Positions 1 through 64,000 of a DNA stretch of 64,000 bases are shown here, in pieces. Every line of letters starts with the position of its first letter. Positions within the stretch are counted from its first letter, which is position 1. Source of the stretch: Methanospirillaceae archaeon (GTDB taxonomy: Archaea; Halobacteriota; Methanomicrobia; Methanomicrobiales; Methanospirillaceae); contig JAFGOM010000109.1 of assembly GCA_016926505.1 (NCBI GenBank), positions 1-64,000 on the forward strand, given 5' to 3'. The position numbers and the translations under genes are program-made. The notes beneath the pieces are model-generated. The model had not been told where the DNA came from, did not search any database, and was given only the letters and a program-made list of their open reading frames with translations.

Positions 1-523
1 GCCTGTTGTTCCCGGGTAGCCAGCCGGGAGGTAGAGCCGGCCCTGATGTAGATCTCTTCCCTGTCGTGGTGTATGAGCACATATGGTTTGGAGGTTCCCT
101 GCGGAAATGAGATGACGGCCACCCGTTTTCCATCATCCATCAGACAGTTTCATAAAAGGGAAGAATCATGGGATGTATATATCGGGCAAAAACGGTGTCT
201 ATAATCCAGGGTTCAATATCATCCCGGTTGATACCGCTGATGGTTCCGTCCATTTCAACACCGGGCAGAATAATTCCTCCCTGATGATTGGCCAGGGCAA
301 CCACTTCTTTGGCAAGTTGTTCAGGCCTGATATCATCGCGTTTAAATTCTACTCCGGAGTTCTCCCCGTTCGCAATGATTCTGAGTAATTCAGATTTTAA
401 CAGTTTTCCATCCCCCTTTTCTTCTCTCCTCTGATGGCGAATAAGTGGTGATCCTGTATCCGGTCTCCCTTTTTCTTCATATCCGGGATTAAGGTGATAT
501 CGGGTGCAACCCGGCATATACAT
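1..523 (-). pseudogene. AlbA_2 (Schlafen-type) domain protein, frameshifted, cut by window edge
   Basis: The first frame ends at a TGA near 140 after reading an AlbA_2-like domain: an EFK motif followed by an AN..GG block (LANHQGGI) and a GVEMDG loop. The next part of the same domain continues in another frame from about 139 down to base 1 (MDDGKRVAVISFP, then KPYVLI and YIRAGS). That is the usual order of the domain, so loss of one base near 142-146 explains the break. The protein runs off the left edge and its start is uncertain; the 523 start leaves an atypical N-terminus of about 40 residues. These proteins are usually predicted nucleic-acid-binding or regulatory factors. It could be a real pseudogene, programmed frameshifting or a sequence error. 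Confidence 0.6.
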
Positions 524-842
524 AAGCGAAATGCAAAACAGCAGATCGCAGAATTATCGTTTGGATTTTTTGGATAATCACTGTATCACTTGTATCATAT
601 ATAGTTCTATGATATCACTTTGTATGATACCATCATCCCTGATATTTTCTGTATTTTTCGAGAATCGCCCGTTTTATATCTCATTAATCTGAAATGAGAG
701 ATTCAATGAGTTATGTCAGTATTGCCCTGCTATCTGATACTGAATCTGATTAGATTCCAGAATATCAGGAAGACTACTTTAGGATGTTTTTCTATTTCTT
801 ACCGGAGTCAGTTATAATCTCTTTCAGAGTACACCCTCATAT
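524..842. other. Intergenic region with clustered TATCA/TGATA inverted repeats
   Basis: No gene is visible. It separates the divergent AlbA_2-type gene and the TPR gene. Between 582 and 630 lie several copies of GTATCA and its complement, including TATCATA (593-599) facing TATGATA (608-614), the palindrome TGATATCA (610-617) and GTATGATAC (622-630). The cluster looks like an operator or an AT-rich promoter, but no regulator is adjacent. Confidence 0.35.
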
Positions 843-1208
843 ATGACCGTCCGGGATGGGATGGAATGGTACCGGGCTTGCGATTATGCAAAAGCAGCCG
901 AAGAGTTTTTCCAGGTAGTAGATGAAGACAACACAAATCCCAAAGCCTGGAACGCTTTAGGAATATGTCTCAATAAACTGGGACAATACCAGAATGCGGA
1001 TACCTGTTTTGAGAAAGCCCTCCTGTTAGATCCCACAAACAAGACCTTTACCAAAAACAGGATCATGAACGGAAGCAAAATACCCAAACCGAATCCAATC
1101 CTTTCGGCATTATCCCGGCCCTGGTGGCAGTATGTGATTGCGGCATTTTTCCTGTTATTTATCGTGCTTATTATCGTATCTGCGCTGAGTGGGATTAGGT
1201 CAGGATAA
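843..1208 (+). CDS. TPR protein with C-terminal membrane anchor
   Basis: 121 residues. Two tetratricopeptide-like helical repeats are visible: residues 5-30 (GMEWYRACDYAKAAEEFFQV) and 34-66 (KAWNALGICLNKLGQYQNAD followed by a CFEKALLLDP end). A hydrophobic segment at about 97-115 precedes a short polar tail, so the TPR part should face the cytoplasm on a tail-anchored membrane protein. TPR units hold protein partners; the partner is not evident. There is no neighbour on the same strand within 1.7 kb, so it is probably monocistronic. The start at 843 has no clear ribosome-binding site. Confidence 0.75.
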   Translation: MTVRDGMEWYRACDYAKAAEEFFQVVDEDNTNPKAWNALGICLNKLGQYQNADTCFEKALLLDPTNKTFTKNRIMNGSKIPKPNPILSALSRPWWQYVIAAFFLLFIVLIIVSALSGIRSG

Positions 1209-1520
1209 CCCTGATAAAAGAGGAAAAACCCGGTTTATTTACCAATATGCCCGCTGGTTGTAAGCGTTCTCTCAGATTCATGCATCACTGAGTTTTAGAG
1301 GATAACAAGATAGGCAGTTCTGCTGAGGTATTCTTTGGGGCAGTCTGCTTTGGCACTATTCCCAAATTTGGTTACGTTTCAATATAAATCCCTGAATGTT
1401 CTCAATCACAATTCTGGTAGATGGATTCAGTTTTACTTTCTTCATAGGATATACATAAAATATCCTGAATATGTATAATTTTGCAGAGAGATCTCAAAAA
1501 AACAGGCAAACAAAAAATTA
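1209..1520. other. Intergenic region downstream of TPR gene and tRNA-Ser
   Basis: No coding sequence is seen. It holds a GGATAT/ATATCC inverted repeat near 1447-1465 and, next to the tRNA, T-rich runs on the minus strand that would end tRNA transcription. Confidence 0.4.
1498..1519 (-). terminator. T-rich terminator of tRNA-Ser
   Basis: Read on the minus strand, directly after the tRNA 3' end there is TTTTTTGTTTGCCTG followed by seven T. Archaeal transcription commonly ends at such oligo-T runs without needing a hairpin. Confidence 0.5.
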
Positions 1521-1605
1521 CGCCGAGAAAGAGATTTGAACTCTTGAGGTGCAGAGCACCAGTGGCTTTCAAGGCCACCGCCTTCCCAGACTAGACTACC
1601 TCGGC
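1521..1605 (-). tRNA. tRNA-Ser (anticodon UGA)
   Basis: 85 nt. On the minus strand the acceptor stem GCCGAGG pairs with TCTCGGC (one G-U), followed by discriminator G; CCA is not encoded. The anticodon arm is GTGGC-CTTGAAA-GCCAC, which places TGA at the anticodon. The long variable arm (TGGTGCTCTGCACC) is typical of type II tRNAs, and the T arm contains GTTCAAATC. The anticodon and the long arm both agree with serine. A TATA-like stretch (ACTTTTTTATG on the minus strand, about 1628-1638) lies roughly 25-30 bases upstream of the mature 5' end. Confidence 0.95.
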
Positions 1606-1661
1606 ACCTTATCTAAATTACCTGCCATTCATAAAAAAGTATCTTTGAAAGAGAAATAAAG

Positions 1662-2825
1662 TCACCGCTTCCTGCGAAGGATCAGACAGACCGGGATACC
1701 TAAAGCAGCAACCAGGATGAAGATACTGGAGGGTGTCTGGGGTGTTGCACTCCCTGATCCAAACTTCTCTTCTGCAATCCATGAAGAACTGATCTCGGCA
1801 ACATTCGTCCCGTATAAGATGAGGTCATCTATCGCAGTGAAACTATAGGGGTATACCTTTACATAAATCCGGTCATCGGGATTGACCTCAAGCAGTATCT
1901 CTTCCCTGCCATCCCGTCCCCGGTCGTTTACCTTCCAGGGTTCGGTCCTGTCATCGGTAAGATACTCCATCACCCAGTCTGCCCCTTCAGAGGTAAAGAC
2001 TGCTACGTCAGGAGCACCGGCAATGACAAGGAAGTAACCGGGAGCATCCCGGGATACGACAGCAGAGACCTCTTTTGTATTCTCTGAATCGATCAACGGA
2101 CTGGTTGTATCCCGTGTCAGGAGAGGGAGCGGGGTTGAAGTACTGACCGGTTTTACCGTCTCTGTAGTCTGTACTGTCCGCTCCTTCACAAGGATAGGAT
2201 ACGTCCCAATCAATCCCTTGTAATCGGAAAACCGTACGAAATATTCTCCTGCCGCATAAATTGGAACCTCATAGGAGAAATCACCATGACGGTCGACAGG
2301 AATAAATTCCGGGCCGAAGAGATGGGCATCATCAAGGAAGAGATCGAGCTGAACCGCGTTCTCCTTGAAATTTCTGATATATCCATCAACATCCAGTTTG
2401 TCATCAAACTGCTGAACATCAGGTGATGAGAGGATCAGTTCATCAGATCTGTCAACAATATCAACAATCCGTATCGAGCGGGAACCGGCTGAGAATGTAT
2501 GGACATTCTCTCCTTTCGCTTCTATTTTATACTGGCCTTTTAAGAGTCCTGTTGTCTCAAATGATGTGTTAAACGTTTTATCTCCCCTTTCGTCAAAAAC
2601 AATTGAGAAAGAACCGTACTCTACCGGAACATTACTCCCTGCAGAAAAGGTGATGGTGACCGTATCAGGGGGAATATTGGTACTTCCGGTAACATTGATC
2701 AGATCACCCGCCTGCACCTGTCGTGGAACCTCCAGGTTCAGATAGTATGCAGATACGTCCCCGATGCAGACAAGACAGAAGATCAGCGATATCAGCAGAA
2801 AATACGATTGTGGTTTTAATATCAT
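1662..2825 (-). CDS. Secreted, C-terminally anchored surface protein
   Basis: 387 residues from the ATG at 2825, chosen because GAGGAG lies about 10 bases upstream and because it gives a clean signal peptide (MILKPQSYFLLISLIF to GDVSA). A longer frame reaches 2939 but has no support. The mature part is beta-rich and Ig-like, beginning with a GDLINVTGSTNIPPD segment that resembles S-layer-associated domains of Methanomicrobiales. A linker rich in Thr, Ser and Pro leads to a membrane segment (SSIFILVAALGIPVCLIL) and a basic tail (RRKR). Many N-x-S/T sites are present. It is probably a cell-surface glycoprotein with unknown ligand. It is divergent from the RaSEA gene. Confidence 0.7.
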   Translation of the reverse strand: MILKPQSYFLLISLIFCLVCIGDVSAYYLNLEVPRQVQAGDLINVTGSTNIPPDTVTITFSAGSNVPVEYGSFSIVFDERGDKTFNTSFETTGLLKGQYKIEAKGENVHTFSAGSRSIRIVDIVDRSDELILSSPDVQQFDDKLDVDGYIRNFKENAVQLDLFLDDAHLFGPEFIPVDRHGDFSYEVPIYAAGEYFVRFSDYKGLIGTYPILVKERTVQTTETVKPVSTSTPLPLLTRDTTSPLIDSENTKEVSAVVSRDAPGYFLVIAGAPDVAVFTSEGADWVMEYLTDDRTEPWKVNDRGRDGREEILLEVNPDDRIYVKVYPYSFTAIDDLILYGTNVAEISSSWIAEEKFGSGSATPQTPSSIFILVAALGIPVCLILRRKR

Positions 2826-2942
2826 GCTCTTTTTTATCTCCTCACAAACACAGGTATATATTAACGGGATCATAAAAGAGTTTTTTCGGGTTACTCTCTG
2901 GTATCCTTTATAGAGATTGAAACGATACATATAAGACACCAG

Positions 2943-3929
2943 ATGGATACAACAGGTGAAATTCGTCCTCTTGCGTGCTGGCAGGGGATGGATCGGGTGA
3001 TCGATGAGGTACTCCCGTCAACAACAATTATTCTTACATCAGGGGGCTGTTCATGGAACCGGTGCCTGATGTGCCAGTATCGCCATGAACGGTACACCGG
3101 AGCCGATAAAGAGAATATATCGCAACTCATGCTCCGGCAACTCTCATATATTGAGAAGAATCTTGATTGCCAGAAGACACCCCTGATAAAATTATATACC
3201 TCAGGAAGTTTTTTTGATCCTGCCGAGGTACCGCAGGATGTCTGCGATGCGGTTGCATCCCAGTTCCATGGGAAATGCATGGTTATTGAGAGTCGCATCG
3301 ACTATACCGACATCGATCGCATAACCCGGTTTGTTGAGATCCTTGATGACGGTACCCATGCAATACCGCTGTTTCTTGCTCTTGGTCTTGAGACCTCATC
3401 AGATGAGATCAGGGAGAAATGCATCGACAAGGGTGTGACATTTGATGCATACCAGAAAACTGCAGATCTCCTTCATGATCATGGTCTTGGCGTCAAGTCC
3501 TATCTTCTGCATAAACCGCCGTACCTGACTGAAAAAGAAGCATATGATGATATGATTCAGAGTATCAGTGATATCGCACCTTTCAGTGAGATGATATCAA
3601 TGAATCCCTGTTCTGTCCAGCGAAACACGCATGTAGAAAAACTCTGGAAAGCAGGGTACTACCGCCCTCCGTACCTCTGGAGTATAATCGAGGTACTGCA
3701 TGCAGCAAAACCGCACCTGCTCTGTGATCCTCTCGCAGGAGGTCGTGCACGCGGTCCGCATAACTGTGGAACCTGTGACCCGGTTCTTCTGGACGGGATA
3801 CGTGATTACGCTCTTACTGCCGATCGCGAACTTTTACTCTCTCTTCGACAGGTTCAGTGCACCTGTCACGAGGAATGGGAATATGTGATGGAGCATGAAA
3901 AACCGTATAACATGCCTCTGACATCCTGA
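2943..3929 (+). CDS. raSEA: Archaeosine biosynthesis radical SAM protein RaSEA
   Basis: 328 residues, similar in layout to the TIGR01210 family. RaSEA works with ArcS: ArcS adds lysine to preQ0 at position 15 of tRNA, and RaSEA then cleaves the lysine adduct by radical chemistry to give archaeosine. The cluster motif is GGCSWNRCLMCQY, with cysteines C36, C41 and C44 (CX4CX2C spacing). A later block (LGLETSSDEIREKCIDKG) fits the Elp3-like radical SAM barrel, and the C-terminus holds CGTCDP and CTCHEEW, possible extra metal ligands. The gene stands alone, divergent from a surface protein and convergent with the TIGR00300 gene. The family is recognised by its motif and length. Confidence 0.85.
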   Translation: MDTTGEIRPLACWQGMDRVIDEVLPSTTIILTSGGCSWNRCLMCQYRHERYTGADKENISQLMLRQLSYIEKNLDCQKTPLIKLYTSGSFFDPAEVPQDVCDAVASQFHGKCMVIESRIDYTDIDRITRFVEILDDGTHAIPLFLALGLETSSDEIREKCIDKGVTFDAYQKTADLLHDHGLGVKSYLLHKPPYLTEKEAYDDMIQSISDIAPFSEMISMNPCSVQRNTHVEKLWKAGYYRPPYLWSIIEVLHAAKPHLLCDPLAGGRARGPHNCGTCDPVLLDGIRDYALTADRELLLSLRQVQCTCHEEWEYVMEHEKPYNMPLTS

Positions 3930-3935
3930 TACCAG

Positions 3936-5165
3936 TCATTCCGTCATAGCCTGTAACTGTGCAAGAAGCATGGGAATAAACGTGCCGGCATCACTTACAA
4001 CCCCTTTCGCCTGCATCGTTCCCCTGTCCATAAGCTTGGTCACCGTTGACGGATTAATATCAACACAGATAGTCTTTACATAGGAAGGCAGACAGTTGCC
4101 AACCGCGACCGAGTGGAGCATGGTTGCGACCATGATGACCATTGAACACTCAGGAACGTACCGTCTCATGGCATCCTGTGCCTCCATAACGTCAGTTATT
4201 ACATCAGGCAGCGGTCCGTCATCCCTGATGGACCCGGCAAGCACAAAGGGGATGTTTTTCGTGATCACCTCGTACATGATCCCTGATCTGATGACGTTAT
4301 TCTCAACTGCAGCACGGATGGATCCTGCCCGCATAACCTCGCTGATGGCATAGATATGATTCTTATGTCCGGCAGCGACCGGTTTGCCGGTTTTTAAGTC
4401 CATACCCAGTGATGTTCCAAAGAGACTGTACTCGATATCATGGGTAGCAAGTGCATTACCTGCAAACAGGATATCAATGTGTCCCTCTTTAATCATACGG
4501 GCCAGAGCGGGAGCTGCTCCGGTATGCACTATTGCCGGTCCCCCGACGAGGGCCACCTTTCCGCCTTTTGCATGAATATCACGAATCTCTGAGGCTATTT
4601 GTGCAATAATTGTCTCGGTCGGGCGTTCTGAGGACACGACTCCGTGCATAAATTCAAAGGAATCATTAGGATCCCTGGATCGTTCCGATGGATGAACCAG
4701 CAACCCCTGTTCTCCGATAACAACCAGATCCCCTTTCTTTAGTTTCTGCATCGGGGTGCAGGAAGCACGTGTAAGGTGTGGATCTACCACCACGAGACAG
4801 TCCATCTCGATCTTTTCAACCGGGATCCAGATTCCCTTGTATTTTAGTTCTGTCGGATAATTGGTTGAGGAATAAAATCCTTTTGGAACGACACAATCCG
4901 CCTCTGCAGGGATGAGTTTTACATCATCAACGGTAACCAGTCGTGCACCAAGGCGGTGCAGCCTGCTGACGATCTGATCCGCGATATCTGAAGATTCAGC
5001 AGTGATACGAAATTTCGCATAACTGGGATCAGTCTTTTGTCTCCCGACCTCAAAGGTAAGAATCTCAAAAGCACCACCCATATCCAGAATGGCATCAAGA
5101 ACCCGCGTCATTATACCCGAATCAATGATATGTCCTGTCAGTTCGAGTTCTCTCATAGTGTCCAT
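3936..5165 (-). CDS. TIGR00300 / LOR-SDH family protein, archaeal ornithine-cyclodeaminase-like
   Basis: 409 residues. The N-terminal about 95 residues form the small LOR/SDH-type domain (ELTGHIIDSGIMTRVLD), and the rest is a nucleotide-binding enzyme domain with glycine-rich loops (KVALVGGPAIVHTGAAP and FAGNALATHDIEYSLFGTS). Homologues in methanogens and the C-terminal half of cyanobacterial AgrE have been linked to ornithine cyclodeamination (ornithine to proline plus ammonia). That would fit proline synthesis in an archaeon without the bacterial route, but substrate specificity here is inferred from family. The start could be the ATG at 5165 or the one at 5156; neither has a strong ribosome-binding site. 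Confidence 0.75.
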   Translation of the reverse strand: MDTMRELELTGHIIDSGIMTRVLDAILDMGGAFEILTFEVGRQKTDPSYAKFRITAESSDIADQIVSRLHRLGARLVTVDDVKLIPAEADCVVPKGFYSSTNYPTELKYKGIWIPVEKIEMDCLVVVDPHLTRASCTPMQKLKKGDLVVIGEQGLLVHPSERSRDPNDSFEFMHGVVSSERPTETIIAQIASEIRDIHAKGGKVALVGGPAIVHTGAAPALARMIKEGHIDILFAGNALATHDIEYSLFGTSLGMDLKTGKPVAAGHKNHIYAISEVMRAGSIRAAVENNVIRSGIMYEVITKNIPFVLAGSIRDDGPLPDVITDVMEAQDAMRRYVPECSMVIMVATMLHSVAVGNCLPSYVKTICVDINPSTVTKLMDRGTMQAKGVVSDAGTFIPMLLAQLQAMTE

Positions 5166-5354
5166 ATACCTGTATCTTTTTGTATGAAAATAAGCGTTTC
5201 ATAGGATTTTTCCCGAATCCGAGGTACCGCGGCATACGTCTGATTACCAAAGGCAGGAGATATCAGGATTTGATGAGAAAAGCATGGCTGATATTACCCG
5301 TATCCAGCCTTTCGTGTTTTTTTCCACGGGATTGTGGCAAAACCCTGATAATTT

Positions 5355-6020
5355 TCAGGGATATGTTCTTTTCCCGGTTTTTAGCGAATTTACTATCAGG
5401 TGAGAGGCATCTGGATAGGGGTTTTCTGATGAGAGAAAAAAGAAAGCCAGATTCAGCATCTCAACGGTATTGACATGAAAGAGAAGTCCCTTCTCGTCAA
5501 GAACCAGTTTTAATTCCTGTTGTTCATATCTGATAGAATCTCCCCGCAGGATATTTATCCCGGCAGGGCATGACATCACTCCATCAATCTCCTCAGAATA
5601 CGGAACCGGAATCGCAACCCCGAGTTCTTTATATCGCGATACCGGAACCCATACCGAACAGGCGCAAAGACCTGAATCTCTGTACTCGGTCTCGATCCTC
5701 GAGATAGTATCGCAGGAAAGGCAGGGGAGATCAACAGCAGCCACAAAGAATGCTTCCGTCTCTTCAATGGTAACGATGGTCTCGGTGAGGTCAGAAAGAT
5801 ACCCTGCTCCCTTTGATTGATACACCTCAATTGCATGAGCTCTGCAGTAATTGGCGGTATATGGAGTGTCTGGTGTCGTGACAACAAGCGGTGTGTGGCC
5901 TGCGTTACTAAATGCAGTAACGATCCGCTTTACCATGGGAATGCCATCAAGTTGCACAAGAGCCTTCTCTCCTCTTCCGAGACGCGTTCCCCTTCCTCCT
6001 GCCATAATTACTGCAAGCAT
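5355..6020 (-). CDS. cobY: GTP:adenosylcobinamide-phosphate guanylyltransferase CobY
   Basis: 221 residues, MobA-like nucleotidyltransferase fold. The signature MAGGRGTRLGRGEK at 6-19 binds the GTP phosphates, and VDLPCLS near 118 is the metal-binding segment. CobY is the archaeal replacement for CobU: it transfers GMP onto adenosylcobinamide phosphate during lower-ligand attachment of cobalamin. It overlaps the 3' end of the upstream cobD-like gene by 13 bases, and this pairing supports the cobalamin role over MobA. The C-terminus after the usual end of the fold is about 20 residues longer than expected. Corrinoids are essential for methyl transfer in methanogenesis. Confidence 0.85.
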   Translation of the reverse strand: MLAVIMAGGRGTRLGRGEKALVQLDGIPMVKRIVTAFSNAGHTPLVVTTPDTPYTANYCRAHAIEVYQSKGAGYLSDLTETIVTIEETEAFFVAAVDLPCLSCDTISRIETEYRDSGLCACSVWVPVSRYKELGVAIPVPYSEEIDGVMSCPAGINILRGDSIRYEQQELKLVLDEKGLLFHVNTVEMLNLAFFFLSSENPYPDASHLIVNSLKTGKRTYP

Positions 6021-7039
6021 TGTCGTAATGCCTCCACCAGTTGTCTGTTCTCTTCATGACGCATAACAGCGACCCTGATACAGTCCGGAAGTCCGAATGA
6101 GGTACAATCCCTGATTAAGATTCCTCGTTGTACCATCGCAGAGCAGACCCGGGCGACCGGGCTTTTGATACGAAGGAGGATGAAATTTGCTGATGCCGGA
6201 TACGCCAGGAGATCCATTAAGAAAAACTGGTCAAGGAGATAGGATCGCTCCCTTCGGATGTAGGATCGCGATACACAAAGATCGTTAATATGGGAGAATG
6301 CCTCGATAGCCATCTCTTCTGCAATGGCATTGACTGACCATGGTGGCCGTATCATCTCCATCATTGCAACAAGAGACGGATCTCCGAGTCCGTAACCGAA
6401 CCGTATCCCGGGGATTGCAAATGATTTTGTGAGTGATCTCATCACAAAGAGATGGGGAGAGGATACATCTGCAATACTCTCTTTCGGCCGTGCGAGATCA
6501 AGAAATGCCTCATCAACAAATAGTATCCCTCCTTCTTTGTGTACATCGTCTCCGTATGCAAGAATATCATCTCTGCGACATAATTCTCCGGTGGGATTAT
6601 TCGGATTGCACAGGAAGGTTGCGGCAGCTCCTGATGTGTTTCTGCTCACGGTAGCTCCGCAGATGCGCGCAGATTGGGCATATTCTCCAAAACTATGCCC
6701 TGGTATATGGGCAGTTGCATTATTTTGCAGTACCGCGTGGCAAAAAGACCTGATTATCTCAGCAGAGCCGTTTCCAACAACGACTTCATCAGGGTTGCGA
6801 TTGTGGAAACGGGCTATTATCATCTTTAATTTAGTAAAAGAATCATCAGGGTATTCTTTAATTGCCGTAGTATCTGATGGAACTGTCAGCTTGGGAGATA
6901 TCGGGTTCAGACTGGCACTAAACTCAAGGAAAGAACCGTTAAACTCTTCTCTAAATCGTTTTACCTGGCCGCCATGACGGTTATCCAAAAGATCTTCCAT
7001 GTATTGTGCCCTGCTTTCGTGGGTATCACTTGGATGCAT
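6008..7039 (-). CDS. cobD: Threonine-phosphate decarboxylase CobD-like PLP enzyme
   Basis: About 343 residues, class I/II aminotransferase fold of the histidinol-phosphate aminotransferase group. Visible are the HGG near the N-terminus typical of CobD, NPNNPTGELC (substrate and PLP pocket), VDEAFLDLA (aspartate to PLP nitrogen), and SLTKSFAIPGIRFGY containing the PLP lysine. CobD makes aminopropanol phosphate, the linker of the cobalamin nucleotide loop. The tight overlap with cobY argues for this over histidine biosynthesis (hisG, hisA and hisB are elsewhere, near 40-42 kb). In-frame starts exist at 7096, 7039 and 7000 without a decisive ribosome-binding site; 7039 is a compromise. Confidence 0.8.
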   Translation of the reverse strand: MHPSDTHESRAQYMEDLLDNRHGGQVKRFREEFNGSFLEFSASLNPISPKLTVPSDTTAIKEYPDDSFTKLKMIIARFHNRNPDEVVVGNGSAEIIRSFCHAVLQNNATAHIPGHSFGEYAQSARICGATVSRNTSGAAATFLCNPNNPTGELCRRDDILAYGDDVHKEGGILFVDEAFLDLARPKESIADVSSPHLFVMRSLTKSFAIPGIRFGYGLGDPSLVAMMEMIRPPWSVNAIAEEMAIEAFSHINDLCVSRSYIRRERSYLLDQFFLMDLLAYPASANFILLRIKSPVARVCSAMVQRGILIRDCTSFGLPDCIRVAVMRHEENRQLVEALRQCLQ

Positions 7040-7130
7040 GAGTACAAATAAATCTCGTTCATTTCTTCTTTTCCTATCCTCTGAATTACACAACATTTAA
7101 ATAAATCAAAAGGAAATTCAATATATCTCA

Positions 7131-7192
7131 CGTCTGACAAAAAGCACCTTTCTGTCTGACAGAAAGCAGACTCTCGTATGACAAGCGTCATA
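7131..7192 (+). promoter_or_regulatory. Three tandem operator-like repeats phased at 22 bp before cdrS-ftsZ2
   Basis: Three related 18-mers start at 7131 (CGTCTGACAAAAAGCACC), 7153 (TGTCTGACAGAAAGCAGA) and 7175 (CGTATGACAAGCGTCATA), exactly 22 bases apart, about two helical turns. They share YGTMTGACA. Local dyads are included: CTTTCTGT-ctg-ACAGAAAG (7148-7166) and GTATGAC-aagc-GTCATAC (7176-7193). A TATA-like AATATATC lies near 7120-7127, so the array would cover the transcription start and leader. The natural ligand would be the ribbon-helix-helix protein encoded just downstream. The repeats are seen directly; binding is inferred. Confidence 0.6.
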
Positions 7193-7207
7193 CACTATGT
7201 GATAAAC

Positions 7208-7387
7208 ATGATGAGACGAATTACCATTCGACTGCCAGAGCAGCAGGTTGCCACATTAGAGAAACTGGTAGCTGCCGGGGAATTTCCAACCGTCTCCGAA
7301 GCTATCAGGGGCGCCGTACGTGAGCTGATCCAACAGAGGGCACCAGATGTCCTTGCAGAAAGTGACAAAGTTACACTGAGTCTGTGA
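7208..7387 (+). CDS. cdrS: CdrS-like ribbon-helix-helix transcription regulator
   Basis: 59-60 residues. MRRITIRLPEQQVATLEKLV is the beta strand and first helix of a CopG/MetJ-type ribbon-helix-helix fold, followed by the turn GEFPTVSEAIRGAVRELIQ. Such dimers insert paired strands into the major groove. The first ATG in frame (7178) lies inside operator repeat C, so the start is taken at the ATG pair 7208/7211. The gene sits 27 bases before ftsZ2. In haloarchaea a short RHH regulator, CdrS, is co-transcribed with ftsZ2 and controls division genes; the same order here makes CdrS the best call. Autoregulation through the upstream array is inferred. Confidence 0.8.
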   Translation: MMRRITIRLPEQQVATLEKLVAAGEFPTVSEAIRGAVRELIQQRAPDVLAESDKVTLSL

Positions 7388-7414
7388 AACTTGGTCGAGT
7401 TAGGGGGAGTATCA

Positions 7415-8578
7415 ATGCAGAGTATCATTAATGCAGCAGTAATGAATGCTGAAAGAGAAAAAGAAAGTAAAAAGCGCTCTTCTGCCTATGAAGACGATAT
7501 CGATGGACAACCACGCATTGTGATCATCGGGTGCGGAGGAGCCGGAAACAACACGGTGAACCGCCTGCATCACATGGGTGTGTCCGGTGCCGAGACGATT
7601 GCCATCAACACGGATAAACAGCACCTTGATATGATCCAGGCCGACAAACGGATTCTTATTGGGAAATCCCTGACAAAGGGTCTTGGTGCAGGAGGATATC
7701 CTGAGGTCGGACAAAAAGCAGCAGAGATGGCCCGTCCGACTCTTGAGAATCTGTTGGAATCAACCGATCTCTGTTTTATCACTGCAGGTATGGGTGGTGG
7801 AACCGGGACCGGATCCGCACCGGTGGTTGCAAAGATCGCAAAAGAACAGGGTGCGATCGTTGTTGGTATGGTCAGTTATCCGTTTGATGTAGAGAAAGCA
7901 CGTCTTATCAGGGCAGAAGATGGTCTTGATGCTATATCTGCCTCAGCAGATTCAGTTATTGTTCTTGATAACAACCGCCTGAAGAACTACGTACCCAACC
8001 TGCCACTTGCCCAGTCATTTTCAGTCATGGACCAGTTAATTGGTGAGACCGTCAAGGGAATCACCGAGACGATAACCGAGCCGTCGCTCATTAACATCGA
8101 TTATGCTGATGTAAAGGCCATCATGAGCAAAGGTGGTGTTGCGACGATGCTTGTTGGTGAGAGTAAACAACAGAATAAATCTGAGAGCGTGGTTAAGGAA
8201 TGTCTCTCAAACCCGATGCTTGATATTGATTACCGGGGTGCTACCGGCAGTCTCATCCATATCACCGGGGGTTCTGATCTCACACTGATTGAATCTGAAG
8301 AGATAGCAACGTCCCTAACCTATGAACTGGATCCCAATGCCGATGTAATCTGGGGTGCACGAATCAGGAATGATATGGAAGGAAAGGTACGTGTCATGGC
8401 TATCATGACCGGTGTCCAGAAGATTGATCCCATGGCAGCGATGCAGGAACGGTACTCTGAAAAATTACAGTACCAGAGAAACCGTATATCAAATCCTAAA
8501 ATACCTGACATCAGTGCGATAAAAGGAAATAACTGGGTAAAGGACGTAGCCAGTGGATCAGATATTATCTGGATGTAA
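7415..8578 (+). CDS. ftsZ2: Cell division GTPase FtsZ2
   Basis: 387 residues from the ATG at 7415, preceded by AGGGGGAG, a very strong ribosome-binding site; an upstream TTG in frame at 7391 is not needed. The GTP-binding domain shows GCGGAGNN (39-46) and the tubulin signature GGGTGTG (127-133), with the T7 catalytic loop in [11 protein letters not shown]. The N-terminus ([15 protein letters not shown]) and the stretch [19 protein letters not shown] resemble haloarchaeal FtsZ2, the constriction paralogue, more than FtsZ1. It polymerises at midcell to form the division ring. The C-terminal tail is shorter than in haloarchaea. Its co-occurrence with cdrS supports the paralogue call. Confidence 0.93.
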
Positions 8579-9098
8579 ATATCCGGATGTTTGAGTAAAA
8601 TTGGTAAAATTCCCAATCTGCCATAGTCCCAATACATTTTTGCGATACATCTGCTCTTTATTCCGGAATAATCCTAAATTAACAACAGGATTATTCCGTG
8701 TTCAGGCATGTACCGGTATACAGAAAGGGTATCTGCACCTGATCTAATACCGGTATAAAAACTCTTATCCGTTTTCACAGCTAGGTATATTGAAGGTCTC
8801 AAACGAGATCTGAACCGGATGCGGCATGAAGAGTCTGGAATACATCTTTACTCTTCAGGTACAGGGAGTCGAACATACGTGAATAGCCTGACGAACAAGA
8901 ACCGTTGTCGAACAATACACGCGTATCCCCGGTATCGTTTCTTTCGTGTTGTTTTATCAATGATACCGGTGTCTGGATTAGCAGTGCATAAAGTTCTTTT
9001 TCGAATTATTTCTGGTCTATTTTCTGGTGATGTTCCTGCGCATTCAACACCTGCACAACGGGTGAAAACGAAAAAATCTATGCGAGGAATGGTAAAGC
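8579..9098. other. Intergenic region with ftsZ2 terminator hairpin and long leader of the coiled-coil gene
   Basis: No convincing gene. It carries a perfect 12-bp inverted repeat after ftsZ2 (8664-8698), a TATA box TATAAAAA at 8754-8761 preceded by a copy of TACCGGTATA also seen at 8711-8720, and then about 310 bases to the next start codon. That leader includes a perfect 8-bp stem TGAAGAGT/ACTCTTCA (8827-8834 with 8850-8857). A 96-codon frame at 8819-9109 crosses it but looks non-coding. Confidence 0.4.
8664..8698 (+). terminator. Perfect 12-bp hairpin downstream of ftsZ2
   Basis: CGGAATAATCCT (8664-8675) is exactly complementary to AGGATTATTCCG (8687-8698) with an 11-base loop. It lies 86 bases after the ftsZ2 stop. 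No long T run follows, so it may be an RNA-stabilising 3' end or a protein site rather than a classical terminator. Confidence 0.4.
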
Positions 9099-9959
9099 AT
9101 GCTGAATGAATTGATTGATAAACGTAGATCTTCTGTTGCATCTTCAGAAGATCACAAGAATAAACGTAATGAGCTGAACGCCCAGGCAAGCCAGTATGCC
9201 AGGGAACGGAACACTTTAAATAATCAAACCCGTGAATTTGTTGAAGAAGCCCAGAAACACAAAGATCAGCGGGACCAGTTCAACAAAGAAGTCCAGGATC
9301 TCAAAGTCCGCAGAAACCAGCTCAATGAAGAAGCGAATGTAATCTTTACAGAAGTTGAATCCTTTAAGAAAGATCACGGCGGTGTTAAGAACCGTGGCAT
9401 CAAGGAGTTGCAGAAACAGATTGAACACCTTGAATTCCGCCAGCAGACCGAGGTTTTTAGCACTGAGAAAGAACGTGAACTTATCGATAAGATCAAGCAG
9501 ATGAAGGATCAGGTCAAGGAGCATGAGATAGAATTTGAGCAGAACAAGGAGATCCGGGAGAAGATCCTTGCTGCAAAAGACCTCAGAAAAGAAGCTTCTG
9601 ATATTCATGATCAAATTACCGTGCTTGCCGAGGACGCCCAGAAACACCATGACCTGATGGTCGAATGCTACCGTAAAGCAGATGCCTCACGGGAAGAAGC
9701 AGACGCCGCCCACAGAAAATTCGTTCAGGCACAGGAAGCTGCAGATACTGAGCATAAACTCTTTATCGAATCCCAGAAGGAACTCAGGGATTACGACAAG
9801 GTTATCGGCGGCCTTCGAAAGAAGAGTAAAAAGACAAAACAGAATAAAGAACAGAAAGAAGTCAGGAAAGAGGCAGAACAGATATTTAATATGTTCCGTG
9901 CCGGTGAAAAACTCACCACTGAAGATATCCTGCTTCTGCAGCGTTCAAAACTTATCTGA
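9099..9959 (+). CDS. Archaeal coiled-coil protein (COG1340-like)
   Basis: 286 residues, almost entirely predicted alpha-helical coiled coil, rich in Glu, Lys, Gln and Arg, with a repeating RN.LN.Q/E pattern in the first 80 residues and a basic KKSKKTKQNKEQKE stretch near 245. It ends in a short predicted helical module (AGEKLTTEDILLLQRSKL). Proteins of this type (COG1340) are widespread in Euryarchaeota with no established role; proximity to ftsZ2 is suggestive only. GAGGA lies about 14 bases before the start. No membrane segment or signal peptide. Confidence 0.8.
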   Translation: MLNELIDKRRSSVASSEDHKNKRNELNAQASQYARERNTLNNQTREFVEEAQKHKDQRDQFNKEVQDLKVRRNQLNEEANVIFTEVESFKKDHGGVKNRGIKELQKQIEHLEFRQQTEVFSTEKERELIDKIKQMKDQVKEHEIEFEQNKEIREKILAAKDLRKEASDIHDQITVLAEDAQKHHDLMVECYRKADASREEADAAHRKFVQAQEAADTEHKLFIESQKELRDYDKVIGGLRKKSKKTKQNKEQKEVRKEAEQIFNMFRAGEKLTTEDILLLQRSKLI

Positions 9960-10036
9960 GTCGTAAGCCTCCAGAAGAGGGCGACATTCCTTTTTTTGAC
10001 CAATTCTTTAATATTTTCAGCAACAAATTATTGTTC

Positions 10037-11173
10037 ATGGAAAACCCCCGGACTCTTGTTCTGAATGTGGACAGGGATGATGATATCGGGTATAAGGCAC
10101 ATATAGAAAGTCCGGTAATTGGAAGAGAAGAATGCCTTGCCGCAGCACAATCTCTTGCATTGACAGATCCTGAAGATTCGGATCTCAATGCCATTTTTCA
10201 GACGATAAAGATCTATGATGAACTGAAAGGTGCCGGTGAAAACGTCGATATAGCGATTATTGGGGGAAATCATTCGAGGTTTATTGAGGGTGACAGAAAG
10301 ATTGCCCGGATCCTTGAAGAGGTGGTTGCCGGGACGGGATCAACGCAATGTATCCTGGTTACCGATGGGGGAGAGGATGAGTATGTTCTCCCCATCATCA
10401 CATCGAAGATCCCGGTAGCAAGCATCTCGCGTGTCGTTGTAAACCAGATGCCAAACCTTGAAGGAACCTATTATATTCTCAAGAAAATTATCAGCGATCC
10501 CAAGATGTCCCGGTTTGTTCTGGTGCTTCCGGGTCTTGCGCTTTTGTTATATGCAATCAGCTATCTCCTGAATCGTCCTGAAATAGCAACAATAATCATC
10601 GCCGGCGGCATTGGTGCCTATCTTTTGTACCGGGGATTCTCGATTGATGAAGTGGTTCAGAACCAGTACAAAAATTTAAAGAACACCCTGTCCCGGGGCA
10701 GGTTCTCTTTCGTGACCTCTATAGGAGGAATTATTATCGGTGTTATCGCTATCATGGATGGATATGCGAGCCTGGCCCGATACTGGGATGGTTCGGGACT
10801 TTTCCCTGCACTTCTGATATTTATCTATGGTTCTGTCTTCTGGTTTATTGTTGCCGGTATTTTGATATCAGCAGGCAGTATTATTGATAGTTTCATCCAC
10901 GAGAGAAATATCTTTACCACTGTTATTATCCTTCCCTTTTTCATCAGTGCAGTTGGGGTATTTGCCTATGGAGGATCCTGTTACATGCTTTCGCAGGGGG
11001 GCATCACAGGATTTCCCTTACCTGCATCTGAAGGCATTAATTACATTATTCAGGCAACAGTTGGCGGGCTTATCTGTGCGTTGGTAGGAATGGTTCTGCA
11101 GCACATGGTTGTTCAGATGATGCAGGGAAGAAAAGAGATGATTGATGTGACTCATGGGGAATCACCGGTATAA
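10037..11173 (+). CDS. DUF373 family membrane protein
   Basis: 378 residues from ATG 10037 (an upstream TTG at 10031 is in frame). The N-terminal cytoplasmic part (1-155) holds LVLNVDRDDDIG at the start, followed by DVAIIGG-type and LVTDGGEDEYVLP segments characteristic of DUF373; an Asp-rich Rossmann-like fold is likely. The rest has about seven to eight membrane segments. The family is nearly restricted to archaea and its function is unknown. It lies 77 bases downstream of the coiled-coil gene on the same strand, so the two may be co-transcribed. Confidence 0.85.
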   Translation: MENPRTLVLNVDRDDDIGYKAHIESPVIGREECLAAAQSLALTDPEDSDLNAIFQTIKIYDELKGAGENVDIAIIGGNHSRFIEGDRKIARILEEVVAGTGSTQCILVTDGGEDEYVLPIITSKIPVASISRVVVNQMPNLEGTYYILKKIISDPKMSRFVLVLPGLALLLYAISYLLNRPEIATIIIAGGIGAYLLYRGFSIDEVVQNQYKNLKNTLSRGRFSFVTSIGGIIIGVIAIMDGYASLARYWDGSGLFPALLIFIYGSVFWFIVAGILISAGSIIDSFIHERNIFTTVIILPFFISAVGVFAYGGSCYMLSQGGITGFPLPASEGINYIIQATVGGLICALVGMVLQHMVVQMMQGRKEMIDVTHGESPV

Positions 11174-11218
11174 GATTCGAGGCCTATACCCTCCCATTTA
11201 CCCGCTTTTACACGGCTT

Positions 11219-12562
11219 TTACACGTTATGCCGGTTACAGTACCGGTGTGCAAACGAGATCTCTTCCGGGAGAATGGCATCAGGGATCCAGTACCGGTCA
11301 ATACCCGCGATAGCCGCGTCATCAGGATCGTGAATCTCCTGTTTGCAAAAGACACATATTGGATTTTTCCCCAGATGTTCTATCTTGTTCTGCAATGAAA
11401 AATGAGTTGTTTCCTCTCGTGTTTCTGTTTTAAGAATCTCATCGACTGCCTGTTTTGCAAGCATAAACCGTCTTATCACGCGCTCTTTTGAACTCGTTGA
11501 GAAGGTGATAGCATCGGTAAAACTGTAATTGGAAGCCATCAGGTCGATGAACGCTTCCCTGATGGCATCACGATACAGGGCTATCTCTTCTTCTGAAATG
11601 GCTGCAAAGATATGCATCCATGAATCATAAAGGAGGATATGAATCCGGGATCCCCATCTTCCATGGGGATCCCGTTTTGTTCCTCCATAATATCGTGCAA
11701 AGGTATGCTCTAAAAAGACATGGTGGACATTCTTTACTGCTCTCACAAAGGCATCTGCAAGTATTGTCTCATCTTGTGGGGATATGTTCCGATAGGATTC
11801 CAGATCCTGGTTAATAAAACGTCTCATTGGTGCATGGTAATTCTCATACCCTGCATGGTAGAATGAGGCAAATCTGATGACCATCTCTACATCTTTGAGC
11901 TGATAGTCCATCTCTGCGGCCTGAATGCATGAGAGAAACTCTTCGTTCCGGCTTAACTGTTTGAGGAGGTTTAGATACGGCCCCCGGTACATGCAGTTTC
12001 GTATCTCCATCTCATTGAGAGGAGTGGATCCGGTGTTAATCCGTTCAAAGATCTCGAATTTAATCTCATTGCTACTCTCTTTAAGGATAGTAATCGTTCT
12101 GAGATGGTAATACCTGATAATGTCCTGTAATTCCCGGGTGAGATCAGAGAAGAGCATTCCGTTAAGATGGGAGAAAACGGTAAGTTTCTGGAGATCAAAC
12201 GACTGGTCAGGAGGAAAGATCCCGTCGAGATAGGAGAAGAACGATGTCAGTCTCTGCTGTCCGTCAATCACTTCCTCACGACCGTCACCGATCTCTGATA
12301 AATAGATGATAGGTAAAGGAATCCGTAAGAGAACCGACTCGATGAGCCGTGATGCCTTCCCTTTGTCCCAGACATACATCCGCTGAAAATCGGGCTGAAG
12401 AATTAATTTTCCTGTCTTGAACTTCTCATACAAAGAAATAATCTCTGGATCACCTTTCTCGGTATAGACCTTGAACAGGTTATCATGAAAAGAACGGGTG
12501 TATGGCTCTCCTGTTGATGAATCCCATAAACAGGAGGTGGATGGAGTTTCCCTGATATTCAT
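11219..12562 (-). CDS. DUF262 domain protein with degenerate HNH-like C-terminus
   Basis: 447 residues. The DUF262 (GmrSD N-terminal, ParB/Srx-like) domain shows LQPDFQRMYVWDKGKASRLI, then PLPIIYLSEI and EEVIDGQQRLTSFF, the DGQQR nucleotide-binding motif, and FERINTGSTPLNEMEIRNC. The C-terminus has a treble-clef zinc pair CVFC and HRYCNRHN, as in DUF262-HNH proteins. Where an HNH nuclease has DHI.P, this protein has DRYWIP, so the first catalytic histidine appears replaced by arginine. DUF262 proteins include the GmrSD modification-dependent nucleases and other defence factors. It stands alone with no obvious partner. Substrate and activity are unknown. Confidence 0.8.
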   Translation of the reverse strand: MNIRETPSTSCLWDSSTGEPYTRSFHDNLFKVYTEKGDPEIISLYEKFKTGKLILQPDFQRMYVWDKGKASRLIESVLLRIPLPIIYLSEIGDGREEVIDGQQRLTSFFSYLDGIFPPDQSFDLQKLTVFSHLNGMLFSDLTRELQDIIRYYHLRTITILKESSNEIKFEIFERINTGSTPLNEMEIRNCMYRGPYLNLLKQLSRNEEFLSCIQAAEMDYQLKDVEMVIRFASFYHAGYENYHAPMRRFINQDLESYRNISPQDETILADAFVRAVKNVHHVFLEHTFARYYGGTKRDPHGRWGSRIHILLYDSWMHIFAAISEEEIALYRDAIREAFIDLMASNYSFTDAITFSTSSKERVIRRFMLAKQAVDEILKTETREETTHFSLQNKIEHLGKNPICVFCKQEIHDPDDAAIAGIDRYWIPDAILPEEISFAHRYCNRHNV

Positions 12563-12670
12563 ACTGATTCCTGGATGCAGAGTTTTTTATACTCACATTG
12601 TGTGTTATGAGATAGTATACTCCCAGTTCTTTTAATAGTTTTGAAGATTTACAACAAAAAAGAGAAGATA

Positions 12671-14497
12671 TCAGATATAATGTGGCTTTTGTGAGAGGAG
12701 GTGCGGGGTATAAAGGGGACGGTACGGCATTCCCTGTATCCCGGCATGAACCATGGTGATGAGTTCACCGAGTGTCATTGCTTCCTTGTATGGCTTTTTT
12801 GGATCTGATCTGGACCGGATGGTAACGGTTAACTCTCCTGAGCTTAGTTCCTCATCTCCGACAACAACGACATAGGGCACCCAGTCAACCCCTGCTTCAC
12901 GGACTTTTTTCCCGACCGTGATATCCCGATCGTCCATATCCGCCCTGATATTCTCCCTGTTCAGCCTGTCAATGATACCTTTTGCATATTCAGCATGTCT
13001 TTCTGCAATCGGAATCACCCTGACGATTACCGGAGAAAGCCATGTTGGAAGCCTGGGAACTGTTTGTGATTGTGTGTTCTCAAGAATGGCACAGATAACC
13101 CGCTCGATACTACCGGTTGGGGAACAATGAAGAATCGGTGGATACACTACCTCTCCATCCAGATGATACCTGATATCAAACCGTTTTGCGCTCTCAACAT
13201 CAATCTGAACGGTTGGGTTCTCGATAGGCCGGTTCTGACCATCTATCGCTGCAAGATCTATTTTTGCAATCCAGTAATGAACCCGTTCTGAGATTGTCTC
13301 TATGAGGAGCGGGACACCTGAGTTACAGACAAGGTTCTTGATCCATCCCTCATGTTCCTGATAAAATGCATCGGTACACCGGAATACCCCGACCAGATCC
13401 GTTCCAAGGTCCTGTCCGGTCTGCCACCCGATAGCAACCTGCTCCTCAAAGCAGGATAAAGCATTCTGCATGTCCCGGCATAAGGTGTGCATATCAGGCA
13501 TGGTAAAGGCCCGCAGGCGTTTTAGTCCAATGACCTCTCCTTTCTGTTCGTGCCGGAACGAGTAGGTAGAGAGTTCATACATCTTCATGGGCAACTGGTT
13601 GTGAGAGATATGCATATCCCTCATGATAGAGAACATCCCAAAACAGGCAGCAAACCGAAGCATCATGGTACGGTTTCCACTCTTAAACCGGTACTGCCGT
13701 TCACCGAATTTGTCTGCATGTTCAAAGATGGCTTTATCATCGAGATCATACATAACGGGAGTCTCCACCGGTGATGCACCATAGGAAAGAACCAGTGAGA
13801 GGGCATAATCAGCAAGAAGATCCCGAATCAGTTTTCCCCGGGGAAGCCACCGCAAGTGCCCGACATCACTTGCCTGCTCATAATCAACCAGTTCCTTAGA
13901 GCGCATCAGTTCAACATGAATAGGTTCTCCCCCGACCGGAACCGCGATTCCGGTCTCCTTCTTTATCAATGCCCCAAACGCATCATCGTTATTAAAATCA
14001 CTGGTCTCATGCCTGACACCGTCCGGGGTCAGTACAAAGAAGGTATGGGTAATATCCGGTCTGGATGATCTCGTCTGGATCTCGTCAGAAGTGATGGTAC
14101 GGGAGAGTTCCGATAACGGGTGGCCTTTACAGGAGATAGTAAAGGATTTATACCACCCGAAAGGTGCTCTCTCTACGGTAAATGACTGGGATAACTCCTT
14201 CTCAATCCCCTTTAGAACCGTGACTGCAACATCAGGAGAAGAGAGATCGTTGCTTAAATGAGCATAGGGGTATACCATTATCTTCTGACAGAGCACTGTT
14301 TGTGCAGTTTGTGCTATCTCCTGTGCGGTTTTTTTGATGATTGCTTCTACTGCATCAGCATCATCTGATTCAACTGCACAGAACGCAACAAGTACCTCCT
14401 CGAGACTGCCGGAAAGTGCCGTGGTATCCTCTGCCATCCTGGTTTTTTTCGTTGCCTTAAATTCGATAAAGTCTGAATGTATCAAAAGAAGACGCAT
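12671..14497 (-). CDS. thrS: Threonyl-tRNA synthetase, archaeal type
   Basis: 608 residues. The N-terminal about 140 residues are the archaea-specific editing domain (D-aminoacyl-tRNA deacylase-like, [13 protein letters not shown] start, [11 protein letters not shown] near 93) that removes mischarged serine. The catalytic class II core follows, with motif 2 in the region [15 protein letters not shown] and motif 3 near [16 protein letters not shown]. The C-terminal anticodon-binding domain includes [14 protein letters not shown]-like sequence. It charges tRNA-Thr. Its length fits the archaeal enzyme. The gene is single with a short promoter region, where TTACTTCAT and TAACTTCAT are tandemly repeated near 14517-14536. 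Confidence 0.95.
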
Positions 14498-14758
14498 AGA
14501 TCTATTTCTCCAACAAGTTACTTCATGATAACTTCATAGTAGCTCTCTAGTATTAGAAGTAACAGGGCATAAATCAATACTGTTCTTCTTTCTGATAGCG
14601 GGAATAATTGTGTCTTTTCGGGATTCGTCTCTCATCAGAAGAGCTGTTTCTTTTCCTTTCAGGGTATCATTATTCCGGCTGGATTAGTGAGTAAAGAAAC
14701 CATAAGAGATAGCCTTATTAGAACGCCTGCGCAATTTACCTAATGGTGTAATACATTC

Positions 14759-14911
14759 ATGTGTTCAGTTGGCGGACCGGTTGATGTCGATATCGAGGAT
14801 CGTATCAAGACAAAGAATTGCCAGTGTAAAGACTGTGGCGGTTCATTTAAGGGTATCGGGAAAAAAATCCGTTGCCCGACCTGTGGATCTGACAATATCT
14901 GTGAATTGTAA
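14759..14911 (+). CDS. Small zinc-ribbon protein (50 residues)
   Basis: This 50-codon gene is easily missed. Cysteines sit at 2, 21, 23, 26, 39, 42 and 48; CKDC (23-26) and CPTC (39-42) form a zinc ribbon after an acidic N-terminus (PVDVDIEDRI). Only three bases separate its stop from the next start, so the two are very likely one transcript. Such ribbons often bind nucleic acid or act as subunits of larger complexes. I do not recognise a named family. GGTG lies about 14 bases upstream of the ATG. Confidence 0.75.
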   Translation: MCSVGGPVDVDIEDRIKTKNCQCKDCGGSFKGIGKKIRCPTCGSDNICEL

Positions 14912-14914
14912 ATC

Positions 14915-15415
14915 ATGAAGATTCACCTGGACCGGGATGTCCTTCTTATCAGGGGGGATCATTCCTTTCTTCTTGTCGGTGTAGTGCAGGAGCCGTTTGC
15001 TCTCTGTCTTGAGACCCGTGATGATGAATGGTGCCAGGGGATCGATGCAGGGGATCTGGTCGCGGTATCTGCCCCCGAAGATGGTGACCCGATGCAGGGT
15101 CTCATCCTGCTTGAACTCGTAAGAAAGTTCCACGTTCCGGTTATTGTTCTCCCAAAAGGGCATCCTGGTTCGTCCCGGTTACAGATGGTGGTCTCGGCAG
15201 GGGCAGAGATCAGCATGAACTGTTCGATAGAGCGGGGAACACACCCGGAACAACACCTCCTCTGTTCTTCGGATGAGCTGTCAGGGATGCATCTGCAAAG
15301 TGATGATTCCGGGGTTACTATTCTTTCATGTCCTTCCCATGCACAGGTTTATCGGATCCCGGATCCCGTTCTCGTACATGCACCGATACAACCGGAAACC
15401 GGAGTGAGATATTAA
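14915..15415 (+). CDS. Conserved-looking hypothetical protein, coupled to zinc ribbon
   Basis: 166 residues, soluble, beginning MKIHLDRDVLLIRGDHSFLL. The pattern of an early beta-rich part followed by LELVRKFHVPVIVLPKGHPG and LQMVVSAGAEISMNCSIERG suggests an alpha/beta fold with a central strand and glycine loop. No catalytic motif is clear, and I do not recognise the family. It starts three bases after the zinc-ribbon gene, so the two probably function together. It is not related in sequence to the secreted protein that follows 62 bases later. Confidence 0.65.
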   Translation: MKIHLDRDVLLIRGDHSFLLVGVVQEPFALCLETRDDEWCQGIDAGDLVAVSAPEDGDPMQGLILLELVRKFHVPVIVLPKGHPGSSRLQMVVSAGAEISMNCSIERGTHPEQHLLCSSDELSGMHLQSDDSGVTILSCPSHAQVYRIPDPVLVHAPIQPETGVRY

Positions 15416-15477
15416 CCGTCAGGTGTACTGCCTTAAAACCTGCTAATACGATCAATAATGAAAATACCGGCTTAATC

Positions 15478-16041
15478 ATGAAAAAAGTTCTAATTTTAGA
15501 GGTCCTGTCTTTAATCGGTGTAGTTTTTCTCATCTCAGCGATTGCCGTATCAGGTGATGGAAATACGACTGTCTGCGAAGAAGAGTATGCATGCAATACC
15601 ACTGATGATAGAAAGGCTTGTAATCAGTCATACTTTAATTGTTCTGTATCAGAACCGGCAGACGGGTATCCCCCCCTCTCTGATACACCGGAGACAGAAA
15701 CAGAGGATACGAGTCAGGATATAGGAGAGAGGAGCGATGAAGGAGGGTCTGATGCTTTTTCCTCTGAAAACTCCCGTGAAATAGAAGAGAATAAAAAGAT
15801 AGATCCCGGGTCTGACAGGGATGAAATCTCACGATCTCCTCCCGGTTGGTCAGAGAAGAGTTCAGGTTATGATTTTATCGCCATGAGTGAACAGAATACA
15901 GCGATGGCTCAGAAAAACCAGGAAAATGCCCAATTAGCTCTTCATTCCTCTCTGCGGGGAAGAAATTCAGGTATCGGGATTAATATCTTTGATGCACCCC
16001 GCCCGGTCAGATTGCCGGCAGGATGGGGTTGCGGGGGGTAA
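15478..16041 (+). CDS. Secreted acidic protein with Cys-rich N-terminal segment
   Basis: 187 residues from ATG 15478. A signal peptide (MKKVLILEVLSLIGVVFLIS, cleavage near AVSG) is followed by a short cysteine-containing stretch (CEEEYAC, CNQSYFNC) and a long disordered region rich in Glu, Asp, Ser and Pro. The end is Arg/Pro-rich (APRPVRLPAGWGCGG). No membrane anchor is seen, so it is either released or held by partners. A longer frame from 15328 overlaps the previous gene and lacks support. Function unknown. Confidence 0.6.
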   Translation: MKKVLILEVLSLIGVVFLISAIAVSGDGNTTVCEEEYACNTTDDRKACNQSYFNCSVSEPADGYPPLSDTPETETEDTSQDIGERSDEGGSDAFSSENSREIEENKKIDPGSDRDEISRSPPGWSEKSSGYDFIAMSEQNTAMAQKNQENAQLALHSSLRGRNSGIGINIFDAPRPVRLPAGWGCGG

Positions 16042-16056
16042 TCCCGGTTTTAGCTC

Positions 16057-16572
16057 TTATTCTGATATCTCTTCCTGGTTTATTGGTGGCCGAAGGAGAA
16101 CGAGACAGGCTGCAACGAGATCATGCAATCCCTGATGTTTTTTTGTGTAAAGAATACAGAAAAAACCACTTAATACCAATAAAAAAGAGATCCATTTCGA
16201 GAAATGCCTGAGCGTAGCCCTGGTAAAGGTTATCCTCTCTCCTTTCAGGTCGGTGACGATGATACGAAGCGTCATTTTCCCAAGAGTAGCCTGGTTCTGA
16301 CTGGATTCAAGAGCCGCAAAATAAAGCCACGGGATGAGAACAATCGTCACGAGAAAGGCTGTGACGACCGGCATAGGCACTATTGATATGATTATCGTTC
16401 CGGATGTGTCAGTAACCGGCTGGTGGTGAATCATCTGGTTTATCATCCGGATCGCAAGAGAAAACCCGAGATATGCACCGACAATCAGGGCAATGAGAAT
16501 AAGGATAATGATATCTATGAGGAATGCACCCGTTCTTCGCCAGAATGAGGAATAAATAAAATTCTTTTCCAT
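16057..16572 (-). CDS. RDD family membrane protein
   Basis: 171 residues. The RDD signature is present: R13-type FWRRTGAFLIDIIIL at the start of the first membrane helix, and a third-helix block with QATLGKMTLRIIVTDLKGER, which is typical of the family. Three membrane segments are predicted. RDD proteins are small integral membrane proteins, some implicated in ion transport; the role here is unknown. It overlaps no neighbour and faces the secreted acidic protein gene tail-to-tail. Confidence 0.85.
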   Translation of the reverse strand: MEKNFIYSSFWRRTGAFLIDIIILILIALIVGAYLGFSLAIRMINQMIHHQPVTDTSGTIIISIVPMPVVTAFLVTIVLIPWLYFAALESSQNQATLGKMTLRIIVTDLKGERITFTRATLRHFSKWISFLLVLSGFFCILYTKKHQGLHDLVAACLVLLRPPINQEEISE

Positions 16573-16802
16573 TGGATCACCATCCGGAAATAACCATGCA
16601 GAATAATGCGAATGATCCTGCTGTTTTGAGAGAATCGGATTTTATTCCTGCCCGGTGGCGATTCCCATAGGATAAATATGGTATTGCATTCATCATATGC
16701 CTGTCATTATACCTACTACCGAATAAAAAATGAATCTATCGGAATTCAGCTCTGTATTCTCCCGGTCTGTTTCTTCTTTTCAGCTTTTACAAACCAATGA
16801 GA

Positions 16803-17873
16803 TCAGGAAACCGTCTCCCTTGCATCTGTCATCCGTATCACAAGGGAAGTAAGCAGAATAATAACACACAGAATCACCAGGAAAATCATCCCGTGGTAGA
16901 GAAGGATGGTTCCTGATGCGAGTTGTGCGACAATATGTAATGGATTGTACGGTACCGAGACGATTCCCAGCATGATAATTACTGCCACCATTGAGAAGAT
17001 GAACTGGGCTTTTGTCCGATCAGCATAATGTAACGCGATTATTGCTCCCATAAGGATGAGTACTGCTGATCCAGCCGTTACCAGTATGAGAATCTCTACC
17101 ATGTGAGAGATAAAAACACCATTTAATAGCAGGAGTATAAGCCACATTCCTGCCTGGGCAGGAACAAGAAGGAGGGTAACAAGCAGTTTTCCGGCGATCA
17201 GTTCTTTCATGGTCACGGGCGTGGATCGGATGGTATCAAGAGTCTGTTGTTCATACTCCTCTGTGATCAGATCGATGATAAGGGCTGCCGAGATAAAGGC
17301 AGGCATAAAAAGGAGCAGAGGTATAAGGACTCCGTATATGAACTCATAAAACCCTGTTTTTGATGCTCCGGGAGGAAAGGCTGCCGATACCGGGATCTCG
17401 GAAAGTCGTGATATTCTGGCCTGTCGCAGTTCTTTCTCCTCTGCAAGCAGGATCTCTTTTAATTTCATCTCGATAAGAGCTGCCTGGATATCATTTTTGA
17501 GTGTATACATCGTGACAGAAAAAGGCTCCTGTTCATCAGGGTGTCCTTTTGGTACATACAGTACCGCAGCCAGTTTTCGTTCCTTTAATGCTGCAACGGC
17601 AGTGGAAAGGTCCATAGAAAAGGGAATTATCGTCTTATCTGTATTCAGTCTTATGAGTACAGGAGAATCCTCTCCACAATAACCGACCCGGTAATACACC
17701 CTTCCGTAATCATCAAGGGATTCAGGGTTATACATGGCAGTAAGTCCGACCATGAGAAATGAAGAGAAGAGTGCGATGAAAAGCTGGAGAAGAATGGCAA
17801 AGAGAATGGTCTTCTCCTGGGATATGCCTGAAAAATCCTTCCGTGCGATATTCCATACATGATTCAGATTCAT
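16803..17873 (-). CDS. ABC-2 type exporter permease
   Basis: 356 residues from the ATG at 17873, whose ATGA overlaps the stop of the upstream permease gene. One N-terminal membrane helix (ILFAILLQLFIALFSSFLMV) is followed by a large extracytoplasmic domain (about 50-185) and five more helices, the pattern of NatB/GldG-type ABC-2 permeases. EEYEQQTLDTIRSTPVTMKE is the conserved cytoplasmic loop that contacts the ATPase. It works with the permease/PrsW fusion and the divergent ATPase to export an unknown substrate, or to handle cations or lipids. The four-base overlap implies translational coupling. Confidence 0.85.
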   Translation of the reverse strand: MNLNHVWNIARKDFSGISQEKTILFAILLQLFIALFSSFLMVGLTAMYNPESLDDYGRVYYRVGYCGEDSPVLIRLNTDKTIIPFSMDLSTAVAALKERKLAAVLYVPKGHPDEQEPFSVTMYTLKNDIQAALIEMKLKEILLAEEKELRQARISRLSEIPVSAAFPPGASKTGFYEFIYGVLIPLLLFMPAFISAALIIDLITEEYEQQTLDTIRSTPVTMKELIAGKLLVTLLLVPAQAGMWLILLLLNGVFISHMVEILILVTAGSAVLILMGAIIALHYADRTKAQFIFSMVAVIIMLGIVSVPYNPLHIVAQLASGTILLYHGMIFLVILCVIILLTSLVIRMTDARETVS

Positions 17874-19732
17874 GCCAAAGCCCACCTGATAATAAGAGCA
17901 TTATAGATACAGTGCACCATGATTGCAAGGAAAAGTCCCGGGATGTATCCTTTGTTTCCATACCGTTTTACCGCAACTGCAACACAAAAGATACCCATGG
18001 AATGGAGAAGAAACGGTGACCAGAGAGCGGATGCACTCTGAAATAACAGAGATCCAAATATTGATGAGGTAATCTGGGACAGGGTAATCACGAGCAGAAG
18101 TTTCTCCCCTAATAAAAAACCAAGACCAATCAGGACTGATGCAATGGCAACACCCGGCCAGGAAAGACCAATCGGGTTATGATTAAAGAGTGCCATGAGT
18201 AAAAGACTCTTTACGATCTCTTCTGTTGCTGCTGCCAGTACCAGGATGGCAACAAGGGAGAATGGCATGGGAAGGTTAAAAAAAAGCACGAGATACATCA
18301 TCTGTGCCATAAATACGAATGGAATTGAGAGGATGGTAAGGAAAAATACCGAACCCCATGGATGGGTCGGATGGATTGCAGCCGTGATAAGATCCAGTAT
18401 CTTTGAAACGAGTTTTTTCTGAGTAAAGAGATGTTCCTCGGTGAAACTAACGATACCTAAATAAAACATCACTCCGCCTGTCAGGTAAAAAAGTGCAGTT
18501 GAGTACAGGTAATCCATTGCAGAATAGCCGGTTCCCTGGATATCCATCACAATAAGGGTTACCGGTGAGAGCAGGCTGATGACATGAATATTTGCAAAAA
18601 TACTGGGGAAGAAGAGATATGCGGTGGCGATGGTTGAGAAGAATATCGATATAAATGATAATTCCCTGAAACTCCGTGATACCATCCCTATCAGGAGTGC
18701 AGAACTTAAAAAGAAGAGAATGATCGGAATGAGAGGCAGCAGTGCAGTTATTTTCCCTCCGGTAAGAACCAGAAGAACAGAAGAGATTACCAGCATTCCG
18801 ATGGCATAAGGCAATGATTTCCCGATGATTACAGTAATTCTCAAAACGGGTGCTGCAATGAGTGGTTCTCCCTGTCGAAGTGTCCTTTCATGCATAACTG
18901 ACATCATCAGGAACTGGGAGGTGAAATAAAGGGGGAAGATAAAGACAAAGATAAAGATTATCGTATCAAAAGGAAGCGGAGGAGAGAGCATTGCCGGTGT
19001 CTGGTATGGATATGACTCCTCTGCATAATCAGCAGAGAGGAGGTCACTGTATCGTGAAAGGGCTGAATCACTGGTATCTGAAGCCAGTATTGTTTCTCTG
19101 ACCTTTTCCGGAGAGAGATCGGGGGTACTCTGTGGCGGTGTTATCGGTATTACTTCCTGCTCCGGCCTCGGGTATCCCCTCTGTCCGGGTTGATTAAAAC
19201 CGATCCGCTGGCCACTCTCGGTTGCTGTAAAATCCAGTTCACTGGTGATATATTCATTGGCAATCCACACCGGATAGGCAGCGAAGATATCTTCCTGGTT
19301 GCTGTACACTGAGGAGAGGTAGCGTTCATAGGTGCGATATAAAGCCTGTGCTGCGGCTCTTCCCTTGTCTGTTTCATCAGGAAAAACTACTCCGTCAGCG
19401 ATGATAAGATCAAGTCCATATGACGCAGGTGGAAAATAGGATTCACTCTCTGGAATCCGGTAGACAACAAATCTGTCGTCCCCCCCGAAAAGAGGAAGAT
19501 ACGCATCGCTGGTAAGTCCGATATCATATAACCCGTCCTGCAGGTGAACACCACTCCTGGCTGCATACCCGCTTACCAGGAGTAAAATGACCAGTAATAC
19601 TATTGCAGCCGGGAGCATCCCCCGATTCATGGTTGTAAAGAAGCGCCGGATCTCCCACCATGCTATGGTGCATACCTGTGCAACCGTTCCCATCTGTGTG
19701 TGTATATCGTCCCTGACACTATATGATTGCAC
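17870..19732 (-). CDS. ABC-2 permease fused to PrsW-like intramembrane protease domain
   Basis: 620 residues. The first 430 form an ABC-2 permease: one N-terminal helix, a large external domain, then SVMHERTLRQGEPLIAAPV (the ATPase-contact loop) and further helices. The last about 190 residues form a multi-helix domain with ATEEIVKSLLL near residue 503, GLGFLLGEKLLLV, a LLHSMG helix and HCIYN near the end. EExxK plus later G-rich, H and HxxxN helices fits PrsW-type glutamic/metallo membrane proteases better than CPBP, which has EExxxR. PrsW relatives cleave membrane proteins. The start is a GTG with GGAGGGTGA about 12 bases upstream. Fusion in one chain suggests proteolysis tied to export. 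Confidence 0.75.
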   Translation of the reverse strand: MQSYSVRDDIHTQMGTVAQVCTIAWWEIRRFFTTMNRGMLPAAIVLLVILLLVSGYAARSGVHLQDGLYDIGLTSDAYLPLFGGDDRFVVYRIPESESYFPPASYGLDLIIADGVVFPDETDKGRAAAQALYRTYERYLSSVYSNQEDIFAAYPVWIANEYITSELDFTATESGQRIGFNQPGQRGYPRPEQEVIPITPPQSTPDLSPEKVRETILASDTSDSALSRYSDLLSADYAEESYPYQTPAMLSPPLPFDTIIFIFVFIFPLYFTSQFLMMSVMHERTLRQGEPLIAAPVLRITVIIGKSLPYAIGMLVISSVLLVLTGGKITALLPLIPIILFFLSSALLIGMVSRSFRELSFISIFFSTIATAYLFFPSIFANIHVISLLSPVTLIVMDIQGTGYSAMDYLYSTALFYLTGGVMFYLGIVSFTEEHLFTQKKLVSKILDLITAAIHPTHPWGSVFFLTILSIPFVFMAQMMYLVLFFNLPMPFSLVAILVLAAATEEIVKSLLLMALFNHNPIGLSWPGVAIASVLIGLGFLLGEKLLLVITLSQITSSIFGSLLFQSASALWSPFLLHSMGIFCVAVAVKRYGNKGYIPGLFLAIMVHCIYNALIIRWALA

Positions 19733-19799
19733 GGATTGGGATATTCACCCTCCCGTGTGACCCCAAGTGTTATTGACTGGTAATGCATGGATACTACTG

Positions 19800-20681
19800 A
19801 TGATAGATGTCTATCAGCTGACTAAGCGGTATGGTGCGTTATATGCACTGGATAACGTCTCTTTTTCCCTGCAGCCAGGGACAATATGTGGTATTATCGG
19901 GCATAACGGGGCAGGAAAGACCACACTTCTCAAGATTCTTGCCGGACTTGTCACCCCGACATCAGGGCAGGTCAGCATGAATAAAATACCGATTCAGAAA
20001 GATCCCGTCAGAATAAAATCACATATCGGCTATCTTCCGGAAGAGTCCCGGTTATATGAAACGATGACAGTTCCTGATTATCTCTCTTTTTTTGGGAGAT
20101 TATATGGATTATCAGGGGATACGATACAGAAACGGGAGAATGAACTCCTCTCCTCATTGTCTCTGGATCATGGTGGAAAACAGATCGGAAATCTCTCGAA
20201 GGGAATGAAGCGGAAGGTAGCCCTCGCACGATCTTTGATTCATGATCCTTCTCTCCTGATTTATGACGAAGCTACTTCTGGTCTTGATCCGATGACTTCC
20301 CGGTTTATTACCGGCTACCTGGAGGACCTGGGGAGTTCTGGTAAGACCATCATTCTGAGTGCCCATAATCTTTTCCAGGTAGAACGAATCTGCAACCTGG
20401 TCATCATACTGAAACAGGGAAGGATTGTTGAGATGGGAAGTATGGATGAGTTGCGGGAACGGTTTGGTACGGTAACCTATGGTGTCCTTTTCACAGAGCC
20501 GGCAGCTAACCTCCCGGAAAAAGCAACCCGCCTTGCTGACAGACTGTACCGGTTAGAAGTAGTATCCATCGATGAGTTAAACGAAGTCACAACCACACTT
20601 ACCCGGTCAGGTAGTGAAATAAAGCGGATAGAATCGGTATACCCTACCCTGGAAGAGATGCTTGTGGCAGTTGGTAAATAA
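19800..20681 (+). CDS. ABC transporter ATP-binding protein
   Basis: 293 residues. Walker A GHNGAGKT (34-41), signature LSKGM (132-136), Walker B LLIYDE (152-157) and the switch region SAHNLFQVERICN are all intact. The C-terminal 70 residues form the regulatory tail common in exporter ATPases. The ATG at 19800 starts the domain directly; a GTG at 19767 is also in frame. It is divergent from the two ABC-2 permease genes and separated by about 67 bases, so it probably energises them from a shared promoter region. Confidence 0.92.
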   Translation: MIDVYQLTKRYGALYALDNVSFSLQPGTICGIIGHNGAGKTTLLKILAGLVTPTSGQVSMNKIPIQKDPVRIKSHIGYLPEESRLYETMTVPDYLSFFGRLYGLSGDTIQKRENELLSSLSLDHGGKQIGNLSKGMKRKVALARSLIHDPSLLIYDEATSGLDPMTSRFITGYLEDLGSSGKTIILSAHNLFQVERICNLVIILKQGRIVEMGSMDELRERFGTVTYGVLFTEPAANLPEKATRLADRLYRLEVVSIDELNEVTTTLTRSGSEIKRIESVYPTLEEMLVAVGK

Positions 20682-20719
20682 TGAAAAAATGGGTTACGGA
20701 GAAAAAATAGATCGATCTT

Positions 20720-21637
20720 TTAGGTTTTCTGGTAATGGGTCATGGCTGTTGCCACATCGGCATTCTCAACGGTTATCGCATATATGGCATTACACATCCG
20801 GATCGCTTCATCAAGAGGTTTCTGGTGAATATTTCTTCCTGTCGCATTCCCAAAACATCCTCCGATGTGAATCTGGTCATATAACTGTGATAGGAATGTG
20901 CTGACATCAACACTTGATCCCCCTGCACATACTACGCGTGTTCTTCCTGCAGCCTGGGTCGCTTCTTTTAGTAGTTCAGATGAAGAGAATCCTTCTTTTT
21001 TCGGCGGGTTTACCTTGACAAAATCAGAACCGAGCGTTGCAGCAACACCGGCAGCCCCGGCAATAAGGTGGGGATCTTTCTCATCGGTTACTGCCGCACC
21101 TCTGGGGTAGATCCAGAGAACGGTGATAAGTCCATGCTGATGAGCTTCCCCTATTGATTCGGCAGCTTCACGGATCATGAGATGTTCATACTCAGACCCA
21201 AGGTAGATAGTGTAACCGATTCCTGCAATACAAAGACCACTCTGCTCTTTAAACCTGACAACCTGGTCAACAGTGGTAATCCGACAGGAGAGGGGATCTT
21301 TTTGTTTTGTCTTTACCAGATGCGTTTTTGAGTTCAACTTGACAAGATAGGCAATTTCCGGGAAATCGGCCCCGTATGCTGCAATCAGTCCCAGCTGGGT
21401 GGCGAAACAACCGATCCGCGCTCCTGATGCAATTGAAAAGAGATGCATCGGATCATTGTCGTCTTTGTGAATACCATCTCCGAAAAAGTCATCGTTTAAG
21501 TGCTCAATCTTTTGATCTCCAGCAAAAAGCATGAGGCGCCCGGTATCATGGGTAATTCGACTGAGATTTGAGAGGTATGTTTCAGACGCTCCTTTTGGAA
21601 CATCCATAGGAACCCGTATGGATTGTAGTGCACTCAT
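20720..21637 (-). CDS. Class I aldolase (FbaB/DeoC/LacD-type)
   Basis: 305 residues, TIM-barrel aldolase. FAGDQKIEHLNDDFFGDGIH near 39 forms the beta1 region, LITVLWIYPRGAAV the middle, and GSDFVKVNPPKK carries the likely Schiff-base lysine; CAGGSSVD and GGCFGNATGRNIHQ bind phosphate at the C-terminal end of the barrel. In methanogens members act as fructose-1,6-bisphosphate aldolase in gluconeogenesis; the related 2-amino-3,7-dideoxyheptulosonate synthase is shorter with a different active-site segment. Substrate is therefore inferred. It is convergent with the ABC ATPase gene, 38 bases apart. Confidence 0.75.
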   Translation of the reverse strand: MSALQSIRVPMDVPKGASETYLSNLSRITHDTGRLMLFAGDQKIEHLNDDFFGDGIHKDDNDPMHLFSIASGARIGCFATQLGLIAAYGADFPEIAYLVKLNSKTHLVKTKQKDPLSCRITTVDQVVRFKEQSGLCIAGIGYTIYLGSEYEHLMIREAAESIGEAHQHGLITVLWIYPRGAAVTDEKDPHLIAGAAGVAATLGSDFVKVNPPKKEGFSSSELLKEATQAAGRTRVVCAGGSSVDVSTFLSQLYDQIHIGGCFGNATGRNIHQKPLDEAIRMCNAIYAITVENADVATAMTHYQKT

Positions 21638-21760
21638 ACGGTTTAATCACACTTTAAAAAATTTAAGGGTTTACTTTTGGGGACTCAACCTGATAACTGA
21701 ATGCGTTTTTGTTTTCAGGCGAGCCGCAACAAAAAGAAGTTTTGTGAAATTATCTGCTAC

Positions 21761-22003
21761 TTACCGTACCTGGATAATCTTTTCTTCATTATTTTTCAGC
21801 CGCGTTCGAAGCCAGGCCAGGGCATCTGTCTGGTTCTTAAATGCAGCTACACCGATGGGTTCTCCATTGGCAATAAATGCCTTGAGGATTACCTTCTCAA
21901 CATATATCCGCCCTTTTTTCTCTTTCTTTATCTCCAGAATCTGAAATCTTTCGATATAATCGAGGTTAATGATATCTGTGCCGGTATCAAGCCATTTTGG
22001 CAT
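21761..22003 (-). CDS. Small hypothetical protein
   Basis: 80 residues from MPKWLDTGTDIINLDYIERF; a start nine bases earlier is possible. It is a single alternating strand-helix unit with FIANGEPIGVAAFKNQTDALAWL followed by a charged C-terminus. Composition and a sensible start suggest a real gene. The family is not recognised. It is divergently placed from nothing close; the next minus-strand gene upstream starts at 22473. Confidence 0.45.
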   Translation of the reverse strand: MPKWLDTGTDIINLDYIERFQILEIKKEKKGRIYVEKVILKAFIANGEPIGVAAFKNQTDALAWLRTRLKNNEEKIIQVR

Positions 22004-22152
22004 AATAATCAATATACTGTATGAGAAGGAGATAACCCTGATCTAATAGATCTTTTACAGAAAGGCTACCCTGAATCCCTATTGAGATGATGTCATGTGA
22101 TACGAAATCAGGTGGTAATTCTGGTATCCGGAACCAGACTGGTATCTCCCTT

Positions 22153-22473
22153 TTATTCTTTTTTCTTTTTTGACAGTGTTTTTTCTGTGTATGAAACGAC
22201 ATCTGATATCAGTTTTTCAAATAAAGATCCTGTTTTTTCTATTGTCTTCTCCACATGTTTATGCCCTTCCTTGGTGGTGATGATATCCCTGCTGATATCC
22301 AGAACATCCTGCAGGGCATGTGAAACCGATTCCTTTGCTGCCTGTATCCGGATCTCCATATCATCTCCAGCGGTATTCTCTGGTGCGGGATCGTGTGACA
22401 AAACCGGTTCCTCCTCTGCGTCTGTTTCTTCAACCCACCGCCCGTTCCTAAAGTGTCCTGTTGTATCTGCCAT
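22153..22473 (-). CDS. Hypothetical charged helical protein
   Basis: 106 residues: MADTTGHFRNGRWVEETDAE, an acidic linker, then two amphipathic helices (AAKESVSHALQDVLDISRDI and KHVEKTIEKTGSLFEKLISD) and a basic KKKKE end. It is soluble and likely helical. The FRNGRWVEE opening resembles small proteins I associate with Methanomicrobiales, but no function is known. No close neighbour on the strand suggests an operon. Confidence 0.55.
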   Translation of the reverse strand: MADTTGHFRNGRWVEETDAEEEPVLSHDPAPENTAGDDMEIRIQAAKESVSHALQDVLDISRDIITTKEGHKHVEKTIEKTGSLFEKLISDVVSYTEKTLSKKKKE

Positions 22474-22737
22474 ATTCCTGTATGTATCATCAGCTCAGGA
22501 ATATCTAATTTGTTTCTGTTCTTTCGGTTCAAAAAAATGATTGCACATACAAAGGAGGCGGAAAAAAAGTGTCATGATTATGATGGTGGATAATCCGGAA
22601 AATTCCAGACAATACATACATGAGCCGGTTGTTATCGTGCTTCTCTCTCCCGAATCTGCCTGAAAAATTCTGTCAGGTATCAAAATACTTCCTCATGCAG
22701 TTGTGGAGATAACAGACAGGCACTCACATGCGTCTGT

Positions 22738-23823
22738 TCAGGAAAGATAGTCAAAGATACTTGTCTGGACTGACTTTTTTTGTACAAGCCCTGATAATCT
22801 GACTCCGATTAACCTGACCGTATCTCCGTTGTACAGTTCAGTAAAAATGTTCATTATCTCTGCAATAATGGTCTTGAGATCATCGGTCTCTGTTGGGATG
22901 GTAACAGCGCGGGTTTTCGTACAGAAATCAGAATCCCGAATCTTGACCGTTATCGTCTTACAGAGGAGATGGGAATCAACAAGGGTATGATGTACTGAGG
23001 TAGTGAGATGAAGAAGAGTTTCTCTCATACCTGTCGGGTCATCGGTATCACAGAGAAAGGTTGTCTCCCTTCCGATGCTTCTCCTGGGTTGTGCAACACG
23101 GATACCGGTAGTATCCAGACCCAGAGCAATATGATGCATCATAATGCCCCAGTTTCCTGCAATCGATACAAGGGTGAAGAGATCGGTTCTCCCCAGATCC
23201 CCGATTGTTTCAATACCTGCTCTTTTTAGAAGGGAAAAACGGTGTTTCCCAACTCCGGGAATGGCTGAAACCGGGAGATTCTCCAGGAATGAAAGGAGGT
23301 CCCCCGGTGTAATGATGGTCATCCCGTCTGGTTTATCAAAATCAGAGGCCATTTTGGCATAATATCGGGATGGTGCAATCCCGACGGAACACAATAATCC
23401 CTCCTTCTCCTGTATCTCTCGTTTTATCTCTTTTGCAAGGATCGGTGATGAAAGATAGGTATAACTCTGAGAGATATCGAGAAATGCTTCATCAATGCTC
23501 ACCTGTTCAAAGAGATCAGAATATTGTTTGAGTATAGTCATGATCCTCTCTGATACAAGACGATAGAGATTCATGTTAACCGGAAGATAAACTGCCTGCG
23601 GGCAGAGTTGATAGGCCTGTGATATCGGCATGCCTGAATGTAATCCAAACGTTCGGGCCTCGTATGAGCAGGTGCTGATAACCCCCCGGTTCAATCTCGG
23701 ATCTGCACCAATGACCACCGGTTTTCCATACAGATCAGGATGGTGTGCAATCTCTACGGATGCGTAAAAACTATCCATATCAACATGCATGATAATCCGG
23801 GTGTTCTGGTCATGTGGTATCAT
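22738..23823 (-). CDS. dinB: DNA polymerase IV (DinB, Y-family)
   Basis: 361 residues. The catalytic palm shows HVDMDSFYASVE near 13 and SIDEAFLD near 104, supplying the metal-binding Asp and Glu; STCSYEARTFGL and YRLVSERIM are conserved finger and thumb positions. The C-terminus has the little-finger domain and a possible PCNA-binding end (QKKSVQTSIFDYL, with Q..IF.Y). It carries out translesion synthesis past damaged bases. Monocistronic in appearance. Confidence 0.93.
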   Translation of the reverse strand: MIPHDQNTRIIMHVDMDSFYASVEIAHHPDLYGKPVVIGADPRLNRGVISTCSYEARTFGLHSGMPISQAYQLCPQAVYLPVNMNLYRLVSERIMTILKQYSDLFEQVSIDEAFLDISQSYTYLSSPILAKEIKREIQEKEGLLCSVGIAPSRYYAKMASDFDKPDGMTIITPGDLLSFLENLPVSAIPGVGKHRFSLLKRAGIETIGDLGRTDLFTLVSIAGNWGIMMHHIALGLDTTGIRVAQPRRSIGRETTFLCDTDDPTGMRETLLHLTTSVHHTLVDSHLLCKTITVKIRDSDFCTKTRAVTIPTETDDLKTIIAEIMNIFTELYNGDTVRLIGVRLSGLVQKKSVQTSIFDYLS

Positions 23824-24237
23824 AGAGTTGTATTGCGTGCATTATCTGTCAGAGAATTGAGAATCATTTGTTTTAAAAACCGGGTATGATTCAAACTTCA
23901 TCAGCATTATCTCTCTCTGCAGCACAAGGGAAGTGGCGAATCCAATTTTGTATTTTTCCGGGCATGATCTGCATCATGACCCCGGGATATTTTGTCTCAC
24001 TCCCGGGTCAGAATACTGCCCGGGAACAGTCTTTCGTCCGTTGATAGCGAAAATGTGGCTTTTGAAACAAGAGATTATTGCCATTGGTATCATTATCCAT
24101 TATCTTTTTCTTAAAAGAGAGATAGCAGACAGGTAAGATGCTATCGTGTTCCACAACCATTATCATCTTGTAATGGTGACACGTTCTTGGATTAATACCG
24201 ATAGGTCAATAATACCGCTCAGTAAACAGGAGATGCT
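23824..24237. other. Intergenic region with hairpin
   Basis: No supported gene; a 67-codon frame at 23933-24136 lacks recognisable features. A compact hairpin is present: CATGAT-ctgc-ATCATG (23963-23978), flanked by partly complementary CCGGG and CCCCGG, and CCCGGG recurs at three nearby positions. This region is the promoter side of dinB (leftward) and of the Cys-rich gene (rightward). Confidence 0.35.
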
Positions 24238-24651
24238 ATGCACAATCTGATACCGCCCCGAAAGGAAGGGTCGTTACCACAATGCAATCCTCACCAGTGC
24301 CGGCAGTGCCATGGGTGTGACCGGATAGAGCCAATCCATGTATCCATTACCTGGTTTAGAGGGGAGTGTGAACCGATGACAGAAGAATCTTTTTTAGAGG
24401 TTATTAATGACCTGTCAGACGAATGTGCTTATTCGGGTGTAATGATCACCCCTGATATCAGGAGTTCTTCTCCATCAACCATCCAAACTCCCGGGTGCAT
24501 CTCAATCAACGGGATACTGATTGAGGATCTGGTTCCGGGCTACCATCATAACGGGTACATCGATAGAGAACTGATGCGCACGGCACTTTTTACTGCCCTG
24601 GATAATATCTCCTGCAATGCGGATAATTCCAGAGGGGATGGATTACCATGA
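24238..24651 (+). CDS. Cys-rich DUF2703-like protein
   Basis: 137 residues, start supported by AGGAG seven bases upstream. The N-terminus has clustered cysteines (CNPHQCRQCHGC), suggesting a metal or disulfide centre. The rest, HVSITWFRGECEPMTEESFL and later CISINGILIEDLVPG, resembles thioredoxin-like DUF2703 proteins. Its stop overlaps the next gene's start (ATGA), so it is translated with the acyl-CoA synthetase. The partnership suggests redox control or metal handling for that enzyme, but this is inference. Confidence 0.65.
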   Translation: MHNLIPPRKEGSLPQCNPHQCRQCHGCDRIEPIHVSITWFRGECEPMTEESFLEVINDLSDECAYSGVMITPDIRSSSPSTIQTPGCISINGILIEDLVPGYHHNGYIDRELMRTALFTALDNISCNADNSRGDGLP

Positions 24652-26741
24652 GCGATGATGGAATATGTGATGATACAACCGGCATGAGCCTGATGCAGGA
24701 GGATGAGAGTTACCGGCTTCTCTCTTCGTATAAAATCCCGGTTCCACACCATCGGGTGGTACAAAATAAAGAAGAGGCAGTTGCTGCAGCAGATGCAATC
24801 GGCTATCCGGTAGTTGTAAAGGTTATCTCAAAACAGGTAATCCATAAGAGTGATGCAGGGGGAGTAATCACCGGTTGCCACGATGCATCCGGAGTCAGAA
24901 ATGCAGTGGATCTCATCAGGAGTTCTGTAATAAAGCGCTATCCACTAGCCACAATAGACGGTTATCTTGTTGCAGAACAACTGCCTCCCGGTCTTGAATT
25001 ACTCATCGGAGGAAGAACTGATCCGTCATTTGGAAAAGTAATTACGTTTGGTCTCGGCGGCATTTATGTCGAGATGATAAAAGACACAACAATGCGGATT
25101 CTTCCGGTGAGTTCCCGCGAATTGTCACTGATGATACGCGAGATATCTGGATACCGCCTGATATCAGGTTACCGGGGCGTGCATCCTTACGATGAGCCGT
25201 TTCTTCTTTCTATCCTGGAAAAAATGGTAAACCTGTTCCTTGACCATGAAACCCTGGCAGAGTTTGATCTCAATCCATTTCGACTCTACGAGGAGAGGGG
25301 TTGTATTATCGATGCCCGCCTGTACTGCAGGGACTCTTCTCATTCAAAACCTGACAAAAAAGGTATCCGCCGGTTACCGGTTCCCCAATCCCTGCTCAGC
25401 CCAACCGGAATTGCCGTTGTTGGAGCTTCACAAAACCCGGATAAGATAGGGTATACGATCATGAGAAATATGCTGGCATTTTCAGGGCGAGAATATCCGG
25501 TTAACCCGAAAGGAGGGGAATTATTCGGACGAAATGTATACCGGTCTCTGAACGATATCCCTGACCCTGTTGATATGGTTGTGGTTGCAGTGCCGGCATC
25601 GGTGGTACCGGGAGTCATTACTGATGCCGCTGCTATCGGGGCCCGGGTTGTTGTCATCGTGAGTGCCGGTTTTTCTGAGATTGGAGTGGAAGGAAAAGCA
25701 CGCCAGGATAGGATAAAAAAAATCGCTGCAGAATCAGGAATGCGCCTGGTCGGACCGAACTGCCTTGGAATTATTGTTCCTTCCGATCACCTGAATGCGA
25801 CCTTTACCAATGTTATCCCGGCGGAAGGAAAGATTGGTTTTATCTCTCAGAGCGGAGCGGTTATCACCTCTGTTACTGACTGGAGTCTCAGGGAAGGGAT
25901 CGGATTTTCTTCGATTATTAGTGTTGGGAATCAGGCCGATCTCGATATTGTTGATTATATCAGGCTGCTTGGAGATGATGAAAAGACCTCGGTCATCATT
26001 GTGTATGTTGAGGAGATCCGTGACGGGAAAGGATTTATGGAAGTTGCATCCGGGGTAGGGGCAAAAAAACCAATCATAGCACTAAAATCAGGCTCATCTG
26101 AACATGGGCGCATCGCAGCACGGTCACATACCGGTTCTCTTGCCGGAAGTTATGCCACCTACCAAAAAGCGTTTGAACAATGCGGTGTGATCCCGGTACA
26201 TGGAATGAGAGAAGCTTTCCTGACCGGTGCCCTGCTTGCTGAGGATGGCTATCCCCATGCAAACCGTGCGATAATTATTACCAATGCCGGAGGACTGGGA
26301 GTTCTTGCTTCAGATTATGCAGAGGACTACGGGGTACATCTTATCTCGTTGTCTGACTCGTTATACTCTGATCTTCATTCAGCTCTCCCTCCGGAGTGGT
26401 CACAGAATAACCCGATCGATATCATCGGGGATGCAGATATTGAGAGATTTTCACGGGTATTTGATATCTGCATCAGGCACAAATCCGAATGGGATATTGC
26501 ATTTGTAATAATCTCTCCTGTTGCACGGATTGACCTTGTAAGTCTGGCCCACGAGATAATTCGTTTCTGTGGCCACGTAAACGCTATGATAATCGGATGT
26601 ATGCTCGGCGGTGTTTCGGTAGAAGCGGGATCATCGATCCTGCGAAAAACACACATCTCTACCTTTACCGACTTAAAAGATGCATTCTGTGCAGTAGGGA
26701 CTGTTGTAAAGGCAAAAGAAAGAAGAGATAAGCGGGAATGA
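24648..26741 (+). CDS. acdAB: ADP-forming acetate/acyl-CoA ligase, beta-alpha fused
   Basis: 697 residues. The N-terminal ATP-grasp domain (beta part, 17-235) shows GYPVVVKVISKQVIHKSDAG with H66, the beta phosphohistidine candidate. The alpha part follows after a linker: CoA_binding (IAVVGASQNPDKIG), then two succinyl-CoA-ligase-like domains with FISQSGAV and SHTGSLAGS, where H494 is the alpha phosphohistidine. The enzyme links acyl-CoA cleavage to ATP formation. Most fused archaeal forms place alpha first; here beta is first. Overlap with the DUF2703-like gene indicates an operon. Convergent with the response regulator, only two bases apart. Confidence 0.85.
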   Translation: MSDDGICDDTTGMSLMQEDESYRLLSSYKIPVPHHRVVQNKEEAVAAADAIGYPVVVKVISKQVIHKSDAGGVITGCHDASGVRNAVDLIRSSVIKRYPLATIDGYLVAEQLPPGLELLIGGRTDPSFGKVITFGLGGIYVEMIKDTTMRILPVSSRELSLMIREISGYRLISGYRGVHPYDEPFLLSILEKMVNLFLDHETLAEFDLNPFRLYEERGCIIDARLYCRDSSHSKPDKKGIRRLPVPQSLLSPTGIAVVGASQNPDKIGYTIMRNMLAFSGREYPVNPKGGELFGRNVYRSLNDIPDPVDMVVVAVPASVVPGVITDAAAIGARVVVIVSAGFSEIGVEGKARQDRIKKIAAESGMRLVGPNCLGIIVPSDHLNATFTNVIPAEGKIGFISQSGAVITSVTDWSLREGIGFSSIISVGNQADLDIVDYIRLLGDDEKTSVIIVYVEEIRDGKGFMEVASGVGAKKPIIALKSGSSEHGRIAARSHTGSLAGSYATYQKAFEQCGVIPVHGMREAFLTGALLAEDGYPHANRAIIITNAGGLGVLASDYAEDYGVHLISLSDSLYSDLHSALPPEWSQNNPIDIIGDADIERFSRVFDICIRHKSEWDIAFVIISPVARIDLVSLAHEIIRFCGHVNAMIIGCMLGGVSVEAGSSILRKTHISTFTDLKDAFCAVGTVVKAKERRDKRE

Positions 26742-26743
26742 GT

Positions 26744-27358
26744 TCAGATTATAAGTCCGGTCTTTTTTTGTAACTGATGATATTTTTCCCGTAATTGATC
26801 CCGAAATGTGCTGAATTCTTTTGCACCATACATGTCAGAATCATTCGCATTATCACAACTGTACCGGTTATCAAGAAGGTTTTCGAGGACATCAGTCACT
26901 GAAAGTGCTTTGTGAAGAGAGATAAACTTCTCAACATCATCGACCGGATGTTTTTGCAATGCCTGGGAGGCTATCTCCTGAATCCTGTCCTTTTTCTTCA
27001 GGATATCGTCAATGATCTGAACACAGTATTTCGGGGTAATCGGTTTCATCAGGTAATAATCAATATCAAAACAATATTGTTCTGCTTCCTGGAATGTCAG
27101 GTTCTTTCCGGTCTGCATGATAATGGGAATGTCGATGAGATCCTGGTTCTTTTTTATATGTCTGAGTGTTTCCCAGCCATCCATGGGCTCCATCATGATG
27201 TCAAGCAATATGACGTCGGGATGGAAGGTCTGCAATATCTCTAACGCTTCTGATCCCCCGAGTACCCCCTTTGTAAAAAAGCCATATTTGGACAGGCCAA
27301 TGACAAAGAGTTCATTTAAAGCGGGTTCATCGTCAACAATGAGGACATTTTTTTCCAT
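26744..27358 (-). CDS. Response regulator with uncharacterised C-terminal region
   Basis: 204 residues from the ATG at 27358, which begins MEKNVLIVDDEPAL directly. The receiver domain (1-120) has D9, D10, phosphoacceptor D53 (LLDIMMEPMDGWE), T83 and K105 (MKPIT). The remaining 80 residues are helical and highly charged, with no DNA-binding motif, so output is probably by protein contact. No histidine kinase is adjacent; the PAS kinase at 48-49 kb is distant. Orphan regulators are common in methanogens. Confidence 0.85.
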   Translation of the reverse strand: MEKNVLIVDDEPALNELFVIGLSKYGFFTKGVLGGSEALEILQTFHPDVILLDIMMEPMDGWETLRHIKKNQDLIDIPIIMQTGKNLTFQEAEQYCFDIDYYLMKPITPKYCVQIIDDILKKKDRIQEIASQALQKHPVDDVEKFISLHKALSVTDVLENLLDNRYSCDNANDSDMYGAKEFSTFRDQLREKYHQLQKKTGLII

Positions 27359-27826
27359 GAGATATCCATTATTCCTGAGTCTCTTATGAATTGCTATTAT
27401 TCCGGCAGACATATAGTTTGGCAGCGATTCCTGATTAGAGTATCGTGAACGGTATCAATATACTCGTCTGGAAAAATTGCTTTTATCTGGCTTGCTTCTA
27501 CAATCAGAAAAGAAATTATCGTTACAAGGGGAATAATGCCTGTTGAATTGAGGAGAATAATACCGGTTCCTACGAGTCTTCTTATGATACCCTCTATTAA
27601 GGCAGGGCCTTAAACGTGACCCCCAAAAAACATAATTCGCAGGTATTGTTTTTATGGGATTTGAGTTTTTCATGCAAAAGTATCATCTCAGGTTGTGACA
27701 GAATTACCCCTTAAAATTCCTGATATTCACAATTGTAAGAGGGAATTCAAATTGGGCTTTTTTGTGCTGATCAATGGTTGTATCAGAACCTGATTTTATG
27801 AGTTTTCTTCTCCTTTCTCTCCCGCC
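27359..27826. other. Intergenic region with inverted repeat
   Basis: No gene supported. It contains TTAAGGC-agg-GCCTTAA (27597-27613), a perfect 7-bp dyad. The region separates the response regulator from the 3' end of the MFS gene. Confidence 0.3.
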
Positions 27827-29278
27827 TTACACAATCTTCCCCGTCTTTTGGATAAACAGGGCTGCGATAAACATACCTATAACTCCCAGGATCATCGCGA
27901 TGAACGCCCATTCCATCCCCTGGTTGACGGCTGCCTCGCTGAACCCGAGAGACAACAGGGGCTGGCCTGGTGGGAGGAGTGATGGTTGACCGGAAAACAG
28001 CCCGTGGATGAAACCAAGGGCCAGGACGAACCCGATAACTACCGTCCCGAGAGAGTTTCCCAGCTGCCGGGTGGTGTTATAAATACCTGATGCATCGGTC
28101 TGGCGCTCACTCCCGATTGAGGAAAGGGTGAGGTTGGTCACCTGTGAAAGGACAATGCCAATCCCGATCCCGAACAGGAGACTTCCGGAGAGAATGTCAT
28201 GGGCGGTAGTGGTAAGGGAAAAGACATCCCTAAGGGCCGCCAGCCCTGCTCCGGTGAGGGTAATGCCACCGAGGAGAACGTATTTTGGTTCGAACCACGA
28301 CGCGAACCGGGCACCGAGGATGGAGAACACGACTATCGCAAAGGACATGGGTAGAAGGGCGATGCCAGTTTCATACGCACTGGCACCCGCGATGATCTCA
28401 TAAAACAGAGGAAAGATGAAGATGAAACCTGCTGTAATAAATTTCTGGCCGATGGAGACGACATTACCGGCAAGAAAGGAACGATTGAAAACGATGTTTA
28501 TATCGACCAGGATGCCCTTTTCGGTCCTTTTCTGACGCTGCTCCCAGAAACAAAACCCGACAAGAAGAATTATTCCCCCGGTAATGAGGAAAGGAACGGT
28601 CACCCATTCTGCCGGCTCTTTGACCAGAAGGAAACCCAAAACCAGGGTAATGAGGCCGATGACCGAAAGGAGCGCTCCTCCGATATCAAAGTTCTTCCAG
28701 GATTCTATTGGCGGAGTCTCTTTTAGCAGCCAATGGAAAGTAAAGATGATAATAAGGATACTCAGTTCGAAGGCGAAAACCCACCGCCAGGAATAGAAGG
28801 TGGTCAGGTAACCGCAGAAGATAAGGCCAAAAATACTGGCCACCGCGGCGATTCCGCCCCAGACACCGAAGGCGAATGCGCGTTCTTTTCCCTGGTAGGT
28901 CCCGGAAATGAACGTTACCGTTGCCGGGAGCATGAGCACCGTGCCGATTCCCTCAATTATCGACCAGCCCATAAGGAACATAGGTGCGTCCCGGCTGATT
29001 GCGGCCGTAAAAGCCCCGAGACCATAGATCGTAGCACCGGCCAGAAACGTCCTTTTCCTCCCGAAGAGATCCTGGAGCTTTGCTCCGACCAGCATGAAAG
29101 CGGCCTTCACCAGGGTATAGGTGGTGATAATGGACTGGATGGTTGAGGGATCGGTGTTCAGGTCATCCACCAGGGCACTGATGGAGACTTCCATGGTGGT
29201 GGTGTCGATGACCAGGATGAATACCACCAGGCTTACGATGAGGAGGACACCCCATGGAAAGGGGTGGTGCTGTTCCAT
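27827..29278 (-). CDS. MFS multidrug exporter, EmrB/QacA-like, 14 helices
   Basis: 483 residues, about 14 hydrophobic segments, typical of the DHA2 drug:proton antiporters. Motif A-like GAKLQDLFGRKRTF in the loop between helices 2 and 3, and motif C-like region MLPATVTFISGTYQG are visible. Exports hydrophobic compounds or drugs using the proton gradient. The reading frame looks somewhat GC-richer (52-55% in sampled lines) than several nearby genes, which may point to transfer. A dyad at 29326-29343 lies just upstream of the start, but no regulator gene is adjacent. Confidence 0.9.
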   Translation of the reverse strand: MEQHHPFPWGVLLIVSLVVFILVIDTTTMEVSISALVDDLNTDPSTIQSIITTYTLVKAAFMLVGAKLQDLFGRKRTFLAGATIYGLGAFTAAISRDAPMFLMGWSIIEGIGTVLMLPATVTFISGTYQGKERAFAFGVWGGIAAVASIFGLIFCGYLTTFYSWRWVFAFELSILIIIFTFHWLLKETPPIESWKNFDIGGALLSVIGLITLVLGFLLVKEPAEWVTVPFLITGGIILLVGFCFWEQRQKRTEKGILVDINIVFNRSFLAGNVVSIGQKFITAGFIFIFPLFYEIIAGASAYETGIALLPMSFAIVVFSILGARFASWFEPKYVLLGGITLTGAGLAALRDVFSLTTTAHDILSGSLLFGIGIGIVLSQVTNLTLSSIGSERQTDASGIYNTTRQLGNSLGTVVIGFVLALGFIHGLFSGQPSLLPPGQPLLSLGFSEAAVNQGMEWAFIAMILGVIGMFIAALFIQKTGKIV

Positions 29279-29821
29279 AGATCATTGTGAACACGACACC
29301 TGATATGTAGTTATCGAAGTAAGGCTCCCTGACTACTCAGGGACGATGAATTTGGGGTTACTCAGGAAACCGTTGATAATGGAAAAAATAGAAACCGTTC
29401 TGAATTTCACACGCCATCAGTAACACGACAGTTAAGTACGGTGCAATCTCTCGTATCTGTGATTACCTATAATGTTAGTTAAGAATCTGGACGGGATATA
29501 TCATGTAGGCTTATATTTTAATCCGAGCAATAACGCTCAAGGATCAGATGAGAAGACTGAATTTCAGTAAGATGATGAGAGTTTCGCATTTAATTATCAT
29601 TTTCATAATCAGGAGTGTTTTACCAGACCTTGTGAGTATGATCGGAATACCTAAAGGTAGTCTGAAGAACCTACCCTGGGATCAGTAAACCGACTCTTGA
29701 AACAGTCATAATAGACACACGTGAACGCAAGTTCTCTTTTCGTTGAGTGTTCGCATGGCTAAATGCCAAAAATATTAGAGCGTTCTTTTGTGTGCCTATC
29801 ACATGACAGAATAATAAAAGA
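29279..29821. other. Intergenic region between MFS gene and tRNA-Leu
   Basis: No gene is firmly supported. It holds the dyad near the MFS start and a 46-codon plus-strand frame (29548-29688) preceded by AGGAT, with a hydrophobic middle and an end PKGSLKNLPWDQ; I cannot assign it. T-rich sequence lies near the tRNA 3' end on the minus strand. Confidence 0.3.
29326..29343 (-). promoter_or_regulatory. 7-bp dyad upstream of MFS exporter
   Basis: TCCCTGA-ctac-TCAGGGA is a perfect dyad with a four-base spacer, ending 48 bases before the MFS start codon. Its position suits a repressor operator, as often found before drug exporters. No TetR or MarR-type gene is adjacent, so the ligand would be encoded elsewhere. 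Confidence 0.4.
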
Positions 29822-29906
29822 TGCGAGGGGAGCGATTTGAACGCTCGAACACCTGCGTGACCAGGCCCTGAACCTGGCGCCTTTGACCTGGCTTGGCAAC
29901 CCTCGC
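29822..29906 (-). tRNA. tRNA-Leu (anticodon CAG)
   Basis: 85 nt on the minus strand. Acceptor GCGAGGG pairs with CCCTCGC, discriminator A follows, and CCA is not encoded. The anticodon arm CCAGG-TTCAGGG-CCTGG gives anticodon CAG. The long variable arm (TCACGCAGGTG) marks it as type II, and the T arm contains GTTCAAATC. Both features agree with leucine. Confidence 0.95.
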
Positions 29907-30023
29907 GAGAATACATATTGCTCTTTCAGTGAATTAAAGATTGTTCCGAAATGCAAGATTCCGAAAAAGAACAAGAGCGGGATACAAAAAGAATCTCTGT
30001 GTACCGGTCTCACATACCGGGAA

Positions 30024-31700
30024 TCATCTCTTTTTGGATCCCAGGTTAAACAACTCTTCTTCCCGTTTCCGCAGTTCTCCTCTCCGGATTTTTCCTGACA
30101 ATGTTTTTGGAAGTTCTGTTACAAACTCAATGACACGCGGATATTTATACGGTGCAGTGACCTCCTGGACAAATCTCTGGATATCTTTCTTGAGGGAATC
30201 TGACGGGTCATATCCGTCATGAAGGATGATAAAAGCCTTGACAACGGTTCCCCGTAACGGGTCCGGAACACCGATGACTGCTGATTCCTGAACCGCCGGG
30301 TGTTCCAGCAGAGCACTCTCGACCTCAAACGGTCCGATACGGTACCCTGAACTCTTGATAACATCATCATCACGACCAACGAACCATAAATAACCGTCTT
30401 CATCACGATATGCCTTATCACCGGTATAGTAAAAATCGTCGGTAAAACTCTCTGCATTCGCCTCAGGATTATCCAGATACTCAAGAAACAGTCCGACTGG
30501 TCTTGGCTTTAACGAGATTGCAATCCTTCCTTCCTCACCATCACTGACCGGATTTCCGCCTTCATCATGCAGTTCTATTCTCCATCCCGGCATTGGTTTT
30601 CCCATCGAGCCTGGTTTTTGTTTCATGCAGGGAAATGTTGCAATACAGCAGCATGTTTCACTCTGTCCGTATCCCTCGAATATGGAAAGACCGGTCTCTT
30701 CCTTCCATATCCTGATAACTTCAGGGTTTAAGGGTTCGCCGGCACTCACACAATGGCGCAGGGAACGGAGATCATATTTCTTTAAATCTGCGATGATGAG
30801 CATGCGATAGATGGTAGGAGGACAGCAAAAAGTGGTGATCTCGTAATGCTCAATGATGGGAAGCAACTCGGTTGCCTTAAATTTCCCCCTGCTGTCATAT
30901 ACAAAGATGCAGGCACCTTCAATCCATTGTCCGAAAATTTTTCCCCATGCACATTTTGCCCATCCGGTATCTGATGAGGTAAAATGAAGGTCATTTGACT
31001 GGAGATCCTGCCATAACCTCGCTGTCGTGATATGTCCCAGGGGATAGGAATTATCGTGCAGAACCATCTTTGGATCTGCTGTTGTTCCTGATGTGAAGTA
31101 GATAAGCATAGGATCGCTTGCTTTTGTCCGGATAGGAGAGAGAGAGCTGATGGTGTGGCGTGAGACAGGAGCCGGGTAGAGTAATTCATAATGATAACTG
31201 ATCCAATTGGGAAGGTCTCCATCGATAAGCATCCTGGATCGAATGGTTGGGCATTCCTTACAGATCTCTTCTATCTTCCCTGAATTCTCGATATCGGTTA
31301 TAACCATCTGGAACTTCCCTGCATTTATCCGGTACTTCAGGTCATGCGGGGTTAGCATGGTCGGGCAGGGACATACAACGGCTCCCAGTTTGATGAGAGC
31401 GATGACAAAGATCCACCATTCCGGTATCCGGTGCAGCATGATAAGCACGCGGTCACCCTTGTTGATCTCATATTTCAGAAGGATGTTTGCGGCTTGTATA
31501 CTTAAGTTCCGTAAATCCCGGAATGTATACTTCTTTTCCAATCCCTTCTGGTCAACCCATATCATTGCCAGTTTATTTCTGTCAATGTCTGCCCAATGGT
31601 CAATGACATCATACCCGAAATTATAATAGCCAGGGACATCAATTGAGAATTCCTGGTAAAAGGATTCATAATCTGTGATATTATGACGAATCTCTTCCAT
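30024..31700 (-). CDS. AMP-forming acyl-CoA synthetase, medium-chain type
   Basis: 558 residues from the ATG at 31700. The ANL-superfamily P loop is YFTSGTTADPKMV, with EGYGQSETC (A5), YTGDKAYRDEDGY (A7 Asp), GYRIGPFEVESALLEHPAV (A8 hinge) and LPKTLSGKIRR (A10 Lys). Its length and these motifs fit the MacS group of medium-chain or branched acyl-CoA synthetases found in methanogens. It activates an organic acid through an acyl-AMP to its CoA ester. Substrate cannot be read from sequence. It lies 117 bases from tRNA-Leu with no operon partner. Confidence 0.88.
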   Translation of the reverse strand: MEEIRHNITDYESFYQEFSIDVPGYYNFGYDVIDHWADIDRNKLAMIWVDQKGLEKKYTFRDLRNLSIQAANILLKYEINKGDRVLIMLHRIPEWWIFVIALIKLGAVVCPCPTMLTPHDLKYRINAGKFQMVITDIENSGKIEEICKECPTIRSRMLIDGDLPNWISYHYELLYPAPVSRHTISSLSPIRTKASDPMLIYFTSGTTADPKMVLHDNSYPLGHITTARLWQDLQSNDLHFTSSDTGWAKCAWGKIFGQWIEGACIFVYDSRGKFKATELLPIIEHYEITTFCCPPTIYRMLIIADLKKYDLRSLRHCVSAGEPLNPEVIRIWKEETGLSIFEGYGQSETCCCIATFPCMKQKPGSMGKPMPGWRIELHDEGGNPVSDGEEGRIAISLKPRPVGLFLEYLDNPEANAESFTDDFYYTGDKAYRDEDGYLWFVGRDDDVIKSSGYRIGPFEVESALLEHPAVQESAVIGVPDPLRGTVVKAFIILHDGYDPSDSLKKDIQRFVQEVTAPYKYPRVIEFVTELPKTLSGKIRRGELRKREEELFNLGSKKR

Positions 31701-31885
31701 CACAGATAGGTTGCCTGCGTGTAATTATATGTCATTCGATATGGTTTTTTATCAGGAATTGTGGTTCTTCTCATCACAATCCGGAAGTCGGTTTTGTGTA
31801 AACCGGTGCGAAATACTCAGGTTTTTTTAATCGGGCGGTCCCTGATATGACGGTTGAAACATATCCCGCACCACTACTATTATGC

Positions 31886-31893
31886 TTATAAAC
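31886..31893 (+). promoter_or_regulatory. TATA box of tbp
   Basis: TTATAAAC sits about 16-23 bases before the ATG at 31909. Archaeal initiation falls about 25 bases after the TATA centre, so the tbp mRNA would begin at or within a few bases of its start codon and be leaderless. Confidence 0.6.
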
Positions 31894-31908
31894 GTCTCAG
31901 TATGTGCA

Positions 31909-32463
31909 ATGGAAGAAAAGAAATACGAGTCGTTAAAGATTGAGAATATCGTTGCATCCGGTGCGATTGCTGACTCGATAGATCTTGAAGTGATCTCCAA
32001 TAAGATTGAAAATTGTGAACTCAACACAAAACGGTTTCCAGGGGCGGTCTATCGTATTCAGGATCCAAAGATTGCGTCACTCATCTTCTCATCAGGAAAG
32101 GTGGTTCTCACTGGTATCAGGGATAAAAATGCACTGGACGAGGGATTAAAACTCATCATCTCCCGGATGAAGGATGCAGGTGTCCAGTGTTACAAGGAAC
32201 CGCAGGTTGCAATCACAAACATTGTCTGTTCCTATGACATCGGGAAGTACATTAACCTGAACAAGGTGGTCATCACATTAAACCTTGAAAATATTGAGTA
32301 TGAACCGGAGCAGTTCCCCGGCCTGGTATACCGGATTCAGGATCCAAAGATAGTTGCACTCCTCTTCTCATCAGGAAAGATTATTCTTACCGGCGGGAAG
32401 AATCTTGAAGATATCAAGAGAGGACTCGATTTCCTGGAGCAGAAATTAAGCAGTATCATGTAG
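31909..32463 (+). CDS. tbp: TATA-box binding protein
   Basis: 184 residues from ATG 31909. Two direct repeats of the saddle fold are clear, each holding a FPG.VYRIQDPK block (residues near 44 and 135) and SSGK (LIFSSGK, LLFSSGK). TBP nucleates transcription by bending TATA-box DNA and recruiting TFB. An in-frame ATG at 31882 is rejected because it overlaps the TATA box. The gene is convergent with the Lhr-type helicase gene, whose end lies three bases away. Confidence 0.95.
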   Translation: MEEKKYESLKIENIVASGAIADSIDLEVISNKIENCELNTKRFPGAVYRIQDPKIASLIFSSGKVVLTGIRDKNALDEGLKLIISRMKDAGVQCYKEPQVAITNIVCSYDIGKYINLNKVVITLNLENIEYEPEQFPGLVYRIQDPKIVALLFSSGKIILTGGKNLEDIKRGLDFLEQKLSSIM

Positions 32464-32466
32464 ATC

Positions 32467-35172
32467 CTACCAGAACCGATGTGTTCTGATGTAATTGCGT
32501 TCAGCCTGTAAAATTTCCCGGTACATGGCATCTCCTTCTGTCTGGGTCCCGAGAATTCGTGATGCCTGATCCGGTCCGACCCCTTTTGCAGAAAGGATGA
32601 TTATCGCCTTTTTTCCACTTGAGAGGACTATATTTGCATTTCTTTTCAGGCGAATGATGGCTTCCTTCTCTTCCTTAGAGAGATCGTTCTTCCTGACTTT
32701 CCGGTAGATCTCCTCTTCATATGGCTTTAATGCCGCTATCAGGCGCGCTTTGCAACGGGGACACTGTGGTGTATCCGGAGCTCTCTCCACGGTTGTCCGT
32801 ACTTTCCAGCGGTAACAGTTCATACAGGCTAAATAGATCTCCTGTTTCAGGAGCCTGTTTTTAATCGTAGAGATTATTGCCTGATCGGTTAACGGGGGTG
32901 GTATCTGATCATGGGAAGAGAAGATACCAGCCGCTCCAATCATACTCAACGGACCTGTGGTAAGAGATATTGTGCCCTCTGTAACCATGGAAATTATCTC
33001 TTCTGAATGAGTAACATCCATATACCGGGTAAAGAGTTCCCGGTATGTCTCTTCCTGTATGGTTGATATCTGAAGAATATCGGTTATCCTGTTCATACTG
33101 ATCCGGTGGTAATCGGCATCAGAATCTATTATCCCGAACTTCTTTGCAGTCTGGATTAATTTGAATTTAAAAAGGTCAGAACGCTTCATTGCCAGCCTGA
33201 GAACCGGTTCGATATGATCCGGTTTCAGACCAGACACTATCTCTTGCACCTCCCGTATCCTGACCTCTGAGGGGAGCCTGAGATAGATCCGGTATGCATC
33301 GATATCTGTTCCGACCGTTGTTCCGTACCGGGCAGATATAAGGATTGCAAGAACCCTTCCGATTGCTTCATTCGTCTGGTGTCCTGCACAAAGGTTGAGA
33401 ATTACACCGTCGTCAGCCGGTTCAAGCGTGATGCAGGTATCGGTTGGAATGACAGAGTGGTTCTTATCAAGCATCGTAAAATAAGCCTGGACGTAAGAGA
33501 TAAGAGCCGGATCATCTGTGTATGGTCTCACATCCCTGGTCCTCCGTATCTTTCCGACTTCACGGGCCACTGCAAACGGAACCGGTATCTGTTCTCCTTC
33601 CCATGATGGTACTTCGCCTTTCGCATGACGGGCCGGTTCAACGGTAATAGTTCCGTCTTCCATATCAAGAACCCGCCACAATCTGCCTCTTGCAATGAAT
33701 ACCTGGCCGGTATAAAGATAGGTGATAACAAAGGACTCATCAAGGGTTCCGACGGTTCGTCGTGATACCATGTCATATATGGGAAACCGCCGTTCATCAG
33801 GTATCATGGACAGGTTGCTATACAGGTATGTTCGTGCTCTCCCGGTCTTGGAAATGATATCATCGTGTATCCGTACGAGGTGATGTAAGGCAAGTTCCTG
33901 GCATACCGCAGAGACAAGCTCTCCTTTGTCAGAATAAAGGGGGGATCCGGTGATGAGTGATATAAGGTCTTTTCTGGATATCTGTCCCCTCTCAACAGCA
34001 ATCGCTGCTATCTGGTTTGCCAGGACATCAACAGCCTGGTACACAGGGATGATATCTTCCAGTTCACCTGACATCGCCCTCCTTGAGATTACCAGGGACT
34101 CAAGAAGATCATCAAAGCCGGTTGCAATTATTGTTCCCTTCGAGACCAGTCCAATGCCATGTCCGGCACGACCGACTCTCTGGACGAGTCGGACAACCTC
34201 GCGGGGTGAACCAAACTGGATTACCTGTTGGACATGACCAATGTCAATCCCCAGCTCCATCGATGAGGTACAGATGAGAGCCCGGGTCTCCCCTTTCTTG
34301 AATCGATCTTCTGCTTCAACCCGGACGTCCCGGGAGAGAGAGCCATGGTGCACATCAATATCACCCCGGTGTAAGAGGGCATGACCGAGGGATTCGGCAG
34401 TCACCCGGGTATTTACAAAAACAAGGGTTGATTGTGCAGATGATATGAGGGTGCCGACCGTATTTACCTGGTCCGGGAACGACTCACCGGTTGCGGTTAC
34501 CGCAATCCTCAGACTTTTTGCGACCGGTACATCAACAATACTGAAGGGTCGTTGCCCACAGAGAAATCTGCCAATGGTATCAGGATTTCCTGCTGTTGCT
34601 GACAACCCGATACGCTGGAATTCTCCTGAATAAGGAATAATTCGCTCAAGGGCAATACTCAGTTGAGCGCCTCTCTTTGTTCCTGCAAGATCGTGTATCT
34701 CATCGACAATAACACACTGGACCTGTCGTAATGCATCCTGCAGGCGGTATCCGAGAAAAAGGGTCTGTAAACTCTCAGGGGTGATGACAAGAATATCAGG
34801 AGGCGAGAGCGCCTGACGCCGTCGTTCAGCTTGTCCGGTATCCCCGTGTCGTACTCCTATCTGAATCGAGAGTTCCCTGCACCACCAGACCATCCGTGCC
34901 ATGATGTCCCGGTTTAATGATCGAAGCGGTGTAATATAGAGGACAGAAACTCCCTTCTGCCTGCCTGCAAGGATCTTCTCAAAAACGGGAATTAATGCAC
35001 TTTCAGTCTTTCCTGTTCCTGTCGGAGCAAGAAGAAGTACATGTTTTGCATCAAGAATTATCGGGATTGCCTCTTTTTGTGCAGGTGATAGCTCACGAAA
35101 ACCTCTCTTTTCAAAGCAATCACGAACCGGTGCACTGAGGAGAGACAAAGGATCGCCTGATGAATGATTCAT
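32467..35172 (-). CDS. lhr: Lhr-type ATP-dependent DNA/RNA helicase
   Basis: 901 residues. Superfamily 2: Q motif, Walker A APTGTGKT (49-56), DEIH box (157-160), SAT near 198 and GRAGHG in motif VI. The rest has the Lhr core winged-helix and beta-bundle regions, and C-terminal cysteines CMNC and CPRC that may bind zinc. Lhr helicases unwind DNA forks and hybrids and act in repair and transcription-linked processes. Convergent with tbp with only three bases between stops. Confidence 0.88.
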   Translation of the reverse strand: MNHSSGDPLSLLSAPVRDCFEKRGFRELSPAQKEAIPIILDAKHVLLLAPTGTGKTESALIPVFEKILAGRQKGVSVLYITPLRSLNRDIMARMVWWCRELSIQIGVRHGDTGQAERRRQALSPPDILVITPESLQTLFLGYRLQDALRQVQCVIVDEIHDLAGTKRGAQLSIALERIIPYSGEFQRIGLSATAGNPDTIGRFLCGQRPFSIVDVPVAKSLRIAVTATGESFPDQVNTVGTLISSAQSTLVFVNTRVTAESLGHALLHRGDIDVHHGSLSRDVRVEAEDRFKKGETRALICTSSMELGIDIGHVQQVIQFGSPREVVRLVQRVGRAGHGIGLVSKGTIIATGFDDLLESLVISRRAMSGELEDIIPVYQAVDVLANQIAAIAVERGQISRKDLISLITGSPLYSDKGELVSAVCQELALHHLVRIHDDIISKTGRARTYLYSNLSMIPDERRFPIYDMVSRRTVGTLDESFVITYLYTGQVFIARGRLWRVLDMEDGTITVEPARHAKGEVPSWEGEQIPVPFAVAREVGKIRRTRDVRPYTDDPALISYVQAYFTMLDKNHSVIPTDTCITLEPADDGVILNLCAGHQTNEAIGRVLAILISARYGTTVGTDIDAYRIYLRLPSEVRIREVQEIVSGLKPDHIEPVLRLAMKRSDLFKFKLIQTAKKFGIIDSDADYHRISMNRITDILQISTIQEETYRELFTRYMDVTHSEEIISMVTEGTISLTTGPLSMIGAAGIFSSHDQIPPPLTDQAIISTIKNRLLKQEIYLACMNCYRWKVRTTVERAPDTPQCPRCKARLIAALKPYEEEIYRKVRKNDLSKEEKEAIIRLKRNANIVLSSGKKAIIILSAKGVGPDQASRILGTQTEGDAMYREILQAERNYIRTHRFW

Positions 35173-35301
35173 GTACGTTTTTTAAAATAACATACCCTGA
35201 TGATTACCTGGCTGACAGAGGGGTGAAATGACCCTGATTGTACCATAAAAAAAGAGAAAAACGAAAGAATTCCCTGTTAATCCCATATAATATGATACCT
35301 G

Positions 35302-35886
35302 TCAGATATCATGAACCACTCCGGAAACAGGTCTGGTATTATACATCCCGGTAACAGTGTGTTCATTCCCACACAGATCCCTGCAGATAGAACAGAACCA
35401 GAGGTGTTTCCTGTCCAGGTCTTCAAGACTTTCAGGATTTGTCATGATACACTCGGGGGTGTCACAATGATTCAGTCCCAGAAGATGTCCAATCTCATGA
35501 GATCCTTCCTTTGCAAGACGCTCTATTAAAACATCATCATCAGGGGGAAGGTTCCAGAATTCATTACGCAACCTGGCTGAAGAGATTACCGCAACTTCTG
35601 CGAGGGGGCGTGCGAGGCCGAATACATAGGCATGATTATCCCGAAATAGATCCTGTGCCATAACAAGGAGAACCGGGTTATTTATCCTGTTTCGTCTTTT
35701 ATACCGCTCAATTGAGTCAAGGATGGCATGTGCGTTGAATTGTTCCCGCTCACGTATAAATCCGTTGCATAAAACCGGGTTCCTGGTGATATGTGCCGGG
35801 ATATCCAGGCATCTGGTAATCAGACGTGATGTTGGAAGCTCAAGCCCTTCCGGAGCCCGGGCATCCCAAAAAATATGGATATCCAT
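35302..35886 (-). CDS. amzA: Archaemetzincin metalloprotease
   Basis: 194 residues from ATG 35886. The catalytic zinc motif HEIGHLLGLNHC (130-141) continues with C146, M148 and the C165/C168 pair that holds a second, structural zinc, as in archaemetzincins. The family is a small zinc-peptidase group of uncertain substrates. It is divergent from the UPF0146 gene, with only about 15 bases between the two chosen starts, so the promoters must overlap. Confidence 0.9.
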   Translation of the reverse strand: MDIHIFWDARAPEGLELPTSRLITRCLDIPAHITRNPVLCNGFIREREQFNAHAILDSIERYKRRNRINNPVLLVMAQDLFRDNHAYVFGLARPLAEVAVISSARLRNEFWNLPPDDDVLIERLAKEGSHEIGHLLGLNHCDTPECIMTNPESLEDLDRKHLWFCSICRDLCGNEHTVTGMYNTRPVSGVVHDI

Positions 35887-35901
35887 GTCAATATTGTGTG
35901 T

Positions 35902-36321
35902 GTGATAAGCGGGTATAAACATATTGAACGATTAATTGGCAGATATATCGCAGCTACCTACGCATCAGCGGTTGAGGTTGGTTCCGGTTGTAATCTGACT
36001 GCAGCCGAGGTGATCTTTTTAGCCAATATACCCATTCTCTGTACTGACATCAGACTCCTCCCATGCACATCTCCTGTCCGTTATGTGGTCGATTCTATCT
36101 GGAATCCGGATCTCTCCCTGTACCGGAACGCTGAGTGTATCTATGCCATCCGGCCGACTGAAGAGATGATGGCTTCTCTTATTGCTGTTGCACAGCGTGT
36201 CAATTCTGATCTTTTGGTATATCATCTTGGTTTTGAGCGATTCGGTAATGGAAACGAGGAGATTATTGATTGTGGTGTACCTCTCATCCGGTATGTCAGA
36301 CACCGAAATGAAAGAGAGTAG
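35902..36321 (+). CDS. UPF0146 family protein
   Basis: About 139 residues from the GTG at 35902 (an ATG at 35875 would overlap the divergent amzA start). A Rossmann-like fold with AVEVGSGCNLTAAEVIFLA, and TDIRLLPC and YAIRPTEEM, typical of UPF0146, a set of archaeal proteins resembling SAM-dependent enzymes but without known activity. The 3' end overlaps the 3' end of the RFC-L gene by 26 bases on the opposite strand. Confidence 0.75.
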   Translation: MISGYKHIERLIGRYIAATYASAVEVGSGCNLTAAEVIFLANIPILCTDIRLLPCTSPVRYVVDSIWNPDLSLYRNAECIYAIRPTEEMMASLIAVAQRVNSDLLVYHLGFERFGNGNEEIIDCGVPLIRYVRHRNERE

Positions 36322-37693
36322 ACTGGTTATTCGAGAGGGGTGTTTCCTCCTGATCCCGGGTTTCCGGCTTTGTCTGGTCTGTTAAAACGGGACCCTGTTC
36401 TTCCTCATCCTTCTTTTGTTTTTTCTTTTTAATCTTTTCATCACCTTTCGATTCTAAGCGTTTTTTCTCTTCCTGTTCAATCTCTGCCATTACAGAACCG
36501 GCCAGCTCCGGATCTCCGGTAATATAGAAAAGTTGTTCTTTGTCACATGCAAAGGTCTTTGCAAACGTTTTGGGGTCATTTGCTGCGATAAAAGAGATAC
36601 AACGAGTATATTCTTCCAGGATATGGGCCTGTGAAATATGCAGGGTATCGGCAAGACGGGAGAGAATCGCATGCCTTATCTGTTGTTGTTTTTTTGCTGT
36701 TGCAATTCTGTTTCTCCGGTGGGGGGGCATGACCCTGAATCTTATGTTCTGGCCCTTTGGCACTGATACACAAAAAACCATGAGCGCAGATGCATATCTC
36801 CATAAGGTATAGTATTGCATGCGAAACGTTCTCCCCAGATATCTGTCTGCACGGGCGAGCCAGTGATAAGACCGGTTTTGTCCCGAAATGTCAGGGATTT
36901 TAGGAATTTGTTCCTCAATCCAGGGAAGAATCCTGTCAGGTGTCTCATCTACTTCGTATGACATTTGTAAGGGATTTTGATCTTCTTTCATCCCAAAAAC
37001 TGCACCTACGAGGTCAAATATGGATGACCGGTGGTCTTTCTTTGAGATAAAAAGATCCTGTGACGTGAGCGAATTGTTCCCGATACTCGAAGCATAGAGC
37101 ATGTTTACTGCAGACCTGATGTCTCCTTGTGCTCTCTGTGCAAGTATCATGAGGGCTTCTTCAGAACACGTTACACCCTCCCATAAACAGATGTCTTTTA
37201 ACCTGGATGCGATGGAACGAGCCTGAACTGCTTTGAATTGTAATTTTTCAGATATTTTTTGTATCTCTGGTGTGATTCCGTACGCATCATTTGCGATGAG
37301 AATGACCGGTTGCCTGGCATTTTTCAGGACAGAGGAGATGGCGCGGGCACCTCCCCGATCCGCGTTTCCCTGCAGGTTATCGGCTTCATCAAGAATGATG
37401 AGTTTCTGCTTTGCTCCATACAGAGATTGAGTTGTGGATCCTGAACCCGCAATCCGTTCTATGACATCTTTTGTCCGCTGATCACTGGCATTCAGTTCGA
37501 GTACTTCCCAATCCATATCGTTTGCGAGAGCATGGGCGCCTGATGTTTTTCCAATACCGGGTTTTCCATATAAAAGCAGGGGTTTTGATGCCGGGGTCCA
37601 TTTCTGTGCCCATTCAACCATTCTTTTGATAACATCACGGTTTCCGACCAGTTCCGTGATATGAGATGGTCTGTACTTCTCAACCCAGTCCAT
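36296..37693 (-). CDS. rfcL: Replication factor C large subunit
   Basis: 465 residues from MDWVEKYRP (an ATG 21 bases upstream is possible). Walker A GKPGIGKT (43-50), Walker B LIILDEADNL, and the AAA+ sensor region SVLKNARQPVILIAND are present. A long charged linker precedes the C-terminal QSTLFHF, a PCNA-interacting (PIP) motif. With the small subunit it loads the sliding clamp during replication. Divergent from marker 2, with about 65 bases between starts. Confidence 0.93.
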   Translation of the reverse strand: MDWVEKYRPSHITELVGNRDVIKRMVEWAQKWTPASKPLLLYGKPGIGKTSGAHALANDMDWEVLELNASDQRTKDVIERIAGSGSTTQSLYGAKQKLIILDEADNLQGNADRGGARAISSVLKNARQPVILIANDAYGITPEIQKISEKLQFKAVQARSIASRLKDICLWEGVTCSEEALMILAQRAQGDIRSAVNMLYASSIGNNSLTSQDLFISKKDHRSSIFDLVGAVFGMKEDQNPLQMSYEVDETPDRILPWIEEQIPKIPDISGQNRSYHWLARADRYLGRTFRMQYYTLWRYASALMVFCVSVPKGQNIRFRVMPPHRRNRIATAKKQQQIRHAILSRLADTLHISQAHILEEYTRCISFIAANDPKTFAKTFACDKEQLFYITGDPELAGSVMAEIEQEEKKRLESKGDEKIKKKKQKKDEEEQGPVLTDQTKPETRDQEETPLSNNQSTLFHFGV

Positions 37694-37758
37694 GCCTGTT
37701 ATGTTTCCATCCATAAACAAATAAATTATGTGAGATGAGACCGAAATGAGAAGGTACA

Positions 37759-38763
37759 GTGAGTCATTCAACCATGGGAGAATATATCTGTACCACTGAG
37801 ATTGTTGCCAGATCTGTCAGGGAATATGGCGGTGTGAAGCGTAAATCAGAGATTGGTGCAATGGTCAGGGAGCTTCGTATTGAAAGTCCCAAGGTTATTG
37901 CATCATTCGGAGAAGATGCCGCCGTTATAGAGAATAAACAGGATGCTCTTCTTCTTGCTGCCGATGGAATCTGGAGTGTTCTCATGGATGCCGATCCGTA
38001 CTGGTCAGGGTATTGCGCAGTCCTTGTAAATATTCATGATATTGCTGCCATGGGAGGGAAACCCATCGCCATGGTGGATATTCTTTCGGTCGCAAATGAT
38101 GACATCCGTGACAGGGTGATCGCCGGAATGCGTGATGCATCAGCACAATTCGGAGTTCCTATTGTAGGTGGACACCTCCACCCTGATACTCCCTATAATG
38201 CGATTGATGTTGCAATTCTCGGTATTGTTGATAAAAATTCGATAATTTATAGTAATACAGCCCGAACCGGTGATATCGTTCTGGTAGCCATTGATCTCTT
38301 TGGTCGTGTTCATCCTTCCTGTATCTTAAACTGGGATTCTGTGACAAACAGGACGGCTGATGAGGTTCGTGCACAGATACAGGTCATGGCCGGACTTGGT
38401 ACTGATAAGCTGGTAACGGCAGGAAAAGACATCTCAAATCCTGGTATTATCGGAACTCTCGGAATGTTGCTTGAGGTTTCAGGAAAAGGAGCACGTATCG
38501 ATCTTGAAAAGATACCAATACCTGATGTCTGTCCGGAACAGGTGCCCTTTGAGCGCTGGGTCCGGATGTATCCGGGAATGGGGTTCGTATTGACCCTGTG
38601 TAAAGAGTATGAACAGGAAGTAATTGACCGGTTTTGTGCAGTCGGAATGTCAGCAGCAGCAATTGGTGAGGTAACAGACTCAAATCAATTATCAATTTCT
38701 TATAAGGGAGATGATGCAGTCGTCTTTGATTTCATTGATAATGGCATTATGCATCTGTCGTGA
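37759..38763 (+). CDS. Methanogenesis marker protein 2 (AIR synthase-related)
   Basis: 334 residues. AIR synthase/PurM fold with FGEDAAVIENKQDALLLAADG near the start and VGGHLHPDTPYNAIDVAILG in the middle, the PurM ATP-binding features. TIGR03267 members occur across methanogens and are thought to work in a cofactor or methyl-coenzyme M reductase maturation step, not in purine synthesis. GTG 37759 has AAGGT four bases upstream; ATG 37774 is an alternative. Eleven bases separate it from the MtxX gene. Confidence 0.85.
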   Translation: MSHSTMGEYICTTEIVARSVREYGGVKRKSEIGAMVRELRIESPKVIASFGEDAAVIENKQDALLLAADGIWSVLMDADPYWSGYCAVLVNIHDIAAMGGKPIAMVDILSVANDDIRDRVIAGMRDASAQFGVPIVGGHLHPDTPYNAIDVAILGIVDKNSIIYSNTARTGDIVLVAIDLFGRVHPSCILNWDSVTNRTADEVRAQIQVMAGLGTDKLVTAGKDISNPGIIGTLGMLLEVSGKGARIDLEKIPIPDVCPEQVPFERWVRMYPGMGFVLTLCKEYEQEVIDRFCAVGMSAAAIGEVTDSNQLSISYKGDDAVVFDFIDNGIMHLS

Positions 38764-38774
38764 GGGAGAGAGGT

Positions 38775-39530
38775 ATGTCAACTATCGGGATAGGGGTTGA
38801 TACTGATCCAGACCGGGTTTTTCAGAGCATCAGTAATTACCAGGGATCCTGCAGGATTGTATGCTATCGTAAAGAAAATAATGATATCACACACGCCCCC
38901 TGTGAGGTTATCACGAGTAATGATCCGGGAAGGGCTCTTATCACTGACCTCCTGGCGGGTGTGATTCAAGCCGGGATCAGAGGAACGCTTCCTGCCCATG
39001 ATACCCTGACTACACTCAGGACCGCTGCAGGACTTTCCCATCTGGAACGGATTGTTCTTCTTGAATCAGCTGAGAAAAGAAAATTTTTTCTGGCACCGGT
39101 CGGGATTGACGAAGGATGGACTGTCAGGCAGAAGATATCTCTTATCAGAAAAGGAATTTTATTACTCCAAAAAAGTGATCTTTCACAATCGGTTGGTGTA
39201 TTATCAGGGGGGCGTATGGATGATATCGGCCGTCATCCAAAAGTGGATTGGAGCATGGCAGATGCTCTCCTTGTCTGTCAGGCGACAGGTGCTACCTGTT
39301 ATGGTATTTTACTCGAAGATGCTTTAAAAGAGTGTGGACTCATTATTGCCCCGGACGGAATCTCTGGTAATTTAATATTTCGTACGCTTGTCTTTGCCGG
39401 AGCAGGGGCTTCACATGGGGCACCTGTCGTAAATCTCGATAAAATCTTCATAGATACATCGCGCGTCAATCCTAGTTATATTGGTGCGATAGAGCTCGCA
39501 TCATCTCTCATTAACAAATCTGCGCCCTGA
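38775..39530 (+). CDS. mtxX: Methyltransferase MtxX-like (methanogenesis marker 4)
   Basis: 251 residues; ATG 38775 follows GAGAGAGGT, a strong ribosome-binding site. The TIGR03270 pattern is seen: GVDTDPDRVFQSI at the N-terminus, a GALPA-like RGTLPAHDTLTTL segment, then VGVLSGGRMDDIGRHPKVD and ADALLVCQATGATCYGILLEDA, typical of the phosphotransacetylase-like fold. It is a presumed methyltransferase subunit restricted to methanogens. Co-transcribed with marker 2. Confidence 0.87.
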   Translation: MSTIGIGVDTDPDRVFQSISNYQGSCRIVCYRKENNDITHAPCEVITSNDPGRALITDLLAGVIQAGIRGTLPAHDTLTTLRTAAGLSHLERIVLLESAEKRKFFLAPVGIDEGWTVRQKISLIRKGILLLQKSDLSQSVGVLSGGRMDDIGRHPKVDWSMADALLVCQATGATCYGILLEDALKECGLIIAPDGISGNLIFRTLVFAGAGASHGAPVVNLDKIFIDTSRVNPSYIGAIELASSLINKSAP

Positions 39531-39670
39531 AAAATCATTATTTTTGTTTATTGGGGGAAAATAGGTTAAAATGTTTATTATCTCAATAATTCAATAATTT
39601 GCATCGATAATTGGAAACGGTCATGAATATACAGCTAAAATTCAAAAATATCTCTCATAATCTCGAAATG

Positions 39671-39678
39671 TTTAAATA
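39671..39678 (+). promoter_or_regulatory. TATA box of histone gene
   Basis: TTTAAATA preceded by purine-rich CGAAATG (BRE-like), 36 bases before the histone ATG. With GAGGT at 39701-39705 this gives a short leader with a ribosome-binding site. Confidence 0.6.
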
Positions 39679-39713
39679 GATACCAATTAACCTATTTTCC
39701 GAGGTAAAGGACT

Positions 39714-39920
39714 ATGGCAGACTTACCTATAGCAGCAGTTGTTAGAATTGCAAAGAAGAACGGTGCCGAACGTGTCGGCAGTGATGCAGCATCAGCACTT
39801 GTTGTCAAGGCTGAAGATTATATCGCGATGCTGACAAAGGAAGCAAACCGTTTAGCACAGCATGCCGGAAGAAAGACCATCAAGGAAGAAGATGTAAAGA
39901 TGGCAGCAGAAAATGCTTAA
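39714..39920 (+). CDS. Archaeal histone (HMf family)
   Basis: 68 residues. Helix 1-loop-helix 2-loop-helix 3 histone fold: DLPIAAVVRIAKKNGAERVG, SDAASALVVKAEDYIAMLTK and AGRKTIKEEDVKMAAE. RKTI and the R/K at the loop positions are DNA-contact residues typical of HMfB. It forms dimers that polymerise along DNA and compact the chromosome. No tail extensions. Strong TATA and ribosome-binding site suggest high expression. Confidence 0.97.
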   Translation: MADLPIAAVVRIAKKNGAERVGSDAASALVVKAEDYIAMLTKEANRLAQHAGRKTIKEEDVKMAAENA

Positions 39921-40085
39921 ATCTTCTCTTCCTTTTGGATTCCAGGTAATGTAGTCTTTTACCCAGGGAATTTTACCTTTTTATTAATTTCTTAATCACT
40001 GATTCTGCTTTCACGAAACCCAAGAGTATTGGTATACCGGTTGAAAATAAAGCAGAAAGAGGTTTTTTATTCTGTCAACTGAAGG

Positions 40086-40667
40086 TTATCGTGTTTCTTT
40101 GGTACTTGGGATCCGGTCGTATCCGGGGATAAGAGATGTTGCATCAGCAAGAGCAATACCAAAGGCCTTAAAAAGAGCTTCACATTTATGATGCTCGTTT
40201 CTGCCAGTTGCATGCATATGCATTGTTGCACCTGCAGCGTAACAGAAACTTATAAAAAAGTGCTCGATGAGTGAGGGTTCAAGGATACACTCAATAGGAT
40301 TGACAAAGGATGCACGAAACACGAGGTAAGGCCTTCCTCCGAGATCGATAACCACTGTTGCACATGATTCATCCATAGGGATCATGACATGGGCATACCG
40401 TTTCAATCCACAGCCTTCTCCAACTGCTTCACGAAAGGCTGAACCAAGCACGATGGCAACATCTTCCATGGTGTGATGTGCCCCTACAGGCAGGTCTCCA
40501 ATCGCCTTACAGATGATATCAAACCGACCATGACGGGCAACGGCTGACAGCATGTGATCTAAGAAAGGGATACCCGTTGCAATATCATACTCTCCCGTGC
40601 CCTCGATGGTGAGGGTAAGAGAGATATCTGTCTCGCCTGTTCTCCTCTCTATCGTCGCAGATCTCAT
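40086..40667 (-). CDS. hisB: Imidazoleglycerol-phosphate dehydratase
   Basis: 193 residues from the ATG at 40667, whose ATGA overlaps the hisA stop; GAGGTG is about seven bases upstream. GIPFLDHMLSAVARHG and HHTMEDVAIVLG are the metal-binding histidine segments; HMHATGRNEHHKCEALFKAFG is the third. It converts imidazole glycerol phosphate to imidazole acetol phosphate in histidine biosynthesis. The bacterial phosphatase fusion is absent. Third gene of hisG-hisA-hisB. Confidence 0.95.
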   Translation of the reverse strand: MRSATIERRTGETDISLTLTIEGTGEYDIATGIPFLDHMLSAVARHGRFDIICKAIGDLPVGAHHTMEDVAIVLGSAFREAVGEGCGLKRYAHVMIPMDESCATVVIDLGGRPYLVFRASFVNPIECILEPSLIEHFFISFCYAAGATMHMHATGRNEHHKCEALFKAFGIALADATSLIPGYDRIPSTKETR

Positions 40668-41374
40668 CGTGACACCTCGAGTACTTCTGATAATTTTAAA
40701 CGTTGTGAATACAGGGCAGATCCAAGAATTACTCCCCATACATTGTTCTCTTTAAGCGTAATCAGATCCTCTGTCGTGGTAATACCCCCTGATACCATTA
40801 CCGGGAGATCGGTGTGTGAAATCAGATTCTGTATCGTAGTGATATTGATGCCTTCACAGAGCCCCTCAACATCTACATTGGTAAACAGGAGCGAACCGGC
40901 ACCCCTCTCTTCAAACGTTTTTGCCCACGTGATATAATTGCCAACTGGTCGTTCCCATCCGTGGGTAACAACTTCACCTCCGAGAGCATCAACACCTGCC
41001 ATAACCCGTTCTGAGCCGTACTCAGATGCGATAGTACTGATGGAATCGGGATTTTCAACTGCGAGTGTACTGATGATAATCCGGTCAACTCCGATATCAA
41101 GCCATGCCTCTGCATCCTCAATGGAACGGATTCCTCCTCCCAGTTGGATGTACACCCCGGTCTCAGTCAGCAACTCTCTGATAATCTCAGCGTTTCGTCG
41201 TGCGTTGCCGAACGCTCCGTTCAGATTAACAATATGGAGTGCATCAGCGCCTTCATCAAGCCACCGGTGAGCACATTCAAGGGGTTTTCCATACACAGTT
41301 GACCTGTTTCTGTCTCCCTGAACAAGCTGGACACAATTTCCGTCCAGTATATCAACAGCAGGAAATACAATCAT
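40664..41374 (-). CDS. hisA: Phosphoribosylformimino-AICAR ribotide isomerase
   Basis: 236 residues, TIM barrel. FPAVDILDGNCVQLVQGD opens the barrel with the catalytic Asp, GGGIRSIEDAE and SGGITTTEDLI are phosphate loops. HisA isomerises ProFAR to PRFAR, the fourth histidine step. It starts 12 bases after hisG and overlaps hisB by ATGA, so the three are co-translated. Confidence 0.95.
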   Translation of the reverse strand: MIVFPAVDILDGNCVQLVQGDRNRSTVYGKPLECAHRWLDEGADALHIVNLNGAFGNARRNAEIIRELLTETGVYIQLGGGIRSIEDAEAWLDIGVDRIIISTLAVENPDSISTIASEYGSERVMAGVDALGGEVVTHGWERPVGNYITWAKTFEERGAGSLLFTNVDVEGLCEGINITTIQNLISHTDLPVMVSGGITTTEDLITLKENNVWGVILGSALYSQRLKLSEVLEVSR

Positions 41375-41386
41375 TGTTTCTGTCCT

Positions 41387-42259
41387 TTACGGTACCATTC
41401 TCTCGATGGCCATAACCAGAATATCCCGTGCCCCTGCATTTTTCAGCCGGTTAATCAGTTGATATACCCGTTCGAGATCGACAACAGCATGAACTGCTAC
41501 CATATCTGCACCTGATGCAACCTGCATAATGGTTGGTCCGGCCATACCCGGGATAATGGCAAGCACATCTTCGAGATGATCTTTCCAGACATTCATCATG
41601 AGATACGTTTTATTGCGTGCATTGATTACACTCTCAAAAGCCAGGGTTATTTCATCTATTTTTAATTTTTTTTCCTGAAATAAGGAATGGTTCGCAATAA
41701 GCATTGTCTGTGTCTCAAGTACGGTATCGATAACGGTAAGGCGGTTCTGTTTTAACGTCGTTCCCGAACTGGTAATATCGATGATTGCATCTGAAATTCC
41801 CAGATGCGGGGTTGCTTCGCATGCACCGCCAACAGGTATGATCTCTGCCCTGATACCAATCTTCTCGATATATCGTTTTGCGATTGATGGAAACTCAGTA
41901 GAAATCCGCTTATTATTCAGATCTTTTGGGTTTTGTATTCCTGAATCTTCGTCAACGGCAAGAACAATTGATGCATTTCCAAACCCGAGTGAGAGAAGTT
42001 CCATGACATCTGCTTTTCGTTCGGTAACCATGTCATGACCGGTGATACCAATATCTGCTATTCCTGAAGCCACATAGGATGGAATGTCAATCGGGCGTAC
42101 ATAGATAATATCAAGTGCCGGATCATTGGTACTGACAACAAGCGATCGCTCACCGCTTTCATACAGCACGAGACCTGCTTTCTGAATCAGTTCCCTGATG
42201 GGAACTGAAATTCTCCCTTTATGGGGAATAGCAAGCCTGATCTTCTGATTACTACTCAT
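41387..42259 (-). CDS. hisG: ATP phosphoribosyltransferase, long form
   Basis: 290 residues. RLAIPHKGRISVPIRELIQKAG at the N-terminus, DIGITGHDMV in the middle and DITSSGTTLKQN near 185 binding PRPP. The extra C-terminal about 75 residues form the regulatory HisG_C domain found in the long, feedback-inhibited form, so no HisZ partner is needed. First step of histidine biosynthesis. First gene of the cluster. Confidence 0.95.
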   Translation of the reverse strand: MSSNQKIRLAIPHKGRISVPIRELIQKAGLVLYESGERSLVVSTNDPALDIIYVRPIDIPSYVASGIADIGITGHDMVTERKADVMELLSLGFGNASIVLAVDEDSGIQNPKDLNNKRISTEFPSIAKRYIEKIGIRAEIIPVGGACEATPHLGISDAIIDITSSGTTLKQNRLTVIDTVLETQTMLIANHSLFQEKKLKIDEITLAFESVINARNKTYLMMNVWKDHLEDVLAIIPGMAGPTIMQVASGADMVAVHAVVDLERVYQLINRLKNAGARDILVMAIERMVP

Positions 42260-42297
42260 ATTATATGATTCGGTTCTATCTGTAACAGAATGGGTTA

Positions 42298-43500
42298 TCA
42301 GAACGTTTTCAGTTCTCCGGCGATAATCCGCTCGGAATAATCACATATTTCCATCAGACCGGCATCGATTACCTCATATACCGGTTTTTCAAGTTCCTTT
42401 ATTGTGAATGAATCCTTTGGGAGAATCTGGGCACTTGCAACCAACGGCTGATCAATGGGTTTTCCGATCTGGGAGAGGAACCGAAGGTATATCTCTTCGA
42501 TTCCGTCAATCTTTCTGACACATTCATGGGCAAGTTCATTAGTAAGGATATTGTATATCTTCCCGATATGGTTTATCGGGTTCTTTCCTGATGTTGCCTC
42601 CATGCTCATCGGCCGGTGGGGTGTTATAAGGCCGTTTGCCCGGTTACCCCGTCCGACCGATCCGTCGTCTCCCATCTCTGCCGAGGTTCCGGTAACGGTC
42701 AGGAAAAGACTGCATTCCTGTACACAATCTGCAGCATTCACATCAACTTCGACAGTCCGGGATGTGAATTTCCGTGCAACAGATTCAGATTCTTCTTTTA
42801 ACCGGCATACATAGTCAGTATACTCATCTATTGAGGAGATATACCGGTCTACCATGGCACAACACATGGTGAGTTTAATTTTTTCACCGGTTCTAAGGCC
42901 CATGATCTTGATATCCTGTCCGTAGGCAGGATATTTTAATCGGAATGTGTTGTCAATATGGGAACTGATCTCCTTGATGATCGTCTCTGTCTCTGAGTAT
43001 GGCGCATAAGAAACACCGAAAGAAGTATCATTTGCTCTGGGGATAGCACCTTCCTGTGGTTTAAAAACATCCCTGAGGTCAGTAGATCCGGTTCCCAGTC
43101 TGCAGTCAACGATGATATCTGAGTCAAGGTTAAGTTCAGGAAGTATCTTTTTGATATAGTCCTTTGCAGCCCTGAGAACTATTGGATCGGTGGGTATTGT
43201 CTTCCCGTTAAACTCTTTCGTGGCCCGCCCGTCAAGAAGGACATACATCGGTTTAATGATCGTACCACCGCCGAACTGGGGTTTTGATTCTCCGGCCACA
43301 ATCTCTCCCTGATCGGTATTGTGATGAAGTGCCCCGCCAAAAAGATCAATATATGCTTTTGAGAGTTCTCTGCTCATCGATTCAGCAATTCCGTCTGCGA
43401 TGCTGTCCGGATGACCAAGACATTTTCTCTCAACCAGTTCAATCTGTTGTTTTTCTAAAGGAATCTGGGTTAATGGTTCAATAGAAATGTTGCGACTCAT
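42298..43500 (-). CDS. mat: S-adenosylmethionine synthetase, archaeal type
   Basis: 400 residues, matching the archaeal MAT family (about 400) and unlike the bacterial MetK sequence. KCLGHPDSIADGIAESMSRE carries the conserved HPD; GGGTIIKPMYVLLDGRA and GRGNRANGLITPHRPMSMEA are family signatures. It makes SAM from methionine and ATP for the many methyl and radical SAM enzymes in this window. A dyad lies 53-73 bases upstream of its start. Confidence 0.97.
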   Translation of the reverse strand: MSRNISIEPLTQIPLEKQQIELVERKCLGHPDSIADGIAESMSRELSKAYIDLFGGALHHNTDQGEIVAGESKPQFGGGTIIKPMYVLLDGRATKEFNGKTIPTDPIVLRAAKDYIKKILPELNLDSDIIVDCRLGTGSTDLRDVFKPQEGAIPRANDTSFGVSYAPYSETETIIKEISSHIDNTFRLKYPAYGQDIKIMGLRTGEKIKLTMCCAMVDRYISSIDEYTDYVCRLKEESESVARKFTSRTVEVDVNAADCVQECSLFLTVTGTSAEMGDDGSVGRGNRANGLITPHRPMSMEATSGKNPINHIGKIYNILTNELAHECVRKIDGIEEIYLRFLSQIGKPIDQPLVASAQILPKDSFTIKELEKPVYEVIDAGLMEICDYSERIIAGELKTF

Positions 43501-43552
43501 TACAATCCTCGTTCATTTGTACCAAAGATTATCAGCTCATGAAATGATAGGG

Positions 43553-43573
43553 ATCCACCTGCATATGGTGGAT
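43553..43573 (-). promoter_or_regulatory. 7-bp dyad upstream of mat
   Basis: ATCCACC-tgcatat-GGTGGAT is a perfect dyad, ending 53 bases before the methionine adenosyltransferase start. It could be an operator. I saw no resemblance to bacterial SAM riboswitches. Confidence 0.35.
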
Positions 43574-43796
43574 ATCATGGGATTTACAAGATTCTTCCCT
43601 GATCAGTTCCTGACTGATGTGATCTCTTTGTATATACTCAGTTATGAAGTATTATAATAGATAGTCATTCGCAAAAACAGCAGAGAAATGAATAAAGCAT
43701 CTCAGGTCTCATTTTTTTACCTGATATGCTCCCGGAGGAAAAACAGGCTGCAACAGAATGCGTAACATCCTTGAGTTTTCATTTTTAAAAATCAGG

Positions 43797-44867
43797 TTAT
43801 GGACCAGTCCGGCCCTGTCTTTCTGCGATTAATGCGGCTGCGTTATCCCATATGTCATGCCGAAGGAGTATGATTGCAAAGAATCCCATGATGATGATCC
43901 CGAATATTCCGGTTCCAAAAGAGTATATCATGTCGGTTGGATACGAGATATAAAACCAGGCGAGGGGTTCTGTGGTGTCGGTTATCATGTGAAGAATGAC
44001 TGCGATCCATACGCTTCCGGTTTTTAGCACGACAATGCAGAAAAATACTGCAAAAACTACTGACAACAGCAGCATTACAAGATTCCCGATGAAAGGCTTA
44101 TCAGGATAATTCATTCCCATTATAATCAGTCCGCTGTGCCATAACCCCCAGATAATTCCCAGTATCAGGACACCTATCCTTCCGCCGAATTTCGTGAAAA
44201 GACGATCCTGAAGATATATTCTCCATCCATACTCTTCTCCAAAGTAACAGACCCATCCGACAAAAAAACCAAGAACGCAGTTAATGCACAAAGAAGTGAA
44301 AAATTCTTTTAGGTTGAACGAAAAGTAAGGATCCCCACAATGGAAGAGATGGTTTAAGTAATAGACAGAGAAGAAAAGAAGGCTGAATAGGAGAATGGAA
44401 ATACCATACCATTTCAGGTTTTTCCCGATTGAGAGACCGAAAGGATAGAGTTCATCACGAAGCCGTTTCACAACGTTCATAAGCATGATGATACAAATGC
44501 TTGCCACAATCACGATAAGCGATAACGTTGGCATGAACTGAAAGATAGGCAACGTAACCAGTTTTACCGGAATAACCGGACCGAGATACATTTCAAAGAG
44601 AAATACTGCAACGCTGAGTAAGAAAAGAAGATACGTGATCTTCACAGAGCATGTCAGTGTCCGATAGGTATATACACACATACAAAAAATGGCAACGATT
44701 GCAGGCATGGTCATCTGAACAATCGTACTAAAAGGGGGAACTTTGTCAATTGTCCCATAGGTAAGGATAAGCAGGAGATCAAATGCATAGGTAATCAAAA
44801 AAGTAATGCCGATAAACACCAGGATTTCCTTATTCAAACCAGAATGTGAAATTTTTTCAGTACTCAT
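43797..44867 (-). CDS. CPBP family intramembrane protease (Abi/Rce1-like)
   Basis: 356 residues from the ATG at 44867, which has GGAGGAG nearby upstream. About eight membrane helices. The catalytic EEYGWR (211-216), WGLWHSG with H244 and a third helix ILHMITD are the three motifs of Rce1-type glutamate membrane proteases. In bacteria members process peptides or prenylated proteins; the substrate here is unknown. No bacteriocin-like gene was seen nearby. Confidence 0.88.
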   Translation of the reverse strand: MSTEKISHSGLNKEILVFIGITFLITYAFDLLLILTYGTIDKVPPFSTIVQMTMPAIVAIFCMCVYTYRTLTCSVKITYLLFLLSVAVFLFEMYLGPVIPVKLVTLPIFQFMPTLSLIVIVASICIIMLMNVVKRLRDELYPFGLSIGKNLKWYGISILLFSLLFFSVYYLNHLFHCGDPYFSFNLKEFFTSLCINCVLGFFVGWVCYFGEEYGWRIYLQDRLFTKFGGRIGVLILGIIWGLWHSGLIIMGMNYPDKPFIGNLVMLLLSVVFAVFFCIVVLKTGSVWIAVILHMITDTTEPLAWFYISYPTDMIYSFGTGIFGIIIMGFFAIILLRHDIWDNAAALIAERQGRTGP

Positions 44868-45343
44868 CCAACTCCTCCATTTTATCATGACGATCTGCTT
44901 TCAGATAACAATTGAACAATATTATATCCATTCCAGAATATAAATGGTGCGGGTGTATTGTATGATAGGCGGATTCTTTTGATGTGTTTCCCTTGAATCG
45001 GGACTTTGCACATCACACAATTGTGCAAAGTAATTCTATCCACTTTTTTTGCAGGCAAGGGGATCCCGTGCCGAACGTGAAAAACCTTAAAAATAGATCC
45101 CCATTTTTAGATACCTGCGGAGTCCCGACTTGATCCTGTGTAATGCAGACGAAACAAAAGATAACAATAAAAAACACGGTAATTAATTCATAGACAGAAA
45201 TGCACAGGTTTGTTCCCTGTACAAAAAGCCGTGACTCTTAGAGAGTGATCGTGTGTTCTCATCGGTATCAAATTTGATAGAGATTGTGAAATTGTGTACG
45301 TCAGATTGCATGCCGGTTTGATCTCATCTCTATTTTTTGGAGT
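44868..45343. other. Intergenic region with 10-bp dyad
   Basis: No gene supported. It separates hsdS (3' end) from the CPBP gene (5' end), both minus strand. A perfect 10-bp dyad lies at 45003-45031, and GGGGATC and GATCCCC copies occur about 40 bases apart after it. Confidence 0.35.
45003..45031. repeat. Perfect 10-bp inverted repeat
   Basis: ACTTTGCACA (45003-45012) is exactly complementary to TGTGCAAAGT (45022-45031) with a nine-base spacer. It is 136 bases before the CPBP start and 313 bases after the hsdS end. The spacing suits either a protein site or an RNA hairpin. Confidence 0.5.
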
Positions 45344-46603
45344 TTAAAAGGTAATCTGATTTTTAAATGGCTCCTGGAAAAGGCTTTTTTCAAGAGCATT
45401 CCGAAGTTTTATCAGGTGTGCTTTATAGCGTTGTTCATGATTTAATTTTTTATCAAGGGTGTTCATGACACTTGCAATCTGGCGTTGTTCATCCGGAGGT
45501 GGAAGAGGTATCAGGAGAGAGCCAAGTTCTTTCCTGGTGATTGAAGGAGGTTTTTCATATCTGAATCTCGTAAAATAACGTTCTTTTCTGAAAAAATACC
45601 AATAGAGGAAGATTGGTTCAAGTTCAGGTCCGGGAATGATACCATAGATATCACTGTGCATTGCCATCTCTTCTTCAGTTATGACCGAAGCCCCGACTGG
45701 TCCCCTGCTTACAAAAAGGATATTATGGGCAGGCAAAATCCAGCTCCCTGCCGATTCTATTGCTTCAGAGGTTACAAACTCCATGTCATCACCCAGTTTT
45801 CTGCCGATAATATCAGTCGGTGCAACCCAGGGAATATCACCCTGCCAGAATTCAGATACCGATCTGACCGGTGTTCCCCCTTTTTTCATTATAGTGCAGA
45901 CCGATTCAAGCGTTCGTACCTGCCAGGTGTCTGGAATCCTCCCAATGGTCGTGTTGATAAAAGCAGTTTTTCTGACACCATTGCTAAAAAGACCCTGCAT
46001 AAGGCCATGTAATGCTTCATGAGTCTTTCCAATTATTGTATCGGTCTTCTCAATTGTTTTATCAATAGTCAGAAAAAGTCGGGAAATAATTATCTGCATA
46101 TCCTGAGTTGGAAGAGGAAAGAGGTGATTATTAATGAATTTTGTCGGAATCTCCTGCATATTTTCTTTCTGCAGAAGATTAGAGAAGAAAGAACTACCTA
46201 TGTAATACCCGAGATATGAAGGGTTGATTGTTCCCTTTGGGATCAGACCAATCACTCCTTTATCGATTGCACTTTTCTTTGAGATGATTCGTACTCCCTT
46301 CTTTTTTAATAGAGATCTTCGGGAAGGAATAACAAGTGCATCCTTGTCAAGTATTACCAGAGAAGATATCTCAGATTCCGGTATGCTATGTCTGGTGTTG
46401 TATAGTATCAGATCTGATCCGATATGAGAGAGATCATCAATGGTGATAAAGGGAATCAGATCCGAATCTGAATCATGAGAGAGTATATGGGATTTTTTTC
46501 CGCGAACCAGTGAAAAGAGCGTCTCTCCTTTAGCATACTGATAAGATACGGTACAATCACCATTATCTGCCTGCCTCATCATTTCAAAGAAGTCGGTCAT
46601 CAT
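45344..46603 (-). CDS. hsdS: Type I restriction-modification specificity subunit HsdS
   Basis: 419 residues with two target-recognition domains separated by helical spacers. The spacer after the first domain shows SRLFLTIDKTIEKTDTIIGK then HEALHGLMQGLFSNG, and the last shows PPPDEQRQIASVMNTLDKKL; both fit the conserved HsdS regions. The second domain includes IPWVAPTDI, a typical start. HsdS reads a bipartite DNA site and bridges two HsdM subunits. It begins five bases after the HsdM-like gene. Both TRDs look complete although the methyltransferase lacks its catalytic motif and no HsdR is seen. Confidence 0.9.
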   Translation of the reverse strand: MMTDFFEMMRQADNGDCTVSYQYAKGETLFSLVRGKKSHILSHDSDSDLIPFITIDDLSHIGSDLILYNTRHSIPESEISSLVILDKDALVIPSRRSLLKKKGVRIISKKSAIDKGVIGLIPKGTINPSYLGYYIGSSFFSNLLQKENMQEIPTKFINNHLFPLPTQDMQIIISRLFLTIDKTIEKTDTIIGKTHEALHGLMQGLFSNGVRKTAFINTTIGRIPDTWQVRTLESVCTIMKKGGTPVRSVSEFWQGDIPWVAPTDIIGRKLGDDMEFVTSEAIESAGSWILPAHNILFVSRGPVGASVITEEEMAMHSDIYGIIPGPELEPIFLYWYFFRKERYFTRFRYEKPPSITRKELGSLLIPLPPPDEQRQIASVMNTLDKKLNHEQRYKAHLIKLRNALEKSLFQEPFKNQITF

Positions 46604-46608
46604 TCCAA

Positions 46609-48060
46609 TCAGGTGCTGTATCCTGTCATCTCAAGATATCTGTCTATTTCTCTGCCCGAGTCCTTCCGTTCTCCTTCAAGGGTCTGGAGTTGTAGAAGGA
46701 CTGATCTGACATTAACGAGTTTTTCCGGGGAAAAACTGTCAACATACCGTGAGACCGTCAGTCGGAAGTCTTCTTCCTGTATCATATCAGTGGAGATACA
46801 AGAACTGAGACCTTCTCTCTCCTTTTTTTCCTTTACGAGAGCCCAGATCGTCTCAATCGTCTCCCTTGTGATACAGTTTCGTCCATATCCCGGGATATAA
46901 TGCCGGGATGCATCAATAAACAGGGTTTTTTCCTGGCTTTTATGTTCTTTACCGATGATGAGCAGGGCAGGGGATTCATGTGAGGAGAATAATATCTTTT
47001 CCGGAAGATATATGACAGATATCAGGTGGAAATCATTGATAATCTTTTCTCGGAGTTCCTTTTCAGATCCACTACAATAAAGGAATTCAGGGGTTGTTAT
47101 TACTGCCATCTTTCCTTCTGGTTTGAGCAGATACATCATCTGCTCAATAAATGTACCTTCTCCTCTCTTTGACCGATAGGTTCTGCAGGGAAATCGAGGG
47201 TCTTTCCTGAGTGTTGCCGGTTTCCACAAACTCATGTCTGGTGCTCTGGGAAGTTCACTGATGCACAGGTCAAATAAACAGTAGTTCTTATCATTATCAG
47301 TAAACGGACAGGTAACTGCATCACTCATTGCAATCCGGGAATTTCCGATACCGTGGATATAAAGATTTTTTCGTGCTAGGGATGTTATCCCCATGTTTGT
47401 TTCATGACCGTAGAGATAGACTTCATCATTTTTATTTTGTGCACGAACCGACATGGCACATGCCAGAAGTGATCCCCCTGATCCACAGGCAGGATCATAG
47501 ATATGCATTCCCTTATCTGGGGAGAGAAGACCTGCCAGTAACTGGTTTATCGCAAAAGGAGTGCAATGATTCTGTTCTCTTTTCGTCTCCTGATAAAAGA
47601 AGTAATCTGAAAAATCCCCGGGAATTCCTGTATCTTTTTGGGTTTGATAGAATACCCCTTTCTGCAGGTGATTGACAGACCAGGTATGAACCGTTCTCTG
47701 AAGTGATTTTTTGAGAGTATCTGATAGATTATCTATTTTTTTTTCGATATGAAGCAGTGAGTCAAATTCAAAGACAGAGGAAAGGTCAGGATTATCATCA
47801 TTACTGATAGTACCGTGACAGACTCTGTTGCGGTATCCCGATAATAGACCTAAGGGATCTGAAAAGAGTACATTTTCAGAGTTTTTATGTATTGGATAAG
47901 TGTGCGCCTGCGCATTTTCATTATACTCAGCAATGCAGAATGAGAGAAGTCCAAAGGTTATGTCCCTGATGTCTGCCCGCCTGAGTGATCGTGGTCCGAG
48001 TTTTGGTATTGAAAGGAGGGGAGAGGGATCAGATTGTGTATCTGGATGGTTGCCGGTCAT
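46609..48060 (-). CDS. HsdM-like N6-adenine methyltransferase with degenerate catalytic motif
   Basis: 483 residues. An HsdM-type layout: N-terminal helical region, HCTPFAINQLLAGLL, SAM motif I DPACGSGG at 189-196 and a later TTPEFLYCS and FHLISVIYLPEKIL as in HsdM. Where motif IV should read NPPF/Y after FDL.., this protein has FDLCISELPR (263-272), so the catalytic Asn-Pro-Pro-aromatic is absent. DNA adenine methylation is therefore unlikely, although SAM binding may remain. It lies 24 bases after a PAS kinase gene and 5 before hsdS. It may keep a structural or regulatory DNA-binding role. Confidence 0.8.
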   Translation of the reverse strand: MTGNHPDTQSDPSPLLSIPKLGPRSLRRADIRDITFGLLSFCIAEYNENAQAHTYPIHKNSENVLFSDPLGLLSGYRNRVCHGTISNDDNPDLSSVFEFDSLLHIEKKIDNLSDTLKKSLQRTVHTWSVNHLQKGVFYQTQKDTGIPGDFSDYFFYQETKREQNHCTPFAINQLLAGLLSPDKGMHIYDPACGSGGSLLACAMSVRAQNKNDEVYLYGHETNMGITSLARKNLYIHGIGNSRIAMSDAVTCPFTDNDKNYCLFDLCISELPRAPDMSLWKPATLRKDPRFPCRTYRSKRGEGTFIEQMMYLLKPEGKMAVITTPEFLYCSGSEKELREKIINDFHLISVIYLPEKILFSSHESPALLIIGKEHKSQEKTLFIDASRHYIPGYGRNCITRETIETIWALVKEKKEREGLSSCISTDMIQEEDFRLTVSRYVDSFSPEKLVNVRSVLLQLQTLEGERKDSGREIDRYLEMTGYST

Positions 48061-48084
48061 AACTAGAAAAAGGGAGATTCCGGG

Positions 48085-49149
48085 TTAGGGAATACGGGAA
48101 GGTTCTTTCTTACTCTCAAGAGTTTCATCGATTCTGCTGATATTTTCTGAAGGGATGAGGATCTCAAATCGTGCCGAGGACTGGGGCGATCCGGTCTCAG
48201 ATATGCTGAAGTGAGGAATACTAAGCAGAGAGAGAGCGAGATAGAGTCCTTTTCCTCCTCCACTCCCGTACCCGAGATCAAATATTCGTTTCTTTACATC
48301 CTCTGCAATACCACATCCATTATCCTCGATGATGAGTTTACCATCACCAGACGGCGTACGGGAGAACGAAACTGACACCGAGTCAGCTCCGTTACTATGA
48401 ACCGGGATATTCTCAAATATTTTAATAAGAGCCTTTTTAATCGTTTCATCACAGAAAAGCCAGACCGGTGGAATATCACAGTTCAGGGAAAGGCTCGCAA
48501 TCCTGGTCTCTTCAAAGGATTCTGATATCAGGTCTCTTAAATTGTGCCAGTATGGAATTTCAAGTCCAATCTGTTGATATTCCCGTGTGAAAATTAATTT
48601 TTCCTTGATTTTTTCAGCTGCAGAATATTCTTTCCTGATAAAATCAAGGATTTCAGGTTGCTGGATATAATCTGTTGATATCTCAAGATATCCAAGAATT
48701 GCCGTTAATTGATTGAGAATATCATGCCGGATTCGTGAATTTAATGAATTCCAGGCTTTTGCACCTTCTTTCTCCTGGATAAGGGCAAGGATAGAGGAGC
48801 TGATCCAGATTACACTGGTTATTGAGGTGGGAGTTTCATCTTTTTCATATTGTATGTGTGTTTTATCTTCAACCCACCGGAATCCGTGTTCGCTGGTAGA
48901 TATCCGGTAAAAGTTTGAGAAATTCGGTTTTCTCTCCCTGATATAGCGGCTTATCTCACGGGTTGCCTGCTTATAATCATCAGGGTGAATCAACCCTGCC
49001 AGTCCGTCTTCTCTCTCTTTTAATACGGTTTCAGTATATCCAAGCCGCGAAACATTATCTGATATCTGGAGAATATGCCAGGGTTTAAGTGGATCCCATA
49101 TTACTGCAACAGCCGGACTTGAATGATAAACTGAGAAAAGTTCTGACAC
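48085..49149 (-). CDS. PAS-domain histidine kinase
   Basis: 354 residues, GTG start with GGGGGT five bases upstream. A single PAS domain (about 10-120, with HPDD and FRWVEDKT segments), a dimerisation helix with RHDILNQL (phosphoaccepting H142), and a HATPase domain with the N box FENI, DNGCGI and GSGGGKGLYLAL. No membrane segment, so it senses an internal signal. There is no adjacent receiver. A CTTTATTTAAAG TATA-like box lies at 49195-49206. It heads the cassette with the HsdM-like protein and HsdS. Confidence 0.85.
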   Translation of the reverse strand: MSELFSVYHSSPAVAVIWDPLKPWHILQISDNVSRLGYTETVLKEREDGLAGLIHPDDYKQATREISRYIRERKPNFSNFYRISTSEHGFRWVEDKTHIQYEKDETPTSITSVIWISSSILALIQEKEGAKAWNSLNSRIRHDILNQLTAILGYLEISTDYIQQPEILDFIRKEYSAAEKIKEKLIFTREYQQIGLEIPYWHNLRDLISESFEETRIASLSLNCDIPPVWLFCDETIKKALIKIFENIPVHSNGADSVSVSFSRTPSGDGKLIIEDNGCGIAEDVKKRIFDLGYGSGGGKGLYLALSLLSIPHFSISETGSPQSSARFEILIPSENISRIDETLESKKEPSRIP

Positions 49150-49210
49150 TCATTACCCCCACGGATTACTGCATCTAACATATCTCGTCATTGGACTTTA
49201 AATAAAGTAT

Positions 49211-49567
49211 TCATTGGTATTGTGGGATGCCAGTCAGTTTATCGATCTCAGTCTTTATCTGTGGATATGAAATTCTTCCAATTGGAACAAAATGAGAGTT
49301 AACGAGGATAATCGGGAAGGCCGGGTGATAGGTATTATAGATATCAGTAACGTAACCGGGAACCGTCTCATCAATGAGTGTTAATTGAATAGATACACTA
49401 TCACCGTACTCCTGATATATTGCCTCTTTTAATGCCGAGACTGCCGGGAGAAGTTTATTAGATGGGGCACACGGAGAAAGACCACAGGTTCTCTCTTCGG
49501 TACAGGGAAAGGGAGAACATTCCATATCCATATAGCCGATAATCTCAATGGTTATTTTTGAATCCAT
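49211..49567 (-). CDS. Thioredoxin-like hypothetical protein
   Basis: 118 residues. It opens ITIEIIGYMDMECSPFPC and contains further cysteines CGLSPC, then VSIQLTLIDETV and PAFPIILVNSHFVPIG, the strand-helix-strand and cis-Pro-like pattern of thioredoxin folds. The C-x4-C spacing is unlike canonical CxxC, so it may bind a metal or act as a sensor. It lies between the kinase cassette and the ferredoxin:disulfide reductase pair on the same strand. Confidence 0.55.
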   Translation of the reverse strand: MDSKITIEIIGYMDMECSPFPCTEERTCGLSPCAPSNKLLPAVSALKEAIYQEYGDSVSIQLTLIDETVPGYVTDIYNTYHPAFPIILVNSHFVPIGRISYPQIKTEIDKLTGIPQYQ

Positions 49568-49704
49568 ACATACTGTTTCGTTTCTTTTATCTTAATTCCA
49601 TCAGATCAGATCTTCCTGATAGTACCAGAATACACATCTCTCATCAGATCAACCCATTTTTTCTGTCTTGATGAAAAGAGATTTCAAATTATATTCCAGT
49701 GCAG

Positions 49705-50241
49705 TTATAAAAACCGTTCAAACCGGTTATCTGCTTTACAGATAGGACATGGTGAAGGTGCAGTATTGCGTGCTGCAAGATAACCGCATACTTTACATCG
49801 CCAGACCGGGTAAGCAAGCGAATCAACGGCTATATTTTTCTGAGTAATATCAGTTTTGTTGTTACGTTCATCTTTTTTGGAACTCTCTTTTCGTATGCTG
49901 TATGGTAACCTTCTCTCAGGGATGGATGATACAACGGCCTCTCCTTTCTGTACCTTCTCAGATACATAGAGTCCGCAGAAACAAGCGTTATATTCACTTA
50001 AATCGTCATCACGGTAGATACAGGGACATATTATGTCTGAATTTTCTTCCGGACTACCCGTAACAAGCCTGCAGGGACATGCCAGGTATCCATATCTCTC
50101 TTCATTTGTAAGGAGACCGCTTACAAGATCCCTGACGAGATTTAAATCAGGATTCAGATAATACACTGTTTCTTCAATTTCTTCCTCAATTTTGTGAGTG
50201 AATGCATCCACTTTTCGTGAATCAGCCGTATCCTGATTCAT
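49705..50241 (-). CDS. Ferredoxin:disulfide reductase catalytic protein fused to rubredoxin-like domain
   Basis: 178 residues. Residues 1-105 match the ferredoxin:thioredoxin reductase catalytic subunit: CPC at 55-57, CPC at 72-74 and CFC at 87-89, which hold the 4Fe-4S cluster and redox disulfide. After a charged linker, residues 147-172 are rubredoxin-like: CKVC and CPIC (C149, C152, C165, C168). A fused enzyme of this kind is known in Methanosarcina as ferredoxin:disulfide reductase. It would use reduced ferredoxin to reduce protein or small thiol disulfides. Start overlaps the glutaredoxin stop (ATGA). Confidence 0.88.
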   Translation of the reverse strand: MNQDTADSRKVDAFTHKIEEEIEETVYYLNPDLNLVRDLVSGLLTNEERYGYLACPCRLVTGSPEENSDIICPCIYRDDDLSEYNACFCGLYVSEKVQKGEAVVSSIPERRLPYSIRKESSKKDERNNKTDITQKNIAVDSLAYPVWRCKVCGYLAARNTAPSPCPICKADNRFERFL

Positions 50242-50519
50242 GATAATGCTTCCCGTATCTCTTCTTCATGAAATCCGACAATGCAACGCTTTCCGTTATC
50301 AATCACCAGCGTGGGAAAAGATCCTCTCGGGTTGAACTTCTCGATATCGGTAAGGACAAGAGAGATCTCTTTTTCAGACAGGAGATCAACAAAAAGAAAG
50401 GAATAATCAATTCCCAATTCATTCAGAAGGTCTTTTGTACGTTTACAGTGACCACAGGTAGAAAGAGCATATAACCTGACATCGCTCTTGTGGTGACCTT
50501 TAACACGTGTCCATTCCAT
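50238..50519 (-). CDS. Glutaredoxin-like protein
   Basis: 93 residues, thioredoxin fold with STCGHCKRTKDLL, where C22 and C25 form the active CxxC, and a TFP-like SFPTLVIDNGKRCIVGF for the cis-Pro loop. It overlaps the next gene by four bases. It is the likely thiol partner of the ferredoxin:disulfide reductase/rubredoxin fusion and would relay electrons from ferredoxin to target disulfides. Confidence 0.88.
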   Translation of the reverse strand: MEWTRVKGHHKSDVRLYALSTCGHCKRTKDLLNELGIDYSFLFVDLLSEKEISLVLTDIEKFNPRGSFPTLVIDNGKRCIVGFHEEEIREALS

Positions 50520-50819
50520 AGCATCCCTTTAGCTATATTGAGTATTATGTATGTTGCTATGTTCTGATTTTGGTTTTTGGAAAATACCAGCCTGTGCCTT
50601 TCATTTCAGATGATACCAGACCTGGCGTCATGCAGGGGATAATGAAAAGACTGGCGATTGTTTTTCAAAGAGAAAATCTCATGAGATATCAAGTGAGGAG
50701 AAGATCTCATCTGCTGGGATCATTTCAAGGTGGGATATCAAAAAACAGGAGATTGTCAATACCACAATGCAGTACCGGAATGCTCTATCTGGTGAAACTG
50801 ATACAATTATCAGTCCACT
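50520..50819. other. Intergenic region, no clear gene
   Basis: Lies between the glutaredoxin gene start and the end of the NHL-repeat protein gene, both minus strand. A plus-strand frame (50570-50896) covers most of it but runs antisense into a real gene and lacks features. I see no repeat or RNA gene. Confidence 0.3.
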
Positions 50820-52451
50820 TTAAAACTCCATCTCTCGTACGTTGGAATTTTCAATCCTGGTATAGGATCCTGCTAAGTCATGGGGGTGATCCCTGATAAA
50901 TGAGTAGACCTGGTAAGCTTTGTCATATCGTTCCTGCCAGACCTTCTTCTCTTTTGAGTCTTTTGCTTTCGTATACATCTCCTCAAAGTAATGCATTCTT
51001 TTTTCAAGAAGAAAATATGTCCCTACCACGTGATCAAGGAAATTAATGTGTGAATACAAGGCAGTTCCCTGTTCAGTAGTATTTGAGAAAGAGATGAGGA
51101 AAGGGTCATCACTGGTGAGGGCTTCGTCAAGAACTCCTATCAGGGTTGGTTTATTCGGATTGATAAAAATATATTTATTTCTATCTTTTGTAGAAAATTC
51201 TGCCAGAGAAGATGAACGATATGTCGGATCTGTGCCAATCCCGATACCGCATAATCCGGTTTTAGGGAAGTAAATATAGGTTGATAAAAATCCTTCCCGT
51301 TCGAGAAGTCCAAGCAGCAGGAGTGCCTTGTCTGCTGAATTTCCTTCTTTGTCATGGATTATCTCGATTGGATAGCGGGTATCTCTGCTTTCTTTGTAGG
51401 GTAGTTGTTGAATAAAAGTAACCAGTAATTCGATATATTCCCGTTCACTTAAGGACTGAGAATCACGAATACCTCGTAATGCATTTAGAATCGTGTCATA
51501 GGTATCATTATTGACGGGATCCTGATACATTGAGATATAGTGGTTTACCCAGTATTCAGGACTGCCTTTCCCGATATCCGGTATATAGTCGACATTCTGC
51601 TTTGCTCCAAGGTAGTATGACCGGTTTACCGGGATGGTTATTACATACTCTCCTTTCTGAAACAGAACCTTAAAGTTACGATCTACTTCCATGGGGTCTG
51701 CATTGGGGATCGGTTTTACCGGAGTATATGATGCAGGATACGATACACCGGTGATAATCTGGAGCGTATCGAGGGTTTCCGGTATGAGTTCAGGATTAAA
51801 TACACCATATTCTCCCCATGACGTCAGATAGGTACCGGTTGTTGTAAAAACCTGTATCTTTTTACTGCCGCTATCAGCAACATAAATATACTCTTCCCCT
51901 GCTTCTGAACCAGGACCAACCCCTAAAGCGGTGATACTGATAAATTTCCCGGGTCCTGTTCCATACTCTCCCCAGGTCATGATATATCGTCCGAAAGTAT
52001 CAAATTTCTGAATCCGGTTATTTCCTGAATCAGCGACATAAATGTCACCGTACCGGTCAATCGCAATACCCTTTATCTCATTAAATTTTCCCGGCTCAAT
52101 CCCAAACCCTCCCCATCGTGCAGTGACCGTTCCATCAGGGAGTATTTTCTGAATGCATTGGTTGCCAGAGTCGGCAATGTATAAGTACTGGGTATCTCCG
52201 CCACAAATTGCACTTATCTGGTTTACTATGGGTTTTTCACTGGTAACCGGGGTTGTTTTTCCTGTTTCTGAATCCTGGAATGGAACTGTCGTCTTAAAAC
52301 GGGTGCTATTGGAAACAGAGTCTTTTATTGCGAGAGGATCAGCAGTGTGTATGCTCTTCTCAACGAATGAAGATGCAATAAAAAGAGAAAGAGCCACTCC
52401 AATGAGAATCAGTAAAAAAAAATAGATTCGATGGTTCTGATCCGGGATCAT
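50820..52451 (-). CDS. Membrane-anchored NHL-repeat protein with transglutaminase-like domain
   Basis: 543 residues. One N-terminal membrane helix (FFLLILIGVALSLFI) anchors it outside. At least three NHL-type blades follow: YIADSGNQCIQKILPDGTV, YVADSGNNRIQKFDTFG and YVADSGSKKIQVFTTTG. The second half (about 270-470) contains YIELLVTFIQQLPYKES and a GNSADKALLLLGLLEREGF block, the pattern of a transglutaminase-like fold in which the Cys position appears to be Ser/Ala. The combination suggests a surface protein with a binding propeller. Confidence 0.7.
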   Translation of the reverse strand: MIPDQNHRIYFFLLILIGVALSLFIASSFVEKSIHTADPLAIKDSVSNSTRFKTTVPFQDSETGKTTPVTSEKPIVNQISAICGGDTQYLYIADSGNQCIQKILPDGTVTARWGGFGIEPGKFNEIKGIAIDRYGDIYVADSGNNRIQKFDTFGRYIMTWGEYGTGPGKFISITALGVGPGSEAGEEYIYVADSGSKKIQVFTTTGTYLTSWGEYGVFNPELIPETLDTLQIITGVSYPASYTPVKPIPNADPMEVDRNFKVLFQKGEYVITIPVNRSYYLGAKQNVDYIPDIGKGSPEYWVNHYISMYQDPVNNDTYDTILNALRGIRDSQSLSEREYIELLVTFIQQLPYKESRDTRYPIEIIHDKEGNSADKALLLLGLLEREGFLSTYIYFPKTGLCGIGIGTDPTYRSSSLAEFSTKDRNKYIFINPNKPTLIGVLDEALTSDDPFLISFSNTTEQGTALYSHINFLDHVVGTYFLLEKRMHYFEEMYTKAKDSKEKKVWQERYDKAYQVYSFIRDHPHDLAGSYTRIENSNVREMEF

Positions 52452-52739
52452 ACATCACACATAGTGCCGCTCTTGATAATCAACTTTCCGAGCCAGGAAG
52501 TATAAGAATCGAATATTTTATGTATCGGTTATCCGGGAAGTAAGAGATCATCTCTAAAAAAAAGAGGTTTCATCAGGACAAGAGTAGTACAATCAGTTCA
52601 TCAGCCCCGTATTATTCTGTGAACTCCTGTTAACCGGGTTTTTCATAATTTTTGTCCATCCCATCCATGATCTCCAAATATGTTCCGATTGAAACAATAT
52701 TCATATCTGTTCCAGTCAGCAGTTTGTTCAGGTGAAAAA

Positions 52740-54080
52740 ATGATTAGTTTAGAGATAAAAAAAGCAGGGTTTATCCTGTTTTTCCTGTTTATTTTTCTAT
52801 CGTGTGGCTGTATCTCGGTTCAGAAAGAGCCTTTACCCGATATGTCCCGGGATATTACCGTCCTCTGTGCAGGCGATAATCAGACATGCAACCGGTTTTT
52901 GTCTCTCATTCCATCCTATACCGAAAAAACAGGGATAACCGTAGAGATCGTGACAACAGAAAAAGAGTCTTTTGGGGTAGAATTCAGTATCCTTGAAGAT
53001 GAAAGCGCAGGTTACGATCTTATCATCATGAATCAGAGTGATATGGCATTCCTTGCAAAAAAGGGGTATATTTGCAGACTGGATGGGTTTATGGACGGCA
53101 GTGATCTCAACCGGACCCTCTTTGAATGGCCGCCTTTAATGCAGTATGGAGAATATCCGGCAGGATCCAGCCAGCTCTATGCACTGCCTTTCGATCCTGA
53201 TGTATTGGGAATTGTGTACCGGCAGGATCTTTTTTCTGATCCCGATGAGCAGAGAGCATTCATCAATAAATACGGGTATGATCTTGATAAGCCGGGGACG
53301 TATCAGAACCTTTCTGATATAGCGGAATTCTTCACGCGCCCAAAGGATGGGTTATATGGCATTGCTTTTCCAGGTTCAGAGGAAGGAATTTCTCTCTTTG
53401 CCGGTTGTGTTCTTCTCTCTTTTGGAGGAGAATTCATGGATCCCATCACCGGCAGGACAGAAGGGATTCTCGATTCTCTACAGAATGAGAAAGCACTACA
53501 CTATTTCAGTAATCTTTCTTCCAATTCCCTTCCTGATATTCTCTCTTCCGATGAGGCGTATCCGATAGAACCAATCCTTTCCGGTGATGTAGTTATGGCA
53601 GTGATGCCGTTCTCTTCATTTGAATCCCTTGTCTCATCTGCGAAAAATACCAATCAGACAGGATTTATGTTCTCATCTCTTCCCGGTGAGTACACCGGTA
53701 AGGGTTCATTTCAGAGAAGAGGTATTGTCCTTGGAGAAAGCATCGGAATAGGAATGAATTCAGGGAAGAAAGATGCTGCATGGGAACTCCTGCGATGGTT
53801 TTACCTTCCTGATACCCAGTTCTCATGGGCCGTCGCAGGGGGTCAGCCTGCCCGGGAATCAGTACAGGATATGCCGGCATATTACATGGCAAATCCCTAT
53901 AATTTTTGTTTCCCGACGAGTCTGAGAATTGCACAGGATCCCTGGCGGACGTTTAATGAAAAAGAGATATCATCTATCTTTTCGTTCTCTATCAGCAAGG
54001 CTGTCTCTGGTGCATTAGAACCCAAAGAAGCGCTCATGCACGCAGCAAAAGAGATTGATACATCATTTTATTTATCCTAA
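52740..54080 (+). CDS. ABC-type solute-binding lipoprotein (family 1)
   Basis: 446 residues from ATG 52740, which has AGGTGA about six bases upstream. The signal sequence ends in FLSCGC, a lipoprotein-type cysteine (C22 or C24). The mature part has the periplasmic-binding fold: ITVLCAGDNQTCNRF, YDLIIMNQSDMAFLAKKGYI, LYALPFDPDVLGIVYRQD and AWELLRWFYLPDTQ, typical of extracellular sugar-binding proteins. No permease or ATPase lies nearby, so it is either an orphan or serves a distant transporter. Confidence 0.85.
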   Translation: MISLEIKKAGFILFFLFIFLSCGCISVQKEPLPDMSRDITVLCAGDNQTCNRFLSLIPSYTEKTGITVEIVTTEKESFGVEFSILEDESAGYDLIIMNQSDMAFLAKKGYICRLDGFMDGSDLNRTLFEWPPLMQYGEYPAGSSQLYALPFDPDVLGIVYRQDLFSDPDEQRAFINKYGYDLDKPGTYQNLSDIAEFFTRPKDGLYGIAFPGSEEGISLFAGCVLLSFGGEFMDPITGRTEGILDSLQNEKALHYFSNLSSNSLPDILSSDEAYPIEPILSGDVVMAVMPFSSFESLVSSAKNTNQTGFMFSSLPGEYTGKGSFQRRGIVLGESIGIGMNSGKKDAAWELLRWFYLPDTQFSWAVAGGQPARESVQDMPAYYMANPYNFCFPTSLRIAQDPWRTFNEKEISSIFSFSISKAVSGALEPKEALMHAAKEIDTSFYLS

Positions 54081-54133
54081 AAGGCCCTGCCATACCGGAT
54101 AACCAAAAAATGAGTATAAAAGCGGTATCAGGA

Positions 54134-54673
54134 TTATAATGTCGCCGAATGTCCCATCATGAATGAATCCAATCCATATGAGAAGGATGAGACATCCAAC
54201 TTGGCAGGTGTTGGTTCGGCCTGGGGATATGTCTTATTCAGGTAGGTATGTGCAATGTCAAACGATTTTCTTGCGTTCTCAAGGAACTTTCGCTCATCAT
54301 CCATACTGACTGCGGTGTAGGAATCCACCTGGTTGAGGTACTTCTGGTACCAGTACCCGTACAGATACATGCCATGGAAATAATTGTACAGGTCGTCGGC
54401 AAACTCTGCAATGCTCTCACTGGTCTCGAACCTGTCCAGTTGCATCTCATAGAACTGGCCATTCATTCTCAGGTTTCCTGCCTTTGTTATCGCGGCAAAC
54501 TTGTCTCCCCGTGCAACCAGATTATTCAACTGGTTCTTGACATCAATCGTCTTGTCGACCCCTTCCTTGGCAGTCTTATTAAATTCCTCATCGTCTTTGA
54601 TAGCAAAAACGCCGGGAATTACAAGTCCGGTTATGACGAGAAGTACTATCGCCATTATGTATGCTGCTTTCAT
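54134..54673 (-). CDS. Secreted helical protein
   Basis: 179 residues. A signal peptide (MKAAYIMAIVLLVITGLVIP) is followed by helical sequence rich in Asp, Glu and Tyr (FADDLYNYFHGMYLYGYWYQ). It has no anchor at the C-terminus and no cysteine. Such short secreted proteins are frequent in Methanomicrobiales; no function can be given. Divergent from the mptD gene. Confidence 0.6.
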   Translation of the reverse strand: MKAAYIMAIVLLVITGLVIPGVFAIKDDEEFNKTAKEGVDKTIDVKNQLNNLVARGDKFAAITKAGNLRMNGQFYEMQLDRFETSESIAEFADDLYNYFHGMYLYGYWYQKYLNQVDSYTAVSMDDERKFLENARKSFDIAHTYLNKTYPQAEPTPAKLDVSSFSYGLDSFMMGHSATL

Positions 54674-54790
54674 GGTATCAGCAGAAACTTTGCAGTATGA
54701 ATGGAAAATCTTTCAGGTCTTGAATGGTCTGGATACTGTGATGATACCGGATCACGATCTTCCTTATCAGATACACGCATACCTGTATGC

Positions 54791-55126
54791 ATGATCTCAG
54801 ACAGGGAGAAAGCAGCATTTGAAGCAGGGATAAAATTAGGAGCGATATACCACCAGTGGGTAGGTACTCCCCTCTCTTCTGCAAGTGCAAAAAGCCTGGA
54901 AGATGCCATAACCAAGTCTCATATCCTCCAGCCGTATGTCACTGATATATCAGTATCACTTGACCGCGAAGCAATGGCACCCAATACATACGGCTATTGT
55001 GAGCTGACCGGTATGATGCTTGATATATCTCTCACGATTCGGATAAATACTACATTATGCAGGGCACATCTCCACCCGGTACACGGATACCCCTTAATGG
55101 AGATAGAAGAGATTAATGAACCGTAA
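54791..55126 (+). CDS. mptD: Dihydroneopterin aldolase MptD-like
   Basis: 111 residues from ATG 54791 (an ATG at 54701 adds 30 residues that do not look like the family). REKAAFEAGIKLGAIYHQW and GTPLSSASAKSLEDAI opening, then YCELTGMMLDISLTIRINT and RAHLHPVHGYPLMEI match the archaeal MptD fold (DUF372). It cleaves 7,8-dihydroneopterin to 6-hydroxymethyl-7,8-dihydropterin in methanopterin synthesis. Overlaps the TatD-like gene by 11 bases, the first pair of a five-gene operon. Confidence 0.75.
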   Translation: MISDREKAAFEAGIKLGAIYHQWVGTPLSSASAKSLEDAITKSHILQPYVTDISVSLDREAMAPNTYGYCELTGMMLDISLTIRINTTLCRAHLHPVHGYPLMEIEEINEP

Positions 55127-55946
55127 TCAGTTAGGAATCCCAATCCTTGATGATCATATTCACATCGACCCCCGAAACGGCAGGGGTGTTGATGCAGCCA
55201 GAGATTTCATGCAGGCCGGAGGGACACACATCTGTCTTGTGACAAAACCATCCTGGTCGTACGGAGTATATCCCTCAAACGGTATAGATTTTATCCCGGT
55301 TTTTAAAGAGACGATTCAGATTGCAGCACAGATTACAGATATTGGTGTTACCGTTTTCCCCGTTCTTGGTGTTCATCCGGCAGAGATTGGTTTACTTTCA
55401 GAACGTCTTGGATTGGAAATGGCTGCACAGGTGATGAAGGATGGTCTTACCTGTGCTGCATCGTTTGTGAACGAAGGAGAAGCTGTTGCGATAAAGTCGG
55501 GACGTCCCCATTACCCGGTTGATCCGCAGACTCTTGCAGTTTCAAATGATATCCTGTCCCATGCGCTCAAACTGGGTAAAGAATGTGGTTGTGCCATACA
55601 GATCCATGCTGAAACGGGTCCCTGCGCAGACGTAATCGGCATGGCAGAACGAGTCGGGATGGATCCCACCCGGGTCGTGAAACACTTTGGTTCTATGGAT
55701 TCACCACTGGTCTCTTCGCTTATGGCAAAAAATGACGGGATTATATCCCTGGCCAGATCGAAACGGTACTGTATGATGGAGAGTGATTTCATGGACGAGA
55801 ACAGTCGTCCCGGAGCTGTTCTGGGCCCGCGATCGGTTCCGCGATTCTCAAAGCGATACCTGACCGAAGGAACATTATCCGAGGATGATCTGTATCACAT
55901 TCATAGAGAGCTTCCCGAACGGGTGTATGGGATCTCAATTGATTGA
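55116..55946 (+). CDS. TatD-related metal hydrolase
   Basis: 276 residues, amidohydrolase TIM barrel. DDHIHIDP supplies H14 and H16; VLGVHPAEIG, IQIHAETGP and VVKHFGSMD carry the other His/Asp metal ligands. The TatD family includes DNases and nuclear-type RNA or D-amino-acid processing enzymes; this archaeal branch is uncharacterised. Starts inside the mptD end and is followed 62 bases later by the DUF424 gene. Confidence 0.8.
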   Translation: MNRNQLGIPILDDHIHIDPRNGRGVDAARDFMQAGGTHICLVTKPSWSYGVYPSNGIDFIPVFKETIQIAAQITDIGVTVFPVLGVHPAEIGLLSERLGLEMAAQVMKDGLTCAASFVNEGEAVAIKSGRPHYPVDPQTLAVSNDILSHALKLGKECGCAIQIHAETGPCADVIGMAERVGMDPTRVVKHFGSMDSPLVSSLMAKNDGIISLARSKRYCMMESDFMDENSRPGAVLGPRSVPRFSKRYLTEGTLSEDDLYHIHRELPERVYGISID

Positions 55947-56008
55947 CAGGTTTTGTGTTTCAATAAAGCAGAAAAGGTATTGTTGATTGAGTAAGCATAC
56001 TACTACAG

Positions 56009-56302
56009 ATGTATTATAAAAAACACTATGTTGACGGAGGAGCCTGCATAGTGGGAATTTGTGACAGTAATCTCATTGGCATGACCATTGCAGATGCGAA
56101 TGCAAGCATAACAATCAGCGGGGATTTTTTCCTGGGTACTTCTGCCTCTGATGAAGAGATAGTATCCCTGCTTACCAATGAAGATAACATCACCCTTGTT
56201 GGAAATCACTGCGTTACTCTGGCGATAGAAAATGGATTTGTAGATGAATCTTCCTGTATCAGGATACATAACGAGTTGTATGCCCAGATAATGCGGTATT
56301 AA
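56009..56302 (+). CDS. DUF424 family protein
   Basis: 97 residues, matching archaeal DUF424 in size and in VDGGACIVGICDSNLIG and TISGDFFLGTSASDEEI. The fold is a small alpha-beta domain. Function unknown; it recurs beside translation genes in Archaea. Its stop is only one base before the aNMD3 start. Confidence 0.85.
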   Translation: MYYKKHYVDGGACIVGICDSNLIGMTIADANASITISGDFFLGTSASDEEIVSLLTNEDNITLVGNHCVTLAIENGFVDESSCIRIHNELYAQIMRY

Positions 56303-56303
56303 T

Positions 56304-57353
56304 GTGAGTATTAGCATGAATATAATTCAGTCTATCTGCCCGCGGTGTGGTTCCCCTTCCCGGGAAGGTAATCTTTGTGATGTCTGCCTTGTGTCAGAAA
56401 CCGAATGGATGCAATATGAACCGAGGGTTTTTCTGGTCAGGTGCCAGTCATGCGGTTCTTTAAAAAAGCAGTCACAGTGGTCAGATGAGCCCTGTAACCG
56501 GGAAGAGATTGAGTATGAATCCGCAGGTTCTGCCATACATCTCCATAAAGACCTCTCTTCTCCAGAGATGGAGATCCGACTGGAATCAAATAGTGAGAAC
56601 AGGACGTTTGCATATATCACAGTAACAGGGATACTGTACGGGATCTCTGTCAGGGATGAATGCAGTATAGAGATAATATGGCAGAATGAAGCATGTGATC
56701 GTTGCAGAAGGTTGCATGGCAATTATTATGAAGGAATTATTCAGGTCCGGGCTGTTGGCAGAAAGGCAACACAGGAAGAGGAAGACCGGGCACGGGATAT
56801 TGCTTTATCAGTTGAGCAGGAACTCCAGGAGTCAGGAGATCGTCTCTCCTTCATCTCAAAGATAGAAGAAGGCAGAGAAGGTCTGGATATTATCGTTGGA
56901 TCCCAGGCTATCGGTGAACAGATTGCCCGGACACTTGTCAGACGTCTCGGTGGGCGGTATACCATGCACCCCACACTGATCGGTGAGAAGGACGGGAAGA
57001 AGATCTACCGGATTACGTATTCAGTCCGATTTCCCAGGTACACCCGGGGAGATATTATCAGGGTGAAAGGAGTGTTTGGTGAGGTTCTCTTCTGTCAGGG
57101 GCGGACGATGACCTACCTGGATCTTCGAACCGGTGATACCAGGAACATATCAGATACCGTACAGACGGAATATATCGGGAACATCCGCGATGCAGATCAG
57201 TATGCCGTGATTTATACAGATGGTGATATGATAGGCATTATGGATTCAGTGTCTGGTGAGACCCGGGAGATAAAGGGACATTCATGGAGACCGGTAACCA
57301 TCGGTGATATGGTAAGGATATTTCAGCACCATGATCTCTTTCTGGTGATGTAA
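56304..57353 (+). CDS. nmd3: Archaeal NMD3-like ribosome protein
   Basis: 349 residues from the GTG at 56304 (or ATG at 56316). Zinc-binding cysteines appear as CPRCG, CDVC, CQSCG and later CDRC; the rest holds the NMD3 eIF5A-like and barrel region (FPRYTRGDIIRVKGVFGEV). NMD3 in eukaryotes is the 60S export adaptor; the archaeal form probably acts in large-subunit maturation or quality control. Overlaps the next gene by TAATG. Confidence 0.85.
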   Translation: MSISMNIIQSICPRCGSPSREGNLCDVCLVSETEWMQYEPRVFLVRCQSCGSLKKQSQWSDEPCNREEIEYESAGSAIHLHKDLSSPEMEIRLESNSENRTFAYITVTGILYGISVRDECSIEIIWQNEACDRCRRLHGNYYEGIIQVRAVGRKATQEEEDRARDIALSVEQELQESGDRLSFISKIEEGREGLDIIVGSQAIGEQIARTLVRRLGGRYTMHPTLIGEKDGKKIYRITYSVRFPRYTRGDIIRVKGVFGEVLFCQGRTMTYLDLRTGDTRNISDTVQTEYIGNIRDADQYAVIYTDGDMIGIMDSVSGETREIKGHSWRPVTIGDMVRIFQHHDLFLVM

Positions 57354-58222
57354 TGCACACCAGGTGTATTCCTGTTTCTGAAATAAAAACGATTACATCC
57401 TCTCCCTGGATAGATACTACCCGACGGCCATTCGTACAGGGAACGGTAGCCTATGTTCCGGTAAAGGATGGTTATCCTTATGATTATACTTTAAAAGAAC
57501 GGAAGGGATACCAGGGAAGAGGGTTTCAAAGAATTGGAGATGTTATTGTTTTTCATGGAAGCCGTCCGACTCATGAAGAGATCTCTTCTGTACGATTACA
57601 TTTTTCTCCCAGGGGAGTTATCTGGATTCGGAGATCCCAGGGCAGGATGCGGATTCCTGACATCGAGATCCTCTGGGGAACTGCCGGGGAAGTCCTTCAT
57701 CGTGAATCAGGAATAGTATATTTCCTGAATGTAGAGCAGGTCATGTTCTCACAGGGTAACAGGAAAGAGAAGATGCGGATATCATCGCTGATACATCCCG
57801 GAGAATCAGTTGCAGATATGTTTGCAGGTATCGGGTATTTTACTCTCCCCGTTGCCCGTGCTGGCGGCCGGGTTTTTGCAATTGAACTTAATCCTGTCTC
57901 TTATCAGTATCTGGTGAGAAATTGTGCTGTAAATAATCTGGATGGTAATGTCTATGCGGTTCCTGGTGACTGCAGGGATGTGATGTGTGGGTACTATAGC
58001 CGGATTATTATGGGTCACTTTGATTCCTTGCACTATCTCGCAAAAGCCCTTCTTCATGTTAAAAAGGGTTCGGTTATTCATCTTCATGGAGAAGAAGCAG
58101 ACGAAGGGAATATTATCAGGATATTACAAGAGCAGAATATACACTTTTTTATCTCCTCTCATCCGGTAAAGACCATTGGTCCCGGTAAAAGACACATGGT
58201 ATGGGACATCACCATTGCATAA
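57353..58222 (+). CDS. taw2: Taw2/TYW2-like tRNA-modifying SAM enzyme
   Basis: 289 residues. N-terminal domain with RPFVQGTVAYVPVK and VMFSQGNRKEKMRI, then the SAM motif I DMFAGIGYFTLPVA and the motif after it, RIIMGHFDSLHYLAKALLHV. That MGHFDS form fits the Taw2 (TYW2) group, which transfers the aminocarboxypropyl group of SAM to wyosine at tRNA-Phe position 37, rather than Trm5, which has NLP. The overlap with nmd3 links it to translation. Assignment between Taw2 and Trm5 is by motif only. Confidence 0.75.
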   Translation: MHTRCIPVSEIKTITSSPWIDTTRRPFVQGTVAYVPVKDGYPYDYTLKERKGYQGRGFQRIGDVIVFHGSRPTHEEISSVRLHFSPRGVIWIRRSQGRMRIPDIEILWGTAGEVLHRESGIVYFLNVEQVMFSQGNRKEKMRISSLIHPGESVADMFAGIGYFTLPVARAGGRVFAIELNPVSYQYLVRNCAVNNLDGNVYAVPGDCRDVMCGYYSRIIMGHFDSLHYLAKALLHVKKGSVIHLHGEEADEGNIIRILQEQNIHFFISSHPVKTIGPGKRHMVWDITIA

Positions 58223-58285
58223 TTTTTTCCTGTCCTTAAGACGATTTATGTAGTGAGAACTCAACTTGGGCTTTTCCGGGGTGAA

Positions 58286-59083
58286 TCAGGGCATCGTCAT
58301 CTCAATAACCCATCGTTTCACTTCCGGAGCAACATTGCCACATCCGGCAGTTCTCTGAATTGATAATCCTTTCATCGCTAAGGATGCGACAATCCCTGCT
58401 ATTTCTCTCTCTTTTTTGAAAAGGTAGAGGTAAATCGTTCCGCCAGGTTTGAGAAGAGAAAGGAGTGTATCGAGGATATCTTCTCTTCCATACGGAGCAG
58501 GCACGATGATTCTGTCAAACCGTTTTCGCAACAGGGAATCGAGAGTATAACAGTCACCGGTAATCGTTTCAATCTGGTCAGCGAGGTGATTTAACCATGC
58601 ATTTTTCCGTAAAAACCGGCAGGCACAGGCATTGCTGTCAATAGCAATGACCCTGGACCTGCGGGCTGCTGCCGGCAGTACAAAAGGACCAATCCCGGAG
58701 AACGGTACAAGTACCTCTTCATTCTCTCTGACCTGATCTGCAATTCTTATGTGTTCCGAAGTTAGTCTGGGATTGAAAAAGACGGTTTTAATATCGAGCA
58801 TGTACTGAAAACCAGCTTCCTTGTGAATTGTTTCGGTTCTTGTTCCAAACCATATCTCGAAGGGTGCAACACGCTTCTCTCCGGCAATCTTTGCAGTTTT
58901 GTTAACAATCGTCTTTATACGGTCATTATGAGAAAGAACGGCCTGAACGATATCTCCAGAATACGTCCTGCAATGATCCGGAATCGTAACAACTGCAATA
59001 TCACCGATAAGGGTTACTGTCTGTGGAATATCAGAAAGAAACGGTTCAGGGACGATTCCCTGCAGTGCCTTTCGTAGCTGCAT
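58286..59083 (-). CDS. Trm5-like tRNA (m1G37) methyltransferase
   Basis: 265 residues. GTRTETIHKEAGFQYMLDIK and VFFNPRLTSEHIRIADQV, then motif I VLVPFSGIGPFVLPAAA, and RIIVPAPYGREDIL at the position of the catalytic motif. The fold and layout are of the Trm5/Taw2 group; PAPYG is unlike the usual NLP, so precise methylation of G37 is unproven. Convergent with the Taw2-like gene, 63 bases apart, giving two paralogues side by side. Confidence 0.75.
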   Translation of the reverse strand: MQLRKALQGIVPEPFLSDIPQTVTLIGDIAVVTIPDHCRTYSGDIVQAVLSHNDRIKTIVNKTAKIAGEKRVAPFEIWFGTRTETIHKEAGFQYMLDIKTVFFNPRLTSEHIRIADQVRENEEVLVPFSGIGPFVLPAAARRSRVIAIDSNACACRFLRKNAWLNHLADQIETITGDCYTLDSLLRKRFDRIIVPAPYGREDILDTLLSLLKPGGTIYLYLFKKEREIAGIVASLAMKGLSIQRTAGCGNVAPEVKRWVIEMTMP

Positions 59084-59733
59084 CTGATTTGTACAGGGTT
59101 GGATCTCATCTCATTTCAGGATTACTGGTGTTTTGACTGGTAAAAGATGTGGAACCTGATTTTTCGGGTCCTATAGAATCACCTGAAAGAGAGGAATGAT
59201 GAACAGGAAGGGCGGGGAAGAGGAACCGCCACGATCCTGCGCGCATTTTCGTAATGAACCGCAGACACGAACCATGACAGAAAGATATCTTAAAATAAAC
59301 CCGGGCAGGAGAATTACCGGTATCGTTACACAATACCCGTTGGATTGTATCATCTCCTCTTCAAAAAGAACCATTTATTTTGTCATAAACTGGATAAATA
59401 AATAAAATTTATGGATTTTTACCTGGCTTCCTGATTATGAACCGGAACTTTTTTAATAAAATCAGACAGAATTAAAAAAAAGATCTCCAATTCTTTGCAT
59501 TCTTTTTTTCCGGGTGAATAATGGTCTTTAATTTCAAAAAAAAATCAAAAATGTAGTATTTATAAATTATTTAAATGCCGGTTAGAAAAAAACCCATTCT
59601 CTGGCATTATTATTGATAGTTTTCAATATGGTTAGACAAATCACTGTTCATTTTGTCATTTCTGCCGATATGTTTTTAATTTATCATGTAATATATTGTC
59701 CGTATACATAACGTTAGATTTGTGGGGAACTTT
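59084..59733. other. Intergenic region, AT-rich promoter of the giant secreted protein
   Basis: No convincing gene. Bases 59400-59700 are very AT-rich with TATTTATAAATTATTTAAATG (59563-59578 core TTTATAAATTATTTAA) and further TATA-like sites near 59680-59695, suitable for the protein that starts at 59734. Overlapping short frames near 59171-59405 on both strands are not supported. Confidence 0.35.
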
Positions 59734-62700
59734 ATGAAGGAGAGATCTGTAATCGTAATTCTTCTGGTACTTGCCCTTTCTGTCACTTTCATGAATGGTG
59801 TCAGTGCATCAGAACCAGACCTGATGGCTGGTGACAGTACTATTGAGTACCGGAATTTTCCATCCTTTTTCATTCCGAATGAGGGGCAGTTTGAGGATGA
59901 GATCGCATTTGAATTTGTAAGACCGGATTCTGCCGTACTATTTTCACTGACGGGGTTAAAGATAATTCCAGAGTCTGATCTCACTCCTCTTTTTATCCGG
60001 TTTGAAGGTATTTCAGGAGTGCCCGAAATAACAGGGGAGAATATCCAGAATGGCACGGCAAACTTTTATCTGGGAGCTGATCCCGATCTTCATACTGCTG
60101 GTGTTCCCTTGTACGAAAGTATCAGGTATGAGGGACTGTACCCCGGGATTGACCTGGTCTATTCTGTTGAAAAAACAGATATCAAGAGTGTATACGAAGT
60201 GAATCCCGGTTTTTCTCCCGATGTGATTGCTCTTCGGTATGAGGGTTGCAACTCACTTGCGATACATCCTGATGACGGAAAACTCCTTATACAAGGGAAT
60301 TTATGGAATCTCAGTGAAGAAGCTCCCTATGCGTACCAGGAGGTAAACGGAGTTCAGGTCCCGGTAGAATGCTCCTTTGTGTTATTATCCGATTCTCTTG
60401 TCGGTTTTTTAATTGGTGAGTATGATACTTCGCTTCCCTTGATTATCGATCCTATCATGCGGTATTCTCTCTTTTTTGGAGGGGATGGTGTTGATCACGG
60501 GAATGCGATTGCAACCGATGATAACGGATATGCCTATCTTGCAGGATCAACGACCTCAGCCCATATGAAATTCTCCATGGCAACAAACCTCTATGAACAA
60601 AAGGCCGGGGGAGAAAGGGATGCATTTGTTGTGAAGATAAATCCTGACGGGACTGAGCTCGTATATATCACCTATCTGGGTGGAAAAGGAGATGATCTTG
60701 CATACGGGATTACCATTGATGCAGATGGTGATGCATACGTAACCGGCAGTACCAACTCAGAAGATTTCCCGACACAGGATGCGTATCACAAGACAAACTC
60801 AGGAAGAACCGATGTGTTTCTCACAAAGATTGATTCAGAGGGGCGTGGAATTCTCTTCTCTACATTCCTTGGGGGCAGCGGTGATGATATCGGGTATGAC
60901 GTTGCCCTGGATAGTGATAATAACATCTTTGTCACCGGATCAACAACCTCATGGGACTTCCCTATCGTGAATAAATACGAGCTCTCCCCGTATTCAGGAC
61001 TCGAAGACGGGTTTATTACGAAACTGGATTCTGATGGGGAATCAATCATTTATTCCAACTACATCGGCGGTTCTGCCCGTGATCTCTGTTCCGCAGTCGT
61101 TATCGATCCAAACGGCTATGCATGCCTTGCGGGTCAGACCGATTCCCCCAATTTCCCGACAATCAACGCATATCAGAATGTACGGAAAGGAGTTACTGAT
61201 GCATTTGTTGTCAAATTTGATCCGGAAGGAACATACCCTGCATATTATTCAACCTATCTTGGTGGGAAAGCTATTGATATCGCAAAAGATCTTGTTGTAC
61301 ACACTGATGGGAGTCTGACAATAACCGGTCAGACATTCTCTTCTGACTTCCCGGTCACCAATGCATTTCAGAGATCTCTTAACGGAGTCAGTGATGCATT
61401 TATCACTACCCTTAGTGCCAATGGATCTGATCTTACCCAGAGTTCGTTCATGGGGGGTTCAGGTGGAGAGACCGGGAATGGCATCGGCATCGATGATGAC
61501 GGGAACCTCTACATCATCGGTACGACCTTATCAACGAATTTCCCGATACAGAAAGCATATCAGTCCCGGTACGGAGGAGGATTTTCTGATGCATTCGTTA
61601 CCAAACTGGATTCATCGGCAACATCAAAGGGATATGCAACGTATCTTGGTGGATATGGAAAGGATGAAGGGAATGCAATCGCTGTGAATTATGAAGGTGA
61701 TGCCTACCTTACCGGATATACTGATTCGACTGATTTCCCAAAGGTCCGTTCCTATGAGCAGAGTTTCGGCAACGGGGATCGGGATGCGTTTGTTGCTGTC
61801 CTTGCAGATTTTGATAAGATACCGGTGACCGATTTCTATGGAAACCCGACAAATGGCAATGCGCCGTTAACGGTATCATTCTATGATACCTCGAAGGGGA
61901 TTCCGACTTCATGGTCATGGGACTTTGGCGATGGTGAGAAGTCTGTTGAAAAAAACCCGGTTCATATCTATAAAAAATCCGGAACTTATTCGGTAACGTT
62001 ACAGACAAAAAACATTGCCGGATCAGATACAAAGACCAAATCTGACTACATTACCGTCACTGAGCCGGTACCCCTGCCGGTGGCCGGTTTTGTTGGAGAT
62101 CCGAGGAACGGTTCGTCGCCCCTGACAGTTATCTTTACTGATCTCTCTACCGGCAATCCTGATTCCTGGGAGTGGTCTTTTGGTGACAGTGGGACATCAA
62201 CTGAACAGAACCCGGTTCATGTGTACCAGACTGCCGGGACGTTTACCGTCACCCTGACAGTGACAAATGCTGCAGGGATGGCAACAAAGATAGAAGAGAA
62301 CTATATTACGGTCGTCAGCCTGCCTGATCCTCCGCATGCTGCCTTCTCGCTTGATCCCAAAAGTGGCAATGCACCGCTCCTCGTCAGATTTACCGATCTC
62401 TCGACCGGTGAAGCTATCTCATCATGGTTCTGGAACTTTGGCGATGGTCAGACTTCATCTGAACAAAACCCGGTGCATACCTACACCAGTGCCGGGACCT
62501 TTGATGTCAGTCTGACGGTGACAAATCCCGGTGGTTCTGATACCGCCCTACAGAGTGGTTGCGTTACGGTCGGTCCTGAGTATCAAATCCCGGTGGCTGA
62601 CTTTACCGGGAGTCCCACCATGGGAATGGCCCCGCTTACCGTTTCATTTACTGATCTCTCGCTTAATAATCCCTTAGAATGGGTGTGGGACTTTGGCGAC

Positions 62701-64000
62701 GAAACAACATCGCTCGAACAGAATCCGCTTCATGTCTATACACAACCCGGGACCTATAGTGTAGATCTGTTTGTCTCAAATCCGGCTGGTATGGATCATA
62801 AGATTATTGCCGGATACATAACCGTCCTCTCACCGGTTGAGATCCCGGATGCAGAGTTTAGTGCAGCACCTCGGAGTGGATATGCTCCTCTCGCGGTATA
62901 TTTTACGGATCAGTCAACCGGAGATCCTGAAACCTGGCAATGGGACTTTGGTGATGGTTCAGTCTCAACCGAACGAAACCCGTCATATGTCTACACTGAA
63001 GAGGGAATGTATACGGTTTCGTTGACAGTAGCGAACAGTGCCGGCCAGTCAGAGGAGATAAAGAATAATTACATCATTGTTGAACCGGAACCAATCCCGG
63101 TTCAGGCTGCGTTTATCGGTGAACCACGGTATGGAAATGCGCCGCTTACCGTTCAATTCACGGATCTCTCTACCGGCGGACCCGAGTCCTGGCTCTGGAG
63201 TTTTGGAGACGGTACAACATCAACGGAACGAAATCCGGTTCATGTATACAAAGAACCGGGGATTTATACGGTATATCTGACCGTGATGCGGGGATCTGAT
63301 CGCTCTACCGAGATTCAGTCTGAATATATTACCGTCTATCCTGGAGGAGAACCCCCGGTAGCAGACTTTATCGGAACACCAACGGCTGGTAATATTCCCC
63401 TGCATGTTCAGTTTACCGACATTTCGCTGAATGAACCGGAATTTTGGTCATGGAACTTTGGCGACGGGCAGACCTCACAGTCACGAAATCCAACTCATAT
63501 ATTCCAGGCAGAAGGATCCTACACCATAACGCTCTCTGTCAGGAATGCATGGGGTGAATCAACCGAGATTAAGAGGGATTACATCGCTGCAAAGGGCATC
63601 CCGCAGCATGATCCTGCTACCTTTTATGGTGAGATAACGGTTTACGGGGATCCGGGACCGATAGGGTCTATTATAGAAGTCCGTGGTCCGGGGATAAAAA
63701 CCGGTATTGAAGGAAACCCGATAACCATCACCAACGCCGGTGTCTATGGTCTGGTAAACCGATTAAAGGCAGCAGGAGAGATAAAACCCGGTGAGCCGGT
63801 TACGTTCTGGGTACGGTTACCTGGAACAGATGAATGGATACAGGCAGAGTGTTATGAGATTTATGGGAGTGATGAGGGATGGATGTCCAGTTATCCGTTT
63901 ATTCCCGGGAAAGATACCTATCTCACGTTACGGATAGGAGAATCTCCGATCCCCCCGATGCCGGTTCTTCCCAATGAGTTCTATGGTGATGTTACCTATA
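59734..64000 (+). CDS. Giant secreted SBBP beta-propeller / seven PKD domain surface protein, open at window end
   Basis: At least 1422 residues in one frame from ATG 59734 with no stop before base 64000. A signal peptide (MKERSVIVILLVLALSV to NGVSA) leads to an N-terminal domain with FIPNEGQF, then about seven SBBP-type propeller repeats (60463-61812) with recurring DAFVVKI, YLGGKGDD and GSTNSEDFP blocks. Seven PKD domains follow (about 61819-63600), each with WDFGDG or close variants and NPVHVY. The tail after 63600 starts a FYGEITVYG domain, which recurs as FYGDVTY at the edge. It is a cell-surface adhesion or coat protein. Confidence 0.92.
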   Translation, partial: MKERSVIVILLVLALSVTFMNGVSASEPDLMAGDSTIEYRNFPSFFIPNEGQFEDEIAFEFVRPDSAVLFSLTGLKIIPESDLTPLFIRFEGISGVPEITGENIQNGTANFYLGADPDLHTAGVPLYESIRYEGLYPGIDLVYSVEKTDIKSVYEVNPGFSPDVIALRYEGCNSLAIHPDDGKLLIQGNLWNLSEEAPYAYQEVNGVQVPVECSFVLLSDSLVGFLIGEYDTSLPLIIDPIMRYSLFFGGDGVDHGNAIATDDNGYAYLAGSTTSAHMKFSMATNLYEQKAGGERDAFVVKINPDGTELVYITYLGGKGDDLAYGITIDADGDAYVTGSTNSEDFPTQDAYHKTNSGRTDVFLTKIDSEGRGILFSTFLGGSGDDIGYDVALDSDNNIFVTGSTTSWDFPIVNKYELSPYSGLEDGFITKLDSDGESIIYSNYIGGSARDLCSAVVIDPNGYACLAGQTDSPNFPTINAYQNVRKGVTDAFVVKFDPEGTYPAYYSTYLGGKAIDIAKDLVVHTDGSLTITGQTFSSDFPVTNAFQRSLNGVSDAFITTLSANGSDLTQSSFMGGSGGETGNGIGIDDDGNLYIIGTTLSTNFPIQKAYQSRYGGGFSDAFVTKLDSSATSKGYATYLGGYGKDEGNAIAVNYEGDAYLTGYTDSTDFPKVRSYEQSFGNGDRDAFVAVLADFDKIPVTDFYGNPTNGNAPLTVSFYDTSKGIPTSWSWDFGDGEKSVEKNPVHIYKKSGTYSVTLQTKNIAGSDTKTKSDYITVTEPVPLPVAGFVGDPRNGSSPLTVIFTDLSTGNPDSWEWSFGDSGTSTEQNPVHVYQTAGTFTVTLTVTNAAGMATKIEENYITVVSLPDPPHAAFSLDPKSGNAPLLVRFTDLSTGEAISSWFWNFGDGQTSSEQNPVHTYTSAGTFDVSLTVTNPGGSDTALQSGCVTVGPEYQIPVADFTGSPTMGMAPLTVSFTDLSLNNPLEWVWDFGDETTSLEQNPLHVYTQPGTYSVDLFVSNPAGMDHKIIAGYITVLSPVEIPDAEFSAAPRSGYAPLAVYFTDQSTGDPETWQWDFGDGSVSTERNPSYVYTEEGMYTVSLTVANSAGQSEEIKNNYIIVEPEPIPVQAAFIGEPRYGNAPLTVQFTDLSTGGPESWLWSFGDGTTSTERNPVHVYKEPGIYTVYLTVMRGSDRSTEIQSEYITVYPGGEPPVADFIGTPTAGNIPLHVQFTDISLNEPEFWSWNFGDGQTSQSRNPTHIFQAEGSYTITLSVRNAWGESTEIKRDYIAAKGIPQHDPATFYGEITVYGDPGPIGSIIEVRGPGIKTGIEGNPITITNAGVYGLVNRLKAAGEIKPGEPVTFWVRLPGTDEWIQAECYEIYGSDEGWMSSYPFIPGKDTYLTLRIGESPIPPMPVLPNEFYGDVTY

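Follow-up and report, generated by a model that had tools for sequence, protein, structure and literature searches.

A conserved 11-bp-phased array of GTCWGAC-type sites in the cdrS-ftsZ2 leader of Methanomicrobiales, a predicted operator for CdrS

Arc and MetJ are RHH regulators whose dimers stack along DNA, with Arc dimers approximately 11 bp apart and MetJ using tandem near-palindromic boxes 8 bp apart. In Escherichia coli, RelB cooperatively autorepresses its operon at relO (PMC2812701). CdrL was found bound at cdrS-ftsZ2 in Halobacterium (PMC7439475), and ChIP-seq of CdrS in Haloferax volcanii identified 18 sites with a symmetric motif, at targets that include ftsZ1 (-50), dacZ (-47), and psmB (-72) (Table 1 in PMC8406309). 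Most of these Haloferax sites precede the transcription start by 41-110 nt (i.e., an activator-like position), the cdrS promoter is absent from the published list, and silencing of cdrS-ftsZ2 lowers ftsZ1 expression (PMC8406309). The control of FtsZ levels in archaea is poorly known beyond two haloarchaea.

Here, we describe an array of sites in the cdrS-ftsZ2 leader of a Methanospirillaceae archaeon. Neither the protein family nor this kind of operator is new, while in the literature searched we found no report of this operator in methanogens, no description of the cdrS-leader site, and no description of its phylum-wide pattern. The original prediction that had drawn attention to this leader stated that no CdrS site was described in methanogens, which fits the literature found, with the addition that a CdrS motif from ChIP-seq exists for Haloferax (PMC8406309).

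The cdrS leader and its repeats

The stretch of DNA analyzed, referred to here as the window, comprises 64 kb. In the window, a gene for a short RHH (CopG-type) protein lies directly 5' of ftsZ2, as is characteristic of cdrS, with a gap of 27 bp between the two genes (Table 1); the adjoining RHH regulator gene had been correctly recognized in the original prediction. The start codon of cdrS is the ATG at 7208 or 7211, and the best NCBIfam match of its product is NF058555 (haloarchaeal CdrS). Since the score of 60.2 bits is under the cut-off of 100 for this model, which is named for Halobacteria, we regard the protein as a CdrS-like homologue that does not belong to the model. The ftsZ2 product shares 67-68% identity with haloarchaeal FtsZ2, and the genome's other ftsZ-like gene is located elsewhere, away from cdrS. 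The divergent cobD-like gene lies on the other side of the common intergenic region; the array also precedes the start of this gene and might influence it as well.

We found that the 9-mer YGTMTGACA starts at 7131, 7153, and 7175, in steps of exactly 22 bp, just as had been claimed. The heptamer GTMTGAC is common by itself, with 18 occurrences in the window compared to 13.3 expected. A YGTMTGACA pair at a 22-bp step without mismatches is unique to the cdrS leader within the window, and shuffles contained a mean of 0.39 such pairs even when up to three mismatches were allowed. Both strands of the 168-bp intergenic region together contain four GTMTGAC sites (7132, 7154, 7176, and 7187) in a common 11-bp register, compared to a mean of 0.045 sites in shuffles of the region, none of which (0 of 20,000) contained three. 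A chance origin of the repeats is ruled out by the shuffles of the pair pattern and of the intergenic region. A perfect 19-bp palindrome, CTTTCTGTC-T-GACAGAAAG (7148-7166), is centred on slot 3 of the array.

We read these sequences as copies of a palindrome-like heptamer, GTCNGAC, which is the true unit and is arranged over six slots in an 11-bp register; steps of 22 bp are seen in the window because slots 2 and 4 are degenerate there. The repeats had been presented as three 18-mers. The 9-mer is indeed shared, but past these nine bases the 18-mers no longer agree, and the number of sites is four to five, distributed over six slots, rather than three. Slot 6, the 11-bp period, and the partial site in slot 4 had been missed. 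The common 11-bp register supports the earlier proposal of operator-like repeats on one face of the DNA.

Table 1. Features of the cdrS-ftsZ2 locus in the window
Feature	Position	Strand	Remarks
Aminotransferase gene, cobD-like, divergent	6008..7039	-	PF00155; TIGR01140 248.6 bits, under the cut-off of 290.6
Predicted TATA box of cdrS-ftsZ2, TTTAAATA	7096..7103	+	36 bp upstream of slot 1
Predicted operator slot 1, GTCTGAC	7132..7138	+	Exact match; kept in 34 of 35 genera
Slot 2, AGCACCT	7143..7149	+	In register, degenerate; departs from the consensus here and in almost every genus
Predicted operator slot 3, GTCTGAC	7154..7160	+	Most conserved slot in the order
Slot 4, AGCAGAC	7165..7171	+	Partial site; two mismatches to GTCWGAC
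Predicted operator slot 5, GTATGAC	7176..7182	+	Pairs with slot 6 (GTATGAC-N4-GTCATAC)
Predicted operator slot 6, GTCATAC	7187..7193	+	GTATGAC on the minus strand; 11 bp past slot 5
cdrS, RHH (CopG-type) regulator, 58-59 aa	7208..7387	+	PF01402, E=8e-10
ftsZ2, tubulin-like division protein	7415..8578	+	PF00091 and PF12327; TIGR00065 413 bits

Across the order, cdrS is present in 190 of 199 genomes. Approximately 90 cdrS leaders of the order were inspected, and the counts that follow are from one representative each of 35 genera. These leaders contain 135 near-exact GTCWGAC sites, or 3.9 per leader compared to 0.45 in shuffles, and 91 of the 100 spacings between neighbouring sites are multiples of 11, compared to 9.1% in shuffles. 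In 34 of 35 genera, slots 1 and 3 are separated by exactly 22 bp, and 32 of these 34 have a TATA-like box 35-44 bp upstream of slot 1. The consensus of slot 4 over 34 genera is ggCaGAC. Many relatives have clean sites in slots 4 and 5, and all six slots are filled in L082, L084, and L085. This occupancy of the intermediate slots in relatives rules out a 22-bp unit and shows that the unit is one helical turn, 11 bp, of which the 22-bp step of the window represents a subset. The 22-bp phasing that had been proposed is therefore a real and conserved spacing, though not the unit, and the absence of motif and spacing from close relatives, which would have counted against the proposal, was not observed. 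Slot 2 keeps its length over 34 genera and carries a consensus site almost nowhere.

An extended two-unit pattern with at most one mismatch was found in 60 of the 199 genomes of the order, mostly at cdrS, while the reversed control was found in 0 of 199. As in tandem RHH operators of the Arc, MetJ, and RelB type, near-palindromes recur in the array at a fixed register along a single DNA face. These data indicate that the array is a real and strongly conserved operator, with protein binding predicted.

Candidate regulator and direction of control

The motif of the methanogen leader recurs at haloarchaeal CdrS targets. In Haloferax species, GTCNGAC-N4-GTCTGAC is present upstream of ftsZ1 in 5 of 5 cases, GTCAGAC is present at -48 from the start codon of dacZ in 11 of 11, and GTCWGAC is present upstream of psmB in 6 of 7; by comparison, neither psmA1 nor psmA2 is a ChIP target, and there is one stray heptamer in 14 of their upstream regions. 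Among haloarchaea more broadly, 61 of 80 dacZ upstream regions contain an exact GTCNGAC. Counted by hand, the published ChIP distances match the positions of GTCNGAC to within a few bases, in a comparison made by target gene and position rather than by the published logo and in genomes other than that of H. volcanii. Since GTCNGAC lies at Haloferax CdrS targets, the motif of the methanogen cdrS leader is, by target and position, the motif found at ChIP-verified CdrS targets.

Given this match, we consider it probable that the array is the cdrS-ftsZ2 operator, to which CdrS binds cooperatively and through which it represses its own operon. One CdrS RHH dimer would occupy each GTCNGAC near-palindrome, which would be read by the antiparallel beta-strands, and dimers in slots 11 bp apart would be adjacent along the same DNA face and would bind cooperatively. 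Cooperative autoregulation is a likely reading of such a phased array. For the Methanospirillaceae archaeon, we infer each of these elements, i.e., CdrS binding, cooperativity, and repression as the direction.

Based on the usual archaeal TATA spacing, the transcription start is predicted at approximately 7122-7128, and the array would span approximately +7 to +70 of a leader of approximately 83 nt. Since the predicted TATA box lies 36 bp upstream of slot 1, the array would fill the 5' leader. The repeats had been thought to overlap the transcription start; slot 1 lies just downstream of the predicted start instead. Since the array begins just past this start, a filled array would block polymerase there, resulting in negative autoregulation, and since CdrS is made from the message of FtsZ2, it would limit the levels of both proteins and keep them within bounds. 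It is unlikely that CdrS instead activates the operon, or that it acts as activator or repressor depending on its dose, as has been proposed for haloarchaeal targets. The upstream position of most Haloferax sites and the drop in ftsZ1 upon cdrS-ftsZ2 silencing (PMC8406309) point toward activation, but in nearly all genera of the order the array is downstream of the TATA box, where it is expected to block polymerase. We favor repression because the array is in the leader, while the sites of haloarchaeal targets are upstream of promoters.

The location within the predicted 5' leader, together with the complementarity of some pairs of sites, would also suit repeats that act at the RNA level by structuring the leader of the message. 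We regard this as highly improbable since there is no Rfam family match, an 11-bp register counts for the faces of DNA and not for RNA, the central base alternates between A and T such that complementarity between slots is lost, and the same motif lies upstream of promoters in haloarchaea.

A search with the RHH_1 model in seven genomes of the order recovered CdrS and a NikR-like protein as the recurring RHH proteins; the genome of the window has three RHH matches in addition to these two. The E. coli NikR operator is GTATGA-N16-TCATAC, which slots 5 and 6 (GTATGAC...GTCATAC) resemble in their half-sites and the array resembles in its 22-bp step. Even with a NikR-like protein recurring in the order, binding of the array by NikR is very unlikely. 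Sites across the order have GTCWGAC at 11 bp as their consensus rather than GTATGA, the NikR-like protein of the window genome has a different beta-strand (RIGVSLP compared to RITIRLP in CdrS), and the division operon is no nickel target. Moreover, GTATGAC and GTCATAC stand 11 bp apart in front of division genes, whereas the half-sites of a NikR operator are approximately 22 bp apart and belong to nickel genes.

Leaders across the phylum and other possible targets

A CdrS-like match was found in 110 of 157 genomes from a phylum-wide draw. We inspected 39 leaders outside the order and found related arrays before cdrS in most of the other lineages covered. Two genomes of lineage f8 (L154 and L192) contain GTCAGAC-type sites in an 11-bp register, many genomes of lineage f9 contain GTCGGAC spaced 11 and 10 bp, several of them with a single site only, and most inspected Halobacteria contain GTAAGAC-N4-GTCTTAC. 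The leader of one distant CdrS-like match (L189) was without any array site. In lineage f9, the CdrS beta-strand is changed (RKIS.RLT compared to.RIT.RLP) in parallel with the changed centre of the site, a correspondence that is only suggestive. In haloarchaeal leaders (L157-L171 and L331-L337), an extra GTCTTAC also precedes the start codon by approximately 20-30 bp, often with an intervening GTAAGAC, outside the 11-bp register. At two haloarchaeal loci (L163 and L170), no cdrL-like gene is evident directly upstream of cdrS, and GTAAGAC-N4-GTCTTAC is still there.

The haloarchaeal site bears on whether a factor other than CdrS, such as an RHH counterpart of CdrL or an unrelated regulator, controls cdrS-ftsZ2 from outside. 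Of 10 haloarchaeal genomes searched, 6 contain an exact GTAAGAC-N4-GTCTTAC whose sole location is upstream of cdrS, the pattern that a single-target factor would be expected to show. The changed half GTAAGAC may explain the absence of cdrS from the Haloferax ChIP list, and it is also compatible with another binder. The binding of CdrL in Halobacterium and the three additional RHH matches in the genome of the window likewise allow for an outside regulator. We nevertheless consider one to be quite unlikely in the order, since CdrL is reported from halophiles only (PMC7439475), the array is kept where CdrS and the NikR-like protein are the sole recurring RHH proteins, and GTCNGAC is found at known CdrS targets in Haloferax species. 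The pair GTATGAC-N4-GTCATAC of the window resembles the CdrL-type site in layout only.

With autorepression by CdrS as our preferred reading for the order, we tentatively suggest a history that we hold to be possible, somewhat short of probable. An 11-bp-phased GTC-N-GAC array would be ancestral to cdrS-ftsZ2 across the phylum, with a single CdrS repressing itself in methanogens; in haloarchaea, the half-sites would have changed to GTAAGAC and the site passed to CdrL, freeing CdrS for broader regulation of ftsZ1, dacZ, and the proteasome.

Other paired targets are not evident in the genome of the window. The two-unit pattern with at most two mismatches gave 31 sites compared to 30 for the reversed control, and nearly all matches, the cdrS leader excepted, are inside open reading frames; this search covered paired sites, and single sites may occur. 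No site was seen upstream of ftsZ1 in six methanogen genomes inspected, and single-unit matches in other genomes of the order (L110, L114, L117, and L120-L124) revealed no recurring target except that of genus g4. Eight genomes of this genus (L372-L379 and L116) contain a three-slot array, GTATGAC-N4-GTCATAC-N4-GTCWGAC, before a gene for a protein of approximately 110 aa that is without a convincing Pfam or NCBIfam match. This array is on the far side of the gene's TATA box. The gene is likely a second CdrS target.

Comparison with known systems

A defined operator that is conserved in the order and recognisable across the phylum makes control of the division operon reducible to a simple binding and reporter experiment. 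The array also offers base-level, if predicted, evidence on the binding specificity of CdrS, and it points to a possible rewiring of the operon's control between methanogens and haloarchaea.

The operators of Arc and MetJ differ from the array described here in that they have unrelated sequences and genes and are phage and bacterial. At relO of E. coli, RelB likewise places RHH dimers on adjacent palindromic half-sites approximately one turn (12 bp) apart, though in a toxin-antitoxin operon with two half-sites, a 12-bp step, another sequence, and RelE as co-repressor (PMC2812701). CdrL of Halobacterium salinarum is an RHH protein that binds upstream of cdrS and controls the same operon; it is a longer protein of halophiles, and the haloarchaeal site is GTAAGAC-N4-GTCTTAC rather than GTCWGAC repeats (PMC7439475). 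In the CdrS regulon of Haloferax volcanii, the 18 sites are mostly upstream of promoters with none listed at cdrS, whereas here a multi-slot array occupies the cdrS leader and no second paired site is evident in the genome. Common to both are a regulator of the RHH family encoded beside ftsZ2 and the motif GTCNGAC, which is often paired at 11 bp before targets in Haloferax species (PMC8406309).
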